From Sinorhizobium medicae (lineage in GTDB: Bacteria; Pseudomonadota; Alphaproteobacteria; Rhizobiales; Rhizobiaceae), in the NCBI RefSeq assembly GCF_007827695.1, contig NZ_VITA01000003.1, positions 1 to 64,000 on the forward strand: 64,000 nucleotides of DNA, read 5' to 3'. The notes below the pieces were generated by a model. That model was given only the letters and a program-made list of their open reading frames with translations. It ran no database searches and was not told the DNA's origin. The translations under genes and the position numbers were made by a program. Numbering within the stretch: the first letter of the stretch is position 1; the number at the start of each line of letters is the position of its first letter. Positions 1-64,000 of this stretch are shown one piece after another.

Positions 1-197
1 CCAACCGTATGTTCATGCACGCCGAGCTCGTCCGCAACGACCTTGCTCGGAACTCCCTCGCCACAGCGAAGAATGATCCGGCACCGCTCCGACAGGGAGC
101 GTGCAACACGATGCTTGCGCACCTGTCGCTCCAGATATTCCCGCTCCGCCTCGCTCAAAACCAATGGGGGCGTTGGTCGGCCAGTCGCATTTGCCAT
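1..197 (-). mobile_element. IS630-family transposase, N-terminal part, cut by window edge
   Basis: The minus-strand frame starts with ATG at 197 and stays open to base 1, giving about 65 residues. It begins MANATGRPTPPLVLSEAE and continues with an arginine-rich helical region ending in a helix-turn-helix-like segment (VPSKVVADELGVHEHTVG). This layout is typical of the N-terminal DNA-binding part of IS630-type transposases. The catalytic DDE region lies outside the window, so it cannot be said whether the copy is intact. The terminal inverted repeat was not identified with certainty in 198-280. Confidence 0.7.
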
Positions 198-239
198 GCC
201 TCAACCTCCAATGAAGAGGCCAAGCATACAATGTAGTGA

Positions 240-573
240 ATTTTAGTTCCAGGTGACTAGAGGCCGTCTAGAATTCTGACTTGAAGGCTCAAAGGTTCAG
301 CGCTTTCCGTGACGCGCATGATTTTTCCGGCGCACGATTGCGAGGGCCGCGCCGTACTATTCGACCGCGGTACGGACGGCATGTGCGCATGCGGTCGCGA
401 AGGCGGCACGAGAGCAGAAGGACCTTCGCTGCCTTATACTCGGCGCGGGCGGCCTGCTTGCCAATGTCAACGACATGGACGAGAGCTCGCGTACGATCCA
501 GCCAACCCATGCGGATTGGGCGCGTTCGGATATGGCTACGATCCAGGCCTTGGGGCAAGCGGAGCCAACTTTA
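240..573. other. gene-free stretch beside the insertion sequence
   Basis: No frame here gives a recognisable protein, and the short open frames on both strands have no family-like features. The first 40 bases (AT-richer, with CTAGAGGCCGTCTAG) may include the end of the insertion sequence. The rest looks like non-functional or degraded sequence between the element and the 3' end of the DUF59 gene. Confidence 0.4.
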
Positions 574-867
574 TCAGCCGGCCATCATATCCGGCGTCCA
601 GGCCGGCTCGTAGGTCAGCCGGACTTCTGCATACTCAACACCCGGCACATACCAGACGCAGTTGCGCACTGCCTCCTTCAGATAAACGCTGGCCGGACAG
701 CCCTTCGTGGTCGTGGTCATCGTCACATGGGCGATCCTGCCATCCTCGACGGATACATCGTAGATCAGACCGAGATCGACTATGTTGCGGCCAAGCTCAG
801 GGTCAATGATCATGCGCAGTGCATCGCGGATTGTTTCGCAGGTAGTCGCGTTCTCCGGTTCGCTCAT
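574..867 (-). CDS. MIP18/DUF59-family metal-sulfur cluster assembly-like protein
   Basis: A 97-residue protein of the MIP18/DUF59 type (relatives include SufT and PaaD). Family members help load Fe-S clusters onto target proteins. The family core is visible: IRDALRMIIDPELGRNIVDLGLIYDV near the N-terminus (only the family pattern DPE-x8-DLGLIY matters), then VTMTTTTKGCP with the conserved Cys. The start at 867 is chosen because it lies three bases past the stop of the upstream gene at 872 and fits the family; a longer open frame runs back into that gene. It is the last gene of a four-gene minus-strand set with DUF2249 proteins. A job in repairing or building Fe-S/haem enzymes under NO stress is inference. 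Confidence 0.8.
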   Translation of the reverse strand: MSEPENATTCETIRDALRMIIDPELGRNIVDLGLIYDVSVEDGRIAHVTMTTTTKGCPASVYLKEAVRNCVWYVPGVEYAEVRLTYEPAWTPDMMAG

Positions 868-871
868 GGCT

Positions 872-1402
872 TCAGCCCTTATCACCGACACGGACGAAGA
901 TGCGGAAGGTGGTTCGTGTTTCGTCGAAATTGCCCGCCCACTGGTGCCCCCGCTTTGAAAGCTCCGGGAAGAGGAAGATGGGTTCGCGGGAGAGAAGCGC
1001 AAACAGCACCTCGCCCGGCTGCAGCCGCTCTGCAGCCGCGAGGATGCGGACCATGGGCTCCGGGGGGTCGAGCTCGGTCAGGTCGAGGTTTTCGATGGGA
1101 TCGGGCCAGGAGTCCGGATTGTCGGCATCTGCAGAGACCTCGACGGGGGCGCCCGCCGCCTTCGGCGTGAAAAGGACTTCCCAGTCGCCGCCTTGCATCT
1201 CCTGTGTCTCGTGGCTGAAGCCGCGGCCCTCCATGACTTTGAACAGCGGCTGTGGACGAAAGGGAGCAAGCAACCGCAACGCTTGGCCCGGTCTCAACCC
1301 GTTCACCGCCTCCATGATCGCCTGGAACGGCTCGCCGCCGCTCCTCAATATAGGTCGGACGTCGAATTCTCTTGGTGCTGGGTGATGGGTTTCGACAGTC
1401 AT
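872..1402 (-). CDS. protein with two DUF2249 domains
   Basis: A 176-residue cytoplasmic protein with two consecutive DUF2249 (TusA-like fold) units. The first spans roughly residues 10-75 (FDVRPILRSGGEPFQAIMEA, LRLLAPFRPQPLF, GFSHETQEM). The second spans about 100-170 (LDLTELDPPEPMVRILAAAE, LFALLSREPIFLFPEL, FRIFV). DUF2249 proteins recur beside denitrification and NO-response genes, but their biochemical role is not established. It lies four bases after the stop of the membrane-protein gene upstream and just before the DUF59 gene, so the three are probably co-transcribed. A third DUF2249 protein starts the set at 3088. Confidence 0.8.
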   Translation of the reverse strand: MTVETHHPAPREFDVRPILRSGGEPFQAIMEAVNGLRPGQALRLLAPFRPQPLFKVMEGRGFSHETQEMQGGDWEVLFTPKAAGAPVEVSADADNPDSWPDPIENLDLTELDPPEPMVRILAAAERLQPGEVLFALLSREPIFLFPELSKRGHQWAGNFDETRTTFRIFVRVGDKG

Positions 1403-1405
1403 GGA

Positions 1406-2764
1406 TTACTCCTGTGGTCGAGAGATCGGGAGAAAGAGATGCGGCCTCGACGCGCCCGCGGGAAGGCGCAGGGGCGCTGCGACGGAGGAAAGCGTACGGG
1501 CGCGGACGAGTTCCACCATCAGGCCGACGGTCGCGCAGAGTTGCGCCAGGGTGGCGACGCGGAACGCCCCCGGACATTCGGCAAAGAGCGAAAACGTAGC
1601 CGCAATCACGGCCAGGTAGTAGACAAAAAACCAAAGGCTTGCGCGCTTATCCTCGACCAAATCCTGAATACTTGGCACTGCGGTCCGCCCGAGAACGGGG
1701 CCATAGCATTCGAGCCAGGTCAAAAACGGAACAATCTTGTAGAGCTGCGCGAGGCCGAGGCCGGTCAACCAGCCAAAGACGAAGAGGTAGACGAGAGCCG
1801 CGGCGCCTTCGCCTGCCGCGGCCCGTGTGGCTGGCAGGGCAAACATGACTACGGAGGCGAAAAGAGCAGCAAAGGCCGCATAGCTCGCACGTATGTTGAG
1901 CTCCACGATTTTGCGACGGCGCTCGCGAAACAGGCGCAAGACGTCGGCGGAATAGAGAAGGGCGGCGAAGACGGCCAGCAACGCCGCGACGCTCCCCGCC
2001 TCTTCCATGCCGTCGCTATCCACTGCAATCGAGACGATGCCGGCAACGACGATCGCCAGGGCCGCGGCGCCCGTCCACAAGACGGCTCTGTTGGTTGGCC
2101 GCGTGTCATCCGGCGCAAGCATGAACATCGGCAGCAGCCGGTAGCTGACGCCGATCGCGCTAAAGGTCAGCCAGCCTGCGAGGCCAAGCGCCGCGTGCAG
2201 CGGCACTCCCTTGAGGAGAAGCGCGATCGCCGCGTAATTCGTGACCGTGCCGGAAAGGACGAGCGTGAAGGCGCCGCCGACAAGGACCGCGGCGATCAGC
2301 GCGCCGAGCCCCACGGCGACGAAACGCGCGGGAAGCGGCAGCGGACGCACCGTAAGGAGCGTCGCCGCGAGCATGATGATAGCGAGCCCAAAGCCCATCG
2401 CCAGTAGCAGCGCGCCGGACGGCAACATGGCTGTCGATACTCCTTGAGCACCGCCAAGTGCGGTAAAGCCGCCGACGAGCAGAAGAAGTCCGGGAATGAG
2501 CAGCGCCAGAGCCGGGAGCGCGAGCCGGCCCGCGCGGAGCGGCGCGGCAACCAGCACCGGCACGAACTGCAGCAGCGCCCCCGTCATCAGCAGGCCCAGC
2601 CAGCCGATGGCGACGACATGCACCAGCGCCAAGGTGGCCGGGGCTTCGACGGCGGCGAACGGATAACCGTAGCCGCCTACCATCGCGCTCTCCCCGGCGA
2701 TCAGAAAGAGGCAGGCAGCGGCGAAATAGGACATCGTCCATGGGGAAAGCGTGGCTCCTGGCAT
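1406..2764 (-). CDS. polytopic membrane protein, haem-copper oxidase subunit I/NnrS-like
   Basis: A 452-residue protein made almost entirely of hydrophobic segments, about a dozen in number. It carries histidines in transmembrane contexts, such as LVHVVAIGWLGLLMTGALLQFVPV near residue 50 and LHAALGLAGWL further on. These resemble haem-ligating helices of subunit I-type and NnrS-type proteins. Proteins of this kind are found in denitrification clusters and are suspected to handle NO or metal-nitrosyl stress; direct evidence for this one is lacking. The start at 2764 has no strong ribosome site, and a start at 2734 (MSYFAAACLF) is possible. It overlaps no neighbour but is only three bases from the next gene. 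Confidence 0.65.
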   Translation of the reverse strand: MPGATLSPWTMSYFAAACLFLIAGESAMVGGYGYPFAAVEAPATLALVHVVAIGWLGLLMTGALLQFVPVLVAAPLRAGRLALPALALLIPGLLLLVGGFTALGGAQGVSTAMLPSGALLLAMGFGLAIIMLAATLLTVRPLPLPARFVAVGLGALIAAVLVGGAFTLVLSGTVTNYAAIALLLKGVPLHAALGLAGWLTFSAIGVSYRLLPMFMLAPDDTRPTNRAVLWTGAAALAIVVAGIVSIAVDSDGMEEAGSVAALLAVFAALLYSADVLRLFRERRRKIVELNIRASYAAFAALFASVVMFALPATRAAAGEGAAALVYLFVFGWLTGLGLAQLYKIVPFLTWLECYGPVLGRTAVPSIQDLVEDKRASLWFFVYYLAVIAATFSLFAECPGAFRVATLAQLCATVGLMVELVRARTLSSVAAPLRLPAGASRPHLFLPISRPQE

Positions 2765-2806
2765 CTAAATCACCATGCTTGCTATCGGATCACCGCCGGG
2801 TCGGGA

Positions 2807-3088
2807 TCAATGATCCGAACCGCAGCAGCATTCGCAGGCGGAACCGTTTCCGAGGCGGGCGATCTCAACGCGCCAGATTTCCGGCCCCTCTTCCAGATAA
2901 TCCCAGCCGAACTCGCCTGGGAAATTCGTTTGCAACTGGTAGTGGAGAGGCCGCGGATCGTGGTCGCTGGTGATCAGCATTGAGCCGCCGGCAGGGAGCG
3001 TTCCGAGCAATCCGAAAATTCGCGGGTGACGCTCACGCGGCGGGACGGTGCGGACGTCGATGGATGGTTTCTGCTGTGTTTCCGTCAT
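2807..3088 (-). CDS. DUF2249 protein with Cys-rich tail
   Basis: A 93-residue protein with a single DUF2249 domain: IDVRTVPPRERHPRIFGLLGTLPAGGSM, then the DHDPRPLHYQL segment typical of the family, then WDYLEEGPEIWRVEI. The tail contains CECCCGSDH, four cysteines and a histidine in nine residues, which looks like a metal or thiol-reactive site. The start at 3088 is preferred to an upstream extension because the family begins there. A TTGAC-N4-AGCAA dyad lies 105 bp upstream, so the four-gene set is probably switched on with the nor genes. Confidence 0.8.
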   Translation of the reverse strand: MTETQQKPSIDVRTVPPRERHPRIFGLLGTLPAGGSMLITSDHDPRPLHYQLQTNFPGEFGWDYLEEGPEIWRVEIARLGNGSACECCCGSDH

Positions 3089-3192
3089 TGTCGTGGAGTT
3101 CTCCGTCGACCGCCCCTCGTGCATTCCGATGCGGCGGCGGCTGGAACCGGATCGGAACTTGTCGACCCTATCCCTGCGAGGGCAGACACACT

Positions 3193-3206
3193 TTGACGGG
3201 GAGCAA
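3193..3206. promoter_or_regulatory. FNR/NnrR-type box upstream of the DUF2249 set
   Basis: TTGACGGGGAGCAA keeps both half-sites (TTGAC, AGCAA) of an FNR/CRP-superfamily dyad with a four-base spacer. It lies 105 bp before the start at 3088. It is one of five such sites in the first 15 kb, each in front of a denitrification-linked unit. Confidence 0.55.
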
Positions 3207-3347
3207 ACAATTTCAGAAACGTTCTCGGACCGTGTTCCGGTCCTGGGATTAGGCTCGACCCGCAAATGCGGCACCATTCAGGGATTCGCCGGCGCGGGGA
3301 TTCATCTCGTGGGCCGTCTCCAAACAGACGCTAGTCGAACGTGCGGC

Positions 3348-3419
3348 AAAGCAGAGAGCAGCGCCGCTTAGTGATTGCACCGCGGCAGAGAGGCGCGCCT
3401 CCGAAAAGCAGAGAGCAGC
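3348..3419. repeat. 15-bp direct repeat, two copies 42 bp apart
   Basis: AAAGCAGAGAGCAGC occurs at 3348-3362 and exactly again at 3405-3419. The second copy lies inside the NYN-domain remnant (in its reading frame it covers LLSAF). The repeat may be the scar of a slippage or short-homology deletion that destroyed that gene. Confidence 0.6.
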
Positions 3420-3514
3420 TTGCAGAAATCGATTTCGAAGCCGAGCGCCTTCGAGGCCGCATGAAGGTTGGCTCCGTCGATGAGGAGCGCGATCTTCTCC
3501 CGCTGATCGAACAT
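3368..3514 (-). pseudogene. truncated NYN/LabA-type (DUF88) gene remnant
   Basis: The minus-strand frame from ATG 3514 reads MFDQREKIALLIDGANLHAA and continues SKALGFEIDFCKLLSAF. This is the N-terminus of a NYN (PIN-like, LabA/DUF88) domain protein, including the metal-binding Asp of LIDGAN. After about 38 residues the similarity stops and the frame ends at 3368. Intact members are around 180 residues or more, so this is a broken remnant. The similarity ends next to a 15-bp direct repeat. Confidence 0.65.
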
Positions 3515-3808
3515 GGCCGCTTCTCCCCCTCACGGACCAGGCTCCAAGGCCGAAGCCACTCGGCTTGCGCGGTGAAAATCTTCCGATTTACGCTGGAAGT
3601 GGATCCGTTGCGCAACCCTTTCGACTTATCGCTTCATCTCACCCGTCGAGCGGACCAGTTCCCCGACCACGCGAAAAGCGGTCGGGTGCTGGATGGATCA
3701 TCGCCTTGCTTCGGCAGTGCGCGGGGGGACTGCCGGAGACACAGCTGTCGCCTGGGTGATCACGACAGGCTGCCGCGCTGATCGTTCCTACTATGCAGTC
3801 GACTTCCT
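3515..3808. other. unassigned intergenic region between NYN remnant and hemN
   Basis: No frame gives a recognisable product. Together with 3089-3367 this forms a long divergent intergenic region between the DUF2249 set (minus) and hemN (plus), with one regulatory dyad near each end. Confidence 0.4.
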
Positions 3809-3822
3809 TTGACATCGCTCAA
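3809..3822. promoter_or_regulatory. FNR/NnrR-type box upstream of hemN
   Basis: TTGACATCGCTCAA is a TTGAC-N4-CTCAA dyad, 70 bp upstream of the hemN ATG. The spacing fits activation by an FNR-family regulator. hemN is a classical target of FnrN/FixK in rhizobia. Confidence 0.65.
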
Positions 3823-3892
3823 AGAAGGAAGCCCTGGTTCGCCCCTAGAATGGCAGTAAATCAAGGTTCCACCCTCACGAGAAGGACTCTCC

Positions 3893-5245
3893 ATGCAACC
3901 GGCTCTTGTCGCAAAATATGGCGAGGCACGTCTGCCCCGCTACACAAGCTATCCGACGGCGCCACGTTTCTCGACCGCCGTCAGCGCCGGGACCTATGGC
4001 GACTGGCTCGCCGCCATCGCACCGGAGCAGAAGGCGTCGCTCTACCTGCACATCCCCTTTTGTCGTTCGATGTGTTGGTACTGCGGCTGTCACACGACGA
4101 TCACCCAGCGCGACCAGCCGATCCTCGATTATCTCGACATGCTTCGCGAGGAGGTCCGTCTAGTCTCGGCAAAGACGCGAGCGCCGATTAGCATCGACCA
4201 CGTGCATTTCGGCGGGGGGACTCCGACTGTCATGCAGCCGGCGGAGTTCCGGGCGCTGGTAGCACTGCTGCGCGAGCGGTTCGAGTTCGCGAGCACCACC
4301 GAAATCGCCGTGGAGATCGACCCGCGAACCCTCGAGCCGGAAATGGCGACGGCCCTCGGCGAAGCCGGTGTCCGCAGGGCGAGCCTCGGGGTGCAGAGCT
4401 TCGACCCGGTCGTGCAGAAGGCCATCAACCGGATCCAGAGCGAGAAGCAGACGATGGAGGCTGTTTCGCGCCTGCGTCAGTCCGGCGTCGGCAGCATCAA
4501 TTTCGATCTCATCTACGGCCTGCCGCACCAGACAGTCGAATCCTGCATCGCGACCGCCGAGGCAGCGATTCGGATGGGACCCGAGCGCTTCGCCGTCTTC
4601 GGGTACGCCCACATCCCGTCGTTCAAGAAGCACCAGAAGCTGATCGACGAGCATGCGCTTGCTGGTGCGGAAGGCCGCGTCGCCCAGGCCGAAGCCATAG
4701 CGGCGACACTCGTCGCCGCCGGCTACCGCCGCATCGGCCTCGACCATTTCGCCCTCCCGGACGACGGCCTGGCGGTCGCGCAGGCAAGAGGTCAACTGCA
4801 CCGCAATTTCCAGGGCTACACGACGGATGCCTGCGAAACGCTCATCGGCTTCGGCGCCTCGGCGATCGGACGAATGAAGGACGGCTATGTGCAGAACGAG
4901 GTACCGCCGGGCCTGTACGCTCAGCGCATAGCCTCGCGTCGGCTTGCAACGGTGAAAGGCTACCGCATGACACCGGAGGATAGGCTTCGGGCAAGCATCA
5001 TCGAGCGGCTGATGTGCGACTTCGGCGTCGATGTTCCCGCCCTTGCCTCTGCGCACGGCTTTGACCCGGAGATGCTGCTCCGCGGCAACGCCAGGCTCGC
5101 AATGCTGGAAAGCGACGGCATCCTTGATATCGCCGACGGCGTCATACGGCTGCGCGAGGGGGGACGCTTCCTCATCCGCGCCGCCGCTGCAGCCTTCGAC
5201 GCCTATATCGAGCAATCGGGACGGACGCATAGCAAGGCGGCGTGA
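3893..5245 (+). CDS. hemN: oxygen-independent coproporphyrinogen III oxidase
   Basis: A 450-residue radical-SAM enzyme that oxidatively decarboxylates coproporphyrinogen III to protoporphyrinogen IX without oxygen, supplying haem for cytochromes such as NorBC. The iron-sulfur motif is HIPFCRSMCWYCGCHT (CxxxCxxC plus the following Cys), near residues 53-68. It is followed by HFGGGTPT and VEIDPRT, and the C-terminal HemN domain (RLMCDFGVD) is present. Full family length. The ATG has an AAGGA site ahead, and a dyad lies 70 bp upstream. It converges on norD, with a strong stem-loop between the two genes. Confidence 0.95.
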   Translation: MQPALVAKYGEARLPRYTSYPTAPRFSTAVSAGTYGDWLAAIAPEQKASLYLHIPFCRSMCWYCGCHTTITQRDQPILDYLDMLREEVRLVSAKTRAPISIDHVHFGGGTPTVMQPAEFRALVALLRERFEFASTTEIAVEIDPRTLEPEMATALGEAGVRRASLGVQSFDPVVQKAINRIQSEKQTMEAVSRLRQSGVGSINFDLIYGLPHQTVESCIATAEAAIRMGPERFAVFGYAHIPSFKKHQKLIDEHALAGAEGRVAQAEAIAATLVAAGYRRIGLDHFALPDDGLAVAQARGQLHRNFQGYTTDACETLIGFGASAIGRMKDGYVQNEVPPGLYAQRIASRRLATVKGYRMTPEDRLRASIIERLMCDFGVDVPALASAHGFDPEMLLRGNARLAMLESDGILDIADGVIRLREGGRFLIRAAAAAFDAYIEQSGRTHSKAA

Positions 5246-5271
5246 AGGCCGCCTTAAGCTGAGAACAGAAG

Positions 5272-5299
5272 GGCCCGGCATGTACGCGCATGCCGGGCC
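5272..5299. terminator. bidirectional stem-loop between hemN and norD
   Basis: A perfect 11-bp stem, GGCCCGGCATG (5272-5282) with CATGCCGGGCC (5289-5299), has a six-base loop and is flanked by AAG and CTT. It lies between converging hemN and norD, so it probably ends both transcripts. Confidence 0.8.
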
Positions 5300-5324
5300 T
5301 TCCGGTATCGCGGCCTGCCCCCGC

Positions 5325-7220
5325 CTAGCTTACAAGGCCGCGATAGATCGCCGGCAGGGCGGCAGGCAGCCTGCCGATATTGCTGACGACGGCGTAGCCG
5401 TTCTGGCCGAATATGACCGGCACATAGGATTTCGCCTCGCGATCCACCGTCACCCCGAAGACGCTGATGCCCGAGCGGCGCGTTTCACCGACGGCGCGGC
5501 GGCTGTCCTCGAGCGCGAAACGACCCTCGTAGTGGTCGACGTCGTTGGGCTTGCCGTCGGTTAGGACAATGAGGAGCTTGCGGCGGTTCGGCCGTTCGAC
5601 AAGCCTTGCTGCGGCGTGGCGGATGGCCGCGCCCATGCGGGTGTAGTAGCCGGGTTTCAGCGCCGCGATGCGCGCCTCGATCGTCGCGCTCATCGCCTCG
5701 TCGAAAGCCTTCACGGTCTCGATCCGCACCCAATCTCGCCGCCGGGACGTGAAGGTGAGGATTTCGTGGGCATCGCCACAGGCGGAAAGCCCATGCGCCA
5801 GGACCTGAAGCGCTTGCTTCTCGACATCGAGGACGCGAAGATCGTCGAACCAGGCGTCGGTGGAGAGCGACACGTCCATGAGGATCGTCACCGCAAGGTC
5901 GTGCGCCTGCGGCCGGCTCATCATGTGGATGCGGTCGCTGCCCTGCCCGCCGGCCCTGAGGTCTGTGCGCGCCCGCACAACCGCGTCGAGATCGAGGTCG
6001 GCGCCATCGATCTGTGCCCTCAGCATCTCGTGACGCGGCCGCAGTACCTCGAACTGACGGCGCACACGCCGGATCAGGCTCTTCGTCGTCGGATCCGCTT
6101 CTACCGGCAGGCCTTCTGCCGAGGCGGGCGCGGCAAGCACCCGGCAATGGTCCTTGAGGTAGCCGCCGCCGCGATAGTCCCATTCGGGATAGGTGAGTTC
6201 CGCCATGAGCGGCGTGCGGTCCAGCGCTTCCGGGGGCAGGTCGAGGTCGAAGCGAAAGCGCGCGGCCGGGCGTCCCTTGCGTTCGCCGAGCGTCATGTCG
6301 TCGAGTTCGTCGGCGGCGCTGGCGTCGTGGTCATCGCTGTCGTCCGCCGGACGGTCGACATTGACCATTTCGGCCATGGCGAGGATCTTCTCGAAGCGGT
6401 TGAGGATGAACGGGCTCCGCTCGGACTGCCGCTGTGCCTCGCGTGTCGCCACATGGCGTGTCGTCTCCGACCCTTCCGCTCTATCGCCACCGCGAGCGGG
6501 CTCGTCCTCGCCGTTTCGCCGCTCCGTCTCTTCACGCAGGAGCACGTCTGGCCATAGCGGTACCGGAAGCATCGGCAGATAGCCGGTTGGCGCACACCTT
6601 GGAAAGATGACCGGCGGCATTTCGTCGTTGAGACCGGCACCGGCTCTTAGCATGGAGAGTGTCCGGTTTTCGACGTGCTGCTCGACGGAAGGAAGCGAGC
6701 GCCGCTGCCGGACGTTGAGCACCGCCCTGCAGAGGCGACGATAGCGTTGGCGCATTGCTGGATAGCTGGCGAGCACCGACCTTACCGTATCACCGGCACG
6801 TGAAAGGAGTGCCAAGTCGCGCGATAGCGGGTCGGCGGCGCCGACGTGCTTGAGTGGCATGACGGCCATCATCGCCGCCAGCCAGAAATACAGGTCGCGG
6901 TTGAGACGCCGAGAGGGAAAGAGATCGACCTCTGCCGGCAGCATCAGCGTCGCATGGTCGCGCGCCGGCTGGACGAGCTTCTCCTCGCCAAGGCCCATGC
7001 GCTGGCGCAAGCGCAGCCGGTGCGCGGAGGTTCGACCGCGGGCGGGCGCGATCTGCACCGCCCGCTCGCCGCCAAGACCGCGGAAGTACACGGCAAACAC
7101 GGCCTGGACCTCCCCGAGCCGGACCGCCTCGTCCGGAAAGCGCGGCCAAGTGCGCGTGTTGCCGATCAAGCGATGCCAGGCGCGGCCGACCGTTTCTTCG
7201 AGCTCGAGGAAGTCCAGCAT
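5325..7220 (-). CDS. norD: nitric oxide reductase activation protein NorD
   Basis: A 631-residue protein with a C-terminal von Willebrand factor A domain. The MIDAS motif is ILMDVSLSTD (DxSxS) at about residue 445, followed by LLIVLTDGKPNDVDHYEG. The middle has an acidic, low-complexity linker (ADDSDDHDASAADELDD). NorD works with the MoxR-type ATPase NorQ to insert metal into, or otherwise mature, NorCB. It is the last gene of norCBQD, four bases after norQ. Size and domain order fit the family. Confidence 0.95.
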   Translation of the reverse strand: MLDFLELEETVGRAWHRLIGNTRTWPRFPDEAVRLGEVQAVFAVYFRGLGGERAVQIAPARGRTSAHRLRLRQRMGLGEEKLVQPARDHATLMLPAEVDLFPSRRLNRDLYFWLAAMMAVMPLKHVGAADPLSRDLALLSRAGDTVRSVLASYPAMRQRYRRLCRAVLNVRQRRSLPSVEQHVENRTLSMLRAGAGLNDEMPPVIFPRCAPTGYLPMLPVPLWPDVLLREETERRNGEDEPARGGDRAEGSETTRHVATREAQRQSERSPFILNRFEKILAMAEMVNVDRPADDSDDHDASAADELDDMTLGERKGRPAARFRFDLDLPPEALDRTPLMAELTYPEWDYRGGGYLKDHCRVLAAPASAEGLPVEADPTTKSLIRRVRRQFEVLRPRHEMLRAQIDGADLDLDAVVRARTDLRAGGQGSDRIHMMSRPQAHDLAVTILMDVSLSTDAWFDDLRVLDVEKQALQVLAHGLSACGDAHEILTFTSRRRDWVRIETVKAFDEAMSATIEARIAALKPGYYTRMGAAIRHAAARLVERPNRRKLLIVLTDGKPNDVDHYEGRFALEDSRRAVGETRRSGISVFGVTVDREAKSYVPVIFGQNGYAVVSNIGRLPAALPAIYRGLVS

Positions 7221-7224
7221 TTTC

Positions 7225-8043
7225 TTATCCTTGGCGGACGACCGCGTCTGCGATCTCGATCAGCGCGGCCTTGACGTCCGGCTCGTCCGTGAGCGGTTCG
7301 ATCATCGTCGCCAGGACGGCGTCGCGCACCGACACTCCGTTGTCGAGAAGGCTGGCGCAATAGACGAGCAGGCGCGTCGAGACACCCTCTTCGAGATCAT
7401 GCCCCTTGAGACTCCGCAGCCGATGCGCGAGATCGACAAGCGGTGCGACCCGGCTCTCGTCAAGCCCGCTCTCCTCGGAAACGACGGCAATCTCGCTCGC
7501 CCTCGGCAGGAAGTCGAACTCGATGGCGACGAAGCGCTGCCGCGTGCTCGGCTTGAGGGTCTTGAGCAGGTTCTGGTAGCCGGGGTTGTAGGAGACCACC
7601 AGCATGAAGCCGGGCGGCGCCTCCAGGAGCTCGCCGGTGCGCTCGAGCGGCAGAATGCGCCGGTCGTCGGTGAGCGGATGCAGCACCACCGCGACATCCT
7701 TGCGGGCCTCGACGATCTCGTCGAGGTAGCAGATGCCGCCCTCGCGCACGGCCCTGGTCAGGGGACCGTCGACCCAGACGGTGTCGCCTCCTTTGAGGAG
7801 ATAGCGGCCGGTCAGGTCCGCGGCGGCGAGATCGTCATGGCACGACACGGTCGAAAGCGGCAGGCCGAGCTTCGCCGCCATGTGGGCTACGAAGCGTGTC
7901 TTTCCGCAGCCGGTCGGGCCCTTAAGCAGAAGCGGAAGCTGGCGCGTCCAGGCGCTTTCGAAGAGCTCGCATTCCCGGCCTGAAGGGGAATAGGCCGGGA
8001 TGGCCGAGTCCGGAATGGCTGGAGCCTTGAGGGCGATGTTCAT
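7225..8043 (-). CDS. norQ: MoxR-type AAA+ ATPase NorQ
   Basis: A 272-residue AAA+ ATPase. Walker A is GPTGCGKTRF near residue 42 and Walker B is GICYLDEIVEA near 105. The conserved VVSYNPGYQN and STRQRF (arginine-finger region) follow. It acts with NorD to activate the nitric oxide reductase complex. Intact, in the usual place between norB and norD. Confidence 0.95.
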   Translation of the reverse strand: MNIALKAPAIPDSAIPAYSPSGRECELFESAWTRQLPLLLKGPTGCGKTRFVAHMAAKLGLPLSTVSCHDDLAAADLTGRYLLKGGDTVWVDGPLTRAVREGGICYLDEIVEARKDVAVVLHPLTDDRRILPLERTGELLEAPPGFMLVVSYNPGYQNLLKTLKPSTRQRFVAIEFDFLPRASEIAVVSEESGLDESRVAPLVDLAHRLRSLKGHDLEEGVSTRLLVYCASLLDNGVSVRDAVLATMIEPLTDEPDVKAALIEIADAVVRQG

Positions 8044-8106
8044 GAATAATCTCCGAGTTCGAACTTCAAGCGGTGCGGCCGGTCACGTGGGGCCGGCCGC
8101 TTCCCT

Positions 8107-9453
8107 TCATTCGGCCGGTTGAACGGCTTGGTTGCGGGCCGGGCTAGCGCTCCTGCCCGGAACAAGGACTGCCCAGAAGAACATCAGCGCCGAGATGAGT
8201 ACGACGACGCCCGATCCGAGGCGGACCCAGTAGAAGAGAGCCAGTTGCTCCTGCACGGCCATGAAGCTCTCGCCGAGGACTCGCTGCAGGTGGACCTGAA
8301 CGACACCGGCGAAGGTGAGCGCGAAGGTCATGACGGACATGGCGCTGCACATGGCCCAGAAGCTGGCGATCGACAGCCACTGGTTATAGGGCGCCCGTCC
8401 TTTGATCTCCGGAATGGCATAGGCCATCACGGCGAGGTTGAGCATCACATAGGCGCCGAAGAAGGCGAGATGTCCGTGCGCAGCGGTGACCTGGGTGCCA
8501 TGGGTGTAGTAGTTGACCGACGAAAGCGTGTGCAGGAAGCCCCAGACGCCGGCGCCGAAGAAGGCCATCACCGAGCAGCCGATCGACCAGAGGAGCGCCG
8601 CCTTGTTCGGATGCTTGCGCCCGGCTTTCCAGGTCATGACGAAGGTGAAGACCACCATGGTGAAGAACGGGGCGACCTCGAGCGTGGAGAAGAGCGAGCC
8701 GATCCACTGCCAGTAGCCCGGTGCTCCGATCCAGTAATAATGGTGGCCGGTCCCGAGGATGCCGGAGAAGAGCGCCAGGCCGACGATAACGTAGAGCCAC
8801 TTTTCGACGACCTCGCGGTCGATGCCGTTGAGCTTGATCATCAGAAAGGCCAGAACCGAGGCCATGATCAGCTCCCAGACGCCTTCGACCCAGAGATGCA
8901 CGACATACCACCAGTACATCTTGTCGAGCGCGAGATTGACCGGGTTGTAGAAGGCGAAGAGGAAGAAGATCGCCACGCCCCAGAGGCCGAAAATCAGGAT
9001 GTTCGTAACCGTGGTCTTGCGACCCTTCAGTACGGTCAGTGTTATGTTGAAGAGAAACATTAGCGCGACGACGACGATGCCGACCTTGATCGCGAAGGGC
9101 TGCTCGAGAAATTCGCGGCCTTCGTGGATGTGGAGGAGATACCCGATGACCGCCACGGCCGCGGCCACAAGGAAGATCCAGAACTGTGCGACCGCGATCT
9201 TCGGACTGTAGAGTTCCGTCTCGGCCTCTTCCGGCAAGAGGTAATAGGTGGCGCCCATGAAGCCCATCAGCAGCCAGACGATCAGGGCATTGGTGTGCAC
9301 CATGCGGACGATGTTGAACGGCAGCAGTTCCGAGAGGGTGTTGGGCAATACGTAGATCGTGCCGGCGAGCACGCCGAACAGGACTTGGGCAAGAAACAGG
9401 CCGAGCGCACCGTAGAAGTACAGCATCGCGACCTTCTGGGTTTGATATTTCAT
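8107..9453 (-). CDS. norB: nitric oxide reductase large subunit (cytochrome b)
   Basis: A 448-residue haem-copper-family membrane protein that holds haem b, haem b3 and the non-haem iron site reducing 2 NO to N2O. Twelve hydrophobic segments are expected for the family. Visible family signatures include HTNALIVWLLMGFMGATYYL near residue 53, HLWVEGVWELI near 187 and GHHYYWIG (histidine pair). HGHLAFFGAY near 325 is also present. It directly follows norC with a 24-base gap. The partner NorC gives the c-type haem, so this is the cNor type. Confidence 0.97.
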   Translation of the reverse strand: MKYQTQKVAMLYFYGALGLFLAQVLFGVLAGTIYVLPNTLSELLPFNIVRMVHTNALIVWLLMGFMGATYYLLPEEAETELYSPKIAVAQFWIFLVAAAVAVIGYLLHIHEGREFLEQPFAIKVGIVVVALMFLFNITLTVLKGRKTTVTNILIFGLWGVAIFFLFAFYNPVNLALDKMYWWYVVHLWVEGVWELIMASVLAFLMIKLNGIDREVVEKWLYVIVGLALFSGILGTGHHYYWIGAPGYWQWIGSLFSTLEVAPFFTMVVFTFVMTWKAGRKHPNKAALLWSIGCSVMAFFGAGVWGFLHTLSSVNYYTHGTQVTAAHGHLAFFGAYVMLNLAVMAYAIPEIKGRAPYNQWLSIASFWAMCSAMSVMTFALTFAGVVQVHLQRVLGESFMAVQEQLALFYWVRLGSGVVVLISALMFFWAVLVPGRSASPARNQAVQPAE

Positions 9454-9477
9454 GTCTTTTCTCCTTGGCCCGCCGTC

Positions 9478-9930
9478 TCAACCCGCCTCGTTCGGAGGCC
9501 ATTTCTGCGTCTTGATGCGGCTCGTCCATTCGAGGAAATCGGCAAGGTCGTTCAGTTCCTGCTCGGTCAGATTGAATTGCGGCATCTGCCGCCGCCCGTC
9601 GGCGCCGGACGGCTGCGCGGCCATCCAGGATTTGAGCGTCTCGCGCGCGCTTTCCGGGTCGGACTCGCCGCCCCACCGCTTCCAGACATTGCCGAGCTCC
9701 GGAGCAAAATAGGCGCCCTCGCCGAGCAGGGTGTGGCAGTTGATGCAGGAGTTCTTCTCCCAGACGTGCTTGCCGCGCGCCACGGAGTCCGTCAGCGTCG
9801 ACTCGTCTGTGGATACGGTTCTCATGTAATAGTGGCTGTGGGCCGTGAGGCCGACAAAGATCGCGAAGAAGAAGATGGAGCCGCCGTAGAAGACGTTGCG
9901 TGCCCCTGTCTTGGTAAGGCGTTCTGCCAT
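9478..9930 (-). CDS. norC: nitric oxide reductase cytochrome c subunit
   Basis: A 150-residue subunit with one N-terminal membrane anchor (NVFYGGSIFFFAIFVGLTAH) and a single periplasmic haem c domain. The CINCH site is near residue 61, with the distal Met probably in RRQMPQF. It passes electrons from cytochrome c or cupredoxin to NorB. The ATG at 9930 is used because a longer frame extends into the regulatory region. A TTGC-N6-GCAA dyad lies 131 bp upstream, marking the norCBQD promoter. Confidence 0.96.
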   Translation of the reverse strand: MAERLTKTGARNVFYGGSIFFFAIFVGLTAHSHYYMRTVSTDESTLTDSVARGKHVWEKNSCINCHTLLGEGAYFAPELGNVWKRWGGESDPESARETLKSWMAAQPSGADGRRQMPQFNLTEQELNDLADFLEWTSRIKTQKWPPNEAG

Positions 9931-10060
9931 CCCGTGGTCCTTTCGATTCCCGCAGCCCGCATTGCGCGGACCGGCCTGAGCAATTCCCGCCGGTCGGCCG
10001 CGGAATACCCCCGCCCACCGGTAAACGCGATCTCTTCTAAGGTCTGCGCGCCAACGTTCT

Positions 10061-10074
10061 TTGCGTTTCGGCAA
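10061..10074. promoter_or_regulatory. NnrR-type box upstream of norCBQD
   Basis: TTGCGTTTCGGCAA has arms TTGC/GCAA in perfect dyad. This is the form expected for NnrR/NNR-type NO-responsive regulators rather than the TTGAT form of FNR. It lies between the 3' end of norF and norC. Confidence 0.7.
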
Positions 10075-10093
10075 ACAAGTGACGAGGGGCCTT

Positions 10094-10384
10094 TCAACCG
10101 ACGGGCGAAACGGCCGCGATGAGCGCTTTTGCCGCAGCCGCAAACGCAAGGAAGAGCGTCCAGGCGATAAGGCCGACCCGCAAGACCCGCGGTCCCGAAC
10201 GCAAGCCCAGAAAGTCCAGCACGACGAGACGGGCCTTCAACACTGCGAGCGTCAGCAGAGCGAGCGCGAACATCAGGGGAGTCCCGGGGTCCTGGACCTT
10301 AAGGGAGAGCAGCATGCCGGCGAGAACCATCAGGACAAGGACCATCCAGGTCTTCTGCAACTGTCGGGGGGCGCGCTCGGTCAT
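10094..10384 (-). CDS. norF: NorF-like small membrane protein
   Basis: A 96-residue protein with three hydrophobic segments (TWMVLVLMVLAGMLLSL, PLMFALALLTLAVLKARLVVL, LIAWTLFLAFAAAAKALIAA). It resembles cytochrome oxidase subunit IV/NorF. NorF accompanies NorE and supports nitric oxide reductase activity, although it is not essential for catalysis. The start at 10384 follows the norE stop by five bases. Its 3' end faces the norC promoter. Confidence 0.8.
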   Translation of the reverse strand: MTERAPRQLQKTWMVLVLMVLAGMLLSLKVQDPGTPLMFALALLTLAVLKARLVVLDFLGLRSGPRVLRVGLIAWTLFLAFAAAAKALIAAVSPVG

Positions 10385-10389
10385 TGCGC

Positions 10390-10941
10390 TCAAACCAGAT
10401 AGAGGATCGGGAACATGACGATCCAGACGAGATCGATCACATGCCACAGGGTGGTGACGAGGCCGACATTGGCCGGACGCGGCCTCCAGGCGACGACGAG
10501 CAGTACGATGGCGACGAAGCCGACGTGGACGAGATGAAAGCCGGTGAGGAGGAAATAGAGTTCGAAGAAGGAGTGAAACGCCGCCTCGCCGGCAAAGCGG
10601 ATCTCCGTGCCGTACTCGTAGATCTTTATGGCAACGAAAGCGAAGCCGAGAAGCGCGGCCAGCACAAGTGCCCGGCGCCGCCTGGCGACGGACGCACCCT
10701 TACCTGCCGCAACCGCCGCCTGCCAGCCGCTCGTCAGCAGGACGAGCGTGTTGGAAGCGGCTATTGCCGGTTTGAGGTGCAGCCGCGCGACGGCGAAATC
10801 GTCGGCCGCAATCACGGAGGCGACCAGGAAGGCGGCGATAAGGATCCCGAAAGCGGCGAGCTCGCCCCAGATCAGGACCCAAAGGATGAAGGTATCGGCT
10901 TCCTCTTCGTCGTCCGCGCCGGCCGTCATCGCGATTTCCAT
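10390..10941 (-). CDS. norE: NorE, cytochrome c oxidase subunit III-like protein
   Basis: A 183-residue membrane protein of the subunit III family. It shows FILWVLIWGELAAFGILIAAF and SFFELYFLLTGFHLVHVG, with the family Glu and His-x2-His, and WHVIDLVWIVMFP at the end. It helps full NorBC function. Three in-frame ATGs lie at 10956, 10941 and 10929; 10941 is preferred because GGAG lies eight bases ahead. It shares a divergent promoter region with the small gene at 11060, and a dyad lies in between. Confidence 0.9.
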   Translation of the reverse strand: MEIAMTAGADDEEEADTFILWVLIWGELAAFGILIAAFLVASVIAADDFAVARLHLKPAIAASNTLVLLTSGWQAAVAAGKGASVARRRRALVLAALLGFAFVAIKIYEYGTEIRFAGEAAFHSFFELYFLLTGFHLVHVGFVAIVLLVVAWRPRPANVGLVTTLWHVIDLVWIVMFPILYLV

Positions 10942-10997
10942 GCCGCATCTCCGCATCGGTTGCCGAAGCGGAATAGGAGAAAGGCGCGGCCGGCTCT

Positions 10998-11011
10998 TTG
11001 CTCTCGATCAA
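10998..11011. promoter_or_regulatory. FNR/NnrR-type box between norE and the nnrU set
   Basis: TTGCTCTCGATCAA matches TTGNN-N4-ATCAA. It is 57 bp from the norE start and 49 bp from the start at 11060, so it could serve both directions. Confidence 0.65.
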
Positions 11012-11059
11012 AGACCGGTCCAGCCGACCCGCTATGCTCCGACGAAAACGGAGATCACC

Positions 11060-11215
11060 ATGTCTGACGCACAGATCGGCCTCTCGGTCGCCACCCCGAT
11101 CATCATCATCTTCGCGCTCGTGCTCTATCGCATGGGTGTGCTGCAACGGACTGGAACGGCCGCCGCCGTGCTGGCGTCTCTCGCCTGCGCCGCGGTGCTG
11201 TTCATTGAACGCTGA
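11060..11215 (+). CDS. 51-residue single-span membrane peptide
   Basis: The peptide has two hydrophobic stretches, VATPIIIIFALVLYRMGVL and AAAVLASLACAAVLFI, so it is an integral membrane miniprotein. No function is known to me. GGAG lies seven bases before the ATG. It is the first gene after the 10998 dyad and precedes 11232 and nnrU on the same strand, so it is probably induced with nor. Small subunits of haem-copper oxidases look like this, and a structural or assembly part of the NorEF/NorCB machinery is a guess. Confidence 0.7.
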   Translation: MSDAQIGLSVATPIIIIFALVLYRMGVLQRTGTAAAVLASLACAAVLFIER

Positions 11216-11231
11216 GTGCAGGAGAAACAAA

Positions 11232-11630
11232 GTGGCTGTTTCATCTCCGCTCCATCGTCTTGAGGCAAGGTACGGCGAGTTGCTCGCGCTTTGCGATGCG
11301 GTCGAGTCCATCATGGATTCCCTTGGGGGCTCCATGGATCGGAACCTCTGCCTAGCGACCGCGGCAAAGATCCGGACATTGAGTCTTGGACGACCGTTGG
11401 ATGAGCCGCTGCCTTCGCTGAGTGTACGTACGACCCGTGCAGATCGAGCATTCGCCTTCGACGTCAGCCACCTCGCAGACACGCTCCGGTCGGCGGCATC
11501 CGAGCGATGCGCAGTTTCTTGGGAGACAGTGGCCTTGATGCTGGGCGCTTTCCTCGAGGGGCTCCGCCACCATGTTGCAGCGGAACAGGCAATAATCGCC
11601 GCCATAAAGCGGTCGAGTACAAGGCACTGA
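11232..11630 (+). CDS. 132-residue helical protein, GTG start, function unknown
   Basis: The frame opens with GTG at 11232, with AGGAG about eight bases ahead; no nearby in-frame ATG fits better. The product is soluble and apparently all-helical (LEARYGELLALCDAVESIMDSL, AFDVSHLADTLRSAA, LMLGAFLEGLRHHVAAEQAII). The late HH and scattered His/Cys recall small metal- or haem-handling helical bundles, but no family is recognised. It sits between the membrane peptide at 11060 and nnrU with short gaps, so it belongs to the same NO-response unit. Confidence 0.6.
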   Translation: MAVSSPLHRLEARYGELLALCDAVESIMDSLGGSMDRNLCLATAAKIRTLSLGRPLDEPLPSLSVRTTRADRAFAFDVSHLADTLRSAASERCAVSWETVALMLGAFLEGLRHHVAAEQAIIAAIKRSSTRH

Positions 11631-11641
11631 GGAAGACGATT

Positions 11642-12328
11642 ATGGCTGAGTTCCTACTGTCGCTGTTTGTCTTTCTCATCCTTCACTCGATTCCGGCGAT
11701 CCCCGTCATCCGCGAGCGTCTGTTGTTCCTGCTTGGGAGGGGGGGCTATTTCTCGCTCTATTCGCTCGCTTCCATCCTCGCGCTCGCTTGGGTGCTCTAC
11801 GCCGCCGTTGATGTCGACTACGTCCCGCTTTGGCAGCCTGCGGCCTGGCAGGCCTGGGTGACCGTGATTGCCGCTCCAGTCGGCGTGTTTCTCGTGCTCG
11901 CCGGTCTCTTCAGTGTCAATCCGCTATCGGTCTCGATTCGCCAAGGGCAGAGACCGGGCTCAATCGTCTCGGTTACTCGCCACCCGGTTCTCTGGGGTTT
12001 CGCCATCTGGGCGCTCGGCCATCTCGTCGCCAACGGAGACGTGCGCTCGCTGATCCTCTTCGGCGGCTTTGCCCTTTTTGCTCTTGGGACCATACCTATG
12101 ATCGAGAAGCGCGGCCGGCGCCGACTTGGAGATCAATGGCACCGCCAGTCTGCGAAGACCTCCATTCTGCCGTTCGCCGCCCTCTTCACCGGCCGCACCC
12201 CCGTGTCGGGCGATGCGCCGATCGCCATCGCCACCGTGGCAACCGCAGTCTTGACCTTATGGCTGCTTGCCGGAGGCCATGCCGCACTGTTTCATGCCGA
12301 CCCCCTTCTCTTGGCGACGGCACAATAG
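11642..12328 (+). CDS. nnrU: NnrU family membrane protein
   Basis: A 228-residue integral membrane protein of the NnrU family. It has several hydrophobic segments and the conserved VTRHPVLWGFAIWALGHL near residue 115. In rhizobia and Rhodobacter the family is required for normal NO metabolism, but its exact step is unresolved; its fold relates to isoprenylcysteine methyltransferase-like proteins. It lies 12 bases after the gene at 11232. It converges on ubiX across about 215 bp in which nothing else is recognised. Confidence 0.9.
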   Translation: MAEFLLSLFVFLILHSIPAIPVIRERLLFLLGRGGYFSLYSLASILALAWVLYAAVDVDYVPLWQPAAWQAWVTVIAAPVGVFLVLAGLFSVNPLSVSIRQGQRPGSIVSVTRHPVLWGFAIWALGHLVANGDVRSLILFGGFALFALGTIPMIEKRGRRRLGDQWHRQSAKTSILPFAALFTGRTPVSGDAPIAIATVATAVLTLWLLAGGHAALFHADPLLLATAQ

Positions 12329-12545
12329 TTGGGCATGAATCACGCGCATCGAAGTAGTCTACGGCTCAATGATAGGATTGCACCAACGCCGAACTGCTAA
12401 CGAGAGTGCTCGTCGATTTGGAATGCGACCAGCAGAGTTGCTGGAAATCTCCCCATGCTCTGGGCCGCCGGAAGCAGCGGGATTCAAGGTCTCCCGTGGC
12501 GACGTGCCGCTCGCATCAATGCCGGGCTCGTCTGTCCGGCCCACT

Positions 12546-13151
12546 CTACCTCGCCACCGCACAGTGCGGTCGGTGCGACTGCGGGTCCCATTCGGTTGCA
12601 AATGGCTCGCCCGGTAGGCCAAACAGGCCGATCGCGCGCGCCGCAAGGTGGTCGATAATCTCCTCGATGCTTTTGGGCCGGTGATAGAAGGCCGGCACCG
12701 GCGGCAGGACGACCGCGCCCATTTCGGTGACTGCCGTCATGTTGCGCAAATGACCGAGATGCAGCGGCGTCTCGCGCGTCATCAGCACGAGCCTTCGCCG
12801 CTCCTTGAGGTGCACATCCGCCGCTCGCACGATGAGATTGTCGGCAACACCGGCAGCGATCGCCGCCAGAGTCCGCATCGAACAGGGAACGACGATCATG
12901 CCAGCAGTCCTGAAGGAGCCGCTCGCCGTTGCCGCGCCGATGTCGCCAACCTGGTAGGTGCGATCCGCGATCGCCAGCAACTGATGTAGCGCATGCGGGC
13001 CTACCTCGTGGAGCAGCGTGCGCTTTGCGGCAGCCGAGACAATGAGATGCGTCTCTACGGAAGGGATTTCCGCAAGGCGCTCGACGACCCTGAGCGCCAG
13101 CGCCGCACCCGAAGCCCCTGAGACGCCGACCACAATCCGTTCCTTGATCAT
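12546..13151 (-). CDS. ubiX: flavin prenyltransferase UbiX
   Basis: A 201-residue enzyme that attaches a dimethylallyl unit to FMN, making the prenyl-FMN cofactor needed by UbiD. The FMN-binding GVSGASGAALALRVV lies near residue 9 and VPCSMRTLAAIAAG near 83. LVLMTRETPLHLGHLRNM follows near 115. Its ATG overlaps the ubiD stop by four bases (ATGA), so the pair is translationally coupled. The upstream extension of the frame was rejected for that reason. Confidence 0.95.
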   Translation of the reverse strand: MIKERIVVGVSGASGAALALRVVERLAEIPSVETHLIVSAAAKRTLLHEVGPHALHQLLAIADRTYQVGDIGAATASGSFRTAGMIVVPCSMRTLAAIAAGVADNLIVRAADVHLKERRRLVLMTRETPLHLGHLRNMTAVTEMGAVVLPPVPAFYHRPKSIEEIIDHLAARAIGLFGLPGEPFATEWDPQSHRPHCAVAR

Positions 13152-14656
13152 AGCGCTTCTCCCAGGCCCAGTTCTGTCCAAAATTGATCGACCTTCCCGA
13201 CAACTTCCGCCGGCATAGCAAGCACGCGTCCCCATTCGCGCTCCGTCTCCGGCCCGAGTTTGCGCGTCGCGTCGAGTCCGAGCTTGCCGCCGAGCCCCGG
13301 CTTCGGAGACGCGAAATCGAGATAGTCTATCGGCGTGTCGTTCAGGATGGTTACGTCCCGGCTGGCGTCGAACCGGGTCGACAGCGCCCAGATGACGTCG
13401 CTCCAGTTCCTGACGTTGATGTCGGGGTCGACCGCGACGATGAGCTTCGTATAGTTGAACTGCGGCAGCATCGACCAGAGCCCCATCATGATACGCTTCG
13501 TCTGACCGGGGTAGCGCTTGTCGATGGACACGACCATTGCACGATATGAGCAGGCCTCGGGGGGCAGGTATAGATCAATTATTTCCGGGAACTGCCGCCT
13601 CACCAGCGGCAGGAAAAGCTCCATCAGGGCCTCCCCTAGCTTCGACGGCTCGTCGGGCGGGCGGCCGGTAAAGGTCGAGAGATAGAATGGCCTGCGGCGC
13701 ATGGTGATCGCCGATAGCGACATCACCGGAAAACGTTCGACGGAGTTGTAGTACCCAGTGTGGTCGCCATAGGGCCCTTCTTCGGCGGTCTCGTCTGCCG
13801 AGACGAACCCCTCGAGGACAAGCTCAGCATTCGCGGGAACAGACAGAGGCACCGTCACCGCCTGCGCGACCGGCTGCCGCTCCGCCTTCAGGAGCCCGGC
13901 GAAGGCAAGCTCGCTGATGCCTTCCGGCAGCGGCATCACCGCGGCGAGGATCGTTGCCGGATCGGCGCCAATCGCGACTGCCACCGGCATGTCTTCACCG
14001 CGCTGCTGCCACATGCGATGGTGCCGCGCGCCGCCGCGATGCGCCAGCCAGCGCAGGACGAGCCGGTTCGGTCCGAGTACCTGCATCCGATAAATGCCGA
14101 CATTGATGTCGCTCGGATCGTCCGGCGCACGGGTGATCACCAGCGGCCACGTGACGAGCGGCGCCGGCTCGCCCGGCCAGCACCACTGGATCGGCAGCCG
14201 CGAAAGGTCGGCCTCGGCGCCGCGCCACACGGTCTCCTGCGCCGGCGGGCGCGCGACGCTTCGTGGCCGCATCGCCAGCGCCGCCTTCAGCAGTGGCAGC
14301 TTACCCCAGGCGTCCGACAGCGATTGCGGCGATCTCGGTTCCCGCAGTTCCGCCAGCATTTTCGCAAGGCCCGGAAGCCCGCCTGCGGGTAGCCCGAAAC
14401 CCCACTCTATCCGCTCGAGCGTGCCGAACAGATTGGCGAGAAGCGGAATGTCGCATACGCGGCCGGAGGCGTCGACCGGCTTCTCGAACAGCAGGGCTGG
14501 CCCGCCCGCGATGAGCACGCGCCGGTGGATCTCGGTGACCTCATGCACGAGCGAAACGGGCCGCGAGATGCGGCGCAAGCGGCCCCGCCGCTCGAGCATG
14601 GCGGCGAAGTCCTGGAGGTCGGAAAAGCGGCGGGTGACTTGATCGCTGCGATACAT
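13148..14656 (-). CDS. ubiD: UbiD-family 4-hydroxy-3-polyprenylbenzoate decarboxylase
   Basis: A 502-residue prenyl-FMN-dependent decarboxylase of ubiquinone synthesis. Visible family parts are DLQDFAAMLERRGRLRRI at the N-terminus, INVGIYRMQV, and the active-site region VSADETAEEGPYGDHTGYY near residue 300. The start at 14656 fits the E. coli enzyme. It is divergent from ubiTUV, with an NnrR-type dyad 35 bp ahead. A second UbiD/UbiX pair elsewhere in the genome is likely but not visible. Confidence 0.93.
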   Translation of the reverse strand: MYRSDQVTRRFSDLQDFAAMLERRGRLRRISRPVSLVHEVTEIHRRVLIAGGPALLFEKPVDASGRVCDIPLLANLFGTLERIEWGFGLPAGGLPGLAKMLAELREPRSPQSLSDAWGKLPLLKAALAMRPRSVARPPAQETVWRGAEADLSRLPIQWCWPGEPAPLVTWPLVITRAPDDPSDINVGIYRMQVLGPNRLVLRWLAHRGGARHHRMWQQRGEDMPVAVAIGADPATILAAVMPLPEGISELAFAGLLKAERQPVAQAVTVPLSVPANAELVLEGFVSADETAEEGPYGDHTGYYNSVERFPVMSLSAITMRRRPFYLSTFTGRPPDEPSKLGEALMELFLPLVRRQFPEIIDLYLPPEACSYRAMVVSIDKRYPGQTKRIMMGLWSMLPQFNYTKLIVAVDPDINVRNWSDVIWALSTRFDASRDVTILNDTPIDYLDFASPKPGLGGKLGLDATRKLGPETEREWGRVLAMPAEVVGKVDQFWTELGLGEAL

Positions 14657-14690
14657 GCGAGGTGTCTCGCCCGCGAAAACCCTTCTGTCT

Positions 14691-14704
14691 TTGCTCCAGC
14701 GCAA
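14691..14704. promoter_or_regulatory. NnrR-type box between ubiDX and ubiTUV
   Basis: TTGCTCCAGCGCAA has perfect TTGC/GCAA arms, extending to TTTGC/GCAAA. It is 35 bp from the ubiD start and 71 bp from the chosen ubiT start, so one site may drive the whole anaerobic ubiquinone branch in both directions. Confidence 0.65.
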
Positions 14705-14774
14705 ATTGCCCACGGAGCTTGCGGCTAGGTTCTCCGCAGAAGTAGCCGAGTCGTCATTTGCAAAGGCGAGAGAG

Positions 14775-15281
14775 ATGGAATTCCCGCGCCCGCTGGCCGC
14801 ACCGCTTGCCGTCGTGCCGATCGCTTTGATCGAGGGGGCGGTGAAGCTCATGTTCAAAAGCCTGCTCAACAGGCATCCGGCGCTCTTCGACCGCCTCGGG
14901 GAGCACAGGGGGAAGCGCTACGCCTTTTGTCCGCTCGACCTGCCGCTCGTCTTCGTGGTGGAGCCCTCGCGCGCGGCGGTGTTGGTAACGCGCAAGCGGG
15001 CCGCTGCTGCCGCAGATGCTGTCGTGGAGGGTCCGCTGTTCCTGCTCCTCGCGCTTCTCGAGGGCCGCTGCGACGCGGACGCCCTCTTCTTCTCGCGGTC
15101 GCTGACGGTGATTGGCGACATGGAGGCAATGCTGGCGCTGCGCAATGCGCTCGACGGCTGCGAGGTCGACCTGCCGCGCGACCTCGGCGCTTCCGCCGGG
15201 CCGCTCTCGCCGCTCGTCAGCCGAACCGCAGACGCGATCCGCCGCCGCGCACTCGCCGGGGAGAATGCCGCATGGAACTGA
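14775..15281 (+). CDS. ubiT: UbiT, SCP2-domain ubiquinone-synthesis accessory factor
   Basis: A 168-residue protein with an SCP2 lipid-binding domain (LLNRHPALFDRLGEHRGKRYAF, PLVFVVEPSRAAVLV, SLTVIGDMEAMLALRNALD). UbiT is needed for ubiquinone synthesis without oxygen and probably carries hydrophobic intermediates. An upstream ATG at 14655 would overlap the ubiD start codon and the regulatory dyad. The ATG at 14775, with AGGCGAGAG ahead, gives the usual length and is preferred. It overlaps ubiU by ten bases. Confidence 0.88.
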   Translation: MEFPRPLAAPLAVVPIALIEGAVKLMFKSLLNRHPALFDRLGEHRGKRYAFCPLDLPLVFVVEPSRAAVLVTRKRAAAAADAVVEGPLFLLLALLEGRCDADALFFSRSLTVIGDMEAMLALRNALDGCEVDLPRDLGASAGPLSPLVSRTADAIRRRALAGENAAWN

Positions 15282-16249
15282 TCTGCCCGGCGGGGACTCC
15301 TGCCGCTTTCCGCGAGGCCGTCGATGCCGGGGCCGACGCGGTCTATTGCGGCTTCCGCGACGAGACCAATGCGCGAAATTTCCCCGGTCTCAACTTCTCG
15401 CGCGAGGAACTCGGCGATGCCATCGCCTATGCCCGTCGGAGAGGCGCTCAGACCTTCGTCGCGCTCAACACCTTCATGCGCGCCGGACATGAAGGCCTGT
15501 GGTACCAGGCCGCCACGGACGCGGTCCGGCTCGGCGCGGACGCACTCATCCTTGCCGACTTCGGCCTCATGGCCCATGTCGCAGAGACCTACCCCGAGCA
15601 GCGGCTCCACGTCTCGGTGCAGGCATCCGCATCCAATCCGGACGCGGTGAATTTCCTGGTGGAGGCTTTCGGCGCAAGGCGCGTCGTGCTGCCGCGGACG
15701 CTGACGATTTCCGACATTGCCCGGCTCGCCCGTCAGATACGCTGCGAGATCGAGGTCTTCGTCTTCGGCGGGCTCTGCGTCATGGCGGAGGGTCGCTGTT
15801 CGCTGTCATCCTACGCCACCGGCAAGTCGCCGAACATGAACGGCGTCTGCTCCCCGGCAAGCCATGTGCGCTATCGGCAGGACCGGGGTGATCTCGTCTC
15901 CGAGCTCGGCGCCTACACGATCAACCGCTTCCCCCGTGACGAGGCGGCTGGTTATCCAACGCTCTGCAAGGGGAGGTTCGACATTGCGGATGCCCGCGGC
16001 TACGCCTTCGAGGATCCGGTCTCGCTCGACGTGATGGACCAGATCGACGCCCTCCGGGAGGCGGGCGTCAGCGCGCTCAAGATCGAAGGCCGGCAGCGCG
16101 GCAAGGCCTATGTCGCCGAAGTCGTCTCGACCCTGCGCAAGGCACTCGCTGCAACCCCGGAAGAGCGCCGCACCCTTCTTGCCCGCCTCAGGCTGCTGAG
16201 CGAGGGGCAGCGGACGACGTCCGGCGCCTACGAAAAACGCTGGAGGTAA
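15272..16249 (+). CDS. ubiU: UbiU, peptidase U32-family O2-independent hydroxylase subunit
   Basis: A 325-residue U32-family protein. With UbiV it hydroxylates the ubiquinone ring without oxygen, probably using prephenate as oxygen donor. Four cysteines for a 4Fe-4S cluster are in place: GGLCVMAEGRC, GVCSPASH and PTLCKGRF. The N-terminus (LICPAGTPAAFREAVDAGADAVY) is typical. It lies five bases before ubiV. Confidence 0.94.
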   Translation: MELICPAGTPAAFREAVDAGADAVYCGFRDETNARNFPGLNFSREELGDAIAYARRRGAQTFVALNTFMRAGHEGLWYQAATDAVRLGADALILADFGLMAHVAETYPEQRLHVSVQASASNPDAVNFLVEAFGARRVVLPRTLTISDIARLARQIRCEIEVFVFGGLCVMAEGRCSLSSYATGKSPNMNGVCSPASHVRYRQDRGDLVSELGAYTINRFPRDEAAGYPTLCKGRFDIADARGYAFEDPVSLDVMDQIDALREAGVSALKIEGRQRGKAYVAEVVSTLRKALAATPEERRTLLARLRLLSEGQRTTSGAYEKRWR

Positions 16250-16254
16250 CAGGT

Positions 16255-17190
16255 ATGAATGCCGGCAAGCGCACGCTGACGCTCGGGCCCGTCCTCTATC
16301 TCTGGGAGGGGGAGAAATGGCGGGACTTCTACTTTCGCATTGCCGACGAGGCGCCGGTGAGCCACGTTGTCATCGGCGAAACCGTCTGTTCGAAGCGGCT
16401 GCACTTCACCGACCCTTATATCGCGCCGGTGATCGAGCGGATGGTGGCGGCTGGAAAGCGCATCGTCTTTTCCACCCTCGCCCTCGTGACGCTCGAGCGC
16501 GAGAGCCAGTATGTTCGATCCCTGATCGCCGACAGCCCCTACCCCGTCGAGGCGAACGACCTTTCCGCTCTCGCCCTGCTCGAGGGCGAGCCGCACTGGA
16601 TCGGACCGCTCGTCAACGTCTACAACGCTGCGACGGCCCGAGTGCTTGCGAGGCGGGGTGCAGGGAACGTATGCCTGCCGCCGGAACTGCCGGCAAGTTC
16701 GATCAATGAGATCGTTTCGCACACGCCCGGCGTCGACTTCGAAGTGCTGGCCTTCGGCCGCATGCCGCTTGCAATTTCTGCCCGCTGCGCCCATGCCCGC
16801 GCCAAGGGGCACATCAAGGACAACTGCCAGTTTGTCTGCAAGGACGATCCTGACGGGCTCCCCGTGAAAACGCTCGACAGGCAGTCCTTTCTGGCACTCA
16901 ACTGCGTGCAGACGGTTTCCTTCACCTGTCAGGCCCTCCTGTCCGAGCTGTCGGGTCTCGTCGGTTCCGGAGTAAGCCGCTTTCGCCTTTCGCCACAGGA
17001 TTGCGACATGGTGGCCGTCGCCCGTCTTTACAACGAGGTCCTGCACGGCCGCGTGGATGCTGAAGACGGTCTCGCCCGGTCGCGGCAGATCTACCCCGCC
17101 GCCCCGTTATCCAACGGGTTTCACCACGGTCAGGAAGGCGCCGCCTGGATCGCGCGCGCACGCAACGTTGCACACGGAGCAAACGCATGA
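16255..17190 (+). CDS. ubiV: UbiV, O2-independent ubiquinone hydroxylase subunit
   Basis: A 311-residue partner of UbiU. The cluster-binding cysteines are GETVCSKRLHF near residue 45 and CAHARAKGHIKDNCQFVC near 182-199. A further Cys lies in LALNCVQT. The UbiUV complex has two Fe-S clusters and allows ubiquinone to be made for nitrate, nitrite and NO respiration. Its TGA overlaps the ATG of the unknown gene at 17187. Confidence 0.94.
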   Translation: MNAGKRTLTLGPVLYLWEGEKWRDFYFRIADEAPVSHVVIGETVCSKRLHFTDPYIAPVIERMVAAGKRIVFSTLALVTLERESQYVRSLIADSPYPVEANDLSALALLEGEPHWIGPLVNVYNAATARVLARRGAGNVCLPPELPASSINEIVSHTPGVDFEVLAFGRMPLAISARCAHARAKGHIKDNCQFVCKDDPDGLPVKTLDRQSFLALNCVQTVSFTCQALLSELSGLVGSGVSRFRLSPQDCDMVAVARLYNEVLHGRVDAEDGLARSRQIYPAAPLSNGFHHGQEGAAWIARARNVAHGANA

Positions 17191-17633
17191 GAGCGAACGA
17201 CTCCTCCTCCGCATTCGCATCGACCTTCGCACAAGCAAACGAGGAAATCAGCCGCGCAGTCGGACGTATGCGAGGTGCGGTCCTGAGCAGCGCCGTCGAT
17301 TGTCAATGCCGCGACCGAGTTAACTGGGCGCTGCGCGACCTGGAAAGGCTTGAGCGGGACCGAATTGTACGGCGCCTTCTGGCCGCTGCCGGCGAGCAAC
17401 GGCAAAGGATCGAGGCGCTGCTCGTGCTGCTTGCCGATTTCGCTTCGAACGAACCCGCGGCGCTGGACGACGGCATGATCGTCGAAGCCGGCCTGCTCTT
17501 CGGCGACATCGCCGCGGCCGCGGAGCTGGGTTCAAGTCTGTTGAGACAATCGCGTCAGTTTCGGTTTGCAAACGACATGGCGCAGAGGGATCTCGAAAGC
17601 GCCAGTTGCTCGGTTCCCGACATCGATGAGTGA
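17187..17633 (+). CDS. unknown 148-residue helical protein coupled to ubiV
   Basis: The start codon overlaps the ubiV stop (ATGA), so translation is coupled. The protein is soluble and strongly helical (FAQANEEISRAVGRMRGAVL, RDLERLERDRIVRRLLAAA, LLFGDIAAAAELGSSLL). It has a CQC near residue 37 and one more Cys near the end. I recognise no family. Coupling to ubiTUV suggests it assists that pathway or links it to NO respiration, but this is inference. Confidence 0.65.
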   Translation: MRANDSSSAFASTFAQANEEISRAVGRMRGAVLSSAVDCQCRDRVNWALRDLERLERDRIVRRLLAAAGEQRQRIEALLVLLADFASNEPAALDDGMIVEAGLLFGDIAAAAELGSSLLRQSRQFRFANDMAQRDLESASCSVPDIDE

Positions 17634-17666
17634 AGCTACTCAGCAAAATTTGAAGGAATGCACTGT

Positions 17667-17849
17667 ATGGACTCCTTGAAGCGAACTCCGTGGCGACATG
17701 CGGCACTGGACATCGTCATGTCTCAAACCGCCGCTCTTGGGGAGATGAGTTCTCTTCTCGAAGCGCTCCAGGAGGAGCAAAAGTACGCCAGCGGTACAGA
17801 TCGGCGCATTCTTCGTGACACGAGCCGCCCTCTCCGCATACGGCCCTGA
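17667..17849 (+). CDS. possible 60-residue small protein
   Basis: Starts MDSLKRTPWRHAALDIVMSQ; AAGGA lies ten bases before the ATG. The product is partly helical and has no recognised family. It follows the gene at 17187 by 33 bases on the same strand. Coding status is uncertain because the frame is short and nothing homologous is recalled. Confidence 0.35.
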   Translation: MDSLKRTPWRHAALDIVMSQTAALGEMSSLLEALQEEQKYASGTDRRILRDTSRPLRIRP

Positions 17850-18013
17850 CGACCGGTAGGAAATGAAGCCCTTATTCGGCCGAATGCCGGGAGGGCAAGC
17901 TTGATGATTTGGCCTGCTCTCGGGAACTCGTGAACCCAGTGAAGACGATTTCGTTATAAGTTTCCGCAGGTTTCTTATAACGCCACTTGCGACGATCGAG
18001 TTCATGCAGTCCT

Positions 18014-18066
18014 AACAAAAAAGGCGACCCGAAAGCCGCCCTCCGCACTTACCGCGACAGGAGGGC
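18014..18066 (-). terminator. minus-strand terminator joined to a second hairpin
   Basis: Read on the minus strand, GGCGGC-TTTCGG-GTCGCC (18040-18023) is followed by TTTTTT, a textbook intrinsic terminator. Immediately upstream on that strand GCCCTCC pairs with GGAGGGC (18066-18060 and 18044-18038), and the two stems share bases near 18038. No minus-strand gene ends here, so the terminator may belong to an unannotated short RNA. The rest of 17850-18114 shows nothing else. Confidence 0.5.
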
Positions 18067-18114
18067 AGTCTTTAAACAATCCCATCATTTTCCCCGGGTT
18101 GAGCCCTTGAATGG

Positions 18115-19401
18115 ATGTGGCTAGGTTCGGGCATGGTGATGCTCAGGGACATTGGCGGGCTGCTCGCATTGACGGCGCGCCTTCTCGCCCGGTTCTGGCC
18201 GCAGCTCCTGCTCATCGGAGCGCTCGGCTACATCGCGCGCGTCCTGATCCTCGAGGCGGCGGTCGGCGTCGGCCTGAAAGCGCCCCTTGGCGGAATGGTG
18301 ACGCTGTCGCTTGCAGTCCTTGTCAAACTGCTCGTCGTTATCGCGATGTTTGCAACCTTGCGTCCGGGCCTGCCGGCGCTGGCCGCGCTAGGTAGCCAGA
18401 CGCCTGCGCTGGCGGTGACGGAGCGGAAGGAACGCCTGTCCAACGGTCTGCTGGCGATCGCGGCCGCGGCCATCCTGCCGTTCTTTGCCTATTACGCCGC
18501 ATGGGGTTTCCTTGGTGATACGGTCCGCGAATATTCACGTCTGGCTCTGGACCGCGCGCCGTTTGGAGAGCGTATTCAGATTTTCGAACTCCTGCGCTCG
18601 CGTAGCCTGATTGCCGCTATCTTCGCCTGCTGGCTCGTGCGATGGTTGGCCAAGCGCGCCAGCTTGCGCTGGCCGTCGCCGTGGCTGCGTCTCGTGATCG
18701 TGGCGGCGGATGCGAGCTGGATCTTCATCGGGCTTTACGCGCTGGACAAATGGAAGGACGATCTCATCAGCTGGATCGGCGCCGGCGCGTTTCTCGATAC
18801 GGTGGAGGCCGGAATCGCCGCATTTTCCACGGAAGCGCATGCGGCGGCAGGCGGAATTGCGGTGGAGTTCCAGGAGCCCGACTTCGTCACGCAGGCCCAG
18901 AACCTGTTTTTTTACGCCCTCCTCCCGCTCGTCTGGCTGGTCATGGCCGCCATCGTCTACGGCTACGACCTTTCGGCAAGACCTGCCGCCGCTCCCCCAG
19001 CTTCCCGCGCCACGACGCTGCGCAAATGGCTGGCGGATTTCGCCGCCCACTTCCTGGGAGACTACCGGACGCGTTACCGCCCGGTCTGGACCTGCCTCAG
19101 AACGGTGCTTGCCGCAGGCCTCGGGACGTTGCTCGCCTTCGTCGTGCTTTATCGCATCACCACCTGGCTCACCGCCTGGGCTTGGTACGGCGCCACCCGG
19201 TATCTTGGCCCGCACGACCTCGAAACCTGGCAGCGGATAGGCGACATCCTGGTCGTTCTTTTCGGCAGTCCGACCGAACTCGATGGCGGAATCCTGCTCG
19301 ATCCGGTACGGATCGCCCTGCTTGCCGCCATGCTGGAATACGCCGTTTCCCGATCCGGCGATCGGCTTGAAACGGCTCGCAACAGCGCAAAGACTACTTG
19401 A
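18115..19401 (+). CDS. unknown polytopic membrane protein
   Basis: Up to 428 residues with about eight hydrophobic segments, such as LLLIGALGYIARVLILEAAV, LLAIAAAAILPFFAYYAAWG, LFFYALLPLVWLVMAAIVYG and VLAAGLGTLLAFVVLYRITTW. No catalytic motif or family is recognised. ATGs at 18133 and 18139 are alternative starts; none has a strong ribosome site. It converges tail to tail on a three-gene set of small exported proteins (overlap of eight bases at 19394-19401), which suggests one membrane-associated system. Confidence 0.75.
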   Translation: MWLGSGMVMLRDIGGLLALTARLLARFWPQLLLIGALGYIARVLILEAAVGVGLKAPLGGMVTLSLAVLVKLLVVIAMFATLRPGLPALAALGSQTPALAVTERKERLSNGLLAIAAAAILPFFAYYAAWGFLGDTVREYSRLALDRAPFGERIQIFELLRSRSLIAAIFACWLVRWLAKRASLRWPSPWLRLVIVAADASWIFIGLYALDKWKDDLISWIGAGAFLDTVEAGIAAFSTEAHAAAGGIAVEFQEPDFVTQAQNLFFYALLPLVWLVMAAIVYGYDLSARPAAAPPASRATTLRKWLADFAAHFLGDYRTRYRPVWTCLRTVLAAGLGTLLAFVVLYRITTWLTAWAWYGATRYLGPHDLETWQRIGDILVVLFGSPTELDGGILLDPVRIALLAAMLEYAVSRSGDRLETARNSAKTT

Positions 19402-19930
19402 AGAGAAGCGGCGGCGCGCCCGTTAGGGCAAGCGAAAGGGCGAACCCTTCCGCCTGCTGCGGCACGAGAAAGATCTCCACGATGCTAAGCCGCCCGCCGC
19501 TTTCGCCGACCGTCAGCGTCGAGCATTGCGGCTTGCCGACAACTTCGGGCGCGGCCGCGCGCAGAAGAGAGCCAGGCAGTGGCATCGCCGCCCAGCGGCG
19601 GCCCGCGCCGTCGGTCAGAGTTAGTGCGCATGGCAAGGTCGCTTGCACAGCCTCGCCCGCCTTCTTCGCAAAATCGACTTCCGCAAGCATAAGATTTGTA
19701 TCCGGCAAGGGTCCCGGCAGGCGGCGTAACGATGCAAGCCGCCAACTGCCGCCGGCGCTATGCCCGCTGCTGCCGCGCTCGATGATGATCGGCCGTTCCA
19801 TGCACCTTTGCAGCCATGAGACGAATTCGCCACGGGAACCGGTGAGGACAGCGAGTGGCACGACGGCAATCAGCGAGACGAGGCTGACCCAATAGCTCTT
19901 CCTCTCCCGTGACGAAGCAAGCATGCGCAT
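19394..19930 (-). CDS. membrane-anchored protein of unknown function (third of set)
   Basis: A 178-residue protein with an N-terminal membrane segment (VSLVSLIAVVPLAVLTG) and a non-cytoplasmic remainder (PDTNLMLAEVDFAKKAGEAV, CSTLTVGESGGRLSIVEIF). It starts two bases after the stop of the gene upstream. Its layout and C-terminal strand pattern resemble the two genes before it, so the three may be diverged copies. No function is known. Confidence 0.7.
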   Translation of the reverse strand: MRMLASSRERKSYWVSLVSLIAVVPLAVLTGSRGEFVSWLQRCMERPIIIERGSSGHSAGGSWRLASLRRLPGPLPDTNLMLAEVDFAKKAGEAVQATLPCALTLTDGAGRRWAAMPLPGSLLRAAAPEVVGKPQCSTLTVGESGGRLSIVEIFLVPQQAEGFALSLALTGAPPLLFK

Positions 19931-19932
19931 CG

Positions 19933-20517
19933 TCAGAACTCCAGCATCCAGGGCATGATACGGCCTCCCCGCGCAAGTGTGATGGATTCGTGCCTGTTTT
20001 CCGGCAGCACGGCGTGCATGGCGATCTCCACCTGCTCGGCCAGTGGGGCCACCGTCGTTTCGGCGACCAGCAGCGTACCGCTCTCGATCTGGTCTTCCGG
20101 CAGTTCGAAGACCAGCAGTACGGGACGCGGAATACCAGGCTCCAGGCGCTCGGACCCCAGCAATCCGATCGAACCGCCGATCCGTCCGCTCATGGCGAAG
20201 CGCAGGCCGGAAGGGCCGCGCCATTCAGCTGAGGTCAGCGACACCGATTGCTCCTGCGCCTTTGCCGCCGCCTCGATGACGAGCCATTTCCCTGATGTGG
20301 TATAGGCGCGCGGTTCACCGAAGGAGGGAACGACCAGTTCCCGGGCCGAATGCACCTTGGCGACCGCGAAGACGAAACGTCCGGTCCGCGCCGGTTTTCC
20401 CTGGGCAGCGGGCACCGCTACCGGCGACAGGATTTCGCTGTAGGAGGGCGTCGAGTGCTGCATGCCGTAAAGCGCCGTCAGTGCCAGCAGCACGGCGGCA
20501 ATTTTCGCGATGGTCAT
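19933..20517 (-). CDS. exported DUF4352-like protein (second of set)
   Basis: A 194-residue protein with a signal-like start (IAKIAAVLLALTALYGM). It has a beta-rich domain in the style of DUF4352 (GRFVFAVAKVHSARELV, KWLVIEAAAKAQEQSVSLTSAEW, RPVLLVFELPEDQIESGTL). The ATG overlaps the upstream stop by four bases. Such domains are extracellular immunoglobulin-like units; the role here is unknown. Confidence 0.7.
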   Translation of the reverse strand: MTIAKIAAVLLALTALYGMQHSTPSYSEILSPVAVPAAQGKPARTGRFVFAVAKVHSARELVVPSFGEPRAYTTSGKWLVIEAAAKAQEQSVSLTSAEWRGPSGLRFAMSGRIGGSIGLLGSERLEPGIPRPVLLVFELPEDQIESGTLLVAETTVAPLAEQVEIAMHAVLPENRHESITLARGGRIMPWMLEF

Positions 20518-21110
20518 GACGGAGCTGCCCCTTCCGTTTTCGCCGCGATCACCAGCGGCACGACCGCCGCGGGATCGCGGTCGAGCCAGCTGGAGGCGCC
20601 ATAGAGATTGTCGCGTTTCTTATAGATCTGGCTCCCGATCAGAAGCTTCAATTCCCGCGGCGGCGTCTCGCCCGCGGGCCATTCCCAGACAGCGGTCAAC
20701 CTCTCCGGCATCCCCGGATGCAGGGCGCCGCCGATCGCCTTGTCCCGCGCGAGATAGAAGGTAGGAGAGGCAAGCTTCCCCTCCTGAGAGGCGAAGGTGA
20801 ACAGTTTCGACGGCAGGTAGGCTGTCGACGCGGAGCGGTTATCGGCCTCGAATTCGACGAGCAGGAAAGTTTTTGGCTCGAGCGGTTTCCTGCCGGTAGG
20901 CGGGAGATCGCTTACCCGTGATCCGGTGACCGTCACAAGCCATCGGCCGGTATCGACCGTTTCGCCCAGCGCGGCGGTGCGCAGAGGTTCGGGATTGGCA
21001 GCACGATAGATGGCCGCTCCATAGGAGAACGCACTTGCAGCCAGAGTGCCGATGCTGGCGGCGGCCAGCGCAAGGAGCCGTTGCCGGAAGTTTCGATGCT
21101 CGTTCGTCAT
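20514..21110 (-). CDS. exported DUF4352-like protein (first of set)
   Basis: A 198-residue protein with an N-terminal hydrophobic stretch (LLALAAASIGTLAASAFSYGAAIY). The following beta-rich domain reads GETVDTGRWLVTVTGSRV ... FLLVEFEADNRSASTAYLPSKLF, a typical DUF4352 strand order. The start at 21110 is preferred over a longer frame. It heads a three-gene unit with overlapping or near-overlapping starts. Confidence 0.72.
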   Translation of the reverse strand: MTNEHRNFRQRLLALAAASIGTLAASAFSYGAAIYRAANPEPLRTAALGETVDTGRWLVTVTGSRVSDLPPTGRKPLEPKTFLLVEFEADNRSASTAYLPSKLFTFASQEGKLASPTFYLARDKAIGGALHPGMPERLTAVWEWPAGETPPRELKLLIGSQIYKKRDNLYGASSWLDRDPAAVVPLVIAAKTEGAAPS

Positions 21111-21242
21111 TTGCGGGTCCCGGTTCGCAGCTCTGCACGAATCGACCCAAGCCCAAGGAGAGCTTAAAGCAAATCTCACCGAGGTGCCACGGGAGCTGAG
21201 CGTCAAAGAGATCAGGGACGGAAGGCCTTGCTCTGAATGCGC

Positions 21243-21449
21243 TCAGGCAGGTGTCGGCTTGATCCAGGAGGCCGGCCAATCATCGAACTCGACCGCGTCG
21301 CTGCCATCTGCAATCAGCGTGTATAATGGTTCTGCCGGGAGGTCGTTGATCCGGACGTTCAACTCCAATTCCCCGTAGCGCGCCGCAAAGGGAAATTCGC
21401 TGTCACCCGAATGCTTCCAGGCTATCACAGCCGCCAATATGTCCTGCAT
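21243..21449 (-). CDS. small conserved-looking protein, unknown
   Basis: A 68-residue acidic protein (MQDILAAVIAWKHSGDSEFP ... LYTLIADGSDAVEFDDWPASW) with no membrane segment. Codon use fits the surroundings and an AGGA lies before the ATG. I recall similar small rhizobial proteins without assigned function. It stands alone between two larger minus-strand units. Confidence 0.6.
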   Translation of the reverse strand: MQDILAAVIAWKHSGDSEFPFAARYGELELNVRINDLPAEPLYTLIADGSDAVEFDDWPASWIKPTPA

Positions 21450-21516
21450 TGCTGCGCCATCCTGTTTTTCGTGTCACGCCTCAATCCGAAAGCACAAATG
21501 CCGTTAGCGGTCCCAT

Positions 21517-22809
21517 CTAGCCGTTGTCCGGATCGATCGTGTCGATGAAACGTGAAATCCAATCCTCTCCTGCAACCGGTTCGCTGCCAGCCATCACCGC
21601 CACCGAGAAGCCTATCAGCGATGAAATGGCATTATGGGTCGTGATGCCGGCCCGCAGATTCATCACCAGCGTCGGGCAGAGAAAAAGGCCAAGCCGGATG
21701 ACCCGGCGCCAGTCGGCCGGGAGCATGCCTCGCGCCTTCAGTTCGCTAAGCAGCGGACGCCAAAGTGCCTCTGCCTTTACATCGAGAAGCGCCCGCCTGA
21801 CAGGACTCGGCGCGAAATCGGTGGTAACGCCAAGCAGAGTGCCATCAAGCACTGCGCTTGCCTTATAGCGCCCGGCCGCCATGGCGGGATCGTAGAGCCA
21901 AAGCGGATGGGCAAAGATGTTGTGAAAGGTCGTCTTCACCTCGGCCAGCAATGCAGGAATGTTTTCGCCGGCAAAGGCGGGATCGAAGAAGGACAAGTGT
22001 GCCCCGCCATCGCGCTCCTCGTACCAGACATTCGCATTGTGGGCGTCGCCATGCGCGACCACTCCCCCTGCATCCGCCAGCCGCGCGGGGTTCAGCCGCT
22101 CATGTGCGGCATCGAACAGGGCGCCGATACTGTCGCTGTATTCGATGCCGTTCACCACAAACCGGCAGCGCGAGAGCGTCTCCCAATCGAGTGTCAGGTT
22201 GGGAAAGGCAAAGTCCTTGCCGACATAGAAGCTTGCCATGCGCCCGCCCGGATAGCTTGCTGCCGAAGGGTCTACGAGCCTTTCGTAAAACAGACGGTGG
22301 ATCGGCTCGGCCGCAACCTCTCTCGCACCCACCGTATGCAGTGTGGCAAGATAGACCTTCAGCACGGCCTCGCTCAGTCGGCGTTCGGCCTCAACCGCCC
22401 TTCCCCTCGCCGCGGCATCGTCCTTCAAGTCTAATGCCCTCAGCACATCTGAAAAACGCGGATCGGTGCGTCGGCGATAGACGAGTATCTGTTCGCCAGG
22501 AAGCACCGACATCAGCAATGGCTGGTCCACCGGCAGGCCGGCGCGCGCCAGGATGTCGGCGCGATAATATTCGCCGCTCATGGCCTCTTCTCCCTCTTCC
22601 TGGTGGAACTTGAAGAAGAAGGCGCCGTCCTCCGTCTCGAAGAAGCCATTGAGCGAATTGAGGCTGTACTGGTCGTGATTGATCGCGACGTTCCTTGCCT
22701 CGATCCTGAAAAGATCACGCAGCAGCTCGGCCAGCAACTGTTCCGCCTTGCCGTCTCCGGCTTTGGCGATTTTTCTGATTTCCGCGGTGCGGCTCGTGGG
22801 CTGGCTCAT
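21517..22809 (-). CDS. APH/choline-kinase-type phosphotransferase
   Basis: A 430-residue kinase of the aminoglycoside phosphotransferase superfamily. The catalytic loop is VVAHGDAHNANVWYEE near residue 245 and the metal-binding motif FFDPAFAGEN lies about 20 residues later. It is much longer than drug-resistance enzymes and is the last gene of a catabolic operon, so its substrate is more likely an alcohol or amino-alcohol metabolite than an antibiotic. It starts 44 bases after the GntR gene. Confidence 0.8.
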   Translation of the reverse strand: MSQPTSRTAEIRKIAKAGDGKAEQLLAELLRDLFRIEARNVAINHDQYSLNSLNGFFETEDGAFFFKFHQEEGEEAMSGEYYRADILARAGLPVDQPLLMSVLPGEQILVYRRRTDPRFSDVLRALDLKDDAAARGRAVEAERRLSEAVLKVYLATLHTVGAREVAAEPIHRLFYERLVDPSAASYPGGRMASFYVGKDFAFPNLTLDWETLSRCRFVVNGIEYSDSIGALFDAAHERLNPARLADAGGVVAHGDAHNANVWYEERDGGAHLSFFDPAFAGENIPALLAEVKTTFHNIFAHPLWLYDPAMAAGRYKASAVLDGTLLGVTTDFAPSPVRRALLDVKAEALWRPLLSELKARGMLPADWRRVIRLGLFLCPTLVMNLRAGITTHNAISSLIGFSVAVMAGSEPVAGEDWISRFIDTIDPDNG

Positions 22810-22853
22810 GGCGTTCTTTCCGGAGGGCTTGTCCTGGGCACGGGGCTAGACAG

Positions 22854-23585
22854 TCACTTGCCGCCGTGCAGATAGCGGCTGCCGAGCGAATAACGGCTGC
22901 CGACATAGGTGAAGGTATTGACGGTTGCGACGACCGGTCCTGTCCAGGTCTTGCGGTGCAGGACCAGGCAGCAGTCGCCGGGGCGAATGTGCAGCAGACG
23001 AGCCTGGTCCGCGCCGGCCGGCAGAGCGCTGATGAGATGCTCCACCTCGGTCAGCGGCGTGGCGTTCTGCAGGTAGTCATAGGTGGCGACGGTAGTAAAA
23101 TCCTGGTCGGCATAGCCGGAAACGAGGTTGGGATTGACGAAACGTTCCTCAAGCTGAACCGGCAGGTCGTTCTCGAAATGAATGACGACGGAATGATCGA
23201 CGGGCTTCACCGTCTCGAATTCGAAGGCGAGCAGAAGCTCCGGTTCCGGTCGCGCGATCCGCTCGAGCACGACCACCTCGGCCCGGTGCCGGCTACCGCG
23301 CGTCTTGATCTCGGTAATGATGTTGCTGATCTCGATCAGCGTCGACCGGGGCCTGGGTGGCGCAACGAAGGTGCCCACCCCCTGAATGCGGCGCAGATGC
23401 CCCTCGGAGGTGAGTTCCCGCAGCGCCCGGTGAACGGTCATGCGCGAGACACCGAGTGCCGAAACGAGTTCGTTCTCCGAGGGAAGCCGGCTGTTGCGCG
23501 CCCATTTGCCGCTGCCTATGTTACCGAGGACAAAGTCCTTTACCTTCTCGTAGAGCGGCGATGCGGAATCTGAAAGCGTATTCAT
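22854..23585 (-). CDS. GntR-family regulator, HutC-like
   Basis: A 243-residue GntR/HutC-subfamily repressor. The winged helix is at residues 10-75 (SRLPSENELVSALGVSRMTVHRALREL) and is followed by a UTRA ligand domain. The UTRA part is close to histidine-utilisation repressors: VIHFENDLPVQLEERFVNPN, TPLTEVEHLISALP and CCLVLHRKTWTG. HutC proteins respond to urocanate-like ligands, so the inducer may be an imidazole or similar compound. Its probable operator is the TGTCTATACATAT motif seen twice upstream in the locus. Confidence 0.88.
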   Translation of the reverse strand: MNTLSDSASPLYEKVKDFVLGNIGSGKWARNSRLPSENELVSALGVSRMTVHRALRELTSEGHLRRIQGVGTFVAPPRPRSTLIEISNIITEIKTRGSRHRAEVVVLERIARPEPELLLAFEFETVKPVDHSVVIHFENDLPVQLEERFVNPNLVSGYADQDFTTVATYDYLQNATPLTEVEHLISALPAGADQARLLHIRPGDCCLVLHRKTWTGPVVATVNTFTYVGSRYSLGSRYLHGGK

Positions 23586-23647
23586 GGTTCACTGCCTCCA
23601 CCGCCGCCAAATCGGGCCGGCATTCGGAATGACATGACGGACCCGGT

Positions 23648-24661
23648 TCAGCCCGCCACCTCGATGATCGTCTTAAGCGCATTGCTTTCGCCTCGCAGCA
23701 GCCTTTCATAAGCTTCCGGCACATCGTCGAGCGTCGGCAGCACCTCAATGAAACGTTGCAGCGCCGGCGCCAGATTTGCGAGCAATTCGATGGCCTCGGG
23801 CAACTCGCCCGCAAACGCATGGCAGCCGACGAGCGATATCTCCCGCTCGACCAGAATGTTCGGGTCCAGATCGAGCTTACCGTGTCCGATGCCGACGAGC
23901 GCCAGCGCTCCGCCGCCAGACAGAATGTCGAGCGCCCTCGCGATCGCCTGGATACTGCCGGTCGCATCCAGCGCATGGCGCAGTCTTGCGCCGGGCAGCG
24001 CTTCCTCGATCGCCGCCCCGTCGAGTGCAACCACCACACCGCCGGTCACCTCGGCGACAAGGGCGGCCTTGTCGGCGTTCAAATCGGTCAGCAGCAACGG
24101 ACCCTGATGTAACCGGGAGAGCAGAAGGGCGCTCAACCCGCCGATCGTGCCGCAGCCCATGACGAGAACCGGTTCGCCGTCAGGCACGGCGAGCCGACGC
24201 ACGGCGTGCAACGCCACAGCCAGCGGTTCGGCCATGGCGGCCACATGCGGGGAAAGCTTGGGATCGTGGCGGAAGACCAGTCGCGCCGGCAGTTGCACCG
24301 CCTCGGCAAAGCCGCCGTCGCAGACCTCGCCCAAGAAGCCCAAAGTCTCGCAGACATTGCTGCGGCCGCTCGCGCAGGCCGGGCAGGTGCCACACCACAT
24401 CCGTGAATCCGCAGAGACGACGTCTCCCCGCAAAAGGTGGCTGACGCCCTCTCCGATTGCAGTCACGCGACCGCAGAATTCATGGCCTGCCGTCGAGGGC
24501 CGTCGCGAGATCCATTGGCCGGTACGGTAGTTGTGAAGGTCGGAACCGCAGATCCCGGCGGCCCTTACTTCAAGGTTGACGAAACCCGGCGGCGGCGCAG
24601 ACAATTCGGCCACCTCCTCCACGCGCAAGTCCCTGATGTCGTAGAGCTGCACCGCCTTCAT
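23648..24661 (-). CDS. zinc-dependent alcohol dehydrogenase (MDR family)
   Basis: A 337-residue medium-chain dehydrogenase. The catalytic zinc region is AAGICGSDLHNY near residue 35 with GHEFCG near 60. The structural zinc cysteines are WCGTCPACASGRSNVC and the NAD(P) site is VMGCGTIGG. It resembles sorbitol/threonine dehydrogenase-type enzymes acting on polyols or amino alcohols. It sits three bases after the HisD-like gene, so the two probably act in one oxidation route. Confidence 0.88.
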   Translation of the reverse strand: MKAVQLYDIRDLRVEEVAELSAPPPGFVNLEVRAAGICGSDLHNYRTGQWISRRPSTAGHEFCGRVTAIGEGVSHLLRGDVVSADSRMWCGTCPACASGRSNVCETLGFLGEVCDGGFAEAVQLPARLVFRHDPKLSPHVAAMAEPLAVALHAVRRLAVPDGEPVLVMGCGTIGGLSALLLSRLHQGPLLLTDLNADKAALVAEVTGGVVVALDGAAIEEALPGARLRHALDATGSIQAIARALDILSGGGALALVGIGHGKLDLDPNILVEREISLVGCHAFAGELPEAIELLANLAPALQRFIEVLPTLDDVPEAYERLLRGESNALKTIIEVAG

Positions 24662-24664
24662 GGT

Positions 24665-25993
24665 TCAGTCGCCGCGCTTCAGATAGGCGTCGCGCACCGG
24701 CGACACGGCAAGCGCATGCGAGGAGAAGCCCTCGTAGATCGCCAGATTGTGGGAATGTCTGGCGAATTCCGGATAGGCCGGTGCCGTGACATAGCCGATC
24801 GAACTGCGTTTGACGAAATCGGTGACTGACAGCGGGCCGAAGGTGCGGGCCCAGCGGCTGGTTGGCAATACGGCGTTGGGCCCGAGCGAGAAATTGGCGA
24901 TGCTGACCGGAGTATGGGTGCCCATCAGGATTTCGGCCGCTTCCGTGATGTGGCCGAGATGTATGAAGGGCTGCTCCGACAGAAGCTCCAGATGCTCGGG
25001 CGCATAGGCGTTGACGAAGGCGTAGCTTTCCTCGATCGAAGAGGTCAGAACGATGCCGCCCGTCTTCCCCGTCAACACGGCCTTTGAAAAGGCGACGCGC
25101 TGCTCGGTCATTTTCGCCCAATGTTCCGGAAGGGCCGCGAGCGCCTCCTCGGCGACGCGGCGGCTGTGGGTAACGAGGTAAGCGGAAGAATCCGGGCCAT
25201 GTTCGGCCTCGATCAGCAGGTCGAGCGCGGCAAGGCCACCATGGACCGTGTCGTCGGCGAGAATCATCACCTCGGACGGACCAGCGGGAAGCCCGGTATC
25301 AATGACGCCGGCGAGCGAGCGCTTGGCGGCGACCACCCAAGGGCTGCCGGGACCGACGATCTTCAGCGCCGGCTTGACCGTTTCGGTGCCATAGGCGACA
25401 GCAGCAACGGCCTGTGCGCCGCCCGCCTTGTAGACGGTTGCAACGCCGGCGAGACGTGCGGCAACAAGCGTCGCGGCATCGACCGAACCGTCCGGCGCCG
25501 GCGGCGTGACAATGGCCAGGTTCGGGACGCCTGCAACCACCGCCGGGACCGATGTCATCATGGTCACCGACGGGAAGGAGCCCTTGCCACGCGGTACGTA
25601 GAGCGCGACCGACTGAATGGGCGTGAAGCGGTCTCCGGCAAAGGCCCCGGGGCGAATTTCCTTCAGCCACATGGCTTCCGGCTTCTGCTCCTCATGGAAC
25701 TTGCGAATATTGTCGATGCCGAATTGAATGGATTCGACGACGCTCGCATCGACCAGCTTGAAGGCCGCGTCGAACTCTGCCGCCGTAACCTTGAGATTGG
25801 CTTCCGTGACATCGGCCTTGTCGAGTTCGCGGCCGAAGCGTGCCAGTGCCTTGTCGCCCTCGGTGCGGACCGCTTCGAGGATCGGCGCGACCTTTTCGAT
25901 GAAGCCCGATATGTCGGTTTCCGAACGGCGCAGCAAGGCGGCCTTCTCTTCGTCGTTCAGCTTCGAATATTCGTAGAAAGACACTGATGTCAT
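24665..25993 (-). CDS. HisD-like dehydrogenase with altered metal ligands
   Basis: A 442-residue member of the histidinol dehydrogenase superfamily (NAD-dependent alcohol to acid, two steps). Retained: GPGSPWVVAAKRSLAG, AGPSEVMILAD and the catalytic Glu-His of YAPEHLELL. Compared with E. coli HisD, the metal-ligand Gln of SQAEHGPD is Glu here (IEAEHGPD), and the ligand Asp of GDYASG is Asn (ANFSLGPNAVLPT). The distal His is kept (SSHALAV). This argues against a plain biosynthetic HisD. The sulfopropanediol dehydrogenase HpsN belongs to the same superfamily and is an alternative. The catabolic setting supports a degradative role. Confidence 0.85.
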   Translation of the reverse strand: MTSVSFYEYSKLNDEEKAALLRRSETDISGFIEKVAPILEAVRTEGDKALARFGRELDKADVTEANLKVTAAEFDAAFKLVDASVVESIQFGIDNIRKFHEEQKPEAMWLKEIRPGAFAGDRFTPIQSVALYVPRGKGSFPSVTMMTSVPAVVAGVPNLAIVTPPAPDGSVDAATLVAARLAGVATVYKAGGAQAVAAVAYGTETVKPALKIVGPGSPWVVAAKRSLAGVIDTGLPAGPSEVMILADDTVHGGLAALDLLIEAEHGPDSSAYLVTHSRRVAEEALAALPEHWAKMTEQRVAFSKAVLTGKTGGIVLTSSIEESYAFVNAYAPEHLELLSEQPFIHLGHITEAAEILMGTHTPVSIANFSLGPNAVLPTSRWARTFGPLSVTDFVKRSSIGYVTAPAYPEFARHSHNLAIYEGFSSHALAVSPVRDAYLKRGD

Positions 25994-26032
25994 CGTCTTG
26001 TCCTTGGTATCTGGCCCGTTGGGGCCGGAGGG

Positions 26033-26833
26033 TCATTTCGATTTCAGGAAAATATCCAGACCGACCAGGCGGTCGAGCAGCGCGATCGCAAGACCGGCGC
26101 AGGCGATGAACACCACCGAGATTGCGGCCAAGTCCGGCGTGATGATCGAGCGGATGGAATTGTAGATCTGGACCGGCAGCGTCACGCTTCGGGCGTCGAC
26201 CAGCAGCAGGCTGACCAGAAACTCGTTGAGCGCCAGAATGAACATCAGCAGCGATCCCGTGATCACGCCCGGCAGGACGGCCGGCAGCGTGATGTAGAGG
26301 AAGCGTTGCAGCGGCGGGGCTCCGCAATTGGCCGCCGCCAGCTCCAGATCGGGCGACAGGTTGCTGGCACTCGCCGTCACAGCCCAGATCATGAAGGGCA
26401 GGTTGATGACGGCGCAGGCGATCCCGACCGGCCACAATTTTCCCAGAACGCCCATATTGCCGAGTACCAGCATCATGCCGATGCCGGAACCGATCAGCGG
26501 AATGGTGAACGGCAACAAGAGATAGATCTGGATCGAACGGGCAAACCGCACCCGATACTTGGCCAATGCGATGCCTGCGAGCGTGCCGACCGGGATCGAG
26601 ACCAGGGTGCATATCGTGGCAACGATCAGCGAACGAACAAAAGCTTGCCTGAGGTCACTTGCCTGGGCGATCGCCCCATACCATTTCAGCGACAGGCCGT
26701 CCGGCGGGAAGGTGATGATGTTGCCGGCGGTGAAGGAGGCTCCGAGCACCACGACCGTGGGCGCGGACAGCATCAAAAGTGCAGTCGTGACGAAAGCCCA
26801 CAGGACGAAGGATTTGCTTTTGCTGCCCGTCAT
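26033..26833 (-). CDS. ABC transporter permease, polyamine/PotC type
   Basis: A 266-residue permease with about six membrane segments. The coupling loop is DLELAAANCGAPPLQRFLYITLP (EAA-type) near residue 150. It is the second permease of a spermidine/putrescine-type importer. The real start at 26833 overlaps the stop of the first permease by four bases; the long open frame upstream is only a shadow. Confidence 0.92.
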   Translation of the reverse strand: MTGSKSKSFVLWAFVTTALLMLSAPTVVVLGASFTAGNIITFPPDGLSLKWYGAIAQASDLRQAFVRSLIVATICTLVSIPVGTLAGIALAKYRVRFARSIQIYLLLPFTIPLIGSGIGMMLVLGNMGVLGKLWPVGIACAVINLPFMIWAVTASASNLSPDLELAAANCGAPPLQRFLYITLPAVLPGVITGSLLMFILALNEFLVSLLLVDARSVTLPVQIYNSIRSIITPDLAAISVVFIACAGLAIALLDRLVGLDIFLKSK

Positions 26834-27774
26834 TTGCGGTCTCCCGTCATGGCGAGCGTGCCTGCACCGAACAGCATGAAGACGACGCCGACGAGCATGG
26901 ACCCGACCGCGACGAGCATCAGCGACAGCGTGGCACCCATGCCCTGGTCGGAGGTGCGGAAGAACTGGTCGTATATCGCGTTGGCGATAAAATCCTGCGT
27001 GCCGCCGCCGAGGATGGCGGGAATGGCGAAGTCGGTGAGCGACAGCGTCAATACCACCAAACCGGCACCCACCAGCCCCGGCCGGGAGAGCGGCAGAACG
27101 ATGTGGCGGAATGTCCGGGTCCAGCCCGCGCCGAGCGAGGCGGCAGCGGACTCGAGTTCGCCCGGGATAGCGGTCAGAGCCGGTGCGAGCATCAGCACCG
27201 CGAAAGGCAGCATGTACTGGACAAGGCCGAAAAGGACCGCCGGGTAGTTGTAGAGCAGACGTATCGGCGGCACGCCGACGAGGCCGAGCGCCTCGTTGAC
27301 CATGCCCTGGTTGCCGAGAATGATGAGCCAGCCATAGGCGCGCACCACCTGCCCGATGAAGAAGGGCAGGAAAAGAGCAACCAGCAGAAATTTGCGAAGC
27401 GCGGACGACGGCGTACGCACCATGAGGTAGGCATATGGAAAAGCGAGCAGCAAGGTGATCACCGTCACGATCACCGAACCGACAAGGCTGCGGCCGGCAA
27501 CCGTCGCGAAGAAGCTTTCGGTCAGAACACGCTGATAATTGGCGAGCGTGTAGCTCTCCGACATCAGGAAGGTATTGGTGTCGAGCGTTCTCAGGCTCGT
27601 GTCGCCGATCTGGACGAGACCGAGCACCAAAAGGCCCACAAGCACGAGCGCGGGCATCAGCATGAGATAGGGCAGGCCCCGCTGGAAGCTCGATGGCCAG
27701 ACGATGGCCGCAAGGCGTTCGAGCACATCCATGACGCGCCACGTCAGGGGATATGCAGCACGGGGAGCGCGCAT
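26830..27774 (-). CDS. ABC transporter permease, polyamine/PotB type
   Basis: A 314-residue inner-membrane permease with the EAA-type loop PGELESAAASLGAGWTRTF near residue 205. The hydrophobic segments LMLMPALVLVGLLVLGLV and VTVITLLLAFPYAYLM are clear. It pairs with the permease at 26033. It follows the binding protein gene by 66 bases. Confidence 0.92.
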   Translation of the reverse strand: MRAPRAAYPLTWRVMDVLERLAAIVWPSSFQRGLPYLMLMPALVLVGLLVLGLVQIGDTSLRTLDTNTFLMSESYTLANYQRVLTESFFATVAGRSLVGSVIVTVITLLLAFPYAYLMVRTPSSALRKFLLVALFLPFFIGQVVRAYGWLIILGNQGMVNEALGLVGVPPIRLLYNYPAVLFGLVQYMLPFAVLMLAPALTAIPGELESAAASLGAGWTRTFRHIVLPLSRPGLVGAGLVVLTLSLTDFAIPAILGGGTQDFIANAIYDQFFRTSDQGMGATLSLMLVAVGSMLVGVVFMLFGAGTLAMTGDRK

Positions 27775-27840
27775 GGCAACGATCCTGTTTCACGAGAGAA
27801 GGCTGCCCGCCGCAAGGGGTGCGGTCGGGCAGATAAGGCA

Positions 27841-28956
27841 TCAGCCCTGCATGATTTCCTTGAACTTGGCGAACCACTGGCTCTCGTTCTCGACCTGTAC
27901 CTTGGCCGAGATACGGATCAGCTGCTTGAAGTCCTCTTCCGTTGTCGGATAGGAGGGATCGCCCACGAGATCGGCCGGCGGCGTGATGCCGGGGATGACG
28001 CCGGGCAAGCCGAGACCGTCCAGCCAGATCTGCTGCGCTTCCTTGGTCAGGGCGTGGTTGATATATTGCTTGGCCCAGTAAAGCTCGTTCTCGGGCAAAC
28101 CCTTCGGTATCCAAAGGCCGTCCGTGTCGAACTTGGCGCCTTCCTCTGGCACGACCCAGGCGATTTCGATGCCGTTCTTCTTGGCTTCCCTCGCATTGGT
28201 CGAGATGGTGCAGGCGGCGTCGATCTCGCCCTTCTGGAACCAGGTGGTAAAATCCGGGTCCTCGCCGAGCAACGGCTGCTGTTCCTTGATCTTCGAGATG
28301 AAATCCCAGGCCGGCTGCATGTTGCCCGGAATGTCCTCGAGCTTGCCGCCGCCGGCGACCTGCGCGGGGAAGTGGAAGCCGATCCCGTCGTTATACAGCG
28401 CGATCCGGCCCTTGAGCTTGGGGTCGAGCAGATCCTTCCAGGATTTTGGCGCGCCGTTCGGAAAGGCCGACGGGCGATAGGCGAGCACGTAGACATAACC
28501 GTAGGTGTTGACGATCGGATAGCCGTCGAGGCCGACCGGCTTTGCGAGATCGGTGGCGTTCTTGAGGTTCGGCAGGTCGGACAGGTCTTCGGTCACGCCG
28601 CGCAAAGCGGACTTGGTGGCGTTCGTCGTCGTATCCCAGTTGATGTGGATCGGCGGGACGCGCTTCTGGGCAACGGCGGCCCAGACCTTCGGCTGGATCT
28701 CATTGTCTTCGGTCAGGTCATGACGGACGGCAATGCCGGTGTTCTTGGTGAAGCTGTCGGATACGCCGGCCTTGAGCGCATCGACCCAGCTGCCGCCCCA
28801 GGCGCGAATGATGATCTCGGCCGGCTTTTCCGGCTCCTGGGCAAAGGCGCGGCTGACGCCGAGGGTCGAAAGACCCGCCGAAGCGCCGGCCGCGGCCATG
28901 GACGCAAGCAGCGTCCGGCGGCCGATCTGCGCGGACAGGAACTTTTCATGCGACAT
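27841..28956 (-). CDS. ABC substrate-binding protein, PotD type, TAT-exported
   Basis: A 371-residue periplasmic protein. The N-terminus carries a twin-arginine signal, IGRRTLLASMAAAG, ending near AFAQEPEK. The mature part begins IIIRAWGGSWVDALKAGV, as in spermidine/putrescine-type binding proteins. The ligand cannot be told from sequence. It is transcribed after the ATPase gene and before the permeases. Confidence 0.9.
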   Translation of the reverse strand: MSHEKFLSAQIGRRTLLASMAAAGASAGLSTLGVSRAFAQEPEKPAEIIIRAWGGSWVDALKAGVSDSFTKNTGIAVRHDLTEDNEIQPKVWAAVAQKRVPPIHINWDTTTNATKSALRGVTEDLSDLPNLKNATDLAKPVGLDGYPIVNTYGYVYVLAYRPSAFPNGAPKSWKDLLDPKLKGRIALYNDGIGFHFPAQVAGGGKLEDIPGNMQPAWDFISKIKEQQPLLGEDPDFTTWFQKGEIDAACTISTNAREAKKNGIEIAWVVPEEGAKFDTDGLWIPKGLPENELYWAKQYINHALTKEAQQIWLDGLGLPGVIPGITPPADLVGDPSYPTTEEDFKQLIRISAKVQVENESQWFAKFKEIMQG

Positions 28957-28989
28957 TATAGGTTCTCCTCTGGCTGGACCTTCTGGGGG

Positions 28990-30123
28990 TCACTTTTGAA
29001 AGACATGCATATCCCTTGCATTCCAGCCGAGACGAACCTCGTCGCCCGGACCGAACTGCAAGTGGGATTCCGGATCGTGATCGAAGACGCGCATCAGTAC
29101 GCCTGCCAGATCCGGAACACGGATCTCGTAGACGACTCGATCGCCTTCGAAAATGCAATCGACCACCTGGCCGTCCACCACCGTTTCCAGATCATCGAGC
29201 CGCCCGCCCCTGGGCGCAATGCGTATCTGTTCCGCACGAAGCGCTCCGCTGCAGGATAGACCTGCCGCAAGGGCGGCATCGGCAGCGATGCCGACGAGAC
29301 GTACACCGTTTGATTCAAACACGGCCTGCGTCGACGTAAGTTCGACGATCCTTCCTTCGAGAAAATTGGTCACGCCTATGAAGTTGGCTACGAAGGCGTT
29401 CGACGGCGCGCGATAGGCGTCGACCGGCCGGGCCTTCTGCTGGATGGCTCCGCCATTCATGACGATGATCTCGTCGGAAACCACCAGCGCTTCTCGCTGA
29501 TCGTGGGTGACGTTGATCGTGGTGACGCCGAGCTCTTTCTGGATGCGGCGGAACTCGAGCTGCATCTCCTCGCGCAGCTTGCGATCCAGCGCGGCAAGCG
29601 GTTCGTCGAGCAGCAGCAGATCGGGCTCGAACACCAGCGCCCTGGCAATGGCGACACGCTGCTGCTGGCCGCCCGACAACTCATTGATCCGTCGGTCTCC
29701 GTAGCCGCCAAGGCGCACGAGATCGAGATAGCGCTCGACCTTTTCCGGGATCGTGCGCGCGTCATGGCGGCGCATCTTGAGCGGAAAGGCGACGTTTTCG
29801 GCCGCCGTCATATGCGGAAAAAGCGCGAGCTTCTGAAACACCATACCGATGGCGCGCTTGTGCGGCGGCACGGCGCTGACCGGCTGGCCATTGATGAAGA
29901 TCTCTCCGCTGGTCGGCCGGTCGAAGCCGGCGATCATGCGCAGGAGAGTCGTCTTGCCGGAACCGGACGGGCCGAGAATGGTCAGGAACCGCCCCTGCGG
30001 CAGGTCGAAGGAGGCGTTCCTGACAGCATGAACATCGCCGAAAGCCATGCCGACATCCTTGACGGAAACAGCGACCTGATCGATGGATCCGGCCCGACGG
30101 ACATCGGCAGCAACAACGCCCAT
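28990..30123 (-). CDS. ABC transporter ATPase, PotA type
   Basis: A 377-residue ATPase. Walker A is GPSGSGKTTLLRMIAG, the signature is LSGGQQQRVAIARAL and Walker B is LLLLDEPLAALD. A C-terminal TOBE-type region follows. The start at 30123 is chosen because AGGGGA lies six bases ahead; a start at 30156 lacks a good site. It is the first gene of the long operon running to the kinase, downstream of the motif at 30223. Confidence 0.92.
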   Translation of the reverse strand: MGVVAADVRRAGSIDQVAVSVKDVGMAFGDVHAVRNASFDLPQGRFLTILGPSGSGKTTLLRMIAGFDRPTSGEIFINGQPVSAVPPHKRAIGMVFQKLALFPHMTAAENVAFPLKMRRHDARTIPEKVERYLDLVRLGGYGDRRINELSGGQQQRVAIARALVFEPDLLLLDEPLAALDRKLREEMQLEFRRIQKELGVTTINVTHDQREALVVSDEIIVMNGGAIQQKARPVDAYRAPSNAFVANFIGVTNFLEGRIVELTSTQAVFESNGVRLVGIAADAALAAGLSCSGALRAEQIRIAPRGGRLDDLETVVDGQVVDCIFEGDRVVYEIRVPDLAGVLMRVFDHDPESHLQFGPGDEVRLGWNARDMHVFQK

Positions 30124-30222
30124 GACATTCCCCTGTCTTGCTTCAACTATGGACAAAGCCGCAGCGAAGCTTCATTCTATCCATGCCCGCGTAAGGCGCT
30201 CGGCCGAGCATCTTCAACCAGT

Positions 30223-30235
30223 TGTCTATACATAT
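30223..30235. promoter_or_regulatory. probable GntR operator, copy 1
   Basis: TGTCTATACATAT, extended to TTGTCTATACATATTGATACAA, is an imperfect dyad 100 bp upstream of the ATPase start. The same 13 bases occur at 31245. Both precede units of the catabolic locus, so they are likely sites for the HutC-like regulator. Confidence 0.55.
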
Positions 30236-30426
30236 TGATACAAGTATCGTCAACCGAGTTTGCGTATTTTTTGCCCTTCAAAGCCACATGTCCATTTATT
30301 GTGCAAATGCGAACGCTCGAGCCGATGGCAATCTCGGCGGCAACGGGCAGAAAGACAAGCACGCAGAGCGGGTGCCTCGCGCCGCCTACACCAAAGACTG
30401 AATCATCTGCAACCCTCGTGCGAGGA

Positions 30427-31194
30427 TCAGATCGAGGCGAGATAGCCGCCGTCGACCGGAATGCAATGCCCCGTGACATAGGCCGCCGCATCGCTGCAGA
30501 GGAAAACCGCGACGCCGCCGATATCGCTTTCCTTGCCGAACCGCCGTTGCGGGATTTTCCCCAGCATCTGCTGTTGCCAGCCCTCGTCCTCGTAGAAGAC
30601 CTCCGTCATGGCAGTGCGGAAATAGCCGGGAGCGATTGCGTTGACGCGGATATTGTGCGCTGCCCATTCCGTTGCAAGTGCCCGTGTCACTCCAAGCAGG
30701 CCGGACTTCGAGGCGCCGTAGGGAACTGCCGTCGGAATGCCGACATAGGATGTCAGCGAGCAGAGATTGACGATCGCGCCGCCGTTCGCTTCCGCCATGA
30801 TCCGGCCTGCCGCCTGCGCACAGAAGAAGGCGCCTTTTAGATTGGTCGAGATGATCGTTTCCCAGAGCGCCTCGTCTACGTCGAAGGACGGTCTGACGTT
30901 CTCGAAGCCGGCATTGTTGACGAGAATGTCAAGCCCGCCCAAGCGCTCGGCCGCCGCTCCCGTCACACTTCCGCAAGCCCCGACATCGCGCACATCCTGG
31001 GCAAACGCCACCGCGCGCCTTCCGACCTTTTCGATCAAAACCCTGGTCTCTTCCAAGCCATCGATCGTTCGCGCCGTCACGGCCACGTCCGCCCCGGCCT
31101 CGGCCAGAGCCAAAGCGATAGACTGTCCAATGCCGCGGCTTGCTCCGGTGACGAGGGCGCGGCGGCCGGAAAGGTCGAAGATCGGGCGGGTCAT
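30427..31194 (-). CDS. short-chain dehydrogenase/reductase
   Basis: A 255-residue classical SDR. The cofactor site is TGASRGIGQS near residue 17 and NNAG follows near 90. The catalytic Ser is in VNLCSLTSY and YGASKSG holds the Tyr and Lys. It is complete and probably oxidises a hydroxyl group in the same pathway as the HisD-like enzyme. It is divergent from the aminotransferase gene across the second operator copy. Confidence 0.9.
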   Translation of the reverse strand: MTRPIFDLSGRRALVTGASRGIGQSIALALAEAGADVAVTARTIDGLEETRVLIEKVGRRAVAFAQDVRDVGACGSVTGAAAERLGGLDILVNNAGFENVRPSFDVDEALWETIISTNLKGAFFCAQAAGRIMAEANGGAIVNLCSLTSYVGIPTAVPYGASKSGLLGVTRALATEWAAHNIRVNAIAPGYFRTAMTEVFYEDEGWQQQMLGKIPQRRFGKESDIGGVAVFLCSDAAAYVTGHCIPVDGGYLASI

Positions 31195-31244
31195 GAAGGC
31201 TCCTTGTTCTGCTTCCCACCAATGACACCATCAATGAGACGACA

Positions 31245-31257
31245 TGTCTATACATAT
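31245..31257. promoter_or_regulatory. probable GntR operator, copy 2
   Basis: TGTCTATACATAT is followed by GTACA, so the centre includes the perfect palindrome TACATATGTA. It lies between the divergent SDR (start 31194) and aminotransferase (start 31316) genes and matches the motif at 30223 over 13 bases. Confidence 0.55.
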
Positions 31258-31315
31258 GTACAGATCATGAATCCCGGCTTATGAATATCAAATGGCACTC
31301 CATGGAGACGGCAAA

Positions 31316-32428
31316 ATGGCAGACCCTTCAAGCCCCATACGTGAGGAAATCCGTTCGATCGCTCCCTATAATGCCGGATTGACGCTCGAGGAGGTCCGGG
31401 CGAACCACCATGTCGAAAAAGTCGCTAAGCTCGGCTCCAACGAAAACCCGCTTGGCCCTTCGCCGGCCTTGCGCCGGCAATTTCCCGACATCGGCGAACT
31501 GGCCCGGCTTTATCCCGATCCGCAGGGCCGCGCCTTGTGCACCCGGCTGGCTGCCAGCTTCGATGTCGGGAGCGATCAGGTGATCCTCGGCAACGGCTCG
31601 GAAGATCTGATCGCCGTCATCTGCCGCTCGGTCGTTCGTCCCGGCGACACTGTGGCGACGCTCTATCCCTCCTTCCCCCTTCATGAAGACTACACGGCAC
31701 TGATGGGCGGAAAGGTCGATCGCGTGACCGTTGCGCCGGACCTCACCGTGGACACGAAGACCCTTCTCGCCGCGATCTCCCGAAAGCCGCGTATGCTGAT
31801 GTTCTCGAACCCGATGAACCCCGTCGGCTCATGGCTAACGCCGGACCAGCTGGCGCAGCTCATCGCTGGGCTCGATCCGGAAACACTCATCGTGGTCGAC
31901 GAGGCCTATGCGGAATATGCAGCCGGTGACGATTATCCAAGCGCGGCCGAAATGCTGAAGGCAACCGGCTTGAACTGGGTCGTACTGCGTACCTTCTCCA
32001 AGGCTTACGGTCTGGCGGGCCTCCGCATCGGTTACGGCATCGTCAGCGACGGCAGCCTATGCGGCTTTTTCAATCGTGCGCGCACTCCATTCAACACCAA
32101 TGCGATCGCCCAGGCAGCCGCCCTCACCGCCCTGGATGATGTCGGCCACCTGAACCGTTCCGTCGAGCTTGCTATTGTCGAGCGCGAACGGATGAAGAAA
32201 GAGCTAACGACGATGGGCTACCGGATTGCGCCTTCGAGATGCAATTTCCTGTTCATCGACGCGCGCACGGACGCAAGCGTCCTGGCCGGAGCGCTGCTCC
32301 GGCAGGGCGTAATTGTCAAACCCTGGAAACAACCTGGCTTCGAGACGTATATTCGCGTCAGTATCGGCTCGCCTGTGGAGAACGATCACTTCATCGAAGC
32401 GTTTCAAAAGGTCGAGGCGGCCGGGTGA
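31316..32428 (+). CDS. HisC-like class I/II aminotransferase
   Basis: A 370-residue PLP enzyme of the histidinol-phosphate aminotransferase group. Visible are KLGSNENPLGPSP, NPMNPVG, VVDEAYAEY and the PLP-lysine motif TFSKAYGLAGLRIGYG; the substrate-contacting VSIG lies near the C-terminus. The ATG at 31316 has GGAG ahead and gives the normal length; 31292 is also possible. Its position opposite the SDR and beside a HisD-like and HutC-like gene suggests catabolic amination of an imidazole or similar carbonyl compound. Confidence 0.88.
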   Translation: MADPSSPIREEIRSIAPYNAGLTLEEVRANHHVEKVAKLGSNENPLGPSPALRRQFPDIGELARLYPDPQGRALCTRLAASFDVGSDQVILGNGSEDLIAVICRSVVRPGDTVATLYPSFPLHEDYTALMGGKVDRVTVAPDLTVDTKTLLAAISRKPRMLMFSNPMNPVGSWLTPDQLAQLIAGLDPETLIVVDEAYAEYAAGDDYPSAAEMLKATGLNWVVLRTFSKAYGLAGLRIGYGIVSDGSLCGFFNRARTPFNTNAIAQAAALTALDDVGHLNRSVELAIVERERMKKELTTMGYRIAPSRCNFLFIDARTDASVLAGALLRQGVIVKPWKQPGFETYIRVSIGSPVENDHFIEAFQKVEAAG

Positions 32429-32470
32429 GGCAGGCGTGAATCGGACGCCAATGCATGACGAAGCCTGTGC

Positions 32471-33931
32471 TCATGTGCGGCGCGCCTGCGGCCGTTCACC
32501 GGTATAGCGCAGGATCCAGATGCCTTGATTCTTATCGCTGATGTAGATGAAGCCACGACGATCGACGACGACATCTTCGGTCTGAAGAACTAACTTGTCC
32601 TCTGGCATTGGCCCGTAACGCCGTGTCGGCTCCGGCGGGATGAAATAGCCGACTTCGCGCGGGAGCCGCCTGTTGGATACGTCGTAGATGCGCAGTCCCG
32701 CATTGAAATGGGCGATGTAGAAGAGGTCGCCCTGTTTCTCGACATCTGGGTGATGCTGATGATGGTTGATGTTGTGTGGGCCCCGCCATCCGCCTCGTGT
32801 CGTGAAGTCGGAGTAAGGAGCCGCCGCCGGCGGAACAGGTTCCGGGAACAGCGAAAGCAGGAAGGGCGCGCTGGGATCCGATATGTCGACGATCGATGCA
32901 TGATGCGCGGCGCCCTGCCCGTAAGTGACGTTTTCCGAGTTCGCGAATGCGATGCCCTGGTCGGGCACCGGCAGAACGCCGTGCACACCGAAGCGGGAAT
33001 GAAACGGGGGACTAAAGCTCAGCCCGCCGATCTGCCGCGGCTGCGATACATCGCTTATGTCGAGCACGATCATGCCAGCTGCGCCGTAGGGCAGATATAC
33101 GTGGTTTCCCGTGACATAGGCCGGCCCATGCAGTGAGACGTCCTCGCCGGCGCCGGAGCAGAACGCGCCGCACATGCATTGCGCTTGAAAACGCATCGGT
33201 TCCGCTCGTCTCCTCGAATGTGAGGCATTCGTTGGCAGAGCATCGAAGAAACTCTCGCCGCCGGCCTCGTGCTGCCCCGGCACCCACCAGCGTCCCGCTT
33301 CACGCGGATTGGCACGGTCTGAAATATCGAGGATGAGATAGATGTTGCCGCGATAACCCGGCATGGACGCCGCTACATGCACATAGCGACCTCCCGGATA
33401 TAAGTTGCGATGGGTGCCGTTTGCACCGGTCTTGAAATGCGACAACAGTTGCGGGCTGAGCGGGTCTGCAATGTCCCAAATGAGAAGTCCTTCGTCGAAA
33501 GGAGCATTTGGATCCCCGCCGAAGTTGGCGAACGGCTTTTCCAGAGCGGTCACCATCGTGTCGCCCGACAGATCAACCTGCAGCGTCCACGTATTGGGCG
33601 TGGGATAAGCAACAAACTTGGCAACCCGCGGCTTGGCAGGATCGGTCACATCGACGATGCTCCAACCTGCATCCCAGAAGTGCCCCGTGTAGAGATACCA
33701 CCAGCCCTTCACCTCGCGTATCGCCATCTTGAAGGCTGGACGATGTTCCATGTCGGTGTAGCCGACCGCTTCCACATTGTGCGCAAAGGCTCCCGCGGGA
33801 GCTGGTGAGTGCGACCGCTGTGGCTGCGCGATGGCTTCGCAGAGGAGACCGGATTGTGAAGCTGCGACAGCGGTCGCGCCTATAAGGGGTGCCTTCAGCA
33901 TCTGCCGCCGCGAGATTTTCTGATCGCTCAT
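32471..33931 (-). CDS. TAT-exported LVIVD-repeat protein
   Basis: A 486-residue protein. The N-terminus has a twin-arginine signal (ISRRQMLKAPLIGATAVAAS). The rest shows repeated beta-propeller units with the LVIVD pattern: WSIVDVTDPAKPRVAKF, LLIWDIADPLSPQLLSHF, YLILDISDRANPREAG, MIVLDISDVSQPRQIG, ASIVDISDPSAPFLL, and LRIYDVSNRRLPREVG. A CxCxxxC (QCMCGAFC) interrupts the repeats. No enzyme activity is known. The ATG at 33931 has AGGAGG ahead. Divergent from a LysR gene. Confidence 0.85.
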   Translation of the reverse strand: MSDQKISRRQMLKAPLIGATAVAASQSGLLCEAIAQPQRSHSPAPAGAFAHNVEAVGYTDMEHRPAFKMAIREVKGWWYLYTGHFWDAGWSIVDVTDPAKPRVAKFVAYPTPNTWTLQVDLSGDTMVTALEKPFANFGGDPNAPFDEGLLIWDIADPLSPQLLSHFKTGANGTHRNLYPGGRYVHVAASMPGYRGNIYLILDISDRANPREAGRWWVPGQHEAGGESFFDALPTNASHSRRRAEPMRFQAQCMCGAFCSGAGEDVSLHGPAYVTGNHVYLPYGAAGMIVLDISDVSQPRQIGGLSFSPPFHSRFGVHGVLPVPDQGIAFANSENVTYGQGAAHHASIVDISDPSAPFLLSLFPEPVPPAAAPYSDFTTRGGWRGPHNINHHQHHPDVEKQGDLFYIAHFNAGLRIYDVSNRRLPREVGYFIPPEPTRRYGPMPEDKLVLQTEDVVVDRRGFIYISDKNQGIWILRYTGERPQARRT

Positions 33932-34028
33932 GTGACCTCCTGCAAAACACGTTTGCGCAGGGTGATGGAGGAGATATATTCCGTCCAATATTGTTTTTTT
34001 CGTCTGTGATATCGAAATGGAAATTTGA

Positions 34029-34919
34029 ATGGAGCACAGACTGCTTCAGTCCTATGTCGCCGTAGCGGAGGAACTGCATTTCGGCCGGGCGGCAAAACGG
34101 CTCAACATCTCGCAACCGCCGCTCACCAAGCAAATTCAGCAGTTGGAGCGTGAACTCGGCGTCGCCCTGTTCGAAAGAACCAAACGGAAGGTGGAGTTGA
34201 CCGCTGCCGGCTCGGTCCTGCTGGAGGAAGCACGACGCCTGCTGCGGCAGACGGAAAACGCGGCCGAACTCGTTCGGAAGACGGAGCGTGGTGAGACGGG
34301 ACATCTGGCGGTCGGCTTCATCGATGCGGCGATCTATAGCCTGGTGCCCAATGTCGTCGAACGCTTTACGCGGTCATACCCGCACGTCACGGTCGAGCTT
34401 GCGGACCTGCGCATCCCGGACCAAGTTCGCGGCGTGAGTGAAGGGCGGCTGGATGTCGGCTTCATCCACCCACCCATCCGCGGCGAACAGCTGGCAATCG
34501 AGACGGTCCTCGTCGAGCCGCTGGTGGTCGCTGTGCCACAGAGACACAGACTTGCGTCCCGCGCAGAAATCCCGCTGGCGGAGCTGGCAAATGAGGCGCT
34601 GATCCAGTTCCCCCGCAGCATCAATCCCACCCTCTATGACGAGATCATCGGACTTTGCCAAAGCTCAGGCTTCAATCCGAAAATCGTTCGGGAAGCAACG
34701 CCCAAGCAGACCATCATCGGCCTCGTTTCGGTCGGCCTTGGCGTATCGCTGCTTCCGAGATGCCTCGAAAACCTGAAGCGCGACGGTGTGGCCTATCGTC
34801 CCATTTCGGGGCCGAATCTCTCGATCGACACGTCGATTATCTATCGAAGCGACAGGCTAAGACCTGCGACGAAAGCCTTCATCAATGTCGTTCGCACCGT
34901 TGCGCGAGAGGCCGGCTGA
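34029..34919 (+). CDS. LysR-family regulator
   Basis: A 296-residue LysR protein with helix-turn-helix EELHFGRAAKRLNISQPPLTKQIQQLE, the pattern of the BenM/CatM/CbbR branch. A full effector domain follows (GHLAVGFIDAAIYSLVP). Its start is about 100 bp from the divergent LVIVD-repeat gene, which is its most likely target. Confidence 0.92.
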   Translation: MEHRLLQSYVAVAEELHFGRAAKRLNISQPPLTKQIQQLERELGVALFERTKRKVELTAAGSVLLEEARRLLRQTENAAELVRKTERGETGHLAVGFIDAAIYSLVPNVVERFTRSYPHVTVELADLRIPDQVRGVSEGRLDVGFIHPPIRGEQLAIETVLVEPLVVAVPQRHRLASRAEIPLAELANEALIQFPRSINPTLYDEIIGLCQSSGFNPKIVREATPKQTIIGLVSVGLGVSLLPRCLENLKRDGVAYRPISGPNLSIDTSIIYRSDRLRPATKAFINVVRTVAREAG

Positions 34920-34943
34920 CCGGTCGACGGTAGACACCTGACA

Positions 34944-34971
34944 GAACGCGGACGCCGAAGCGCCCGCGTTC
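34944..34971. terminator. stem-loop between converging LysR and small exported gene
   Basis: GAACGCGG (34944-34951) pairs with CCGCGTTC (34964-34971). It lies between two converging genes and probably stops transcription both ways, although no long T-run follows. Confidence 0.55.
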
Positions 34972-34978
34972 GCTTCGA

Positions 34979-35251
34979 TTAACGGCGGCTGAGCCCCTGG
35001 TAGTATTCGCCTTCGCCGCCTTTCACGACCTCTGGCGCCGTCTTAATCCCGTTCGGGAAGCCGTAAGTGGCGGCATTCGTCCGGATGCCGCCAGTGGTGC
35101 GCCCATCAGTTCTCTTGACGGCCGTGGGAGCACCTCTCTTGGCATTGATGTCGGCGCCCTCGTAGTAATCGAACGCTGCGATCGCCGGTCCGACGCTTGC
35201 GAATGTCACAAACGACGCGAGGGCAGCTGATACTGAAATCTTGGTGATCAT
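34979..35251 (-). CDS. small exported protein, DUF680-like
   Basis: A 90-residue protein with a clean signal peptide (MITKISVSAALASFVTFASV, cut near AIAA). The short mature part, rich in Gly, Thr and charged residues, reads FDYYEGADINAKRG. It resembles the small periplasmic DUF680 proteins of rhizobia, whose function is unknown. It is divergent from a two-component system, with the putative operator repeats between. Confidence 0.65.
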   Translation of the reverse strand: MITKISVSAALASFVTFASVGPAIAAFDYYEGADINAKRGAPTAVKRTDGRTTGGIRTNAATYGFPNGIKTAPEVVKGGEGEYYQGLSRR

Positions 35252-35422
35252 GGAATTCTCCGTTGTCCGTTGTTCCATCGCACGGGGTTGGGGAGGCGTC
35301 ACGGCGCGATGGCGACGAGGTCCGAACTGGTGCTTAGGAACCGCACGGCGTTTGGACGAGGGAGATCCTAGATGCGAGTTGTCGCACGGTTATGCGGCGC
35401 TGTGGGCTGTTGATGGCAAAGT

Positions 35423-35547
35423 GTATCAAGACCGCCAGAGCAGGCTCGGACGGTGAGCGCCTTTATGTCTATGCTGCCGGGGAACATAAGCGTCCAGTAA
35501 ACACCGTGGCGAGCGCGGAAGTTTGGGCGGTTGATACCGTTTGATAC
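35423..35547. promoter_or_regulatory. TTGATAC half-sites upstream of the response regulator
   Basis: TTGATAC occurs at 35531-35537 and 35541-35547, exactly ten bases apart, with the inverted copy GTATCAA at 35423-35429. Tandem half-sites one helical turn apart are the usual target of OmpR-type regulators. They lie 70-90 bp ahead of the regulator start. The rest of 35252-35619 shows nothing else recognisable. Confidence 0.5.
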
Positions 35548-35619
35548 ATTTTTTTGAATGCGGCGCCTCAGCACTGGCGCTATGAATTTCGAGGGCAAGT
35601 CCAGCGGGAAGACACCGGT

Positions 35620-36339
35620 ATGCCACCGACCCCTCACATCGCCGTTGTAGATGATCATCGCGACATTCGGGACCTCGTCGGGAAGTATCTTACCCACCAG
35701 GGCTATCGCGTTTCCGTCGCCGAAAGCGGCGAAGCACTCCGGCGAATTCTGGAAAAAGGCGCGCCCGATCTCGTGGTGCTGGACATCATGATGCCGGGCG
35801 AGGACGGCCTTACCGTCTGCCGGCAGTTGCGCACGACAACGGAGCTGCCGGTCATTTTCCTGACGGCGATGGCGGACGGAACGGATCGGATCGTGGGCTT
35901 GGAGCTCGGCGCCGACGATTACATCACAAAGCCGTTCAACCCGCGCGAGCTCCTGGCAAGAATCCGGGCAGTGCTAAGGCGCGTCAACAGCCTGCCGCCC
36001 CAACGCGGCAGGATAAAGGCCAAGACCATCCGCTTCGACGTCTGGGAACTCGACACCGGACGCCGCGAACTTGTCGGGCGTGATGGGATCAGCGTGCCGT
36101 TGAGCACGGCTGAGTTCCGGCTTCTCAGCGCCTTCCTGGAGCATCCCGGCCTGGTGCTCAGCCGTGACCAGTTGCTTGATCTGACGGCCGGGCGGGCGGC
36201 CGAGAGTTTTGACCGCAGCATCGACAACCAGGTTAGCCGCTTGCGCAAGAAGATCGAGAGCGACCCGAAGAATCCCTCTTTGATCAAAACGCACTGGGGT
36301 GGAGGATACAGCTTCGTGGCGGAGGTAGAAGTCCACTGA
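35620..36339 (+). CDS. OmpR-family response regulator
   Basis: A 239-residue regulator. The receiver domain has the phospho-acceptor Asp in LVVLDIMMPGEDG, and the conserved Lys in ITKPFNPREL. The C-terminal winged helix ends TLIKTHWGGGYSF-like (here SLIKTHWGGGYSF). The start at 35620 is chosen for family length. Its stop overlaps the kinase start by one base. Likely autoregulated through the tandem repeats upstream. Confidence 0.93.
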   Translation: MPPTPHIAVVDDHRDIRDLVGKYLTHQGYRVSVAESGEALRRILEKGAPDLVVLDIMMPGEDGLTVCRQLRTTTELPVIFLTAMADGTDRIVGLELGADDYITKPFNPRELLARIRAVLRRVNSLPPQRGRIKAKTIRFDVWELDTGRRELVGRDGISVPLSTAEFRLLSAFLEHPGLVLSRDQLLDLTAGRAAESFDRSIDNQVSRLRKKIESDPKNPSLIKTHWGGGYSFVAEVEVH

Positions 36340-37775
36340 TGCGATGGTGGAGGAAGAGCCTTGCGGCTCAATTCATCTGTTTTCTGCTGATGGCGCTTGT
36401 GCTGTCGCAGGTGATCGGCTTTCTGATCTCCTGGGACGAACGCGACAAGGCGCTGCGCGCCGCGTCCAAAGGTGAGTTCTTGAGCCGCACGGCGTCACTT
36501 GCGGCGCTGCTCGAGTCGATTCCGCCGAGTTTCCATACGGATGTCCTGCGCGCGAGCGGTACGACCTACACGCGTTTCTGGATGTCAGAGCGCGATCCCG
36601 TCGATACCATCGCCTGGCGTAGACAGGCCGTTGCGCAACTGGAAGAACCGCTGCCCAATCTGCTCCCCGCCTATAGGCCGGCAGACCTCACTTCAGCGAC
36701 GCCAAGCAGAACGCCCTCGGGCAAAGGTTTCCAGCTATTCGAGAAGGCAATCGCCTCCGAGGGCTGGACGCGCTTGTCTGCCGACATATGGACCCTGCCC
36801 CGCTTTGCCAAGTTTCTGCCGCTCGGCGATTCCCACGGTATGGGGCTTGCAGTGCAACTTAGCGACGGGCGCTGGCTGAACTCCGTCTATCGCAAGACCA
36901 TGCCGAATCCGTTCTGGAATACGCAGTCGCTCGTCTCTCTTGCCGTGACGGCAACGACGCTTGCATTGATCGGCGTATTCGTCGCCAACCGCATCGCAAG
37001 GCCTATGCGCCGGCTGGCCGGCGCCGCAGAGGCTCTCGGCCGGGGCCAGTCCATCGAAGCCCTGCCGGAGACGGGCCCCGACGACATTCGCAGGACGACC
37101 GAAGCCTTCAACCGGATGCAGGCGCGACTTACGCGATTCGTCGAGGACAGGACGCGCATGCTCGCCGCCATCAGTCACGATCTTCGCACGCCGCTTACGT
37201 CGTTGCGCCTCCGGGCGGAATTCGTGACGGATGCCGACGCTCAACAGCGAATGATGGCGACGATCGACGAGATCCAGACGATGACAGAGGCTGCGCTCGC
37301 CTTTGCGCGAGAGGAATCGGTGACGGAAGCGACACGCGCAGTCAATCTGACGGCCTTGATAGAAAGCCTCTGCGATGACCTTGCTGACCTTGGGCAGAAG
37401 GTGAGATTTCTCGATAGTCCCAAGATCAACTACCGCTGTCGTCCGGATGGGCTCAGGCGTGCCGCCCGCAACTTGATCGAGAACGCCTTGCGCTACGGCG
37501 GCGAGGCTCGCGTGCAGGTCGACGAGAAACCGTCAATGGTTCAAATCGTCATCGAGGATAGTGGTCCTGGTATCGCCGAGGAAGATTTCGAGCGGGTTTT
37601 TGAGCCGTTCTTCCGGCTCGAGTCCTCGCGAAACCGCGAAACTGGTGGTGTTGGCCTGGGCTTGTCCATCGCCCGAGCGACGGTGCGCCACCACGGCGGC
37701 GATATCACGCTGTCGCGAATGCCGCGCGGCCTGAGGGCGACGATAGCCCTTCCCAGATCCCATCGGGGGCTTTGA
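36339..37775 (+). CDS. sensor histidine kinase
   Basis: A 478-residue membrane kinase. An N-terminal membrane segment (FICFLLMALVLSQVIGFLI) is followed by a periplasmic sensor of about 150 residues, a second membrane segment near 195, then HAMP. The phospho-acceptor helix is AAISHDLRTPLTSLRLRAEF and the ATP site includes NLIENALRYGG, DSGPGIAEED and GGVGLGLSIARA. Pairs with the regulator at 35620. The downstream oxidation genes are candidate targets. Confidence 0.93.
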   Translation: MRWWRKSLAAQFICFLLMALVLSQVIGFLISWDERDKALRAASKGEFLSRTASLAALLESIPPSFHTDVLRASGTTYTRFWMSERDPVDTIAWRRQAVAQLEEPLPNLLPAYRPADLTSATPSRTPSGKGFQLFEKAIASEGWTRLSADIWTLPRFAKFLPLGDSHGMGLAVQLSDGRWLNSVYRKTMPNPFWNTQSLVSLAVTATTLALIGVFVANRIARPMRRLAGAAEALGRGQSIEALPETGPDDIRRTTEAFNRMQARLTRFVEDRTRMLAAISHDLRTPLTSLRLRAEFVTDADAQQRMMATIDEIQTMTEAALAFAREESVTEATRAVNLTALIESLCDDLADLGQKVRFLDSPKINYRCRPDGLRRAARNLIENALRYGGEARVQVDEKPSMVQIVIEDSGPGIAEEDFERVFEPFFRLESSRNRETGGVGLGLSIARATVRHHGGDITLSRMPRGLRATIALPRSHRGL

Positions 37776-37993
37776 GCCTTACAATCCTCGGCTGCTGTAT
37801 CGGCCGCCCTCTCGTGCAGGGGATAGCCATCCTTCGCCGAAGCCCATCGGCCGTTGAGACATTTGGTTACAAGACAGCCGCTCGGCTGGCAAACCTCTGC
37901 GACAAACGACCACTATTCTTCAGGGAACGCAACGAAATCCCGGAGGACCGCACGCGTCCTTCACCCTCGGTCATGCTGCTAAGGGGACGTTCA

Positions 37994-38386
37994 ATGAAAT
38001 GCGCAACCATGTTCTCGACCGCCATCCTCGGTCTGCTTCTCTGTTCCAGTATAACCTCGGCTCAGGAGCATGCCGGCCCCGATGGCGAGAGGCTTTTCCG
38101 CAGCCGTTGTGGCTCCTGTCACGGCCTGAACACGGGTGAAAAACGCGTCGCGCCGCACCTTTTCGGGGTTTTCGGGCGCGCTGCAGGCAGTGTCGCGGGC
38201 GCTCGCTACTCGAACGCGCTCCGCACGTCCGGCTTCGTCTGGGACGAGGAACGCCTCCACGCCTATCTGAACAACCCTCGTCAGGTCGTGCCGGGTACTA
38301 CCATGAGCGCCAGCGTTCGCGACCAGGCTCAACGCTCGGCCATCATCACATATCTGCAAAGCCTTTCGGCGGAGCCGCCCAACTAG
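37994..38386 (+). CDS. class I-type cytochrome c
   Basis: A 130-residue periplasmic cytochrome. It has a signal peptide (MFSTAILGLLLCSSITSAQE), a single haem site CGSCH near residue 40, and a PGTTM segment for the axial Met. The ATG at 37994 follows AAGGGGA. It begins a four-gene set with a 2Fe-2S subunit, a molybdopterin subunit and a sugar dehydrogenase-like gene, so it probably accepts their electrons. Confidence 0.88.
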   Translation: MKCATMFSTAILGLLLCSSITSAQEHAGPDGERLFRSRCGSCHGLNTGEKRVAPHLFGVFGRAAGSVAGARYSNALRTSGFVWDEERLHAYLNNPRQVVPGTTMSASVRDQAQRSAIITYLQSLSAEPPN

Positions 38387-38463
38387 GCATTCGCCGGTCC
38401 GGTGTATCGCGAATGGCTGCGATGCACCGTCGTCGTTCTCCTCGTTAACGATAGGATCATGTC

Positions 38464-38934
38464 ATGGCTCGATTGACCATAAACGGCGAAATACGGGATA
38501 TCGAAGTGGCCCCGGAGACACCCCTTCTCTGGGCGCTCCGGGAACAGGCGGGTCTCACCGGAACGAAGTTCGGCTGCGGGATAGCGCAATGCGGTGCCTG
38601 CACCGTCCTCATCGACGGCGTGGCGACCCGTTCCTGTGCGCTTCCGGCAAGCGCGGTAGGTCCAGATCAACAGATCCTCACGGTCGAGGGGCTGTCCAAC
38701 GACGCCACCCATCCGATCCAGCAAGCCTGGCTCGCGCTCGACGTTCCGCAATGCGGTTACTGTCAGGCGGGCATGATCATGGCGGCTGCCGCCTTGCTCA
38801 ACAGCACCCCGACACCCACGGACGACGACATCAGTGCTGAAATCACCAATATCTGCCGCTGCGGCACATACAACCGCGTCCGCGCGGCCATCAAGCTCGC
38901 AGCCGAAACCATGAGCGCATCTCGGAAAGGATGA
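38464..38934 (+). CDS. 2Fe-2S subunit of molybdenum hydroxylase/aldehyde dehydrogenase
   Basis: A 156-residue small subunit of the xanthine oxidase family, closest in layout to isoquinoline oxidoreductase alpha. The first cluster is in FGCGIAQCGACTV with a later Cys (TRSCALP); the second is in QCGYCQAGM and NICRCGTYNR. It has no signal peptide, so it probably crosses the membrane bound to the TAT-exported large subunit. Eleven bases separate it from that gene. Confidence 0.92.
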   Translation: MARLTINGEIRDIEVAPETPLLWALREQAGLTGTKFGCGIAQCGACTVLIDGVATRSCALPASAVGPDQQILTVEGLSNDATHPIQQAWLALDVPQCGYCQAGMIMAAAALLNSTPTPTDDDISAEITNICRCGTYNRVRAAIKLAAETMSASRKG

Positions 38935-38944
38935 GGGTTCAACC

Positions 38945-41116
38945 ATGACAGTTGCAGCTTTGTCGCGCCGCCGTTTTCTGATTGGTACCGCTGCTGCGGC
39001 CGGCGGTTTCTCGCTCGGTTTTCATCTGCCTTTCGCGGCACAGGCTCAGGAGCGGGAGGCTATCCTTCCCGAAGTGAACGCCTGGGTGCTCATCCATCCT
39101 GACGACACCGTCGTAATCCGGATTGCTCGCTCAGAAATGGGTCAAGGAACCCTCACCGGACTGGCACAGCTCGTTGCGGAAGAGCTCGAATGCGACTGGT
39201 CGAAGGTGACGACCGAGTATCCGACACCCGGTGAAAGCCTGCGGCGGAATCGCATCTGGGGTAATTTCTCCACGGGCGGCAGCCGAGGAATTCGGGAATC
39301 GCACGAATATGTGCGCCAGGGCGGGGCTGCCGCGCGGGAAATGCTCATAGCGGCGGCGGCGACACTCTGGAAAGTGCCGGAAGCGGAATGCTCGGCGGCG
39401 AGCAGCATCATTACTCACAATCCCTCCGGGCGCAGCGTGACATATGGAGCAGTCGCTTCACTTGCCGCACACATGCAACCGCCGGCCGATGTGCGGCTGA
39501 AAGACCCGAAGGTTTGGAAAATCGCCGGCAAGCCGTTGCCGCGGCTCGATACGCGCGACAAACTTACGGGCAAGCAGGTCTATGGCGTCGATCTCCAACT
39601 GCCGGGCATGCTGAACGCCTCGATCAGAGCCTGTCCGGTCTTCGGCGGCAAGGTGGCGAGCTTCGATGCCGCAGCCGTATCGGGCATGCCAGGCGTTCGA
39701 AAGGTCGTTCAGGTCGATGAAACGGCAGTCGCCGTTGTCGCCGACACATGGTGGCAGGCACATTCGGCACTCCTGGCCCTGCCGATAGTCTGGGACGAAG
39801 GTCCAAACGAGAACGTCACCAGCCAATCGATTGCCGAAATGCTGAAAGAGGGTCTGGAGGCGGAAGACGCTGTAATCGGCACGCGCATTGGCGATGTCCG
39901 CACCGAACTTGCCGGGGACGTGAAGCTGGTCTCCGCAACCTATTCATACCCATACCAGCACCATGCAACCATGGAGCCAATGAATGCGACGGCGCTCTAT
40001 ACAACTGAAAGGTGCGAGGCGTGGGTGCCTACACAAAACGGCGAAGCAAGCCTGAGCCTGGTTGCGGAGGTCTCCGGGCTGCCGATCGAACAATGCGACG
40101 TTCACAAGCTTCATTTAGGCGGCGGGTTCGGCCGCCGTGGCTGGCACCAGGAATATCTTAGGCAGGCCGTCATTCTTGCCAAGGCGTTTCCGGGATCTCC
40201 GGTCAAACTCATCTGGTCCCGGGAGGAGGACATGCTTCACGGCGCCTACCATCCGGTTACACAGTGCAGACTGCGAGCTGCGCTCAACAAGAACGGCGAG
40301 GTCACGGCCTTCCACATGCGCATCAGCGGCCAGTCGATTCTTTGGCCGCTGCGCGCCGAGGTGCGCGAAACAGGACGCGATCCTGCGGTGTTCCAAGGCC
40401 TGAACGACGGCGGCAGCGAGGGCGCCTTCGGCTATACGATCTCTAACCTGCTCATCGACCATGCGATGCGAAATCCCCCTGTTCCTCCGGGGTTCTGGCG
40501 CGGGGTCAATCTCAATCAGAACGCTCTTTACGTCGAGTGCTTCGTGGATGAGCTGGCCCACGAGGCAGGCATCGACCCGCTCGAATTTCGGCGGAAGCTG
40601 CTTGTCGACAATCCGAAACACCTTGCAGTTCTCGAGGCGGTCGCCGAACGCGTTGGTTGGGGAAAGCCGGCGGAAAACGGCATCCATCGTGGCCTGGCCC
40701 AGATCATGGGCTTCGGCAGCTACGTGGCAGCCGCGGCAGAAGTCTCGGTCACGGGCGGCGAACTCAGAATCCACCGCATCGTTGCCGCAACGGACACGGG
40801 CCACATCGTCAATCCCGCACAGGCGGAGCGTCAGGTCGAGGGCTCCTTCGCCTACGGACTTTCTGCATGTCTGTTCGGGGAATGCACGATCGATGGGGGT
40901 CGGGTCGAGCAGGAGAATTTCGATACATATGAGGTCATGCGCATGGACCAGATGCCGGCCGTCGAAACGATTCTCGTCCCATCGGGGGACTTCTGGGGCG
41001 GGGTCGGCGAGCCGACGATCGCCGTCGCCGGACCAGCAGTCCTCAATGCGGTCTTTGCCGCCACAGGCAAGCGCGTTCGTCAACTACCGCTTAAAAACAA
41101 CAGTCTTGCCGTTTGA
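38945..41116 (+). CDS. TAT-exported molybdopterin-binding large subunit
   Basis: A 723-residue molybdenum hydroxylase large subunit of the IorB/aldehyde dehydrogenase type. The twin-arginine signal is LSRRRFLIGTAAAAGG. Family motifs include IARSEMGQGTLTGL, HLGGGFGRRGWHQE and GAYHPVTQCRLRA, and GGVGEPTIAVAGPAVLNA near the end holds the catalytic Glu region. With the 2Fe-2S subunit and cytochrome c it forms a periplasmic enzyme that oxidises an aldehyde or N-heterocycle. The substrate is not evident. Confidence 0.93.
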   Translation: MTVAALSRRRFLIGTAAAAGGFSLGFHLPFAAQAQEREAILPEVNAWVLIHPDDTVVIRIARSEMGQGTLTGLAQLVAEELECDWSKVTTEYPTPGESLRRNRIWGNFSTGGSRGIRESHEYVRQGGAAAREMLIAAAATLWKVPEAECSAASSIITHNPSGRSVTYGAVASLAAHMQPPADVRLKDPKVWKIAGKPLPRLDTRDKLTGKQVYGVDLQLPGMLNASIRACPVFGGKVASFDAAAVSGMPGVRKVVQVDETAVAVVADTWWQAHSALLALPIVWDEGPNENVTSQSIAEMLKEGLEAEDAVIGTRIGDVRTELAGDVKLVSATYSYPYQHHATMEPMNATALYTTERCEAWVPTQNGEASLSLVAEVSGLPIEQCDVHKLHLGGGFGRRGWHQEYLRQAVILAKAFPGSPVKLIWSREEDMLHGAYHPVTQCRLRAALNKNGEVTAFHMRISGQSILWPLRAEVRETGRDPAVFQGLNDGGSEGAFGYTISNLLIDHAMRNPPVPPGFWRGVNLNQNALYVECFVDELAHEAGIDPLEFRRKLLVDNPKHLAVLEAVAERVGWGKPAENGIHRGLAQIMGFGSYVAAAAEVSVTGGELRIHRIVAATDTGHIVNPAQAERQVEGSFAYGLSACLFGECTIDGGRVEQENFDTYEVMRMDQMPAVETILVPSGDFWGGVGEPTIAVAGPAVLNAVFAATGKRVRQLPLKNNSLAV

Positions 41117-41202
41117 TCGGGGGCGCCAAACAAAACAATGCAGTCGAGGATTTTAACCGGCAGACACTTCGGGTAGCGTGCGCATCAGGATTAGGAGGAC
41201 GC

Positions 41203-42513
41203 ATGGGTCTGTCAGATATTTTCGGTCGATTGGTCGCACTGATCGGTTCCGCAACAATCCTTCTGCGGCACCGGGCAGGAGATTCCCTGGAACCGGCTTA
41301 TGGCAGTGCCCCTGATATCCCGATCGCCAAGCCGCAGGGCATTCCCACCCTGAAGATGCCGACAGCCAGGGGATGGGCCGCGGAGCAAAGGCCGACTGCG
41401 GCGGCCGGGCTTAAGGTGAACGCATTCGCGGCCGGCCTCGAACATCCCCGTTGGATTCATGTGTTGCCGAATGGCGATGTGCTGGTTGCCGAGGCACTGA
41501 GCGAGCCGGGGGGCATCAAATCTGCCTTCGACTACGCCATGTTCAGCACGATGAAGCGCGCAGCCGCAGTGGGCGCCAGTCCGAATCGCATCACGCTGCT
41601 GCGTGATGCCGATGGCGACGGCGTGGCTGAAGTGCGCGCGGTATTTCTCGACGGACTCAACCAGCCGTTCGGCATGGAGTTGCTTGGCGACACGCTGTAT
41701 GTCGGCAACACGGACGGCGTGGTTGCGTTCCCGTACAAGGCGGGCGACACGCGTATCGGCGCGACAGGCCGCAAGCTGGCTGATCTCAAGGCCGGCGGCC
41801 ATTGGACGCGAAGTCTGCTGGCAAGTCGTGACGGGCGAAAGCTCTTTATCGGGGTCGGGTCGCTCAGCAACATAGGCGAGAGCGGCATGGCGTCAGAGGA
41901 AGGACGGGCCGCTATCCACGAGCTTGACCTCGATAGTGGTGAGCACCGCATATTTGCCTCCGGCCTGCGCAACCCGGTGGGCCTTGCGTGGGAGCCGACG
42001 ACAGGCGCACTCTGGACGGTGGTCAACGAGCGCGATGGCCTGGGCGACGAGACGCCTCCCGACTATCTGACATCGGTGCGCGACGGCGGCTTTTATGGAT
42101 GGCCTTATTGCTATTGGGGGCAGATCGTGGACGACCGGGTGCCGCAGGACCCGGCAATGGTCGCAACCGCCATAACACCGGATTATGCCTTGGGCGGACA
42201 CACTGCATCGCTCGGCCTTTGCTGGCTTCCCGCAGGCACTCTGCCGGGCTTCTCGGACGGCATGGTCATCGGCCAGCATGGTTCCTGGAACCGCAGCACG
42301 TTGAGCGGCTACAAGGTTGTCTTCGTGCCCTTCGTGAATGGCCGGCCGGCAGGTCCGCCGCGTGACATTCTGACCGGCTTCCTTTCGCCGGACGAGCGGT
42401 CGTCCTATGGACGGCCGGTGGGCGTTTCCATCGGCTCGGACGGCGCCCTGTTAGTAGCAGACGATGTCGGCGATGTGGTCTGGCGGGTGACGGGCGAGGC
42501 GGAGCGCGGCTGA
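41203..42513 (+). CDS. sorbosone/PQQ-dependent sugar dehydrogenase-like protein
   Basis: A 436-residue beta-propeller protein. Family parts are LEHPRWIHVLPNGDVLVAEA, FASGLRNPVGLAWEPTTGALWTVVNERDGLG, GWPYCYWGQ and FGQ/IGQHGSWNR-type ending motifs. The ATG at 41203 has AGGAGG ahead and an uncleaved-looking hydrophobic start (FGRLVALIGSATILL). It probably oxidises a sugar or aldose in the periplasm and shares the electron route of the three genes before it. Confidence 0.85.
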   Translation: MGLSDIFGRLVALIGSATILLRHRAGDSLEPAYGSAPDIPIAKPQGIPTLKMPTARGWAAEQRPTAAAGLKVNAFAAGLEHPRWIHVLPNGDVLVAEALSEPGGIKSAFDYAMFSTMKRAAAVGASPNRITLLRDADGDGVAEVRAVFLDGLNQPFGMELLGDTLYVGNTDGVVAFPYKAGDTRIGATGRKLADLKAGGHWTRSLLASRDGRKLFIGVGSLSNIGESGMASEEGRAAIHELDLDSGEHRIFASGLRNPVGLAWEPTTGALWTVVNERDGLGDETPPDYLTSVRDGGFYGWPYCYWGQIVDDRVPQDPAMVATAITPDYALGGHTASLGLCWLPAGTLPGFSDGMVIGQHGSWNRSTLSGYKVVFVPFVNGRPAGPPRDILTGFLSPDERSSYGRPVGVSIGSDGALLVADDVGDVVWRVTGEAERG

Positions 42514-42574
42514 ATGTGAAAGGAGTGCCGCGCACAGTAGGGGACAGGCGCTGCCATGAGAACCTCCATTATGT

Positions 42575-43351
42575 TCAAACTTCCATCAGCCTGGAGGACA
42601 GGAATTCGATGAAGCGCTGGGTCTTGGCTGGAATAAGGCGAGTTTCGGTGACGGCGTAAATGTTGACCGGCGACTTCTGCCATTCAGGCAGAATGCGTCG
42701 GAGCCGGCCGGAGGCCAAGTCATCCGCGATGATCTTCTCGGGAAGCAGGGCGATGCCCTGGTGGTTGACCGCCAGGGCGCGGATCATCCCGACGCTGTTG
42801 AGCGTGAAGCGGCCGCGAACGGCGACATCGACCTTGTTCGCCCCCCGGTGCAAAGTCCAGATCGGGCTCCGCAGCATGCCGATGCACTCGTGCTTCGCCA
42901 AGTCCGTCGGTGGCGCGGGCTCGCCTGACGCTTCGATATAGCCAGGAGACGCATAGAGGTGGTGCGAATGCCGCCCGATCAGGCGAGTGATCAAACTGGA
43001 GTCTTCGAGTTTGCCTATGCGGATCCCCACGTCGAAAGGCTCGGCGACCAGATCGACACGGCGCGGGGTCAGGTCGCATTCGAAAGTGATCCCGGGATAG
43101 TGTCGCGCGAATACGCCGATGATCGGCGTGAGGTAAAAAGTAGCGAGGTCGACCGGGAGCGAAACCCGGAGGACTCCGCTGGGCTGTTCGAGCATTGCGC
43201 CGAGCTGCTCGTGCGCCAGCCGTGCCTCGTCCACGATCCGCTTACTTCGTTCAAAATAGAGCTGACCGGCCTCGGTGAGCTCTATCTTGCGCGTCGTGCG
43301 GTGCAGGAGCCTCAGGCCGATCGCCTTCTCCGCGTCCGCGATATTGCCCTC
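42575..43351 (-). pseudogene. 5'-truncated LysR-family regulator
   Basis: The frame contains the end of the LysR DNA-binding domain (EKAIGLRLLHRTTRKIELTEAG) and a whole effector domain down to the stop at 42575. The helix-turn-helix is absent: upstream sequence becomes the 3' end of arsH within a few bases. No in-frame ATG, GTG or TTG start with a ribosome site exists at the junction. It is most likely a dead gene, joined to the arsenic operon by a deletion or rearrangement. Confidence 0.75.
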
Positions 43352-43359
43352 TCGACCCT

Positions 43360-44115
43360 CTACGCGGCACCCTTTTGCGGGGCGATCGCGATGCCGGAGA
43401 GGTCGGCGACAGGATTGACTGGCGTGTTCGCTCCCTTGCGTTCTGAATAGCGGTCGACCAATTGGACCGAATGCGGCCGCAGGAGGATCGTAAAACGGAT
43501 GAGTTCCTCCATGACATCGACGATGCGGTTGTAGTAGCTGGAAGGCTTCATCCGCCCGCTCGCATCGAATTCCTGGAACGCCTTGGCGACGCTCGACTGG
43601 TTGGGGATCGTGTACATGCGCATCCAACGCCCAAGAATACGCAGCGTGTTGACTGCGTTGAAGCTTTGCGAGCCGCCGGACACCTGCATGACAGCGAGGG
43701 TGCGGCCTTGTGTTGGACGGATGCCGCCCATGTTCAGTGGCAGGTGGTCGATCTGCGCCTTCATGATTCCGGTGATCTGGCCATGGCGCTCCGGCGAGCA
43801 CCAGACCATTCCTTCGGACCAGATTGCATGGTCGCGGAGCTCCTTCACGGCCGGGTGATCGTCGCCCTTGACCTGGTCGGGCAGCGGCAGGTCCGAAGGA
43901 TCGAAGATCCGGGTCTCGGCGCCGAAGTACTCAAGAATTCGTGCCGCCTCCTCTACGGAGAATCGGGAGTAGGAGTGCTCGCGCAGCGATCCGTAGAGGA
44001 GCAGGATGCGGGGCTTGTGGTCGATCGGCCCGAGGCCCTCCGCCGGATTGCGGTGTGCGTAGGCAGGGTCGAGAGCCGGCAGGTAATCGATGTCAGGAAC
44101 GGTGCGCAATCTCAT
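43360..44115 (-). CDS. arsH: ArsH, NADPH-dependent FMN reductase of organoarsenical resistance
   Basis: A 251-residue flavoprotein that oxidises trivalent methylated arsenicals and can act as an FMN or quinone reductase. The flavodoxin-like FMN site is [13 protein letters not shown] near residue 38. Conserved [20 protein letters not shown] and [17 protein letters not shown] follow. The N-terminus ([16 protein letters not shown]) is typical of Sinorhizobium ArsH. It is 12 bases after acr3. Confidence 0.95.
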
Positions 44116-44127
44116 TTTCGGGTCTCC

Positions 44128-45207
44128 TTATGCTTCAGAGGCGACAGCCGCGGGAGCCGTTTCGGCGAAGTAGCGGCGGCCGAGCCAGAGTGCGAGCTGC
44201 ACCAGCAGGATCAGCACAGGTACTTCCACAAGCGGTCCGATGACCGCGGCAAAGGCCACCGGGGACGCAAGACCGAAGGCGGCAATGGCGACGGCGATCG
44301 CCAGTTCGAAGTTGTTGCCCGCAGCCGTGAATGCAACCGCGGTGGTACGCGGATAGTCGGTGTCGATCAGTTTCGCCATGAAGAAACTGACGGTGAACAT
44401 GATGACGAAGTAGATCGTCAGGGGGATCGCGATCAGGACGACATCGAACGGCAGCCTCACGACATCGCCGCCCTTCAGGCTGAACATCGCGACGATGGTG
44501 AACAGCAGCGCCGCAAGCGTGATCGGGCTGACCTTCGGCAGGAAGGCGTTCTCGTACCAGTCCTCGCCTTTTGCCTTCGTAAGGATGCGGCGCGACAGGT
44601 AACCTGCGAGGAACGGTATTCCGAGATAGATCAGCACTGCCTCGGCGATCGTCCAGAAGGACACGTCGATGACGCTTCCTTCGAGCCCGAAGAGTGGCGG
44701 CAGAAAGGTGAGGAAGAACCAGGCATATATGGTGAAGAAGAGGATCTGGAAGATCGAATTGAAGGCGACGAGACCTGCAACATACTGATTGTCGCCGCGG
44801 GCGAGCTGATTCCAGACAAGGACCATGGCGATGCAGCGAGCGAGACCGATCAGGATAAGCCCCGTCATATATTCCGGATAGTCGCGCAGGAACAGCACGG
44901 CGAGCCCGAACATGAGCACCGGGCCGATCAGCCAGTTCTGCACCAGCGAGAGCGTTAGTATACGCTTGTCGGCAAAGACCTGATGGAGCTCCTCGTAACG
45001 CACCTTGGCGAGCGGCGGATACATCATAAGGATGAGTCCGATCGCGATCGGAACGTTGGTGGTCCCGACGGAAAGACCATCGAGGGCTGCCGGCAGGCCC
45101 GTGAAAACCGTGCCGAGCACAAGGCCGAGCGCCATGGCGGAAAATATCCAGACTGTCAGATAGCGGTCGAGGAACGAGAGGCGGGTTGTGGGCTGAGCGG
45201 GACGCAA
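44128..45207 (-). CDS. acr3: Acr3-type arsenite efflux permease, TTG start
   Basis: A 359-residue bile/arsenite/riboflavin transporter-family permease with about ten membrane segments. The arsenite-site Cys is in [19 protein letters not shown] near residue 120, and [15 protein letters not shown] is typical. The frame is open far upstream, but the protein begins at TTG 45207, with AAGGAG seven bases ahead; no in-frame ATG fits. It exports As(III) produced by the reductases upstream. Confidence 0.92.
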
Positions 45208-45290
45208 TTGCGTTCTCCTTGCAAATAAGTTCGGTGCGCAGCCTCGCACGAGGCGTCGCTTAAGGTCGGTCCGACCTATAAACATCGTGG

Positions 45291-45394
45291 TCCAGAGCAA
45301 TTCCAGGAAAAGTGCGTAGCGATTTTCGGTCCGGAATTTGCGCCAAAACAAAGAGTTAGAGAGTTTCCGCGGTTCGGAGAAAAGCGGAAATGCT
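45291..45394. repeat. rhizobial intergenic mosaic element (RIME-like)
   Basis: The run from CAGAGCAATTCCAGGAAAAG through CGGTCCGGAATT to AAAACAAAGAGTTAGAG, closing with TTTCCGCGGTTCGGAGAAAAGCGGAAA, matches the pattern of the short mosaic repeats scattered between rhizobial genes. It lies between the glutaredoxin-type arsC and acr3, just inside the operon, and may form a stem at its right end. Confidence 0.6.
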
Positions 45395-45824
45395 AGACCT
45401 GCCGGCCGCTCGCGTCGACGACGACCTGGCCGTCCTCCTTTATGAAAGCGCCCTTCTGCTCTTGGGGCAGGATCTCCAGAACGGCCTCTGAAGGTCGGCA
45501 CAGCTTCACGCCAAGTGGTGAGACGACGATGGGGCGGTTGATCAGGATGGGATGCTGCATCATCGCGTCAAGGAGTTGGCCATCGGTAAGAGCCGGATCG
45601 CCAAGGCCGAGTTCCTGGTATGGTGTCCCCTTTTCCCGAACCAAGTCGCGGACGGATATGCCCATACGGACGAGCAACTGCTCCAGCAGCGGCCGGCTTG
45701 GGGGAGTCTTCAAATATTCGACCACATGCGGTTCAATCCCGGCATTGCGTATCATAGCCAAGGTGTTCCGCGACGTCCCGCAATCCGGGTTGTGATAGAT
45801 GACGATGTCGATCGGGTCTGTCAT
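45393..45824 (-). CDS. arsC: glutaredoxin-linked arsenate reductase ArsC
   Basis: A 143-residue ArsC of the thioredoxin-fold, glutaredoxin-dependent class that reduces As(V) to As(III). The catalytic motif is [12 protein letters not shown] with Cys15. The arginine-bearing middle ([17 protein letters not shown]) is intact. It overlaps the stop of the other reductase gene by four bases. Confidence 0.93.
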
Positions 45825-46348
45825 GCGACGTCGGGCCTTTGCGAAGTGGAGCCTTCCATCTGGCCTATTTCGTGCAGTCTCGCCGTCAGGCTCAGCCGCT
45901 CCAGGCTTTCCACAGGAAGCGCTGCGAAGGCAGCGATGCGAAGTTTCATATGGCGAAGCGTCGTGGCGAAGGCGACGCGCTTCTCGGCGTCTGTCCCCTC
46001 GACGGCTGCCGGGTCATCGACGCCCCAATGCGCTGTCATGGGCTGTCCCGGCCAGACCGGGCAGGCCTCGCCCGCCGCGTTGTCGCAGACGGTGAAGACG
46101 AAATCGAGTTCGGGCGCGCCGGGCACGGCAAACTCGTCCCAACTCTTTGACCGAAGCCCTTCGACGGGATAGTGGTGGCCCGCGAGCGTCTCGATGGCGA
46201 ACGGATTGACCTTGTTCTTAGGTTGGCTCCCCGCGGAATAGGCATTGAACTTACCGGCTCCATCCCTTCGCAGAACGCTTTCCGCGATGATCGAACGTGC
46301 GGAATTGCCCGTGCAGAGAAACATCACATTGAACGTCGTCTTGGCCAT
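45821..46348 (-). CDS. arsC: low-molecular-weight phosphatase-type arsenate reductase
   Basis: A 175-residue ArsC of the tyrosine-phosphatase fold, coupled to thioredoxin or mycothiol-like thiols. The P-loop is FLCTGNSARSI (CX5R) near residue 11, and the resolving region is FVFTVCDNAAGEACPVWPG. It is unrelated in fold to the reductase that follows. Its start overlaps the arsR stop by one base. Confidence 0.92.
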   Translation of the reverse strand: MAKTTFNVMFLCTGNSARSIIAESVLRRDGAGKFNAYSAGSQPKNKVNPFAIETLAGHHYPVEGLRSKSWDEFAVPGAPELDFVFTVCDNAAGEACPVWPGQPMTAHWGVDDPAAVEGTDAEKRVAFATTLRHMKLRIAAFAALPVESLERLSLTARLHEIGQMEGSTSQRPDVA

Positions 46349-46698
46349 CAGGTTACCTTTTCCTTTGAACGACAGGGATCAAGTTCCTCGACCAGCGGGG
46401 CGCAGAGATCGGCATTCCCCCCGCAGCAATCCTTGACCAGAAAGAGAGTGAGATCGCGCAGGCGCGAAACATCCGCGCGGTAGACGATAAGGCGGCTGCG
46501 GCGCTCGGAAGACACCAGACCCGCCCGAGCAAGAATATTCAGATGCGTCGACATGGTGTTGTGGGGCACCGCCAAGGCGCGAGCGATATCGCCTGCGGGC
46601 AACCCATGGGGCTCATGCCGGACAAGCAGGCGGAAGGTCTCCAGCCGGGTCGACTGGGCGAGTGCCGCAAGGGCGAGAATTGCGTTTTCCTGTTCCAT
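46348..46698 (-). CDS. arsR: ArsR-family arsenic-responsive repressor
   Basis: A 116-residue winged-helix repressor (LPAGDIARALAVPHNTMSTHLNIL). The metalloid site is near the C-terminus: KDCCGGNADLC with Cys91, Cys92 and Cys99. This matches the Acidithiobacillus-type arrangement rather than the CxC in the recognition helix. First gene of the operon. Confidence 0.93.
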   Translation of the reverse strand: MEQENAILALAALAQSTRLETFRLLVRHEPHGLPAGDIARALAVPHNTMSTHLNILARAGLVSSERRSRLIVYRADVSRLRDLTLFLVKDCCGGNADLCAPLVEELDPCRSKEKVT

Positions 46699-46732
46699 AT
46701 GTCGAGAATACCCGAAATATGGACAACGTCAA
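46695..46732 (-). promoter_or_regulatory. arsR promoter and operator-like dyad
   Basis: On the minus strand TTGACG (46732-46727), a 16-base gap and TATTCT (46710-46705) form a good promoter. CCATAT at 46695-46700 and ATATGG at 46717-46722 form a dyad across it. Transcription would begin close to the ATG at 46698, so the message may be leaderless. Confidence 0.5.
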
Positions 46733-46875
46733 GCGTCAGGTGCTACACGAGACGCGGAGCTCTTCCTGTGCCCGGGCGATCAACACTGCTTCGCCGATCG
46801 TTCAATCCCGTCCTGCGGCACGCATGCAACCGCTATAAGGGGAAGCCGGTCGGCATCGTCAGGACCGGCGGAGGG

Positions 46876-47523
46876 TCAGGTCCGCCTCGACAGGACGATG
46901 TGGCTCGCCTTTTCCGACGGGACGTACTCGGTCACCTCGTAGCCGAGGCGAGGCAGGTCCATATCGGCAAAGAGCGCCTCACCGCTGCCGAGGAGGATCG
47001 GCGCGATCGCGATATGCATCTCGTCAACCAGACGGGCGTTCAGATACTGCCGGATGGTGGCGCTGCCGCCGCCAAGGCGGACATCACGCCCGTCCGCCGC
47101 TTCCCTGGCACTGCTGAGCGCGGCTTCGATGCCGTTGGTGACGAAGTGGAAGACGGTGCCGCCCTCCATTTCCAGCGACGGACGCGCATGGTTTGTCAGG
47201 ACGAAGACAGGGCCATGATAGGGCGGGTTTTCGCCCCACCAGCCCCTCCAGGATTGGTCGGGCCAGGGTCCCCGCACCGGCCCGAACATGTTCCGGCCGA
47301 GGATCCAGGCGCCGATATTGTCGAACCCCCGTGCAGCGAAATCCTCGTCGATGCCGGTCGTTCCCTCCTTCTTGCCTGACATCCGCTGGAAGGTGTGAGT
47401 AGGGACAAACCACTCGTGCAAAGCTTCTCCGCCCCTGCCCAACGGATTGTCGAGGTTCTGGTCGGGTCCGGCGGCGTATCCGTCGAGCGAAATCGAGAAA
47501 GCATGAATTCGAAGCCGGGACAT
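46876..47523 (-). CDS. dihydrofolate reductase-family (RibD C-terminal-like) protein
   Basis: A 215-residue reductase of the RibD_C family. N-terminal HAFSISLDGYAAGPDQ and the nucleotide-binding VRLGGGSATIRQYL near residue 150 are visible, with DEMHIAIAPILLGSGE near the end. Members bind NADPH, but most are not true folate enzymes. It follows the hydrolase gene by 48 bases on the same strand. Confidence 0.85.
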   Translation of the reverse strand: MSRLRIHAFSISLDGYAAGPDQNLDNPLGRGGEALHEWFVPTHTFQRMSGKKEGTTGIDEDFAARGFDNIGAWILGRNMFGPVRGPWPDQSWRGWWGENPPYHGPVFVLTNHARPSLEMEGGTVFHFVTNGIEAALSSAREAADGRDVRLGGGSATIRQYLNARLVDEMHIAIAPILLGSGEALFADMDLPRLGYEVTEYVPSEKASHIVLSRRT

Positions 47524-47571
47524 GGTTTTTCTCCTGAAATGCTTGGTGAATCGGACGATCTGGCGGGCGGC

Positions 47572-48426
47572 TTAATCGTTCGGGTGCGTGTTGGTGTGCT
47601 TCGTGATCGCGGAGATGATCTCATCCCAGTCCGCCGGGTGCAGCTCGTGTCCGCCCCCAGAGATCTCGACCAGCTTGGCTCCATTGACCGCCGCCACGAG
47701 GGCCGCTCCATGCTCTGCCGGAAATACAGGATCAGCGGTGCCGTGGATGACCAGAAGCGGCACTTTCATCTCGTGCAGCCGACCTTGCCACGCATCGCTG
47801 ATCTCAAAGAGGATGCTGTGATTAGTGGCGCTGAGATAACCGTCTGAGCGGTCGAAATCCCTTTCGATGAAGGCTCCGGTCTCGGCCCGCTCGAACGGAT
47901 GTGCCGTGCTTGCGACCAAGCGCGCATCCTCGACCATGTAAGCGACCGCCTCTGCCCGGTTTGTCCAGTCCACCTTCACGTTCATGTGGTCCATCCAGGC
48001 CCTCCCGCTCTCCGGGAGATGGGATGTGTTCATCCCGATCGGCGAACTGCTGATCGCCGTCAGGGAACGCACGCGCTCGGGATGCTTGAGCGCGGCAGCC
48101 TGGCCGACCATCCCACCGAGAGACATCCCGACGACGTGGGCGGCGGAAATCCCGTAACAGTCGAGCACCCGGATGACGTCGTCAACAGCATCATCGAAAG
48201 CATATCCCGGCCGACCTGGCGGGTACTTCGTCGAGAGACCGGTGTCGCGCTGATCGTAGCGAATAACAAAGCGGCCGCGTTCCGCTAACTGGCGGCAGAA
48301 TCTCTCACGCCACCACAGCATGGATGCCATTCCCCCCATGATGAGAAGGACCGGGGGATGCGCCGATTCGCCGAAGGCTTCGGTGGCGATCTCGACATCA
48401 TGACTCCTGACGAAACGCATGCTCAT
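47572..48426 (-). CDS. alpha/beta hydrolase
   Basis: A 284-residue hydrolase. The nucleophile elbow is VVGMSLGGMVGQ (Ser in GMSLG). The oxyanion region is LIMGGMASMLWW, the acid is in GTADPVFP and the His is in SGGGHELHP. The substrate is unknown; ester hydrolases of the antibiotic/aclacinomycin-esterase type look similar. The start at 48426 has GGAGG seven bases ahead. An inverted repeat 37 bp upstream may be an operator. Confidence 0.85.
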   Translation of the reverse strand: MSMRFVRSHDVEIATEAFGESAHPPVLLIMGGMASMLWWRERFCRQLAERGRFVIRYDQRDTGLSTKYPPGRPGYAFDDAVDDVIRVLDCYGISAAHVVGMSLGGMVGQAAALKHPERVRSLTAISSSPIGMNTSHLPESGRAWMDHMNVKVDWTNRAEAVAYMVEDARLVASTAHPFERAETGAFIERDFDRSDGYLSATNHSILFEISDAWQGRLHEMKVPLLVIHGTADPVFPAEHGAALVAAVNGAKLVEISGGGHELHPADWDEIISAITKHTNTHPND

Positions 48427-48462
48427 GGAAGCCTCCCGGTCATGCTCCAGTTGATTGCGATA

Positions 48463-48511
48463 TGCAACTGGTTGCAGATTTACTACAAGCGATTTCCTTC
48501 TGCAACCAGTT
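48463..48511. repeat. inverted repeat, probable repressor site
   Basis: AACTGGTTGCAG (48466-48477) and CTGCAACCAGTT (48500-48511) are 12-bp perfect inverted arms, 22 bases apart. The first arm is itself part of the dyad TGCAAC-TG-GTTGCA (48463-48476), which suits a TetR- or MarR-type repressor of the hydrolase gene. Elsewhere in 48427-48876 nothing else is recognised. Confidence 0.55.
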
Positions 48512-48876
48512 TCGCATAATTCCAAACACGCCGCTGGACGCCCCAACTCCGGCTGCGCGCATCCCCCCGCTCCTTGCCGATACGCGTCCGGATCGCTAAA
48601 CCCCTGATGAGGGTCCACTCGGATAAGTACAACTCTCTCCGCCGCAAATCTTCTCCAGCGCCATGATCTCATCGTGAAGTATACCTACGACAACCTCAGG
48701 TACTTAAGAAAAATCGCAAGTTGCGGGAAAAATGTTATCCACACAACCACCCAGGTATTTCTTAGGCAGAAACAACTACTTGCTTCCACACGAACAATCC
48801 GGCCGTAAGTGCTGTCACCGTTATGCCTCATTCGACCCTCACCACCCCGGCCGTCAAAACAGCAGGGAGTAAACGA

Positions 48877-50067
48877 ATGAACATCAATGGAACTAGCGTC
48901 GCCAACAAGCTCATCGGCACGAACCTTGCGGACACGCTCCGGGGTTACGATGGCAATGACGTCATTTGGGGCGATGCTGGTGACGACTATCTCGATGGAG
49001 GGCTCGGCAACGACACGCTCTATGGCGGCCTCGGCAACGACTTTTTCAAGGTCGGTGCGGGAGATGACTACGCCGAAGGCGGCGACGGCAACGACAGCTT
49101 CGATGGCGGCGCTGGCGCCGATACGCTGATCGGCGGGCTCGGCAACGATACCTTCTCCGGCGAGGACGGCAATGACATCATCGACGGCGGCGATGGTCAT
49201 GACCATATTCTGGGGGGCCCCGGCAACGACGAGATTCACGGTGGCGCAGGTGAGGAATACATCGACGCCGGATTGGGAGACGACATCATCTATGCCGGCT
49301 CGGGAAATGACGGCTTCAACAACCGCATCGACCCCGCGACAGGCAAGCTGACGCAGCAGGCGGTCGGTGGTGGCGCCGGCAACGATACGATCTATGGCGA
49401 AGAGGGCAGTGACGCCCTGAAGGGCCAATCCGGGCACGACCGGGTCTATGGCGGCATAGGCGACGACATTGTCGACGGCGGCGACGGGAACAACTACCTC
49501 GACGGCGGTGATGGGAATGACGTGCTCGATTCCGAGGGCGGCATCGACGAAGCCCGTGGCGGTATCGGCAACGATCGGATTGCCGTGGGCGGCGGCAATG
49601 ATCTGGCATACGGAGATGCCGGCGACGATATCCTGTCGGGAGCAGCGGGCGATGACATCCTTGATGGCGGCCTCGGCAACGACCTTGTCACTGCCGGGGA
49701 CGGAAACGACACGCTACGCGGTGACGCTGGGAAAGATACCCTTCTCGCCGAGGCGGGAAGCGACATCCTCTGGGGTGGGGCCGACGCCGATCGCTTCGTG
49801 TTCAAGGGCGCCGGTTCGCTCGTCGGACGGGATTCCGTTATGGACTTTCAGAACGGCGTCGATCTGTTTGTTCTGGAGAACCTTGGAATCAAGCAATATT
49901 CGAGTTCCGGCGCGGCGGGCACGATTTACGCGTACAATGACGCGAGCGGAGACGTGATGTTGAAAGGCTATGATTCTGCGGGCAACGCGGTGACGATACA
50001 TGTCGACGATCCGGCGAATAGCCTCGCTGCCTCTCACTTCAGCAGCGCGGATTTTCTCTTCGCTTGA
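48877..50067 (+). CDS. RTX calcium-binding repeat protein
   Basis: A 396-residue secreted-type protein made of RTX nonapeptides (GGXGXDXUX), for example GGLGNDTLYGGLGNDFF, GGDGNDSFDGGAGADTLIGGLG and GGDGNNYLDGGDGNDVL. A C-terminal non-repeat domain follows (LWGGADADRFVFKGAGSLVG ... HFSSADFLFA), like the secretion-competent ends of serralysin-family proteins. The first 20 residues lack a signal peptide. The ATG at 48877 has AGGGAG eight bases ahead; 48823 is possible. Type I export is expected, but no transporter genes are nearby. Confidence 0.88.
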   Translation: MNINGTSVANKLIGTNLADTLRGYDGNDVIWGDAGDDYLDGGLGNDTLYGGLGNDFFKVGAGDDYAEGGDGNDSFDGGAGADTLIGGLGNDTFSGEDGNDIIDGGDGHDHILGGPGNDEIHGGAGEEYIDAGLGDDIIYAGSGNDGFNNRIDPATGKLTQQAVGGGAGNDTIYGEEGSDALKGQSGHDRVYGGIGDDIVDGGDGNNYLDGGDGNDVLDSEGGIDEARGGIGNDRIAVGGGNDLAYGDAGDDILSGAAGDDILDGGLGNDLVTAGDGNDTLRGDAGKDTLLAEAGSDILWGGADADRFVFKGAGSLVGRDSVMDFQNGVDLFVLENLGIKQYSSSGAAGTIYAYNDASGDVMLKGYDSAGNAVTIHVDDPANSLAASHFSSADFLFA

Positions 50068-50075
50068 TCGAACTT

Positions 50076-50108
50076 CGAACGCCGCACGCATCCGGTGTGC
50101 GGCGTTCG
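50076..50108 (+). terminator. stem-loop after the RTX gene
   Basis: CGAACGCCGCAC (50076-50087) pairs perfectly with GTGCGGCGTTCG (50097-50108) over 12 bp, with a nine-base loop, nine bases after the RTX stop. No T-run follows, so termination may need Rho or the stem may guard the 3' end. Confidence 0.6.
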
Positions 50109-50285
50109 ATGTGGCGTCAAAGCGATGAAGGGACTTCTGCGCGGATCATGCAAATCGGGATCCGCTGGAGCCTTCTGAAGCCTCGGGTGGAACACACTGT
50201 CGGGCAAGCCACGCCTTGTCGCCCCCTTTTGCCCATCCGCCCGAATTGATCGTCGCGTGGCACCGCGAGACCCGCGCTGTCAGGG

Positions 50286-51044
50286 CTATGGCAGCAGCAA
50301 TCCGCCGTCCACATGCATGACCTGCCCCGTAATATGGCGTGCTCCGGGCGAGAGGAGGAAGGCGACGAGCTCCGCCACGTCGACCGGTTCACCGAGCCTG
50401 CCATTCGGCGTCACCGCGCGCGCGCTCTCCATGGCTGCGGACGACGTCGCGGCATGGCCTCCGTTGTCCTTGCGCGTGAACCCGGGCGCCACACAGTTTA
50501 CCGTCACGCCTTCGGGCGCCAGTTGGGCCGCCAGCGATTTGGCCAGAGCCTCGAGTGCAGCCTTGGCGGCACCTGATGCGGGAAAATGCATGCCGTTCGT
50601 CCCGAAGCCGTGCGCGACGAACGAACTGACGGCAACCACGCGCGCCTGCGCAGATGATCTAAGATCCGGCAAGGCGGCGTCGACCAGCCGGAAAAACGCC
50701 ATCGGCATCATGTCGAACGCCGCCTGCAGGTCCGCGTCCGTCAGCTGGCCGAATGTGGATCGCTGCGCGCGGCCGGCATTGGAGACGATCTGATCGAGGC
50801 CACCGAATGCTGCGCGCGCCGCTTCGACGAGACGTCCGGGGACCGCCGGATCGGACAGGTCCCCGAGTTCGGTGGCGACTTCGGCGCCTTTTGCGCCTGC
50901 CTCCTCCGTGACTTTCCTCAGCCCTTCCACATTGGCGCCAGTGTGCAACAGGAGCCGCATGCCAGGCGCGGCGATACGCCGCGCGATCGCGGCGCCGATC
51001 CCGCTGCCGGCGCCGGTAACGAGAATTCTTGGTGCGTCTGTCAT
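50286..51044 (-). CDS. SDR-family protein lacking the catalytic Tyr
   Basis: A 252-residue SDR with [10 protein letters not shown] and SNAGRAQ intact. The active-site strip reads [32 protein letters not shown] in sense; the position of the Tyr in YxxxK is Ser (SGAAK). So the Ser and Lys remain but the Tyr is missing. It is the last gene of the long minus-strand unit and may be a non-canonical dehydrogenase or a binding protein. The start at 51044 is eight bases from the transporter stop. Confidence 0.8.
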
Positions 51045-51051
51045 GGCGACC

Positions 51052-51780
51052 TCATGAAAATGCGCGCAGAAGCAGGACAAGGCCTGAAGCCGCCGAGACG
51101 ACGAGAACCACGAGTTTCACATGCCCTCGGTCCACAAGCCGCCGTCCCCAGCCGGACAAGAGGAAGCCCAGAAAAGCGAAGGGGAGCATGGTCCCCGCGA
51201 GAAGGAGGTCGGAGGAGCCGAAACTGCCGGCGACAAAAAGCGCCGCGATCGAGATGACGCCGCCGACGACAAAGAAGGCGTTCAAGGTCGCACGCATGCG
51301 CGCCCCGCCGGTATTTTGATAAACCATCGCCATGGGGGGAGCCCCGATCGAGGTCAAAGTACCCATGAAGCCGGACAGGACCCCGGCAAAGAACAGCGAA
51401 CGGCGCGTCGTTTCGATTTTCAACCCGAGAAGGCTAAGCGCCACGGCGAAGAGCACGCCCAAGCCGAAAACGGCCGCGAAGGCATCCGGGCTCAGCAATT
51501 GCAGGCAGAAAGCGGCCGCCCCTGCCGCCAGCAGGCGGCCAGTCAGGGAGAAGGCCAGATCCTGCCTGCTGACGTCGCGCCATTCCCGAACCATGCCGCC
51601 GGCGCTCACGGCAATTGCCATGGCCAGCATCGGCCCCGGCACGAAAGCAGCATCGATGATGGCGAGCATCGGCGCGGCGAGCATGTTGAATCCGAAACCC
51701 GTGGAACCCTGAACGGCGCCGGCAAGAACGAGCGCGAGGGCCGCGGCTATCCCCTGGGGACTGAGCAACAGATCCATCAT
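51052..51780 (-). CDS. TauE/SafE-family membrane exporter
   Basis: A 242-residue membrane protein of the TauE/SafE family with about eight hydrophobic segments. The first conserved repeat is [18 protein letters not shown] and the second is [18 protein letters not shown]. Members move small anions such as sulfite or sulfonate-derived acids. Its first ATG overlaps the stop of the ABC ATPase gene (ATGATG), so it belongs to the same operon; a waste product of the pathway may leave through it. Confidence 0.87.
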
Positions 51781-52760
51781 GCGTCACGATTCCAGCAGGC
51801 GGCAAAATGGTCGCCTGACTTGCGCAGGAGTTGCGGCTCCTCTTTGCGGCACCGATTGCTCGCAAGCGGGCAGCGCGGATGAAAGCGGCAGCCCTTTGGC
51901 GGGTTGGCGATGTCGACCGATTCTCCCGGAGGCACGATGCGCCGCCGCGCGCGCTGGAGCTTCGGATTGGCGACCGGAACCGCGGAAAGCAACGCTTCCG
52001 TATAGGGATGGATCGGCCGTTCATAGATCGCTTGGCGCGGTGCGATCTCGACGATCCTTCCCGCATACATGATCGCCACCCGATGCGAGATGTGCCGCAC
52101 GATGGCGAGGTCATGGGCGATGAAGAGATAGGAAATCCCGAGATCGCGCTGCAGGTCCTGCATGAGGTTGACGACCTGGGCCCGCACCGAGACGTCGAGG
52201 GCGGAGACGGGCTCATCGGCGACAATGAGCGCGGGCTTCAAAGCCAAGGCTCTTGCTATACCGATCCGCTGGCGCTGCCCGCCGGAAAAGCTGTGCGGAT
52301 AGCGATCGGCGGCATCACCGGGCAACCCCACCCGCTCCAGCAATTCGGCAACGGCGGTCCGCGCCTCCTCCGCGGATGCGGCGAGGCCGTGAACGATAAG
52401 CGGTTCCGCAACAATGCTGGACACCTTCATGCGCGGATTGAGCGAGGTATAGGGATCCTGCAGCACGATTTGCATTCGCGCCCGCAGGCGCCGCAACGCT
52501 TCGCCCTGCAAATTGGTGATGTCCTCGCCGTCGAAGACTATTCGGCCTTTCGCCGCGGGAATGCGGCGAAGAACGGCGCGGCCGACGGTCGTCTTGCCGG
52601 AGCCGGACTCGCCGACGAGGCCAAGGGTTTCGCCGGGCGCCAGTTCGAAACTGACGGCACTGACGGCACTGACGCTCCGCCGTTTGCGGAAAAGCCCGCC
52701 GGACGAGAGCTCGTAATCGATGGCAAGGCCCGAAACCGAAAGCACTGGGGCGGCGGTCAT
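51777..52760 (-). CDS. Dpp/Opp-type ABC ATPase (DppF position)
   Basis: A 327-residue ATPase of the oligopeptide class. Walker A is [15 protein letters not shown], the signature is [15 protein letters not shown] and Walker B is [12 protein letters not shown]. The oligo_HPY Cys cluster [15 protein letters not shown] lies near the C-terminus. The start at 52760 overlaps the DppD-position gene by four bases. Confidence 0.93.
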
Positions 52761-53743
52761 ACTGCTTCCCTCCATGCCTGCTCGCCGGCTTTCCGGCAGG
52801 CGACGGTGCCTGATCCGACCGCACGGAGACGCTGGGGTGCCCGGCACCCCTCATCGCCTATCGGACAGCGCGGCAGGAAAGCGCAGCCGGATGGAGGCCG
52901 CAAAAGCCCCGGCGGGGCGCCATCTATTGCCGTCAGCCGCTCCTCGTCAGCATCGAGCCCTGGTGTCGAGCGTATGAGGCCTTGCGTGTAGGGATGCGAT
53001 GGATTCTCGAATATCGCATCCACCGGACCGGTTTCGACGATCTGGCCCGCATACATGACGGCGACGCGGTGACAAAGTCCCGCGACGATGCCGAGGTCGT
53101 GGGTAATCAGAACGATGGCGAGTCCCATCTTCTCCTGCAATTCCGCCAGTAGCTCGAGGATCTGGGCCTGGATCGTCACGTCAAGAGCCGTCGTCGGCTC
53201 GTCGGCAATCAGAAGCTTGGGCTCGCAGGCTATTCCCATGGCGATCATGACGCGCTGTCGCATGCCGCCGGAAAACTCGTGCGGATATTGACCAAGCCTC
53301 CGCTCTGCTCCCGCGATGCCGACGGCCGAAAGCAGTTCCGCCGCCCGCTGTCGCGCCGCTCGCCTGTCAAACCCCATATGGAGTTCGACCACTTCGGCGA
53401 TTTGGGCGCCGATTGTCATCAGCGGATTGAGGGATGTCATCGGGTTCTGGAAGATCATGGTGATCTCCCTGCCCCAGATCCCGCGTGCTGCACGGGTGAC
53501 ATCGACCCCGGCGAGCGGTTGTCCCTGCCAGAGAATTTCGCCGCCAGAGATACGGCCCGGCACGTCGATAAGCCCCATCACTGCCTGCGCCGTCACGCTC
53601 TTGCCCGAGCCGGACTCGCCGACAATGCCGAGCGTTTCGCCCGGCGCGACCGAGAGGGATACCCCGCGCAAGGCCTGAACGGTGCCGGCGCGCGTATCGA
53701 AACAGACATGCAGATTGTCGATCTCGAGCAGAGGCATGGTCAT
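52757..53743 (-). CDS. Dpp/Opp-type ABC ATPase (DppD position)
   Basis: A 328-residue ATPase with Walker [16 protein letters not shown], signature [15 protein letters not shown] and Walker [13 protein letters not shown]. The C-terminal oligo_HPY Cys cluster is [14 protein letters not shown]. It starts on a four-base overlap with the permease gene. Confidence 0.93.
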
Positions 53744-54708
53744 GCACCCACCCTCCGCCGGGCGCGGCGCCGCTTCGCCGTCTCGGCGCGCGCAAAACGC
53801 TTCTCGCGTTCCTCGGGATCGGTCGTCACCCTCAGCCAGTTGGCAAAAAGATTGATGGACAGCACTGTCACGACGATCGCAAGGCCGGGAAAAGTCACGA
53901 GCCACCACGCGATGAACAGGTAATCGCGTCCCGAGGCGACGTCGAGGCCCCACGAGGTCGCCGGTGGCTGAACGCCGAAGCCGAGGAACGACACAGCCGC
54001 TTCCGCCAGCACGATATTGGTGAACTCCAGGATCGCAAGCGTCAAAAGCGGAGAGACGATGTTCGGCAGGATATGCCTGAAGATCACCCGTGCGGGGCGA
54101 CAGCCGATCACTTCAGCGGCCTCGACATAAGGGGTCTGACGGGTCGACGAGACAATGCCGCGCACCAGCCGGGCATAGACCATCCAGTTCGTCACCGACA
54201 GGACCGCAACAAGCGTCCAGACGCCGGGCCCGAGAACCGCGACGACGAGCAGGATGAGAAGGATTCCGGGGAAGCTGACCTGGATGTCGACCAGACGCAT
54301 CAGGACCGAATCCGTGCGCCCCCCGATGAATCCGGCCCATAGGCCGACGACTGTCCCGAGCGTCGCCGCCAGAAGACAGGTGACGGCGCCGATCGTCAGC
54401 GTCGCCCTTGCGCCCCAGATGATGCGGGACAGGACGTCGCGGCCGAGATTATCAGTTCCGAGCAGGTGTTCCCACGTGCCGCGCGCCATCCAGACGGGCG
54501 GCTTCAGCCGGGCCATGATCGACTGCGCGGCCGGATCGTACGGTGCGACAAGGGGAGCGAACAGGGCCAGGAACACAATGAGCAGGATGAAGGCAAGGCC
54601 GATGGCGGCGGCCTTGTCGTGCAGGAGTTCCGAGATCGCGCTGCGTGGCGCGCTCGTGGTGGCAGGGATGGGTGGCGTGAGTGACGCCGTGAAATCGGAG
54701 GCGGCCAT
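53740..54708 (-). CDS. Dpp/Opp-type ABC permease (DppC position)
   Basis: A 322-residue permease. The N-terminal LLGTDNLGRDVLSRIIWGAR signature and the EAA-type loop PYVEAAEVIGCRPARVIFRHILPN are typical. The tail is rich in Arg and Lys. The ATG at 54708 overlaps the previous stop by one base. Confidence 0.93.
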   Translation of the reverse strand: MAASDFTASLTPPIPATTSAPRSAISELLHDKAAAIGLAFILLIVFLALFAPLVAPYDPAAQSIMARLKPPVWMARGTWEHLLGTDNLGRDVLSRIIWGARATLTIGAVTCLLAATLGTVVGLWAGFIGGRTDSVLMRLVDIQVSFPGILLILLVVAVLGPGVWTLVAVLSVTNWMVYARLVRGIVSSTRQTPYVEAAEVIGCRPARVIFRHILPNIVSPLLTLAILEFTNIVLAEAAVSFLGFGVQPPATSWGLDVASGRDYLFIAWWLVTFPGLAIVVTVLSINLFANWLRVTTDPEEREKRFARAETAKRRRARRRVGA

Positions 54709-55637
54709 CAGTTCAGTTCCATCCTCGGATCCACCGCCTTCGACAGGATGTCGAGCACGATGCCGATCAATACGATCAGGAACGCTATGACGAAGACGAT
54801 GGCCTGCATCAGAAACAGGTCGCCGCGCTGGATAGCCTGCACAGCCGTGAGGCCCAGTCCGGGCCATGCGAACACCGTCTCGACCACGACGGTATAGCCG
54901 GAGAGCGTGGAAATCAGCTCCCATCCGGAAATGGAGAGAAAGGGAACAAGGATGTTGCGCAAGGTATGGACGCGCAGGATCCGCGTTAGCCCGAGACCCT
55001 TCGCCCGCGCCGTCTTGACGTAGGGCTTGTTGAGCTCATCGATCATCGACGCGCGCACCATCATCGTGAAGCGCGCAAGCGGCGTCAGCGACAGGGTCAG
55101 GGCAGGCAGAACAAGATGCGCGGCCGTGCCCATGCCGGAGGTCGGCAGCCATTTGAGCGTGACCGCGAAGATCACGATGGCGACGAGGCCAAGCCAAAAT
55201 TGCGGCATCGCAAGCCCGAGAAGTCCGACCGACATCGTCAGCCGATCGACCAATCCGCCTGGCCGCAGCGCCGATACGGCGCCAAGAGGGATCGATAGCA
55301 TGACCGCCGCGCCGAGCCCTGCCGCGATCAGCAGCAGCGTGTTCGGCAAGCGCTCGAATACGACCTCTATAGCAGGGCGCCGCTGCCAAAGACTGTTTCC
55401 GAAGTCCAGTGTGGCGATATCCCCGACGAACCGCAAGAATTGCGTGACGATCGGCTGATCCAGGCCGATCTGCTGGGCAAAGGCAGCCCGTTGCGCCTCC
55501 GTCGCGCTGAGCGGCAGCATCAGTGCGACTGGATCGCCCACCAGCCGTGTCACGACGAAAACAGTCGCTGTCACGCCGAAAACGACGAGTATCCCCTGGA
55601 ACAGGCGGCGGACGATGAATTCCAACATATGAGGCAT
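54708..55637 (-). CDS. Dpp/Opp-type ABC permease (DppB position)
   Basis: A 309-residue permease with the family start FIVRRLFQGILVVFGVTATVF and DFGNSLWQRRPAIEVVFERLPNT. The coupling loop is PYVKTARAKGLGLTRILRVHTLRN. Either 55637 or 55628 (MLEFIV) may be the start. With DppC, D, F and two binding proteins it completes a peptide/nickel-type importer. Confidence 0.93.
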   Translation of the reverse strand: MPHMLEFIVRRLFQGILVVFGVTATVFVVTRLVGDPVALMLPLSATEAQRAAFAQQIGLDQPIVTQFLRFVGDIATLDFGNSLWQRRPAIEVVFERLPNTLLLIAAGLGAAVMLSIPLGAVSALRPGGLVDRLTMSVGLLGLAMPQFWLGLVAIVIFAVTLKWLPTSGMGTAAHLVLPALTLSLTPLARFTMMVRASMIDELNKPYVKTARAKGLGLTRILRVHTLRNILVPFLSISGWELISTLSGYTVVVETVFAWPGLGLTAVQAIQRGDLFLMQAIVFVIAFLIVLIGIVLDILSKAVDPRMELN

Positions 55638-55704
55638 TCCTGTAATCGAGGCGACCCCTGCCGCGAAACGAACCCGCGGCAGGGGCGAACTCCTGCGGAC
55701 GGCG

Positions 55705-57192
55705 CTATTCGGTGACCTTCATTTCGCTCACCATCATCTTCGCGTCGACACGTGGCTGCCATTCCATTCGTTCCGACATTCCGTAGATGTCCTGAAGATT
55801 AAACAGCGGCACCGTGTAGTTCAGGTCATGCCCCTTCTTCTGGATCTCGTCGTAAAGCGCCTTGCGTTTGGCCGTATCCGTTTCGAGGCGCGCCGCCTCG
55901 ATCAAGGTGGCCATCTCGGCGTCCGAATTCGAGGCCGCAGCACCGTCCTTGTGGTAGATGAAGGACATTTCCCGCTCGGCATCGAGCAGCTCGTTGGAAT
56001 TGGCGATGAAGATCGCGTCGGGACGGGGCCCGTCGCCCATCAGGCTGTCGAGATATTGCGAGAACTCCTGTATGTCGGTCGTGACGTTCAGTCCGGTCTC
56101 GGCCCAGTAACCCGCAACTGCCTCGATCTGCTCACGGTCCTTCAGCCAGCGGCCGGATTCGCCGACGACGACGAGAGGCTTGCCCTCGGCGCCTGCCTCC
56201 TTGATCAGCGCCCGCGCCTTCTCGATGTCGTAGGGATAATGCTCCAGCTTTTCGTTGAAGCCAAAGGCGGCCGGATTGATATGCGACCCTTTGGCGATCG
56301 TCGCGTAACCCATGAAAAGGCCCTCGACCATGGCCTTGCGGTCGATGGCGAGGTTGAGCGCCTCGCGTACCTTGGGGTCTTTCGTTACCTCATTGTCCGT
56401 GCCCAGAACAAAGACGGATGTCTCGAGGCCAGGAACGGCGGCGAACTTCGGCACATTCGTCGTGAACTCCGGCAGAAGGTTCGTAATCACGTCGAATTCG
56501 CCGGAAAGCAGTCCGGAAAGGCGCGTGCCCGGCTCCGTCACGAAGCGGTAAGTGACGTCGTCGATCTGCGGTTCCCCTCCCCAGTATTCGCTGTTCGCGA
56601 CGAGCTTCAGGTCCGTGCCCCGGTTCCAGCTTTCGAACTTGTAAGGGCCTGTCCCGACCGGCGCACCGGCAAGATCGCCGTCCTTGGAATAGCCCGGCGC
56701 GATCATCTTCATCCAGTACATGCGCGAAGGCAGGATCGGATCCGGGCCTGTCGTGACAAGGTTGACGGTCAGGTCATCGACCTTTTCGGCCGCCTTGATC
56801 GTGCCGAAATACGCCATCTGCTCGGAATTGTTCGCGGGATCAATTACACGCGCGACGGAAGCGACCACTGCATCGGCATTGAAGGGTTCGCCGTTGTGGA
56901 ACTTGACGCCCTCCCGCAATTCGAACTGCCAGGTCGTGGCATCGACCTGTTTTGGAGCCTCCGCGGCAAGGCCCGGCACGAGTTCGCCGGTCGGCGTCCG
57001 TGCCATCAGCGTCTCATAGATGTTGTCGTTGACCTGCCGCTCGCCGCCGTCATCCCTGAGCTGCGGGTCGAGCGTCGAAGGCTCCGACCCGATGGCGATG
57101 GTGATGGATTGGGCCCATGCGGGCGAAGAGGCAAGTGTGGATGCCAGCAGCATCGCAACGCCGGCAGTCATTCTCCGGATCTTCTTCTTCAT
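55705..57192 (-). CDS. peptide-type ABC binding protein 1
   Basis: A 495-residue periplasmic SBP_bac_5 protein with a Sec signal (GVAMLLASTLASSPAWAQ). The body starts ITIAIGSEPSTLDPQLRDDG. It is closely paralogous to the protein at 58810 and exactly the same length. It lies 16 bases after the amidase gene and directly before the permeases. Confidence 0.93.
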   Translation of the reverse strand: MKKKIRRMTAGVAMLLASTLASSPAWAQSITIAIGSEPSTLDPQLRDDGGERQVNDNIYETLMARTPTGELVPGLAAEAPKQVDATTWQFELREGVKFHNGEPFNADAVVASVARVIDPANNSEQMAYFGTIKAAEKVDDLTVNLVTTGPDPILPSRMYWMKMIAPGYSKDGDLAGAPVGTGPYKFESWNRGTDLKLVANSEYWGGEPQIDDVTYRFVTEPGTRLSGLLSGEFDVITNLLPEFTTNVPKFAAVPGLETSVFVLGTDNEVTKDPKVREALNLAIDRKAMVEGLFMGYATIAKGSHINPAAFGFNEKLEHYPYDIEKARALIKEAGAEGKPLVVVGESGRWLKDREQIEAVAGYWAETGLNVTTDIQEFSQYLDSLMGDGPRPDAIFIANSNELLDAEREMSFIYHKDGAAASNSDAEMATLIEAARLETDTAKRKALYDEIQKKGHDLNYTVPLFNLQDIYGMSERMEWQPRVDAKMMVSEMKVTE

Positions 57193-57208
57193 TTTAGTTC
57201 CCCTATTC

Positions 57209-58642
57209 TTATTCAGGTTTCACATGGTTCCATCGTTCCATCGGGGCGCTCCCCGTTGGAAAGGCAAGGCTTGCGGCGTTTCCGAAGTCCGGAGGAGTTC
57301 CAGCCGCAAATCGCGATGGATCCGCCCTCTCGTAATTCTCGGCAATGTCGAGCAGCCGATGCTCCGAGCCCGGCACGCCCATGATCTGCACACCAATCGG
57401 CATCCCTTCGCTCGAAACACCGGCCGGAAAGGCGAGAGCGGGAAAACCTGTATAATTGGCAACGATATTCGGAATTGGCTCCTTCATGAAATAGAAGGAA
57501 TCGACCGACGCAAGCGGTCCCGGTGGCGCGAGCGCGCCGGCGACCAGCAGGCAATCGACGCTTGAGATAGCATCGAAGAGCCGCCGCGTCAGAACAGGGC
57601 GCAGACGTTCGGCAAGCCGGTAGTCTTCGGCCGTTATCCCTTCGCCGACAAGGGCGCGAGCACGGAATATCGCGCCGAACTTGTCCCAGGCCGCACGGAC
57701 GGAAGCGGCATGTTCTGCAGCAATCTCGGCCATCATGAGGATGGTGGCCGGGGCATGAAAGTCGTCCAGCGAAGGAAGCTCGAGTGGAACGATCTCCGCG
57801 CCTTCCGACCGGGCGACGTCGATGGCGCCCTCAAGGCCCGTCTGCACATCCGGATGCATCAGTGGTCCAACACCCCAATCATCCGACGGGACACCGATCC
57901 GCAAACCGTGCAGGGACCCCGAGCACGGTGGGCCGGGGCTGCGCCCGGCCATGACGTCGAAGAGGATGCGGGTATCGTCGGCGGTCCGGGCGACCGGCCC
58001 GACGTGGTCCATCGTGGCCGCAAGTATGGCGATGCCGTCGAGCGGCAGCGTGTCGCGACCGGGCTTCAGGCCGAAGACGCCGCACATAGTTGCCGGAAGC
58101 CGGATCGAACCGGCCGTGTCGGTCGCCAGCGATCCAAGACAGAGACCGGCCGCCACCGTGACGCCGGACCCGCTCGACGATCCACCGGGAAAGCGGTCGC
58201 GATTCCAAGGGTTGCGGGCCGGCGGATAAGGCAGATCGAAGGACGGGCCGCCGAAAGCAAGCTCATGGCAGTTGGCCTTGCCGAGCGCAATTCCGCCTGC
58301 AATCTTCATGCGGGCGACGACGGTCGCATCGGTTGAGGCCATGCGCCCTGCCCGCGACGCCGAGGCCCCCGCGGAGGGAAGGCCGGCGACATCGGCTATA
58401 TCTTTGATCGAGAGCGGAATGCCGGCAAGGGCGCCCGCCTCTCCTCCGGCAGCAAGTTGCTTGTCCAGGTCGCGCGCGGCCTCCATCGCTGTCTCGGGTG
58501 CCGGTACGTTGAACCCGCAGATTGCATCATCGAAGGCCATGATCCGGTTAAGGAAATAGCTTGTCACTTCGACAGCGGAGATCTTCCGCGACCGAACCAT
58601 CGCAGCAAGTTTCCTTATCGGCAAGGTTTCAAGCACAGTCAT
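57209..58642 (-). CDS. amidase (amidase signature family)
   Basis: A 477-residue AS-family amidase with the Ser-Ser-Lys triad: Lys in GIPLSIKDIAD near residue 85, the cis-Ser in PGGSSSGSGVTVAAG near 160, and the nucleophile Ser in TDTAGSIRLPA. It hydrolyses an amide, probably releasing ammonia or an amine from the imported compound. The start at 58642 overlaps the small gene at 58629 by 14 bases. Confidence 0.92.
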   Translation of the reverse strand: MTVLETLPIRKLAAMVRSRKISAVEVTSYFLNRIMAFDDAICGFNVPAPETAMEAARDLDKQLAAGGEAGALAGIPLSIKDIADVAGLPSAGASASRAGRMASTDATVVARMKIAGGIALGKANCHELAFGGPSFDLPYPPARNPWNRDRFPGGSSSGSGVTVAAGLCLGSLATDTAGSIRLPATMCGVFGLKPGRDTLPLDGIAILAATMDHVGPVARTADDTRILFDVMAGRSPGPPCSGSLHGLRIGVPSDDWGVGPLMHPDVQTGLEGAIDVARSEGAEIVPLELPSLDDFHAPATILMMAEIAAEHAASVRAAWDKFGAIFRARALVGEGITAEDYRLAERLRPVLTRRLFDAISSVDCLLVAGALAPPGPLASVDSFYFMKEPIPNIVANYTGFPALAFPAGVSSEGMPIGVQIMGVPGSEHRLLDIAENYERADPSRFAAGTPPDFGNAASLAFPTGSAPMERWNHVKPE

Positions 58643-58817
58643 GGCCGATTTCGTCCTGTATCTGCCTTTCGGCGACACGGCGTGCCCGCAACGCCACGTC
58701 GTCGAGTATCGCGAGGCCGCGGGCAAACTCCGCGATCTCGATCTCAGAGGCCCCATCGGGCAACCTGACCTTCGAGACCGCCCTCAATTGCGGCTCGATC
58801 TTGTCGCCATCATTCAT
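58629..58817 (-). CDS. small AtzG/GatC-like amidase partner
   Basis: A 62-residue helical protein (SEIEIAEFARGLAILDDVAL) that ends inside the amidase start. AtzG and GatC are small helical subunits encoded beside amidases of this class and needed for stability; this protein has similar size and place, but the match is weak. It also overlaps the end of the binding-protein gene at 58810, so all three are translationally coupled. Confidence 0.65.
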   Translation of the reverse strand: MNDGDKIEPQLRAVSKVRLPDGASEIEIAEFARGLAILDDVALRARRVAERQIQDEIGHDCA

Positions 58818-60297
58818 TGACCTTCATTTCCTTGACGATGATCTTTGCATCGACCCGCGGCTGCCATTCCATCCTTTCGGACATGCCATAGATGTCCTGG
58901 TGGTTCAAAAGCGGCACGTCGTAGGCTTCCTCATGCAGCTTCTTCGTGATGGCGGCATAGGCGGCCTTTCGCTTTTCCACATCGACCTCCGAACGCGCTG
59001 CACGGATTGCCTCGCCTAGCGCCTTGTCGCTGTTCGAGGCTCCACCCTGACCCGGTTCGTAAGCGAATGCCATTTCACGATCGGCGTCGAAAAGCTCGTT
59101 CGAGTTGAGGACGAAATAGCTGTCAGGCCGATTGCCCATGTCGAAGATCCTGTCGAGATAGACCGAGAATTCGAGGATCTCGACATTCACCTTCAGTCCG
59201 ACCTCGGTCCAATAGGCGGCAACCGCCTCGATCAATTCCCGATCCTTCAGCCAGCGCCCCGCCTCGCCCACGAGATTGATCGTCGTCCCCGTCGCTCCCG
59301 CTTCCTCGATCAGCTTTTTCGCACCGGCTGGATCGTAAGGCCAGCTTTCCAGACCATCGTTGTAGCCGAACGCGCCCGGCAGGACGAGTTGCCCCTTCGT
59401 CACCTTTGCATTCCCGGCAAACAGGCTTTCCGCAAGGCTCCCGCGATCGATCGCCATGTTGAGCGCCCGACGCACCCGCACATCCTTCACAGCCGGATTG
59501 TCTACGCCGAGGATGATCACCGAGGTATCGAGCCCGCTTACAGACTTGGCCTGCGGCACGGAACCGGCAAATTCGGGAAGGAGATTGACGATGACGTCGA
59601 ATTCACCGGCCATGAGACCGGAAAGCCGCGTGCCCGCCTCGGTAACGAAGCGGTAGGCCACTTCGTCGATCTGCGGCTCACCACCCCAGTAATCGGGGTT
59701 GACGGTCAGCGTGATACTGTTTCCGCGGTCCCAGTTGCCGAATCTGTACGGCCCGGTCCCGACCGGCTTCTCAGCGATGGCGGCGTCCTTCGAATAGCCG
59801 GCAGGGATCATCTTCAGCCAGTACATCCGGGCTGGTAGGATCGGGTCGGGGGCGGACGTGATGATGCGGACAGTGCGCTCATCGATTTTTTCGGCACCCG
59901 AAAGCGGACCGAGATACGCCATCTGCTCCGAACTGTTCGCCGGATCGATCACCCGCTGCACCGAGGCCACGACGGCATCGGCGTTGAACGGCTCGCCATT
60001 ATGGAACTTGATGCCTTCACGGAGTTTGAACTGCCAGGTCCTCGCATCCACCTGCGTCGGCGCTTCTGCGGCAAGGCCCGGCACGAGTTCGCCGGTGGCA
60101 GTGCGCGCCATCAGCGCTTCGTAGATATTGTCGTTGACCTGTCGCTCACCTCCGTCATCGCGGAGCTGAGGGTCGAGGGTCGAGGGCTCCGAGCCGATCG
60201 CGACGGTGATCGACTGCGCCCAGGATGCCGAAGTTGAAAGAGTGGACGCGAACAGGACGGCAAGGCCGGCGGCCAGCCCCAAAATTCTTGAGTTCAT
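58810..60297 (-). CDS. peptide-type ABC binding protein 2
   Basis: A 495-residue SBP_bac_5 protein with a Sec signal (GLAAGLAVLFASTLSTSASW). It shares long stretches with the protein at 55705, such as IGSEPSTLDPQLRDDGGERQ and QDIYGMSERMEWQPRVDAK. The real start at 60297 replaces a longer open frame. It lies between the oxidase genes and the amidase. Confidence 0.93.
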   Translation of the reverse strand: MNSRILGLAAGLAVLFASTLSTSASWAQSITVAIGSEPSTLDPQLRDDGGERQVNDNIYEALMARTATGELVPGLAAEAPTQVDARTWQFKLREGIKFHNGEPFNADAVVASVQRVIDPANSSEQMAYLGPLSGAEKIDERTVRIITSAPDPILPARMYWLKMIPAGYSKDAAIAEKPVGTGPYRFGNWDRGNSITLTVNPDYWGGEPQIDEVAYRFVTEAGTRLSGLMAGEFDVIVNLLPEFAGSVPQAKSVSGLDTSVIILGVDNPAVKDVRVRRALNMAIDRGSLAESLFAGNAKVTKGQLVLPGAFGYNDGLESWPYDPAGAKKLIEEAGATGTTINLVGEAGRWLKDRELIEAVAAYWTEVGLKVNVEILEFSVYLDRIFDMGNRPDSYFVLNSNELFDADREMAFAYEPGQGGASNSDKALGEAIRAARSEVDVEKRKAAYAAITKKLHEEAYDVPLLNHQDIYGMSERMEWQPRVDAKIIVKEMKVNE

Positions 60298-60352
60298 CTG
60301 TGTTCCCCCTTGTTTTGCGCCCTCGATAGGCCAAGGGCAAAAGCGTAAGCGA

Positions 60353-61714
60353 TCATGCCGAGATTCCTTCGATGTGCCGTTCTGTGCGGGTGTCATCGTA
60401 GATGCCAGCGTTTGCGAGCGAGGATAGAGCCACGGGCCGCAACGGCCAACGGCAAACGCCCGTTTCGGCGAAGTCTGGCGGAGAGGCTGGCACTCCCGCT
60501 GACCGACGCAGTTCGGACATCAGGGAAAGCGCCCATTCGGAACAGAAGCGTCCCTGGCACGCGCCCATACCGAATCGCCCGTTGAGCCGCAATTCTCGTG
60601 CTGAAACAGCGTCAGGCCCGGCCAGCTGCTCCTTTAAGTGGCCGATCGTCCGGCCCTCGCAACGACAGATCACGGTTTCGTCGGGACAGTCCCTCAGCAC
60701 CGTCGCGCCTTGGGCCGGCGCGAAAATGCGGGAAAGCCTGTGCTGCAGGGCGCGGTGGCGTCGCATGGCGCTCCGGCTGCCGCATGACGGTCGCCCTTCC
60801 AGCCGGGCTGCGGCTTCGCGGCCCGCTTCGGCTCCATCCGCTTCGGCGGCATGCGCTCCGAGGACTTCGCGCAGATCGCCTGCCCGCAAGATGACGAGCC
60901 CTGACGGGGGATCGGCCGTCAGACCGAAATCGTTCGCACGCAGCCCGTCATGAAGCCCGATACGGTCGACCTCGAACCGCTCCTCCCGTCCGTCTGGTGC
61001 ACGCAGCCTTGCGCTAAGCATGTCGGCGGATTGGGTAATCTCCGTCAGGCGCGTGCCGCGCCGCCACAGAAAGCGGCGGAGAAGGACCGGCATCATCAGG
61101 ACAGCCATATCCGGAAGGATGAATGGATGGGTCAGCAGACGGGTCGCTGCCAGGGGCCGCGAAACGGGATCTCCCTCCTCGACGACCGCCACGGGCGGAT
61201 TGCCGGCTGCCGTCATTTGTGCGGCCAGTGCGAGCAGCAAAGGGCCGCTTCCCGCAAGCAGGACGCGTCCCTCCGGCACCCGGCCCTCTTTCAGCATCAC
61301 TTGGAGACCGCCTGCTGCAGCGACGCCCGGCAAGTGCCAGCCCGGCCGGGGCCTCACCCGCTCCACAGCCCCACAGGCCAGGATCAGGGCGCGTGGCCGG
61401 CGGACCTCGACTTTTCCCGCTGCCCGGTCATCGATCAGAACGGCGCCGGTGCTGTCAATTCCCACAAATGCCCTGCGTGTCCGGACTTCCACGCGCGAGG
61501 CGGAAAGTTTCGCTGACAGAGACTGCCAGCGGCGCGCAAGCGACGGCAAAGCCGCTACCGGTGCCGCGCCCTCGGCGGGCTGACGATGGATGGCGCCGCC
61601 AAGCGCCGGCCTCTGCTCGCAAAGCACCACCGAGAGTCCTGATTTCGCGGCTTCGACGGCTGCCGACACGCCGGCCGGTCCACCGCCGACGACGATGATG
61701 TCAGCCTCACGCAT
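60353..61714 (-). CDS. opine-oxidase-like alpha subunit (FAD/NAD-binding, BFD-type Fe-S)
   Basis: A 453-residue flavoprotein of the HcnB/OoxA/hydroxyproline dehydrogenase alpha type. The FAD site is VVGGGPAGVSAAVEAA near residue 8. A second dinucleotide fold is VLLAGSGPLLLAL near 150. The C-terminal cluster region is ICRCEGRT with GMGACQGRFC, a BFD-like [2Fe-2S] site. It forms a complex with the two genes before it and oxidises an N-substituted amino acid or amine. Confidence 0.88.
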   Translation of the reverse strand: MREADIIVVGGGPAGVSAAVEAAKSGLSVVLCEQRPALGGAIHRQPAEGAAPVAALPSLARRWQSLSAKLSASRVEVRTRRAFVGIDSTGAVLIDDRAAGKVEVRRPRALILACGAVERVRPRPGWHLPGVAAAGGLQVMLKEGRVPEGRVLLAGSGPLLLALAAQMTAAGNPPVAVVEEGDPVSRPLAATRLLTHPFILPDMAVLMMPVLLRRFLWRRGTRLTEITQSADMLSARLRAPDGREERFEVDRIGLHDGLRANDFGLTADPPSGLVILRAGDLREVLGAHAAEADGAEAGREAAARLEGRPSCGSRSAMRRHRALQHRLSRIFAPAQGATVLRDCPDETVICRCEGRTIGHLKEQLAGPDAVSARELRLNGRFGMGACQGRFCSEWALSLMSELRRSAGVPASPPDFAETGVCRWPLRPVALSSLANAGIYDDTRTERHIEGISA

Positions 61715-61964
61715 CCCCGTCCTCCAGCGCCGTCACGATCATTCCGGCATGGACCGGTTCGAGGCAGGCCTCCGTTGTGCGCCCATCCACGCGCACGAGA
61801 CAGCACTGGCAGGCACCGATGCCGCAGAAATAACGGGTTTGCGAACCGGCATTATCCTTTCCGAACCCATGGATGTTGGCGCCGGAAAGAGCGGCCGCAA
61901 CGCTTTCGCCTGCACGAAACGGCACCTCGATACCCTGCCAGAAAAAGGTTCGGACGGCTGTCAT
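61707..61964 (-). CDS. opine-oxidase-like gamma subunit, 2Fe-2S ferredoxin
   Basis: An 85-residue 2Fe-2S protein. The cluster motif is YFCGIGACQCCLVRVDG plus a distant Cys in TEACLEP. It links the alpha and beta subunits of HcnA/OoxC-type complexes. Overlaps both neighbours by a few bases (four with beta, eight with alpha). Confidence 0.9.
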   Translation of the reverse strand: MTAVRTFFWQGIEVPFRAGESVAAALSGANIHGFGKDNAGSQTRYFCGIGACQCCLVRVDGRTTEACLEPVHAGMIVTALEDGDA

Positions 61965-63133
61965 GCCGCGATGCTCCCAGTTGCGAACCGCCCCGGATCG
62001 AACGGCGAAACATCCATCTCGGGCTCCTCTCCCCGGACGAGATCGGCCATGATCCGGCCCGTCAGCGGGCCAAGGCATATTCCGTCTCCTTCGAACCCGG
62101 CCGCAACGAAGAGATTTTCCGTACCAGGCATTCTGCCGATCATCGGCAGGCCATCGCATGTCGCGGTGCGGATGCCGGCGAAGCAGCGAAGGATGCGCAA
62201 TTGGCCGAGCGCAGGCACCATCTCCTGCGCAGAAGCCGCAAGATGCGCTACCGCTTCGATGTCATTCTCGGGGATCGTCCGGCCCTCCTCTCGTGTGGAG
62301 CCGATCAGGAACTGACCCGTTTCGAGCGGATCTATGACGACACCATATCCGCGCGCATCCGCCTTCTCGCCCTCATGCTTCTTGCTAAGGAGATAGCTGC
62401 AGGACAGAAGCGAGCCCGGCAGGGCGGCATTGAGGCCCGGTGCCCGTTCGGTGACCAACTGCTGCCCCCGCCGCGGTCGCGACACATCGGGAAGTCCTAT
62501 CAGCCTGCCCGCTCCGCCTCCGGCGGCGACAACGACCGCCGAGGCTTCGATGACCGCTCCCCCGACGCGAACGCCGCTGACGCGGCCGGACCGTCCCTCA
62601 TATTCGAGCGAGGCAACGGGGCAGTAGCGCTCCACCTTTAGCCGGGCGGCGGAGATCAGACGCGAGACTATGCTGTAGCCAATCGCGTGCCCCTCGTCTT
62701 CAACTTCGAGCACCGCCACCACCTTTCGGGTGAGCGAGGGCAATCTGTCGGCCGCCCCGTCGCGGGTGAGCCAGCGGACCGGCGCACCGACCTCGCCAAG
62801 TGCTTTCGAATGGTCGGATAGCACATCGGCTTCCGCGTCGCTTGCCGCAACGAGGAAGGTCGGCCGCTTGTGGAAGAGGCCCTGAAACAATCCCTGTCCG
62901 GCGAGTTCGCGGTACAGTGCCGCCCCTGCCCGCGCCATCGTCATCATCGGGCCGGGCCGCTTGCTCGCCACCGACACTGCACCATCTGCAGCGCCGGTTG
63001 CCCCACTTGCGGGCGCCGAAGCGTCAAGCAGCCGTACAGGGGTCCCCGCCATCGCAAGAAACGCCGCAGTCGCGGTCCCGACAATGCCCGCACCGATGAC
63101 AATGACCGGAGGTGATGAATGCTGCTCGCGCAC
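61961..63133 (-). CDS. opine-oxidase-like beta subunit, FAD-dependent oxidoreductase
   Basis: A 390-residue DAO-superfamily flavoprotein with N-terminal VIVIGAGIVGTATAAFLA, C-terminal NLFVAAGFEGDGICLGPLTG and TCDGLPMIGR. The frame continues upstream without an ATG. GTG at 63133 sits just before the FAD motif, so it is taken as start; a TTG at 63244 is less likely. First gene of the long unit. Confidence 0.85.
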   Translation of the reverse strand: MREQHSSPPVIVIGAGIVGTATAAFLAMAGTPVRLLDASAPASGATGAADGAVSVASKRPGPMMTMARAGAALYRELAGQGLFQGLFHKRPTFLVAASDAEADVLSDHSKALGEVGAPVRWLTRDGAADRLPSLTRKVVAVLEVEDEGHAIGYSIVSRLISAARLKVERYCPVASLEYEGRSGRVSGVRVGGAVIEASAVVVAAGGGAGRLIGLPDVSRPRRGQQLVTERAPGLNAALPGSLLSCSYLLSKKHEGEKADARGYGVVIDPLETGQFLIGSTREEGRTIPENDIEAVAHLAASAQEMVPALGQLRILRCFAGIRTATCDGLPMIGRMPGTENLFVAAGFEGDGICLGPLTGRIMADLVRGEEPEMDVSPFDPGRFATGSIAA

Positions 63134-63322
63134 CTGATCCGAACGCCTTGAAAAGAATATGTCGAATAGATCGTAGCGCGCCCGGCAAAAGCGCGTCGAT
63201 AAAAGAACAAAGGCACGAGTTCGTAAAAAACTTACAACTTGCAACGCTATGGCTTGCGACCTTTCCGCTGTTCACCGTAACGTCGTGGGTGCGAAACGCC
63301 CCACGAGCCGCAGGAAGCGCAC

Positions 63323-64000
63323 TTGCCCAGCATCAGTCTCTCCCTCGTCCAGACATTCTACCAGCTCGGTCGGACCGGCTCTTATACGGCGGCGGCGCGG
63401 GAGCTCAATCTCAGTCATCCATCCGTAGCGAACCATATCCGGCGGCTGGAGCACCTCCTCGGCGAGCGGTTGGTCATCGCCGAGCGCGGCGCAAGGCGGG
63501 TAGAATTGACGCCCAGGGGATTGGCGCTCTACGAGTTGATCCGGCCGGAATTCGACATCATGCTGACGCGTCTGACGCGACTGATGGAGAGCCAGCGTCC
63601 GGTGCTGCGGATCGGCATGCCACAGGGGATATCCCATGATCTCTTCCCGGGGGTCGTCCGGAAGTTCCATGAAAGCCGCCCTGACGTGGAGCTCGTGGTC
63701 TACGAGCGTGACACCGCGCTGGCCGCCCTGGTCCGCCAGGGCAGCCTCGACATCTTCATTGCGGAGCGGCATTTCGGCGATCCCGTCGTGACCCAGCAGC
63801 TGATCGGCCGTTACGGCCTTTCGCTCGTCTACCCGAGGTCATGGGGGCCCCCTCCTGCCGAGGCCGACATCCCCGAATGGGTCCGCGGGCGCCCTCTCAT
63901 CCTACATGAGCCGGGACAGATAATACGCGACATGGCCACCGACTTCCTCGGCCGCAAGGGTGCGGTTATCGAGCCGCTGATCTCCGTATCATCCAGCGTC
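63323..64000 (+). CDS. LysR-family regulator, cut by window edge
   Basis: The frame opens at TTG 63323 (AGGA nine bases ahead) and runs to the window end, 226 codons. The helix-turn-helix is GSYTAAARELNLSHPSVANHIRRLE, and the effector domain begins LRIGMPQGISHDLFPGV. It is divergent from the oxidase beta gene 190 bp away and probably controls the catabolic unit on the minus strand. Confidence 0.85.
   Translation, partial: MPSISLSLVQTFYQLGRTGSYTAAARELNLSHPSVANHIRRLEHLLGERLVIAERGARRVELTPRGLALYELIRPEFDIMLTRLTRLMESQRPVLRIGMPQGISHDLFPGVVRKFHESRPDVELVVYERDTALAALVRQGSLDIFIAERHFGDPVVTQQLIGRYGLSLVYPRSWGPPPAEADIPEWVRGRPLILHEPGQIIRDMATDFLGRKGAVIEPLISVSSSV

Follow-up and report, generated by a model that had tools for sequence, protein, structure and literature searches.

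A HutC-type gene cluster of Sinorhizobium medicae that probably feeds an imidazole alcohol into histidine utilization

A 64,000-nucleotide stretch of Sinorhizobium medicae DNA (contig NZ_VITA01000003.1; hereafter the window, meaning the whole stretch analyzed) contains, at positions 21517-32428, an intact ten-gene cluster of Sinorhizobium. Judging from its sequence, the cluster probably belongs to the HutC/hut regulon as an accessory branch, taking up a primary alcohol with an imidazole group and converting it to histidine for breakdown by the hut operon. Candidate substrates are L-histidinol and its hydroxy and keto analogues, for example imidazolyl-propanediol or imidazole acetol.

Gene organization

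Across the 12 matches listed, identity of the cluster to S. medicae plasmids was 99.0-99.7%, and its gene names and order matched those of the S. meliloti symbiosis plasmid pSymA from SMa0387 (hisC3) to SMa0402, a type of cluster for which the literature searched gave no substrate. All genes named in a preliminary description of this DNA were recovered as open frames in the same places. Transcription on the minus strand runs from a short-chain dehydrogenase (SDR) through an ABC ATPase, a solute-binding protein, permease 1, permease 2, a HisD-like dehydrogenase, a zinc-type alcohol dehydrogenase (ADH) and a regulator to a kinase, and the gene for a HisC-like aminotransferase of the SMa0387 (hisC3) type (31292..32428, plus strand) diverges from the rest and faces a shared candidate operator. 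The minus-strand intergenic gaps range from -4 to 66 bp, the two permease genes overlapping by 4 bp, with the exception of a 303-bp gap between the SDR and ATPase genes, which likely holds a second promoter. A search of the two upstream regions with one loose pattern found no sigma-54 promoter.

A HutC-type regulator and candidate operators

The GntR/UTRA regulator (22854..23585, minus strand) scored 258.9 bits against the NCBIfam HutC model TIGR02018 (cut-off 220), bearing out the earlier view that it is close to histidine-utilization repressors; it is one of three proteins in the genome above this cut-off. Both likely promoters of the cluster carry the candidate HutC-type operator TGTCTATACA, one base off the canonical HutC half-site. 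One copy lies upstream of the ATPase gene (30223..30232) and the other between the divergent SDR and HisC-like genes (31245..31254). The Pseudomonas HutC consensus, given as TGTA-N2-TACA in PMC12977541, has no occurrence in the window. The pattern TGTMTAKACA, which was chosen after inspection of this window and whose reversed form also gives five sites per strand, occurs five times in the 6.53-Mb genome: twice in the cluster, once, as TGTATATACA, immediately before hutI of the hut operon, and twice at other genes.

This motif recurs among relatives. Counted without dereplication, it lies within 260 bp before the SDR gene in 53 of 110 loci (none before the other 57), before the HisC-like gene in 20 of 27 and before ATPase homologues in 25 of 60, and letter shuffling gave an expectation of 0.1 or less for these counts. 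It also precedes hutI in 19 of the 21 hut-bearing loci, in some relatives as the very variant TGTCTATACA, and in four loci (L040, L041, L044 and L145) a single site is common to hutI and the SDR gene.

Linkage to hut genes was found in a minority of relatives. Hut genes adjoin the cluster in 21 of 141 loci and in 15 of 87 after dereplication, which left out loci shorter than 17 kb as well as L076 and L160 (repeats of one plasmid); in the other 72 dereplicated loci the stretch examined holds no hut gene, and all these counts depend on unequal locus lengths. The closest, named set, a close subset made up of the best 80 of 578 relatives (590 stretches matched), all at least 76% identical, includes a hut gene in 8 of its 80 loci, and most relatives at 50-60% identity are not hut-linked. 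In Fisher tests that ignore shared ancestry, the cluster's own GntR gene was missing from 11 of 12 SDR-linked hut-neighbouring loci versus 19 of 60 others (p=1.5e-4), and urocanase occurred in 63 of 66 genomes with the HisD-like gene versus 145 of 331 without it (p=1.3e-16). The absence of hut genes noted in the preliminary description holds for the window, where tblastn with HutU, HutG, HutI and HutH found none, but not for the genome, which carries one hut operon on another contig.

A HisD clade with altered zinc-ligand positions

The HisD-like protein (24665..25993, minus strand; PF00815, 444.9 bits) passes TIGR00069 with 415.8 bits against a cut-off of 243.8, and its closer PDB matches were HisD (7e-77) ahead of HpsN (4e-51). 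The catalytic pair Glu333/His334 is present in 65 of 65 aligned rows. Its zinc-ligand positions read Glu262, His265, Asn367 and His426 in place of the classical Gln, His, Asp and His, and because of this Glu/Asn pair, found in 50 of 50 clade rows with Gln/Asp in all 15 other rows, we class the protein in a distinct clade of the superfamily and not as a classical HisD.

Genuine histidinol dehydrogenases are probably among the clade members, since 11 of 31 hand-chosen genomes have no other PF00815 protein than a member of this clade. A HisB domain was present in 10 of 10 genomes tested, among them 7 of these 11, and the gene order around the clade member in Monoglobus is HisD-IGPD-HAD. The S. 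medicae genome also encodes a classical HisD (L001) and two other non-classical relatives (L002 and L003). The nearest PDB entry of both is HpsN; we dropped them as the HpsN proteins of this genome because each is without the His of HpsN at position 140, and the rest of the genome yielded no certain HpsN.

Two further leads were set aside. A His374-to-Ala change does not mark catabolic members, as Ala occurs in 5 of 19 clade rows that are not SDR-linked and His in 3 of 31 that are. The 'hisD' gene pRL80041 of Rhizobium leguminosarum was also abandoned: the hisD match on NC_008383.1, a 147-kb record that we took for the pRL80041 plasmid, is only 33.7% identical.

Partner enzymes

The SDR (30427..31194, minus strand; PF13561/PF00106) is the most constant partner. 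Of the named loci longer than 20 kb, 68 of 68 have a homologue within 10.5 kb of the HisD-like gene, as do 108 of 125 loci in the whole set examined, an association that is more than chance. A homologue of the ADH (23648..24661, minus strand; an MDR protein, PF08240/PF00107) occurs in 59 of 72 SDR-linked dereplicated loci. The HisC-like protein scored 644.5 bits against NF003496 (cut-off 540) and 293.4 against TIGR01141 (cut-off 276.55), both curated HisC models. Some relatives have an AspC/TyrB-type aminotransferase in the equivalent neighbourhood, and some have an alpha-hydroxy-acid oxidase, which is absent from the window.

The 430-residue kinase (21517..22809, minus strand) had been described as APH-type, and the support is weaker than that wording implied: it scored 19.4 bits against Pfam APH, under the cut-off of 23.2, with no NCBIfam match at E 0.001. 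Its predicted fold (AlphaFold pLDDT 90.6) falls in the broad APH/methylthioribose-kinase class. The top PDB matches of the model were methylthioribose kinase and APHs, with TM scores of at most 0.45 of query length in the 50 rows listed, none of them a close solved relative. K67, the motif HGDAHNAN (with D255 and N260) and D276 are invariant in 17 aligned rows. With shared ancestry ignored, the kinase co-occurs with an aminotransferase (p=3e-4) and tends to co-occur with the HisC-like gene (p=0.0036), and the alpha-hydroxy-acid oxidase likewise co-occurs with an aminotransferase (p=6e-4).

Proposed pathway

In the pathway that we propose, the ABC importer would take up the imidazole alcohol, and the HisD-like enzyme, by analogy with its clade, would use NAD to oxidize the terminal -CH2OH to -COOH. 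The SDR and ADH may interconvert the alcohol and ketone at C2, comparable to HpsO and HpsP acting on 2,3-dihydroxypropane-1-sulfonate (DHPS). The hydroxy acid imidazole-lactate would pass through imidazole-pyruvate to histidine with the HisC-like aminotransferase, a step that the AspC/TyrB-like aminotransferase and alpha-hydroxy-acid oxidase might serve in relatives. Histidine would then be degraded through urocanate to glutamate and ammonia by the hut operon, which lies on another contig. By likeness to HutC, a HutC-type repressor bound to TGTMTAKACA operators would govern both halves and would be relieved by urocanate. One possible role of the kinase is to phosphorylate imidazole acetol for use by the HisC-like enzyme.

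Among the options raised in the preliminary description, histidinol or another imidazole alcohol is favoured by the HutC-type operators, by the hut genes that adjoin the cluster in relatives and by the probability that clade members are histidinol dehydrogenases. L-histidinol and its hydroxy and keto analogues are all candidates, because the SDR, the ADH, the kinase and the relatives' alpha-hydroxy-acid oxidase exceed what L-histidinol requires; the SDR in particular is not needed for L-histidinol alone, yet it is the most constant partner. It is possible, though short of probable, that the genes form an undescribed catabolic route whose substrate is an imidazole diol or keto-alcohol: imidazolyl-propanediol, imidazole acetol or imidazole glycerol. 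There, imidazole-lactate would be made by an enzyme of the HisD clade, its zinc ligands exchanged, that had been recruited from an alternative histidinol dehydrogenase of biosynthesis, and the kinase and HisC-like enzyme would salvage material via histidinol phosphate. Such a pathway would be under HutC control and partly mobile, as on Klebsiella plasmids.

Alternative explanations

The HutC-type control could instead belong to a nitrogen-source module, or reflect descent of the regulator from HutC, with a non-imidazole amino alcohol or an aromatic alcohol as substrate. The enzyme families are not specific to imidazoles, the equivalent neighbourhood can hold an AspC/TyrB-type aminotransferase, and the regulator shares 70% identity with the L095 counterpart but only 28-33% with HutC-like regulators at six other loci that carry hut genes. 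Published expression data suit this reading and the imidazole reading alike: in a tolC mutant of S. meliloti, hisC3 fell 11.4-fold, hisC3, hisD2, SMa0402 and four importer genes together fell 8- to 23-fold, and ntrBC and hutUGH were reduced along with many other nitrogen genes (PMC2912261), a pattern that fits general nitrogen control as well as it fits HutC control. We nevertheless consider a non-imidazole substrate unlikely, given the hut neighbours in several lineages, the shared operators and the several genomes in which a clade member, accompanied by a HisB domain, is the one HisD homologue. A second set for histidine biosynthesis or salvage, supplying histidine for growth and not catabolism, would account for the HisD-like and HisC-like families, and the clade does seem biosynthetic in other genomes, one of which (G384) has an SDR gene and an importer adjoining. 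The classical HisD encoded in the same genome makes this very unlikely, as do the importer and the operators shared with hut, which point to catabolism.

The importer and the residues of the HisD-like enzyme bear on two further readings. Plain polyamine uptake beside unrelated oxidoreductases would suit the ATPase (28990..30123, minus strand), which, scored from a longer TTG start at 30156, narrowly passes the polyamine subfamily TIGR01187 (360.4 versus 355.6 bits), and the PotD-like binding protein (27841..28956, minus strand; SBP_bac_8), which is related to PotD and to agropine/mannopine binding proteins. Permease 1 (26830..27774, minus strand; PF00528) is PotB-like and scores under the PotB cut-off; permease 2 (26033..26833, minus strand) is an open frame starting MTGSK, with a homologue beside the HisD-like gene in many relatives. 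The S. meliloti counterpart of the binding protein, SMa0392, has been placed among possible polyamine transporters (PMC3484140) and is a validated target of the AbcR1/2 sRNAs (PMC8844928). The binding protein reached 24.9 bits against the PotD cut-off of 582 and no NCBIfam cut-off at all. By the PotD/SsuA table, an SsuA-type importer replaces the Pot-type beside equivalent enzymes in 26 of 72 SDR-linked dereplicated loci, the two occurring together in 0 of 72 at the identity cut-offs used; this replacement, together with the absence of a known polyamine-degrading enzyme from the cluster's Pfam families, leaves plain polyamine uptake scarcely credible. The two DHPS-2-oxidoreductases of the hps cluster are of the SDR and ADH types. 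A DHPS-like sulfonate pathway, another earlier suggestion, would equate the HisD-like enzyme with HpsN and the SDR and ADH with HpsO and HpsP; HpsN is encoded together with two DHPS-2-oxidoreductases in the hps cluster (PMC11382572), the SsuA-type binding protein scores near, yet under, the sulfonate subfamily cut-off, and with L002 and L003 set aside no certain HpsN was found outside the cluster. In HpsN, active-site His126 and Lys353 contact the sulfonate (PMC11382572). A nine-row HpsN-related group has Lys368 in 9 of 9 rows and His140 in 4 of 9, but the HisD-like protein falls outside this group in the tree, and all 50 rows of its clade have Phe or Tyr at 368 and Phe at 140, so that none has the His or Lys contact. 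Tree, residues and PDB ranking all disfavour the sulfonate, which we regard as highly improbable.

Significance and comparison with known systems

An imidazole alcohol offers a testable substrate class for rhizobial genes listed as an unknown ABC transporter, hisD2 and hisC3. If the proposal is true, the annotation of hisD2 and hisC3 as histidine biosynthesis ('histidine metabolism') needs correcting, root bacteria use imidazole alcohols as a source of nitrogen, and the origin of these compounds in the rhizosphere becomes a question. The alignment also shows a HisD clade with an altered zinc site.

The HisD-like enzyme shares with classical HisD (EC 1.1.1.23) its family, the catalytic Glu333/His334 and the two zinc-ligand His positions, but has Glu and Asn where the classical enzyme has Gln and Asp and Arg at 135 in place of Gly, and it sits in a catabolic setting. 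The HpsN (R-DHPS 3-dehydrogenase), HpsO and HpsP set resembles the cluster in that two further alcohol dehydrogenases accompany an enzyme of the HisD family; it differs in that the clade described here is separate, is without the sulfonate-binding His and Lys, and goes with HutC-type operators. Coote and Hassall reportedly found that Pseudomonas degrades imidazolyl-lactate via imidazolylpyruvate and a transaminase, a route that, to our knowledge, has no HisD-like step or comparable gene set and that would explain an alpha-hydroxy-acid oxidase and an aminotransferase feeding histidine. The closest likeness is to the hut operon and HutC regulon (HutH, HutU, HutI, HutG and HutC), with which the cluster shares a nearly identical operator, a HutC-family regulator and, in some relatives, adjoining hut genes. 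In a survey of Proteobacteria regulons (PMC5343134), the main text has no match to 'histidinol' and names no such branch. The cluster carries no hut enzyme, and its proposed contribution would be to add alcohol-oxidizing steps upstream of the hut operon.

Results

The genes named in the preliminary description are confirmed: 21517-32428 holds ten open frames, nine on the minus strand and one divergent. The minus-strand genes encode an SDR, a four-gene ABC importer, the HisD-like dehydrogenase (24665-25993), a zinc ADH, a HutC-like GntR regulator and an APH-like kinase, and the divergent gene encodes a HisC-like aminotransferase. Among the 12 matches listed, identity of the entire interval to Sinorhizobium medicae plasmids was 99.0-99.7%, and at least 80% of it was present in 58 of 122 matching plasmid records. 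The cluster is flanked by an LVIVD-repeat protein gene (32471-33988), divergent from a LysR gene; none of the 141 loci from relatives gave an LVIVD match.

The S. meliloti counterparts, assigned from gene names, order and plasmid in the table of PMC2912261 rather than by alignment to strain 1021, are SMa0387 (hisC3), SMa0391/0392/0394/0396 (importer), SMa0398 (hisD2) and SMa0402 (GntR). According to that table, hisC3, hisD2, SMa0402 and the four importer genes are down 8- to 23-fold in a tolC mutant, and ntrBC, nitrate genes and hutUGH are also included (PMC2912261). In the accessible parts of other reports, SMa0392 has been validated as a target of the AbcR1/2 sRNAs (PMC8844928) and is placed among possible polyamine transporters (PMC3484140), and both SMa0391 and a predicted PhaR motif assigned to hisD2 are listed (PMC12542648). 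No substrate for the cluster was found in the accessible parts of the open-licence literature.

Gene content was compared across the close set, the best 80 of 578 relatives, all at least 76% identical. Within 10.5 kb of the HisD-like gene, the 68 of these loci longer than 20 kb contained an SDR (68), ADH (60), GntR regulator (49), kinase (38), HisC-like aminotransferase (16), alpha-hydroxy-acid oxidase (11) and AspC/TyrB-type aminotransferase (4). A PotD-type binding protein was found in 39 and an SsuA-type in 26; none had both importers and three had neither. In a wider set, 117 loci were dereplicated at 97% HisD identity to 87, including 72 linked to an SDR, whose importers were of PotD type in 40, SsuA type in 26, both in none and neither in six. 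Among these 72 loci, with shared ancestry uncorrected, an aminotransferase co-occurred with the kinase (17/39 versus 2/33) and with the oxidase (10/16 versus 9/56). The oxidase is absent from the window; in S. meliloti ml47 and Shinella its gene comes directly after that of the kinase in the cluster order. Two loci (L056 and L057) carry a second ABC importer downstream of the kinase, with an ATPase and two permeases 27-42% identical to those of the cluster.

The two Klebsiella plasmids examined (L160 and L161:5248-16288) carry a compact module of a GhrA-like dehydrogenase, alpha-hydroxy-acid oxidase, SsuA-type importer, HisD-like protein, kinase, ADH and SDR, near transposase, recombinase and arsenic-resistance genes on one of them.

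The palindrome TGTMTAKACA, a pattern picked after inspection of this window, occurs in the cluster at 30223-30232 and 31245-31254; the Pseudomonas HutC consensus is given as TGTA-N2-TACA in the accessible text of PMC12977541. Across the 141 loci (2.77 Mb) there were 121 sites. In loci that were not dereplicated, it lay within 260 bp upstream of the SDR (53/110), HisC-like (20/27), ATPase (25/60), HisD-like (17/127) and kinase (4/70) genes, each against a letter-shuffle expectation of at most 0.15, and upstream of none of the oxidase (0/26), GntR (0/71), ADH (0/101) or SsuA-type binding protein (0/48) genes. The whole Sinorhizobium genome (6.53 Mb) has five sites, an unremarkable number because the reversed pattern, used as a control, likewise yields five on each strand; it is placement, not site number, that matters. 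Besides the two in the cluster, one site (TGTATATACA) is immediately upstream of hutI in the hut operon and one is upstream of an arabinofuranosidase-type gene. The remaining site (L188 around 3561, G000:C14:82560) precedes an importer gene of the SBP_bac_5 (peptide) type, with a GntR/FCD regulator nearby, and is possibly a further regulon member or a chance motif.

Another HutC-type regulator of this genome (L185, G000:C7:266000-280500) has on one side a HutF gene with an OpuAC-type importer protein and on the other a frame that combines APH and class-III aminotransferase domains, reminiscent of hydroxylysine-type kinase/phospho-lyase pairs.

Of the 141 loci, 21 had genes for histidine utilisation at a distance of about 10 kb or less (8/80 in the close set, 15/87 after dereplication), in about eight arrangements by our own count. 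The operator was upstream of hutI in 19 of these 21, and in four loci a single operator lay between divergent hutI and SDR genes. The HisD-like gene ends the hut genes in three of eight loci of one group of relatives (f14), and in one of these three, L072, a formate/nitrite-type transporter gene intervenes; one of the genomes concerned (G013) has no other HisD homologue. With shared ancestry uncorrected, the cluster's own GntR gene was missing from 11/12 loci with adjoining hut genes versus 19/60 others, and urocanase was present in 63/66 genomes with the HisD-like gene versus 145/331 without it (397 genomes of the order).

Discussion

The cluster is best read, from its sequence, as a HutC-regulon branch built on an unusual HisD clade. 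Gene content, conservation, operator placement and co-occurrence are observed; all of the catalysis, the binding to DNA and the inducer are inferred. The ABC importer would take up the substrate, the HisD-like enzyme would convert -CH2OH to -COOH, and the SDR and ADH would carry out redox chemistry at C2; where the genes are present, a hydroxy acid could pass through the keto acid to histidine and then into the hut pathway. L-histidinol is the predicted minimal substrate. The SDR is near-constant and the oxidase, aminotransferase and kinase are optional, which suggests that the substrates also include hydroxy or keto analogues. As a substrate class, imidazole alcohols, the first guess of the preliminary description, draw clear support from operator placement, hut neighbours and the HisD clade.

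Members of the clade also occur outside catabolic settings. Among 31 hand-picked genomes, a clade member was the sole PF00815 protein in 7 of 16 (G013, G129, G068, G186, G433, G459 and G480) and in 4 of 15 more (G384, G228, G308 and G104); in G384 this sole copy (L060) is itself linked to an SDR and importer. All 10 genomes tested for an IGP dehydratase (HisB) domain gave a match, though only a weak one in the three of the f90 group. In the three f90 loci checked, a HAD-IGPD protein (L192, L193 and L195) and an aminotransferase, class I by Pfam (L192 and L193) or a HisC-like tblastn match (L195), lie 3-6 kb from the HisD-like gene, and in the Firmicute Monoglobus the HisD-like gene is followed by IGPD and then a HAD hydrolase. 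The Glu/Asn clade appears to supply several alphaproteobacteria and another proteobacterial group with their sole histidinol dehydrogenase, presumably a biosynthetic one, and in Monoglobus it has a his-type gene order (loci concerned overall: L191-L193, L195, L068-L074 and L077, e.g. L077:9001-11934). On the simplest interpretation, the clade includes true histidinol dehydrogenases that gave rise to the catabolic copies.

A sulfonate substrate of the HpsN type, also proposed initially, loses ground, since the HisD-like protein falls outside the HpsN-related sequences. This genome encodes four PF00815 proteins, namely a classical HisD (L001), L002, L003 and the HisD-like protein; the top PDB matches of L002 and L003 are DHPS dehydrogenases, and both lack HpsN's His at 140 in the aligned tree rows, a residue present in four of nine HpsN-related rows. 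In a maximum-likelihood tree of 65 rows, the HisD-like protein lies within a clade of 50, separated at 100/100 support from the other 15 (six HisD-proper and nine HpsN-related, with Lys at 368). Arg135 and Lys137 occur in 50/50 clade rows, and the 15 others all have Gly at 135. The zinc-ligand histidine positions 265 and 426 and the catalytic Glu333/His334 are unchanged in the clade. The two remaining ligand positions differ: all 15 other rows have Gln and Asp, matching HpsN Gln248 and Asp352, which the accessible text of PMC11382572 describes as zinc ligands with D352A inactive, whereas Glu262 and Asn367 occupy these positions throughout the 50 clade rows, so that the Gln/Asp pair of HpsN and HisD is replaced by Glu/Asn.
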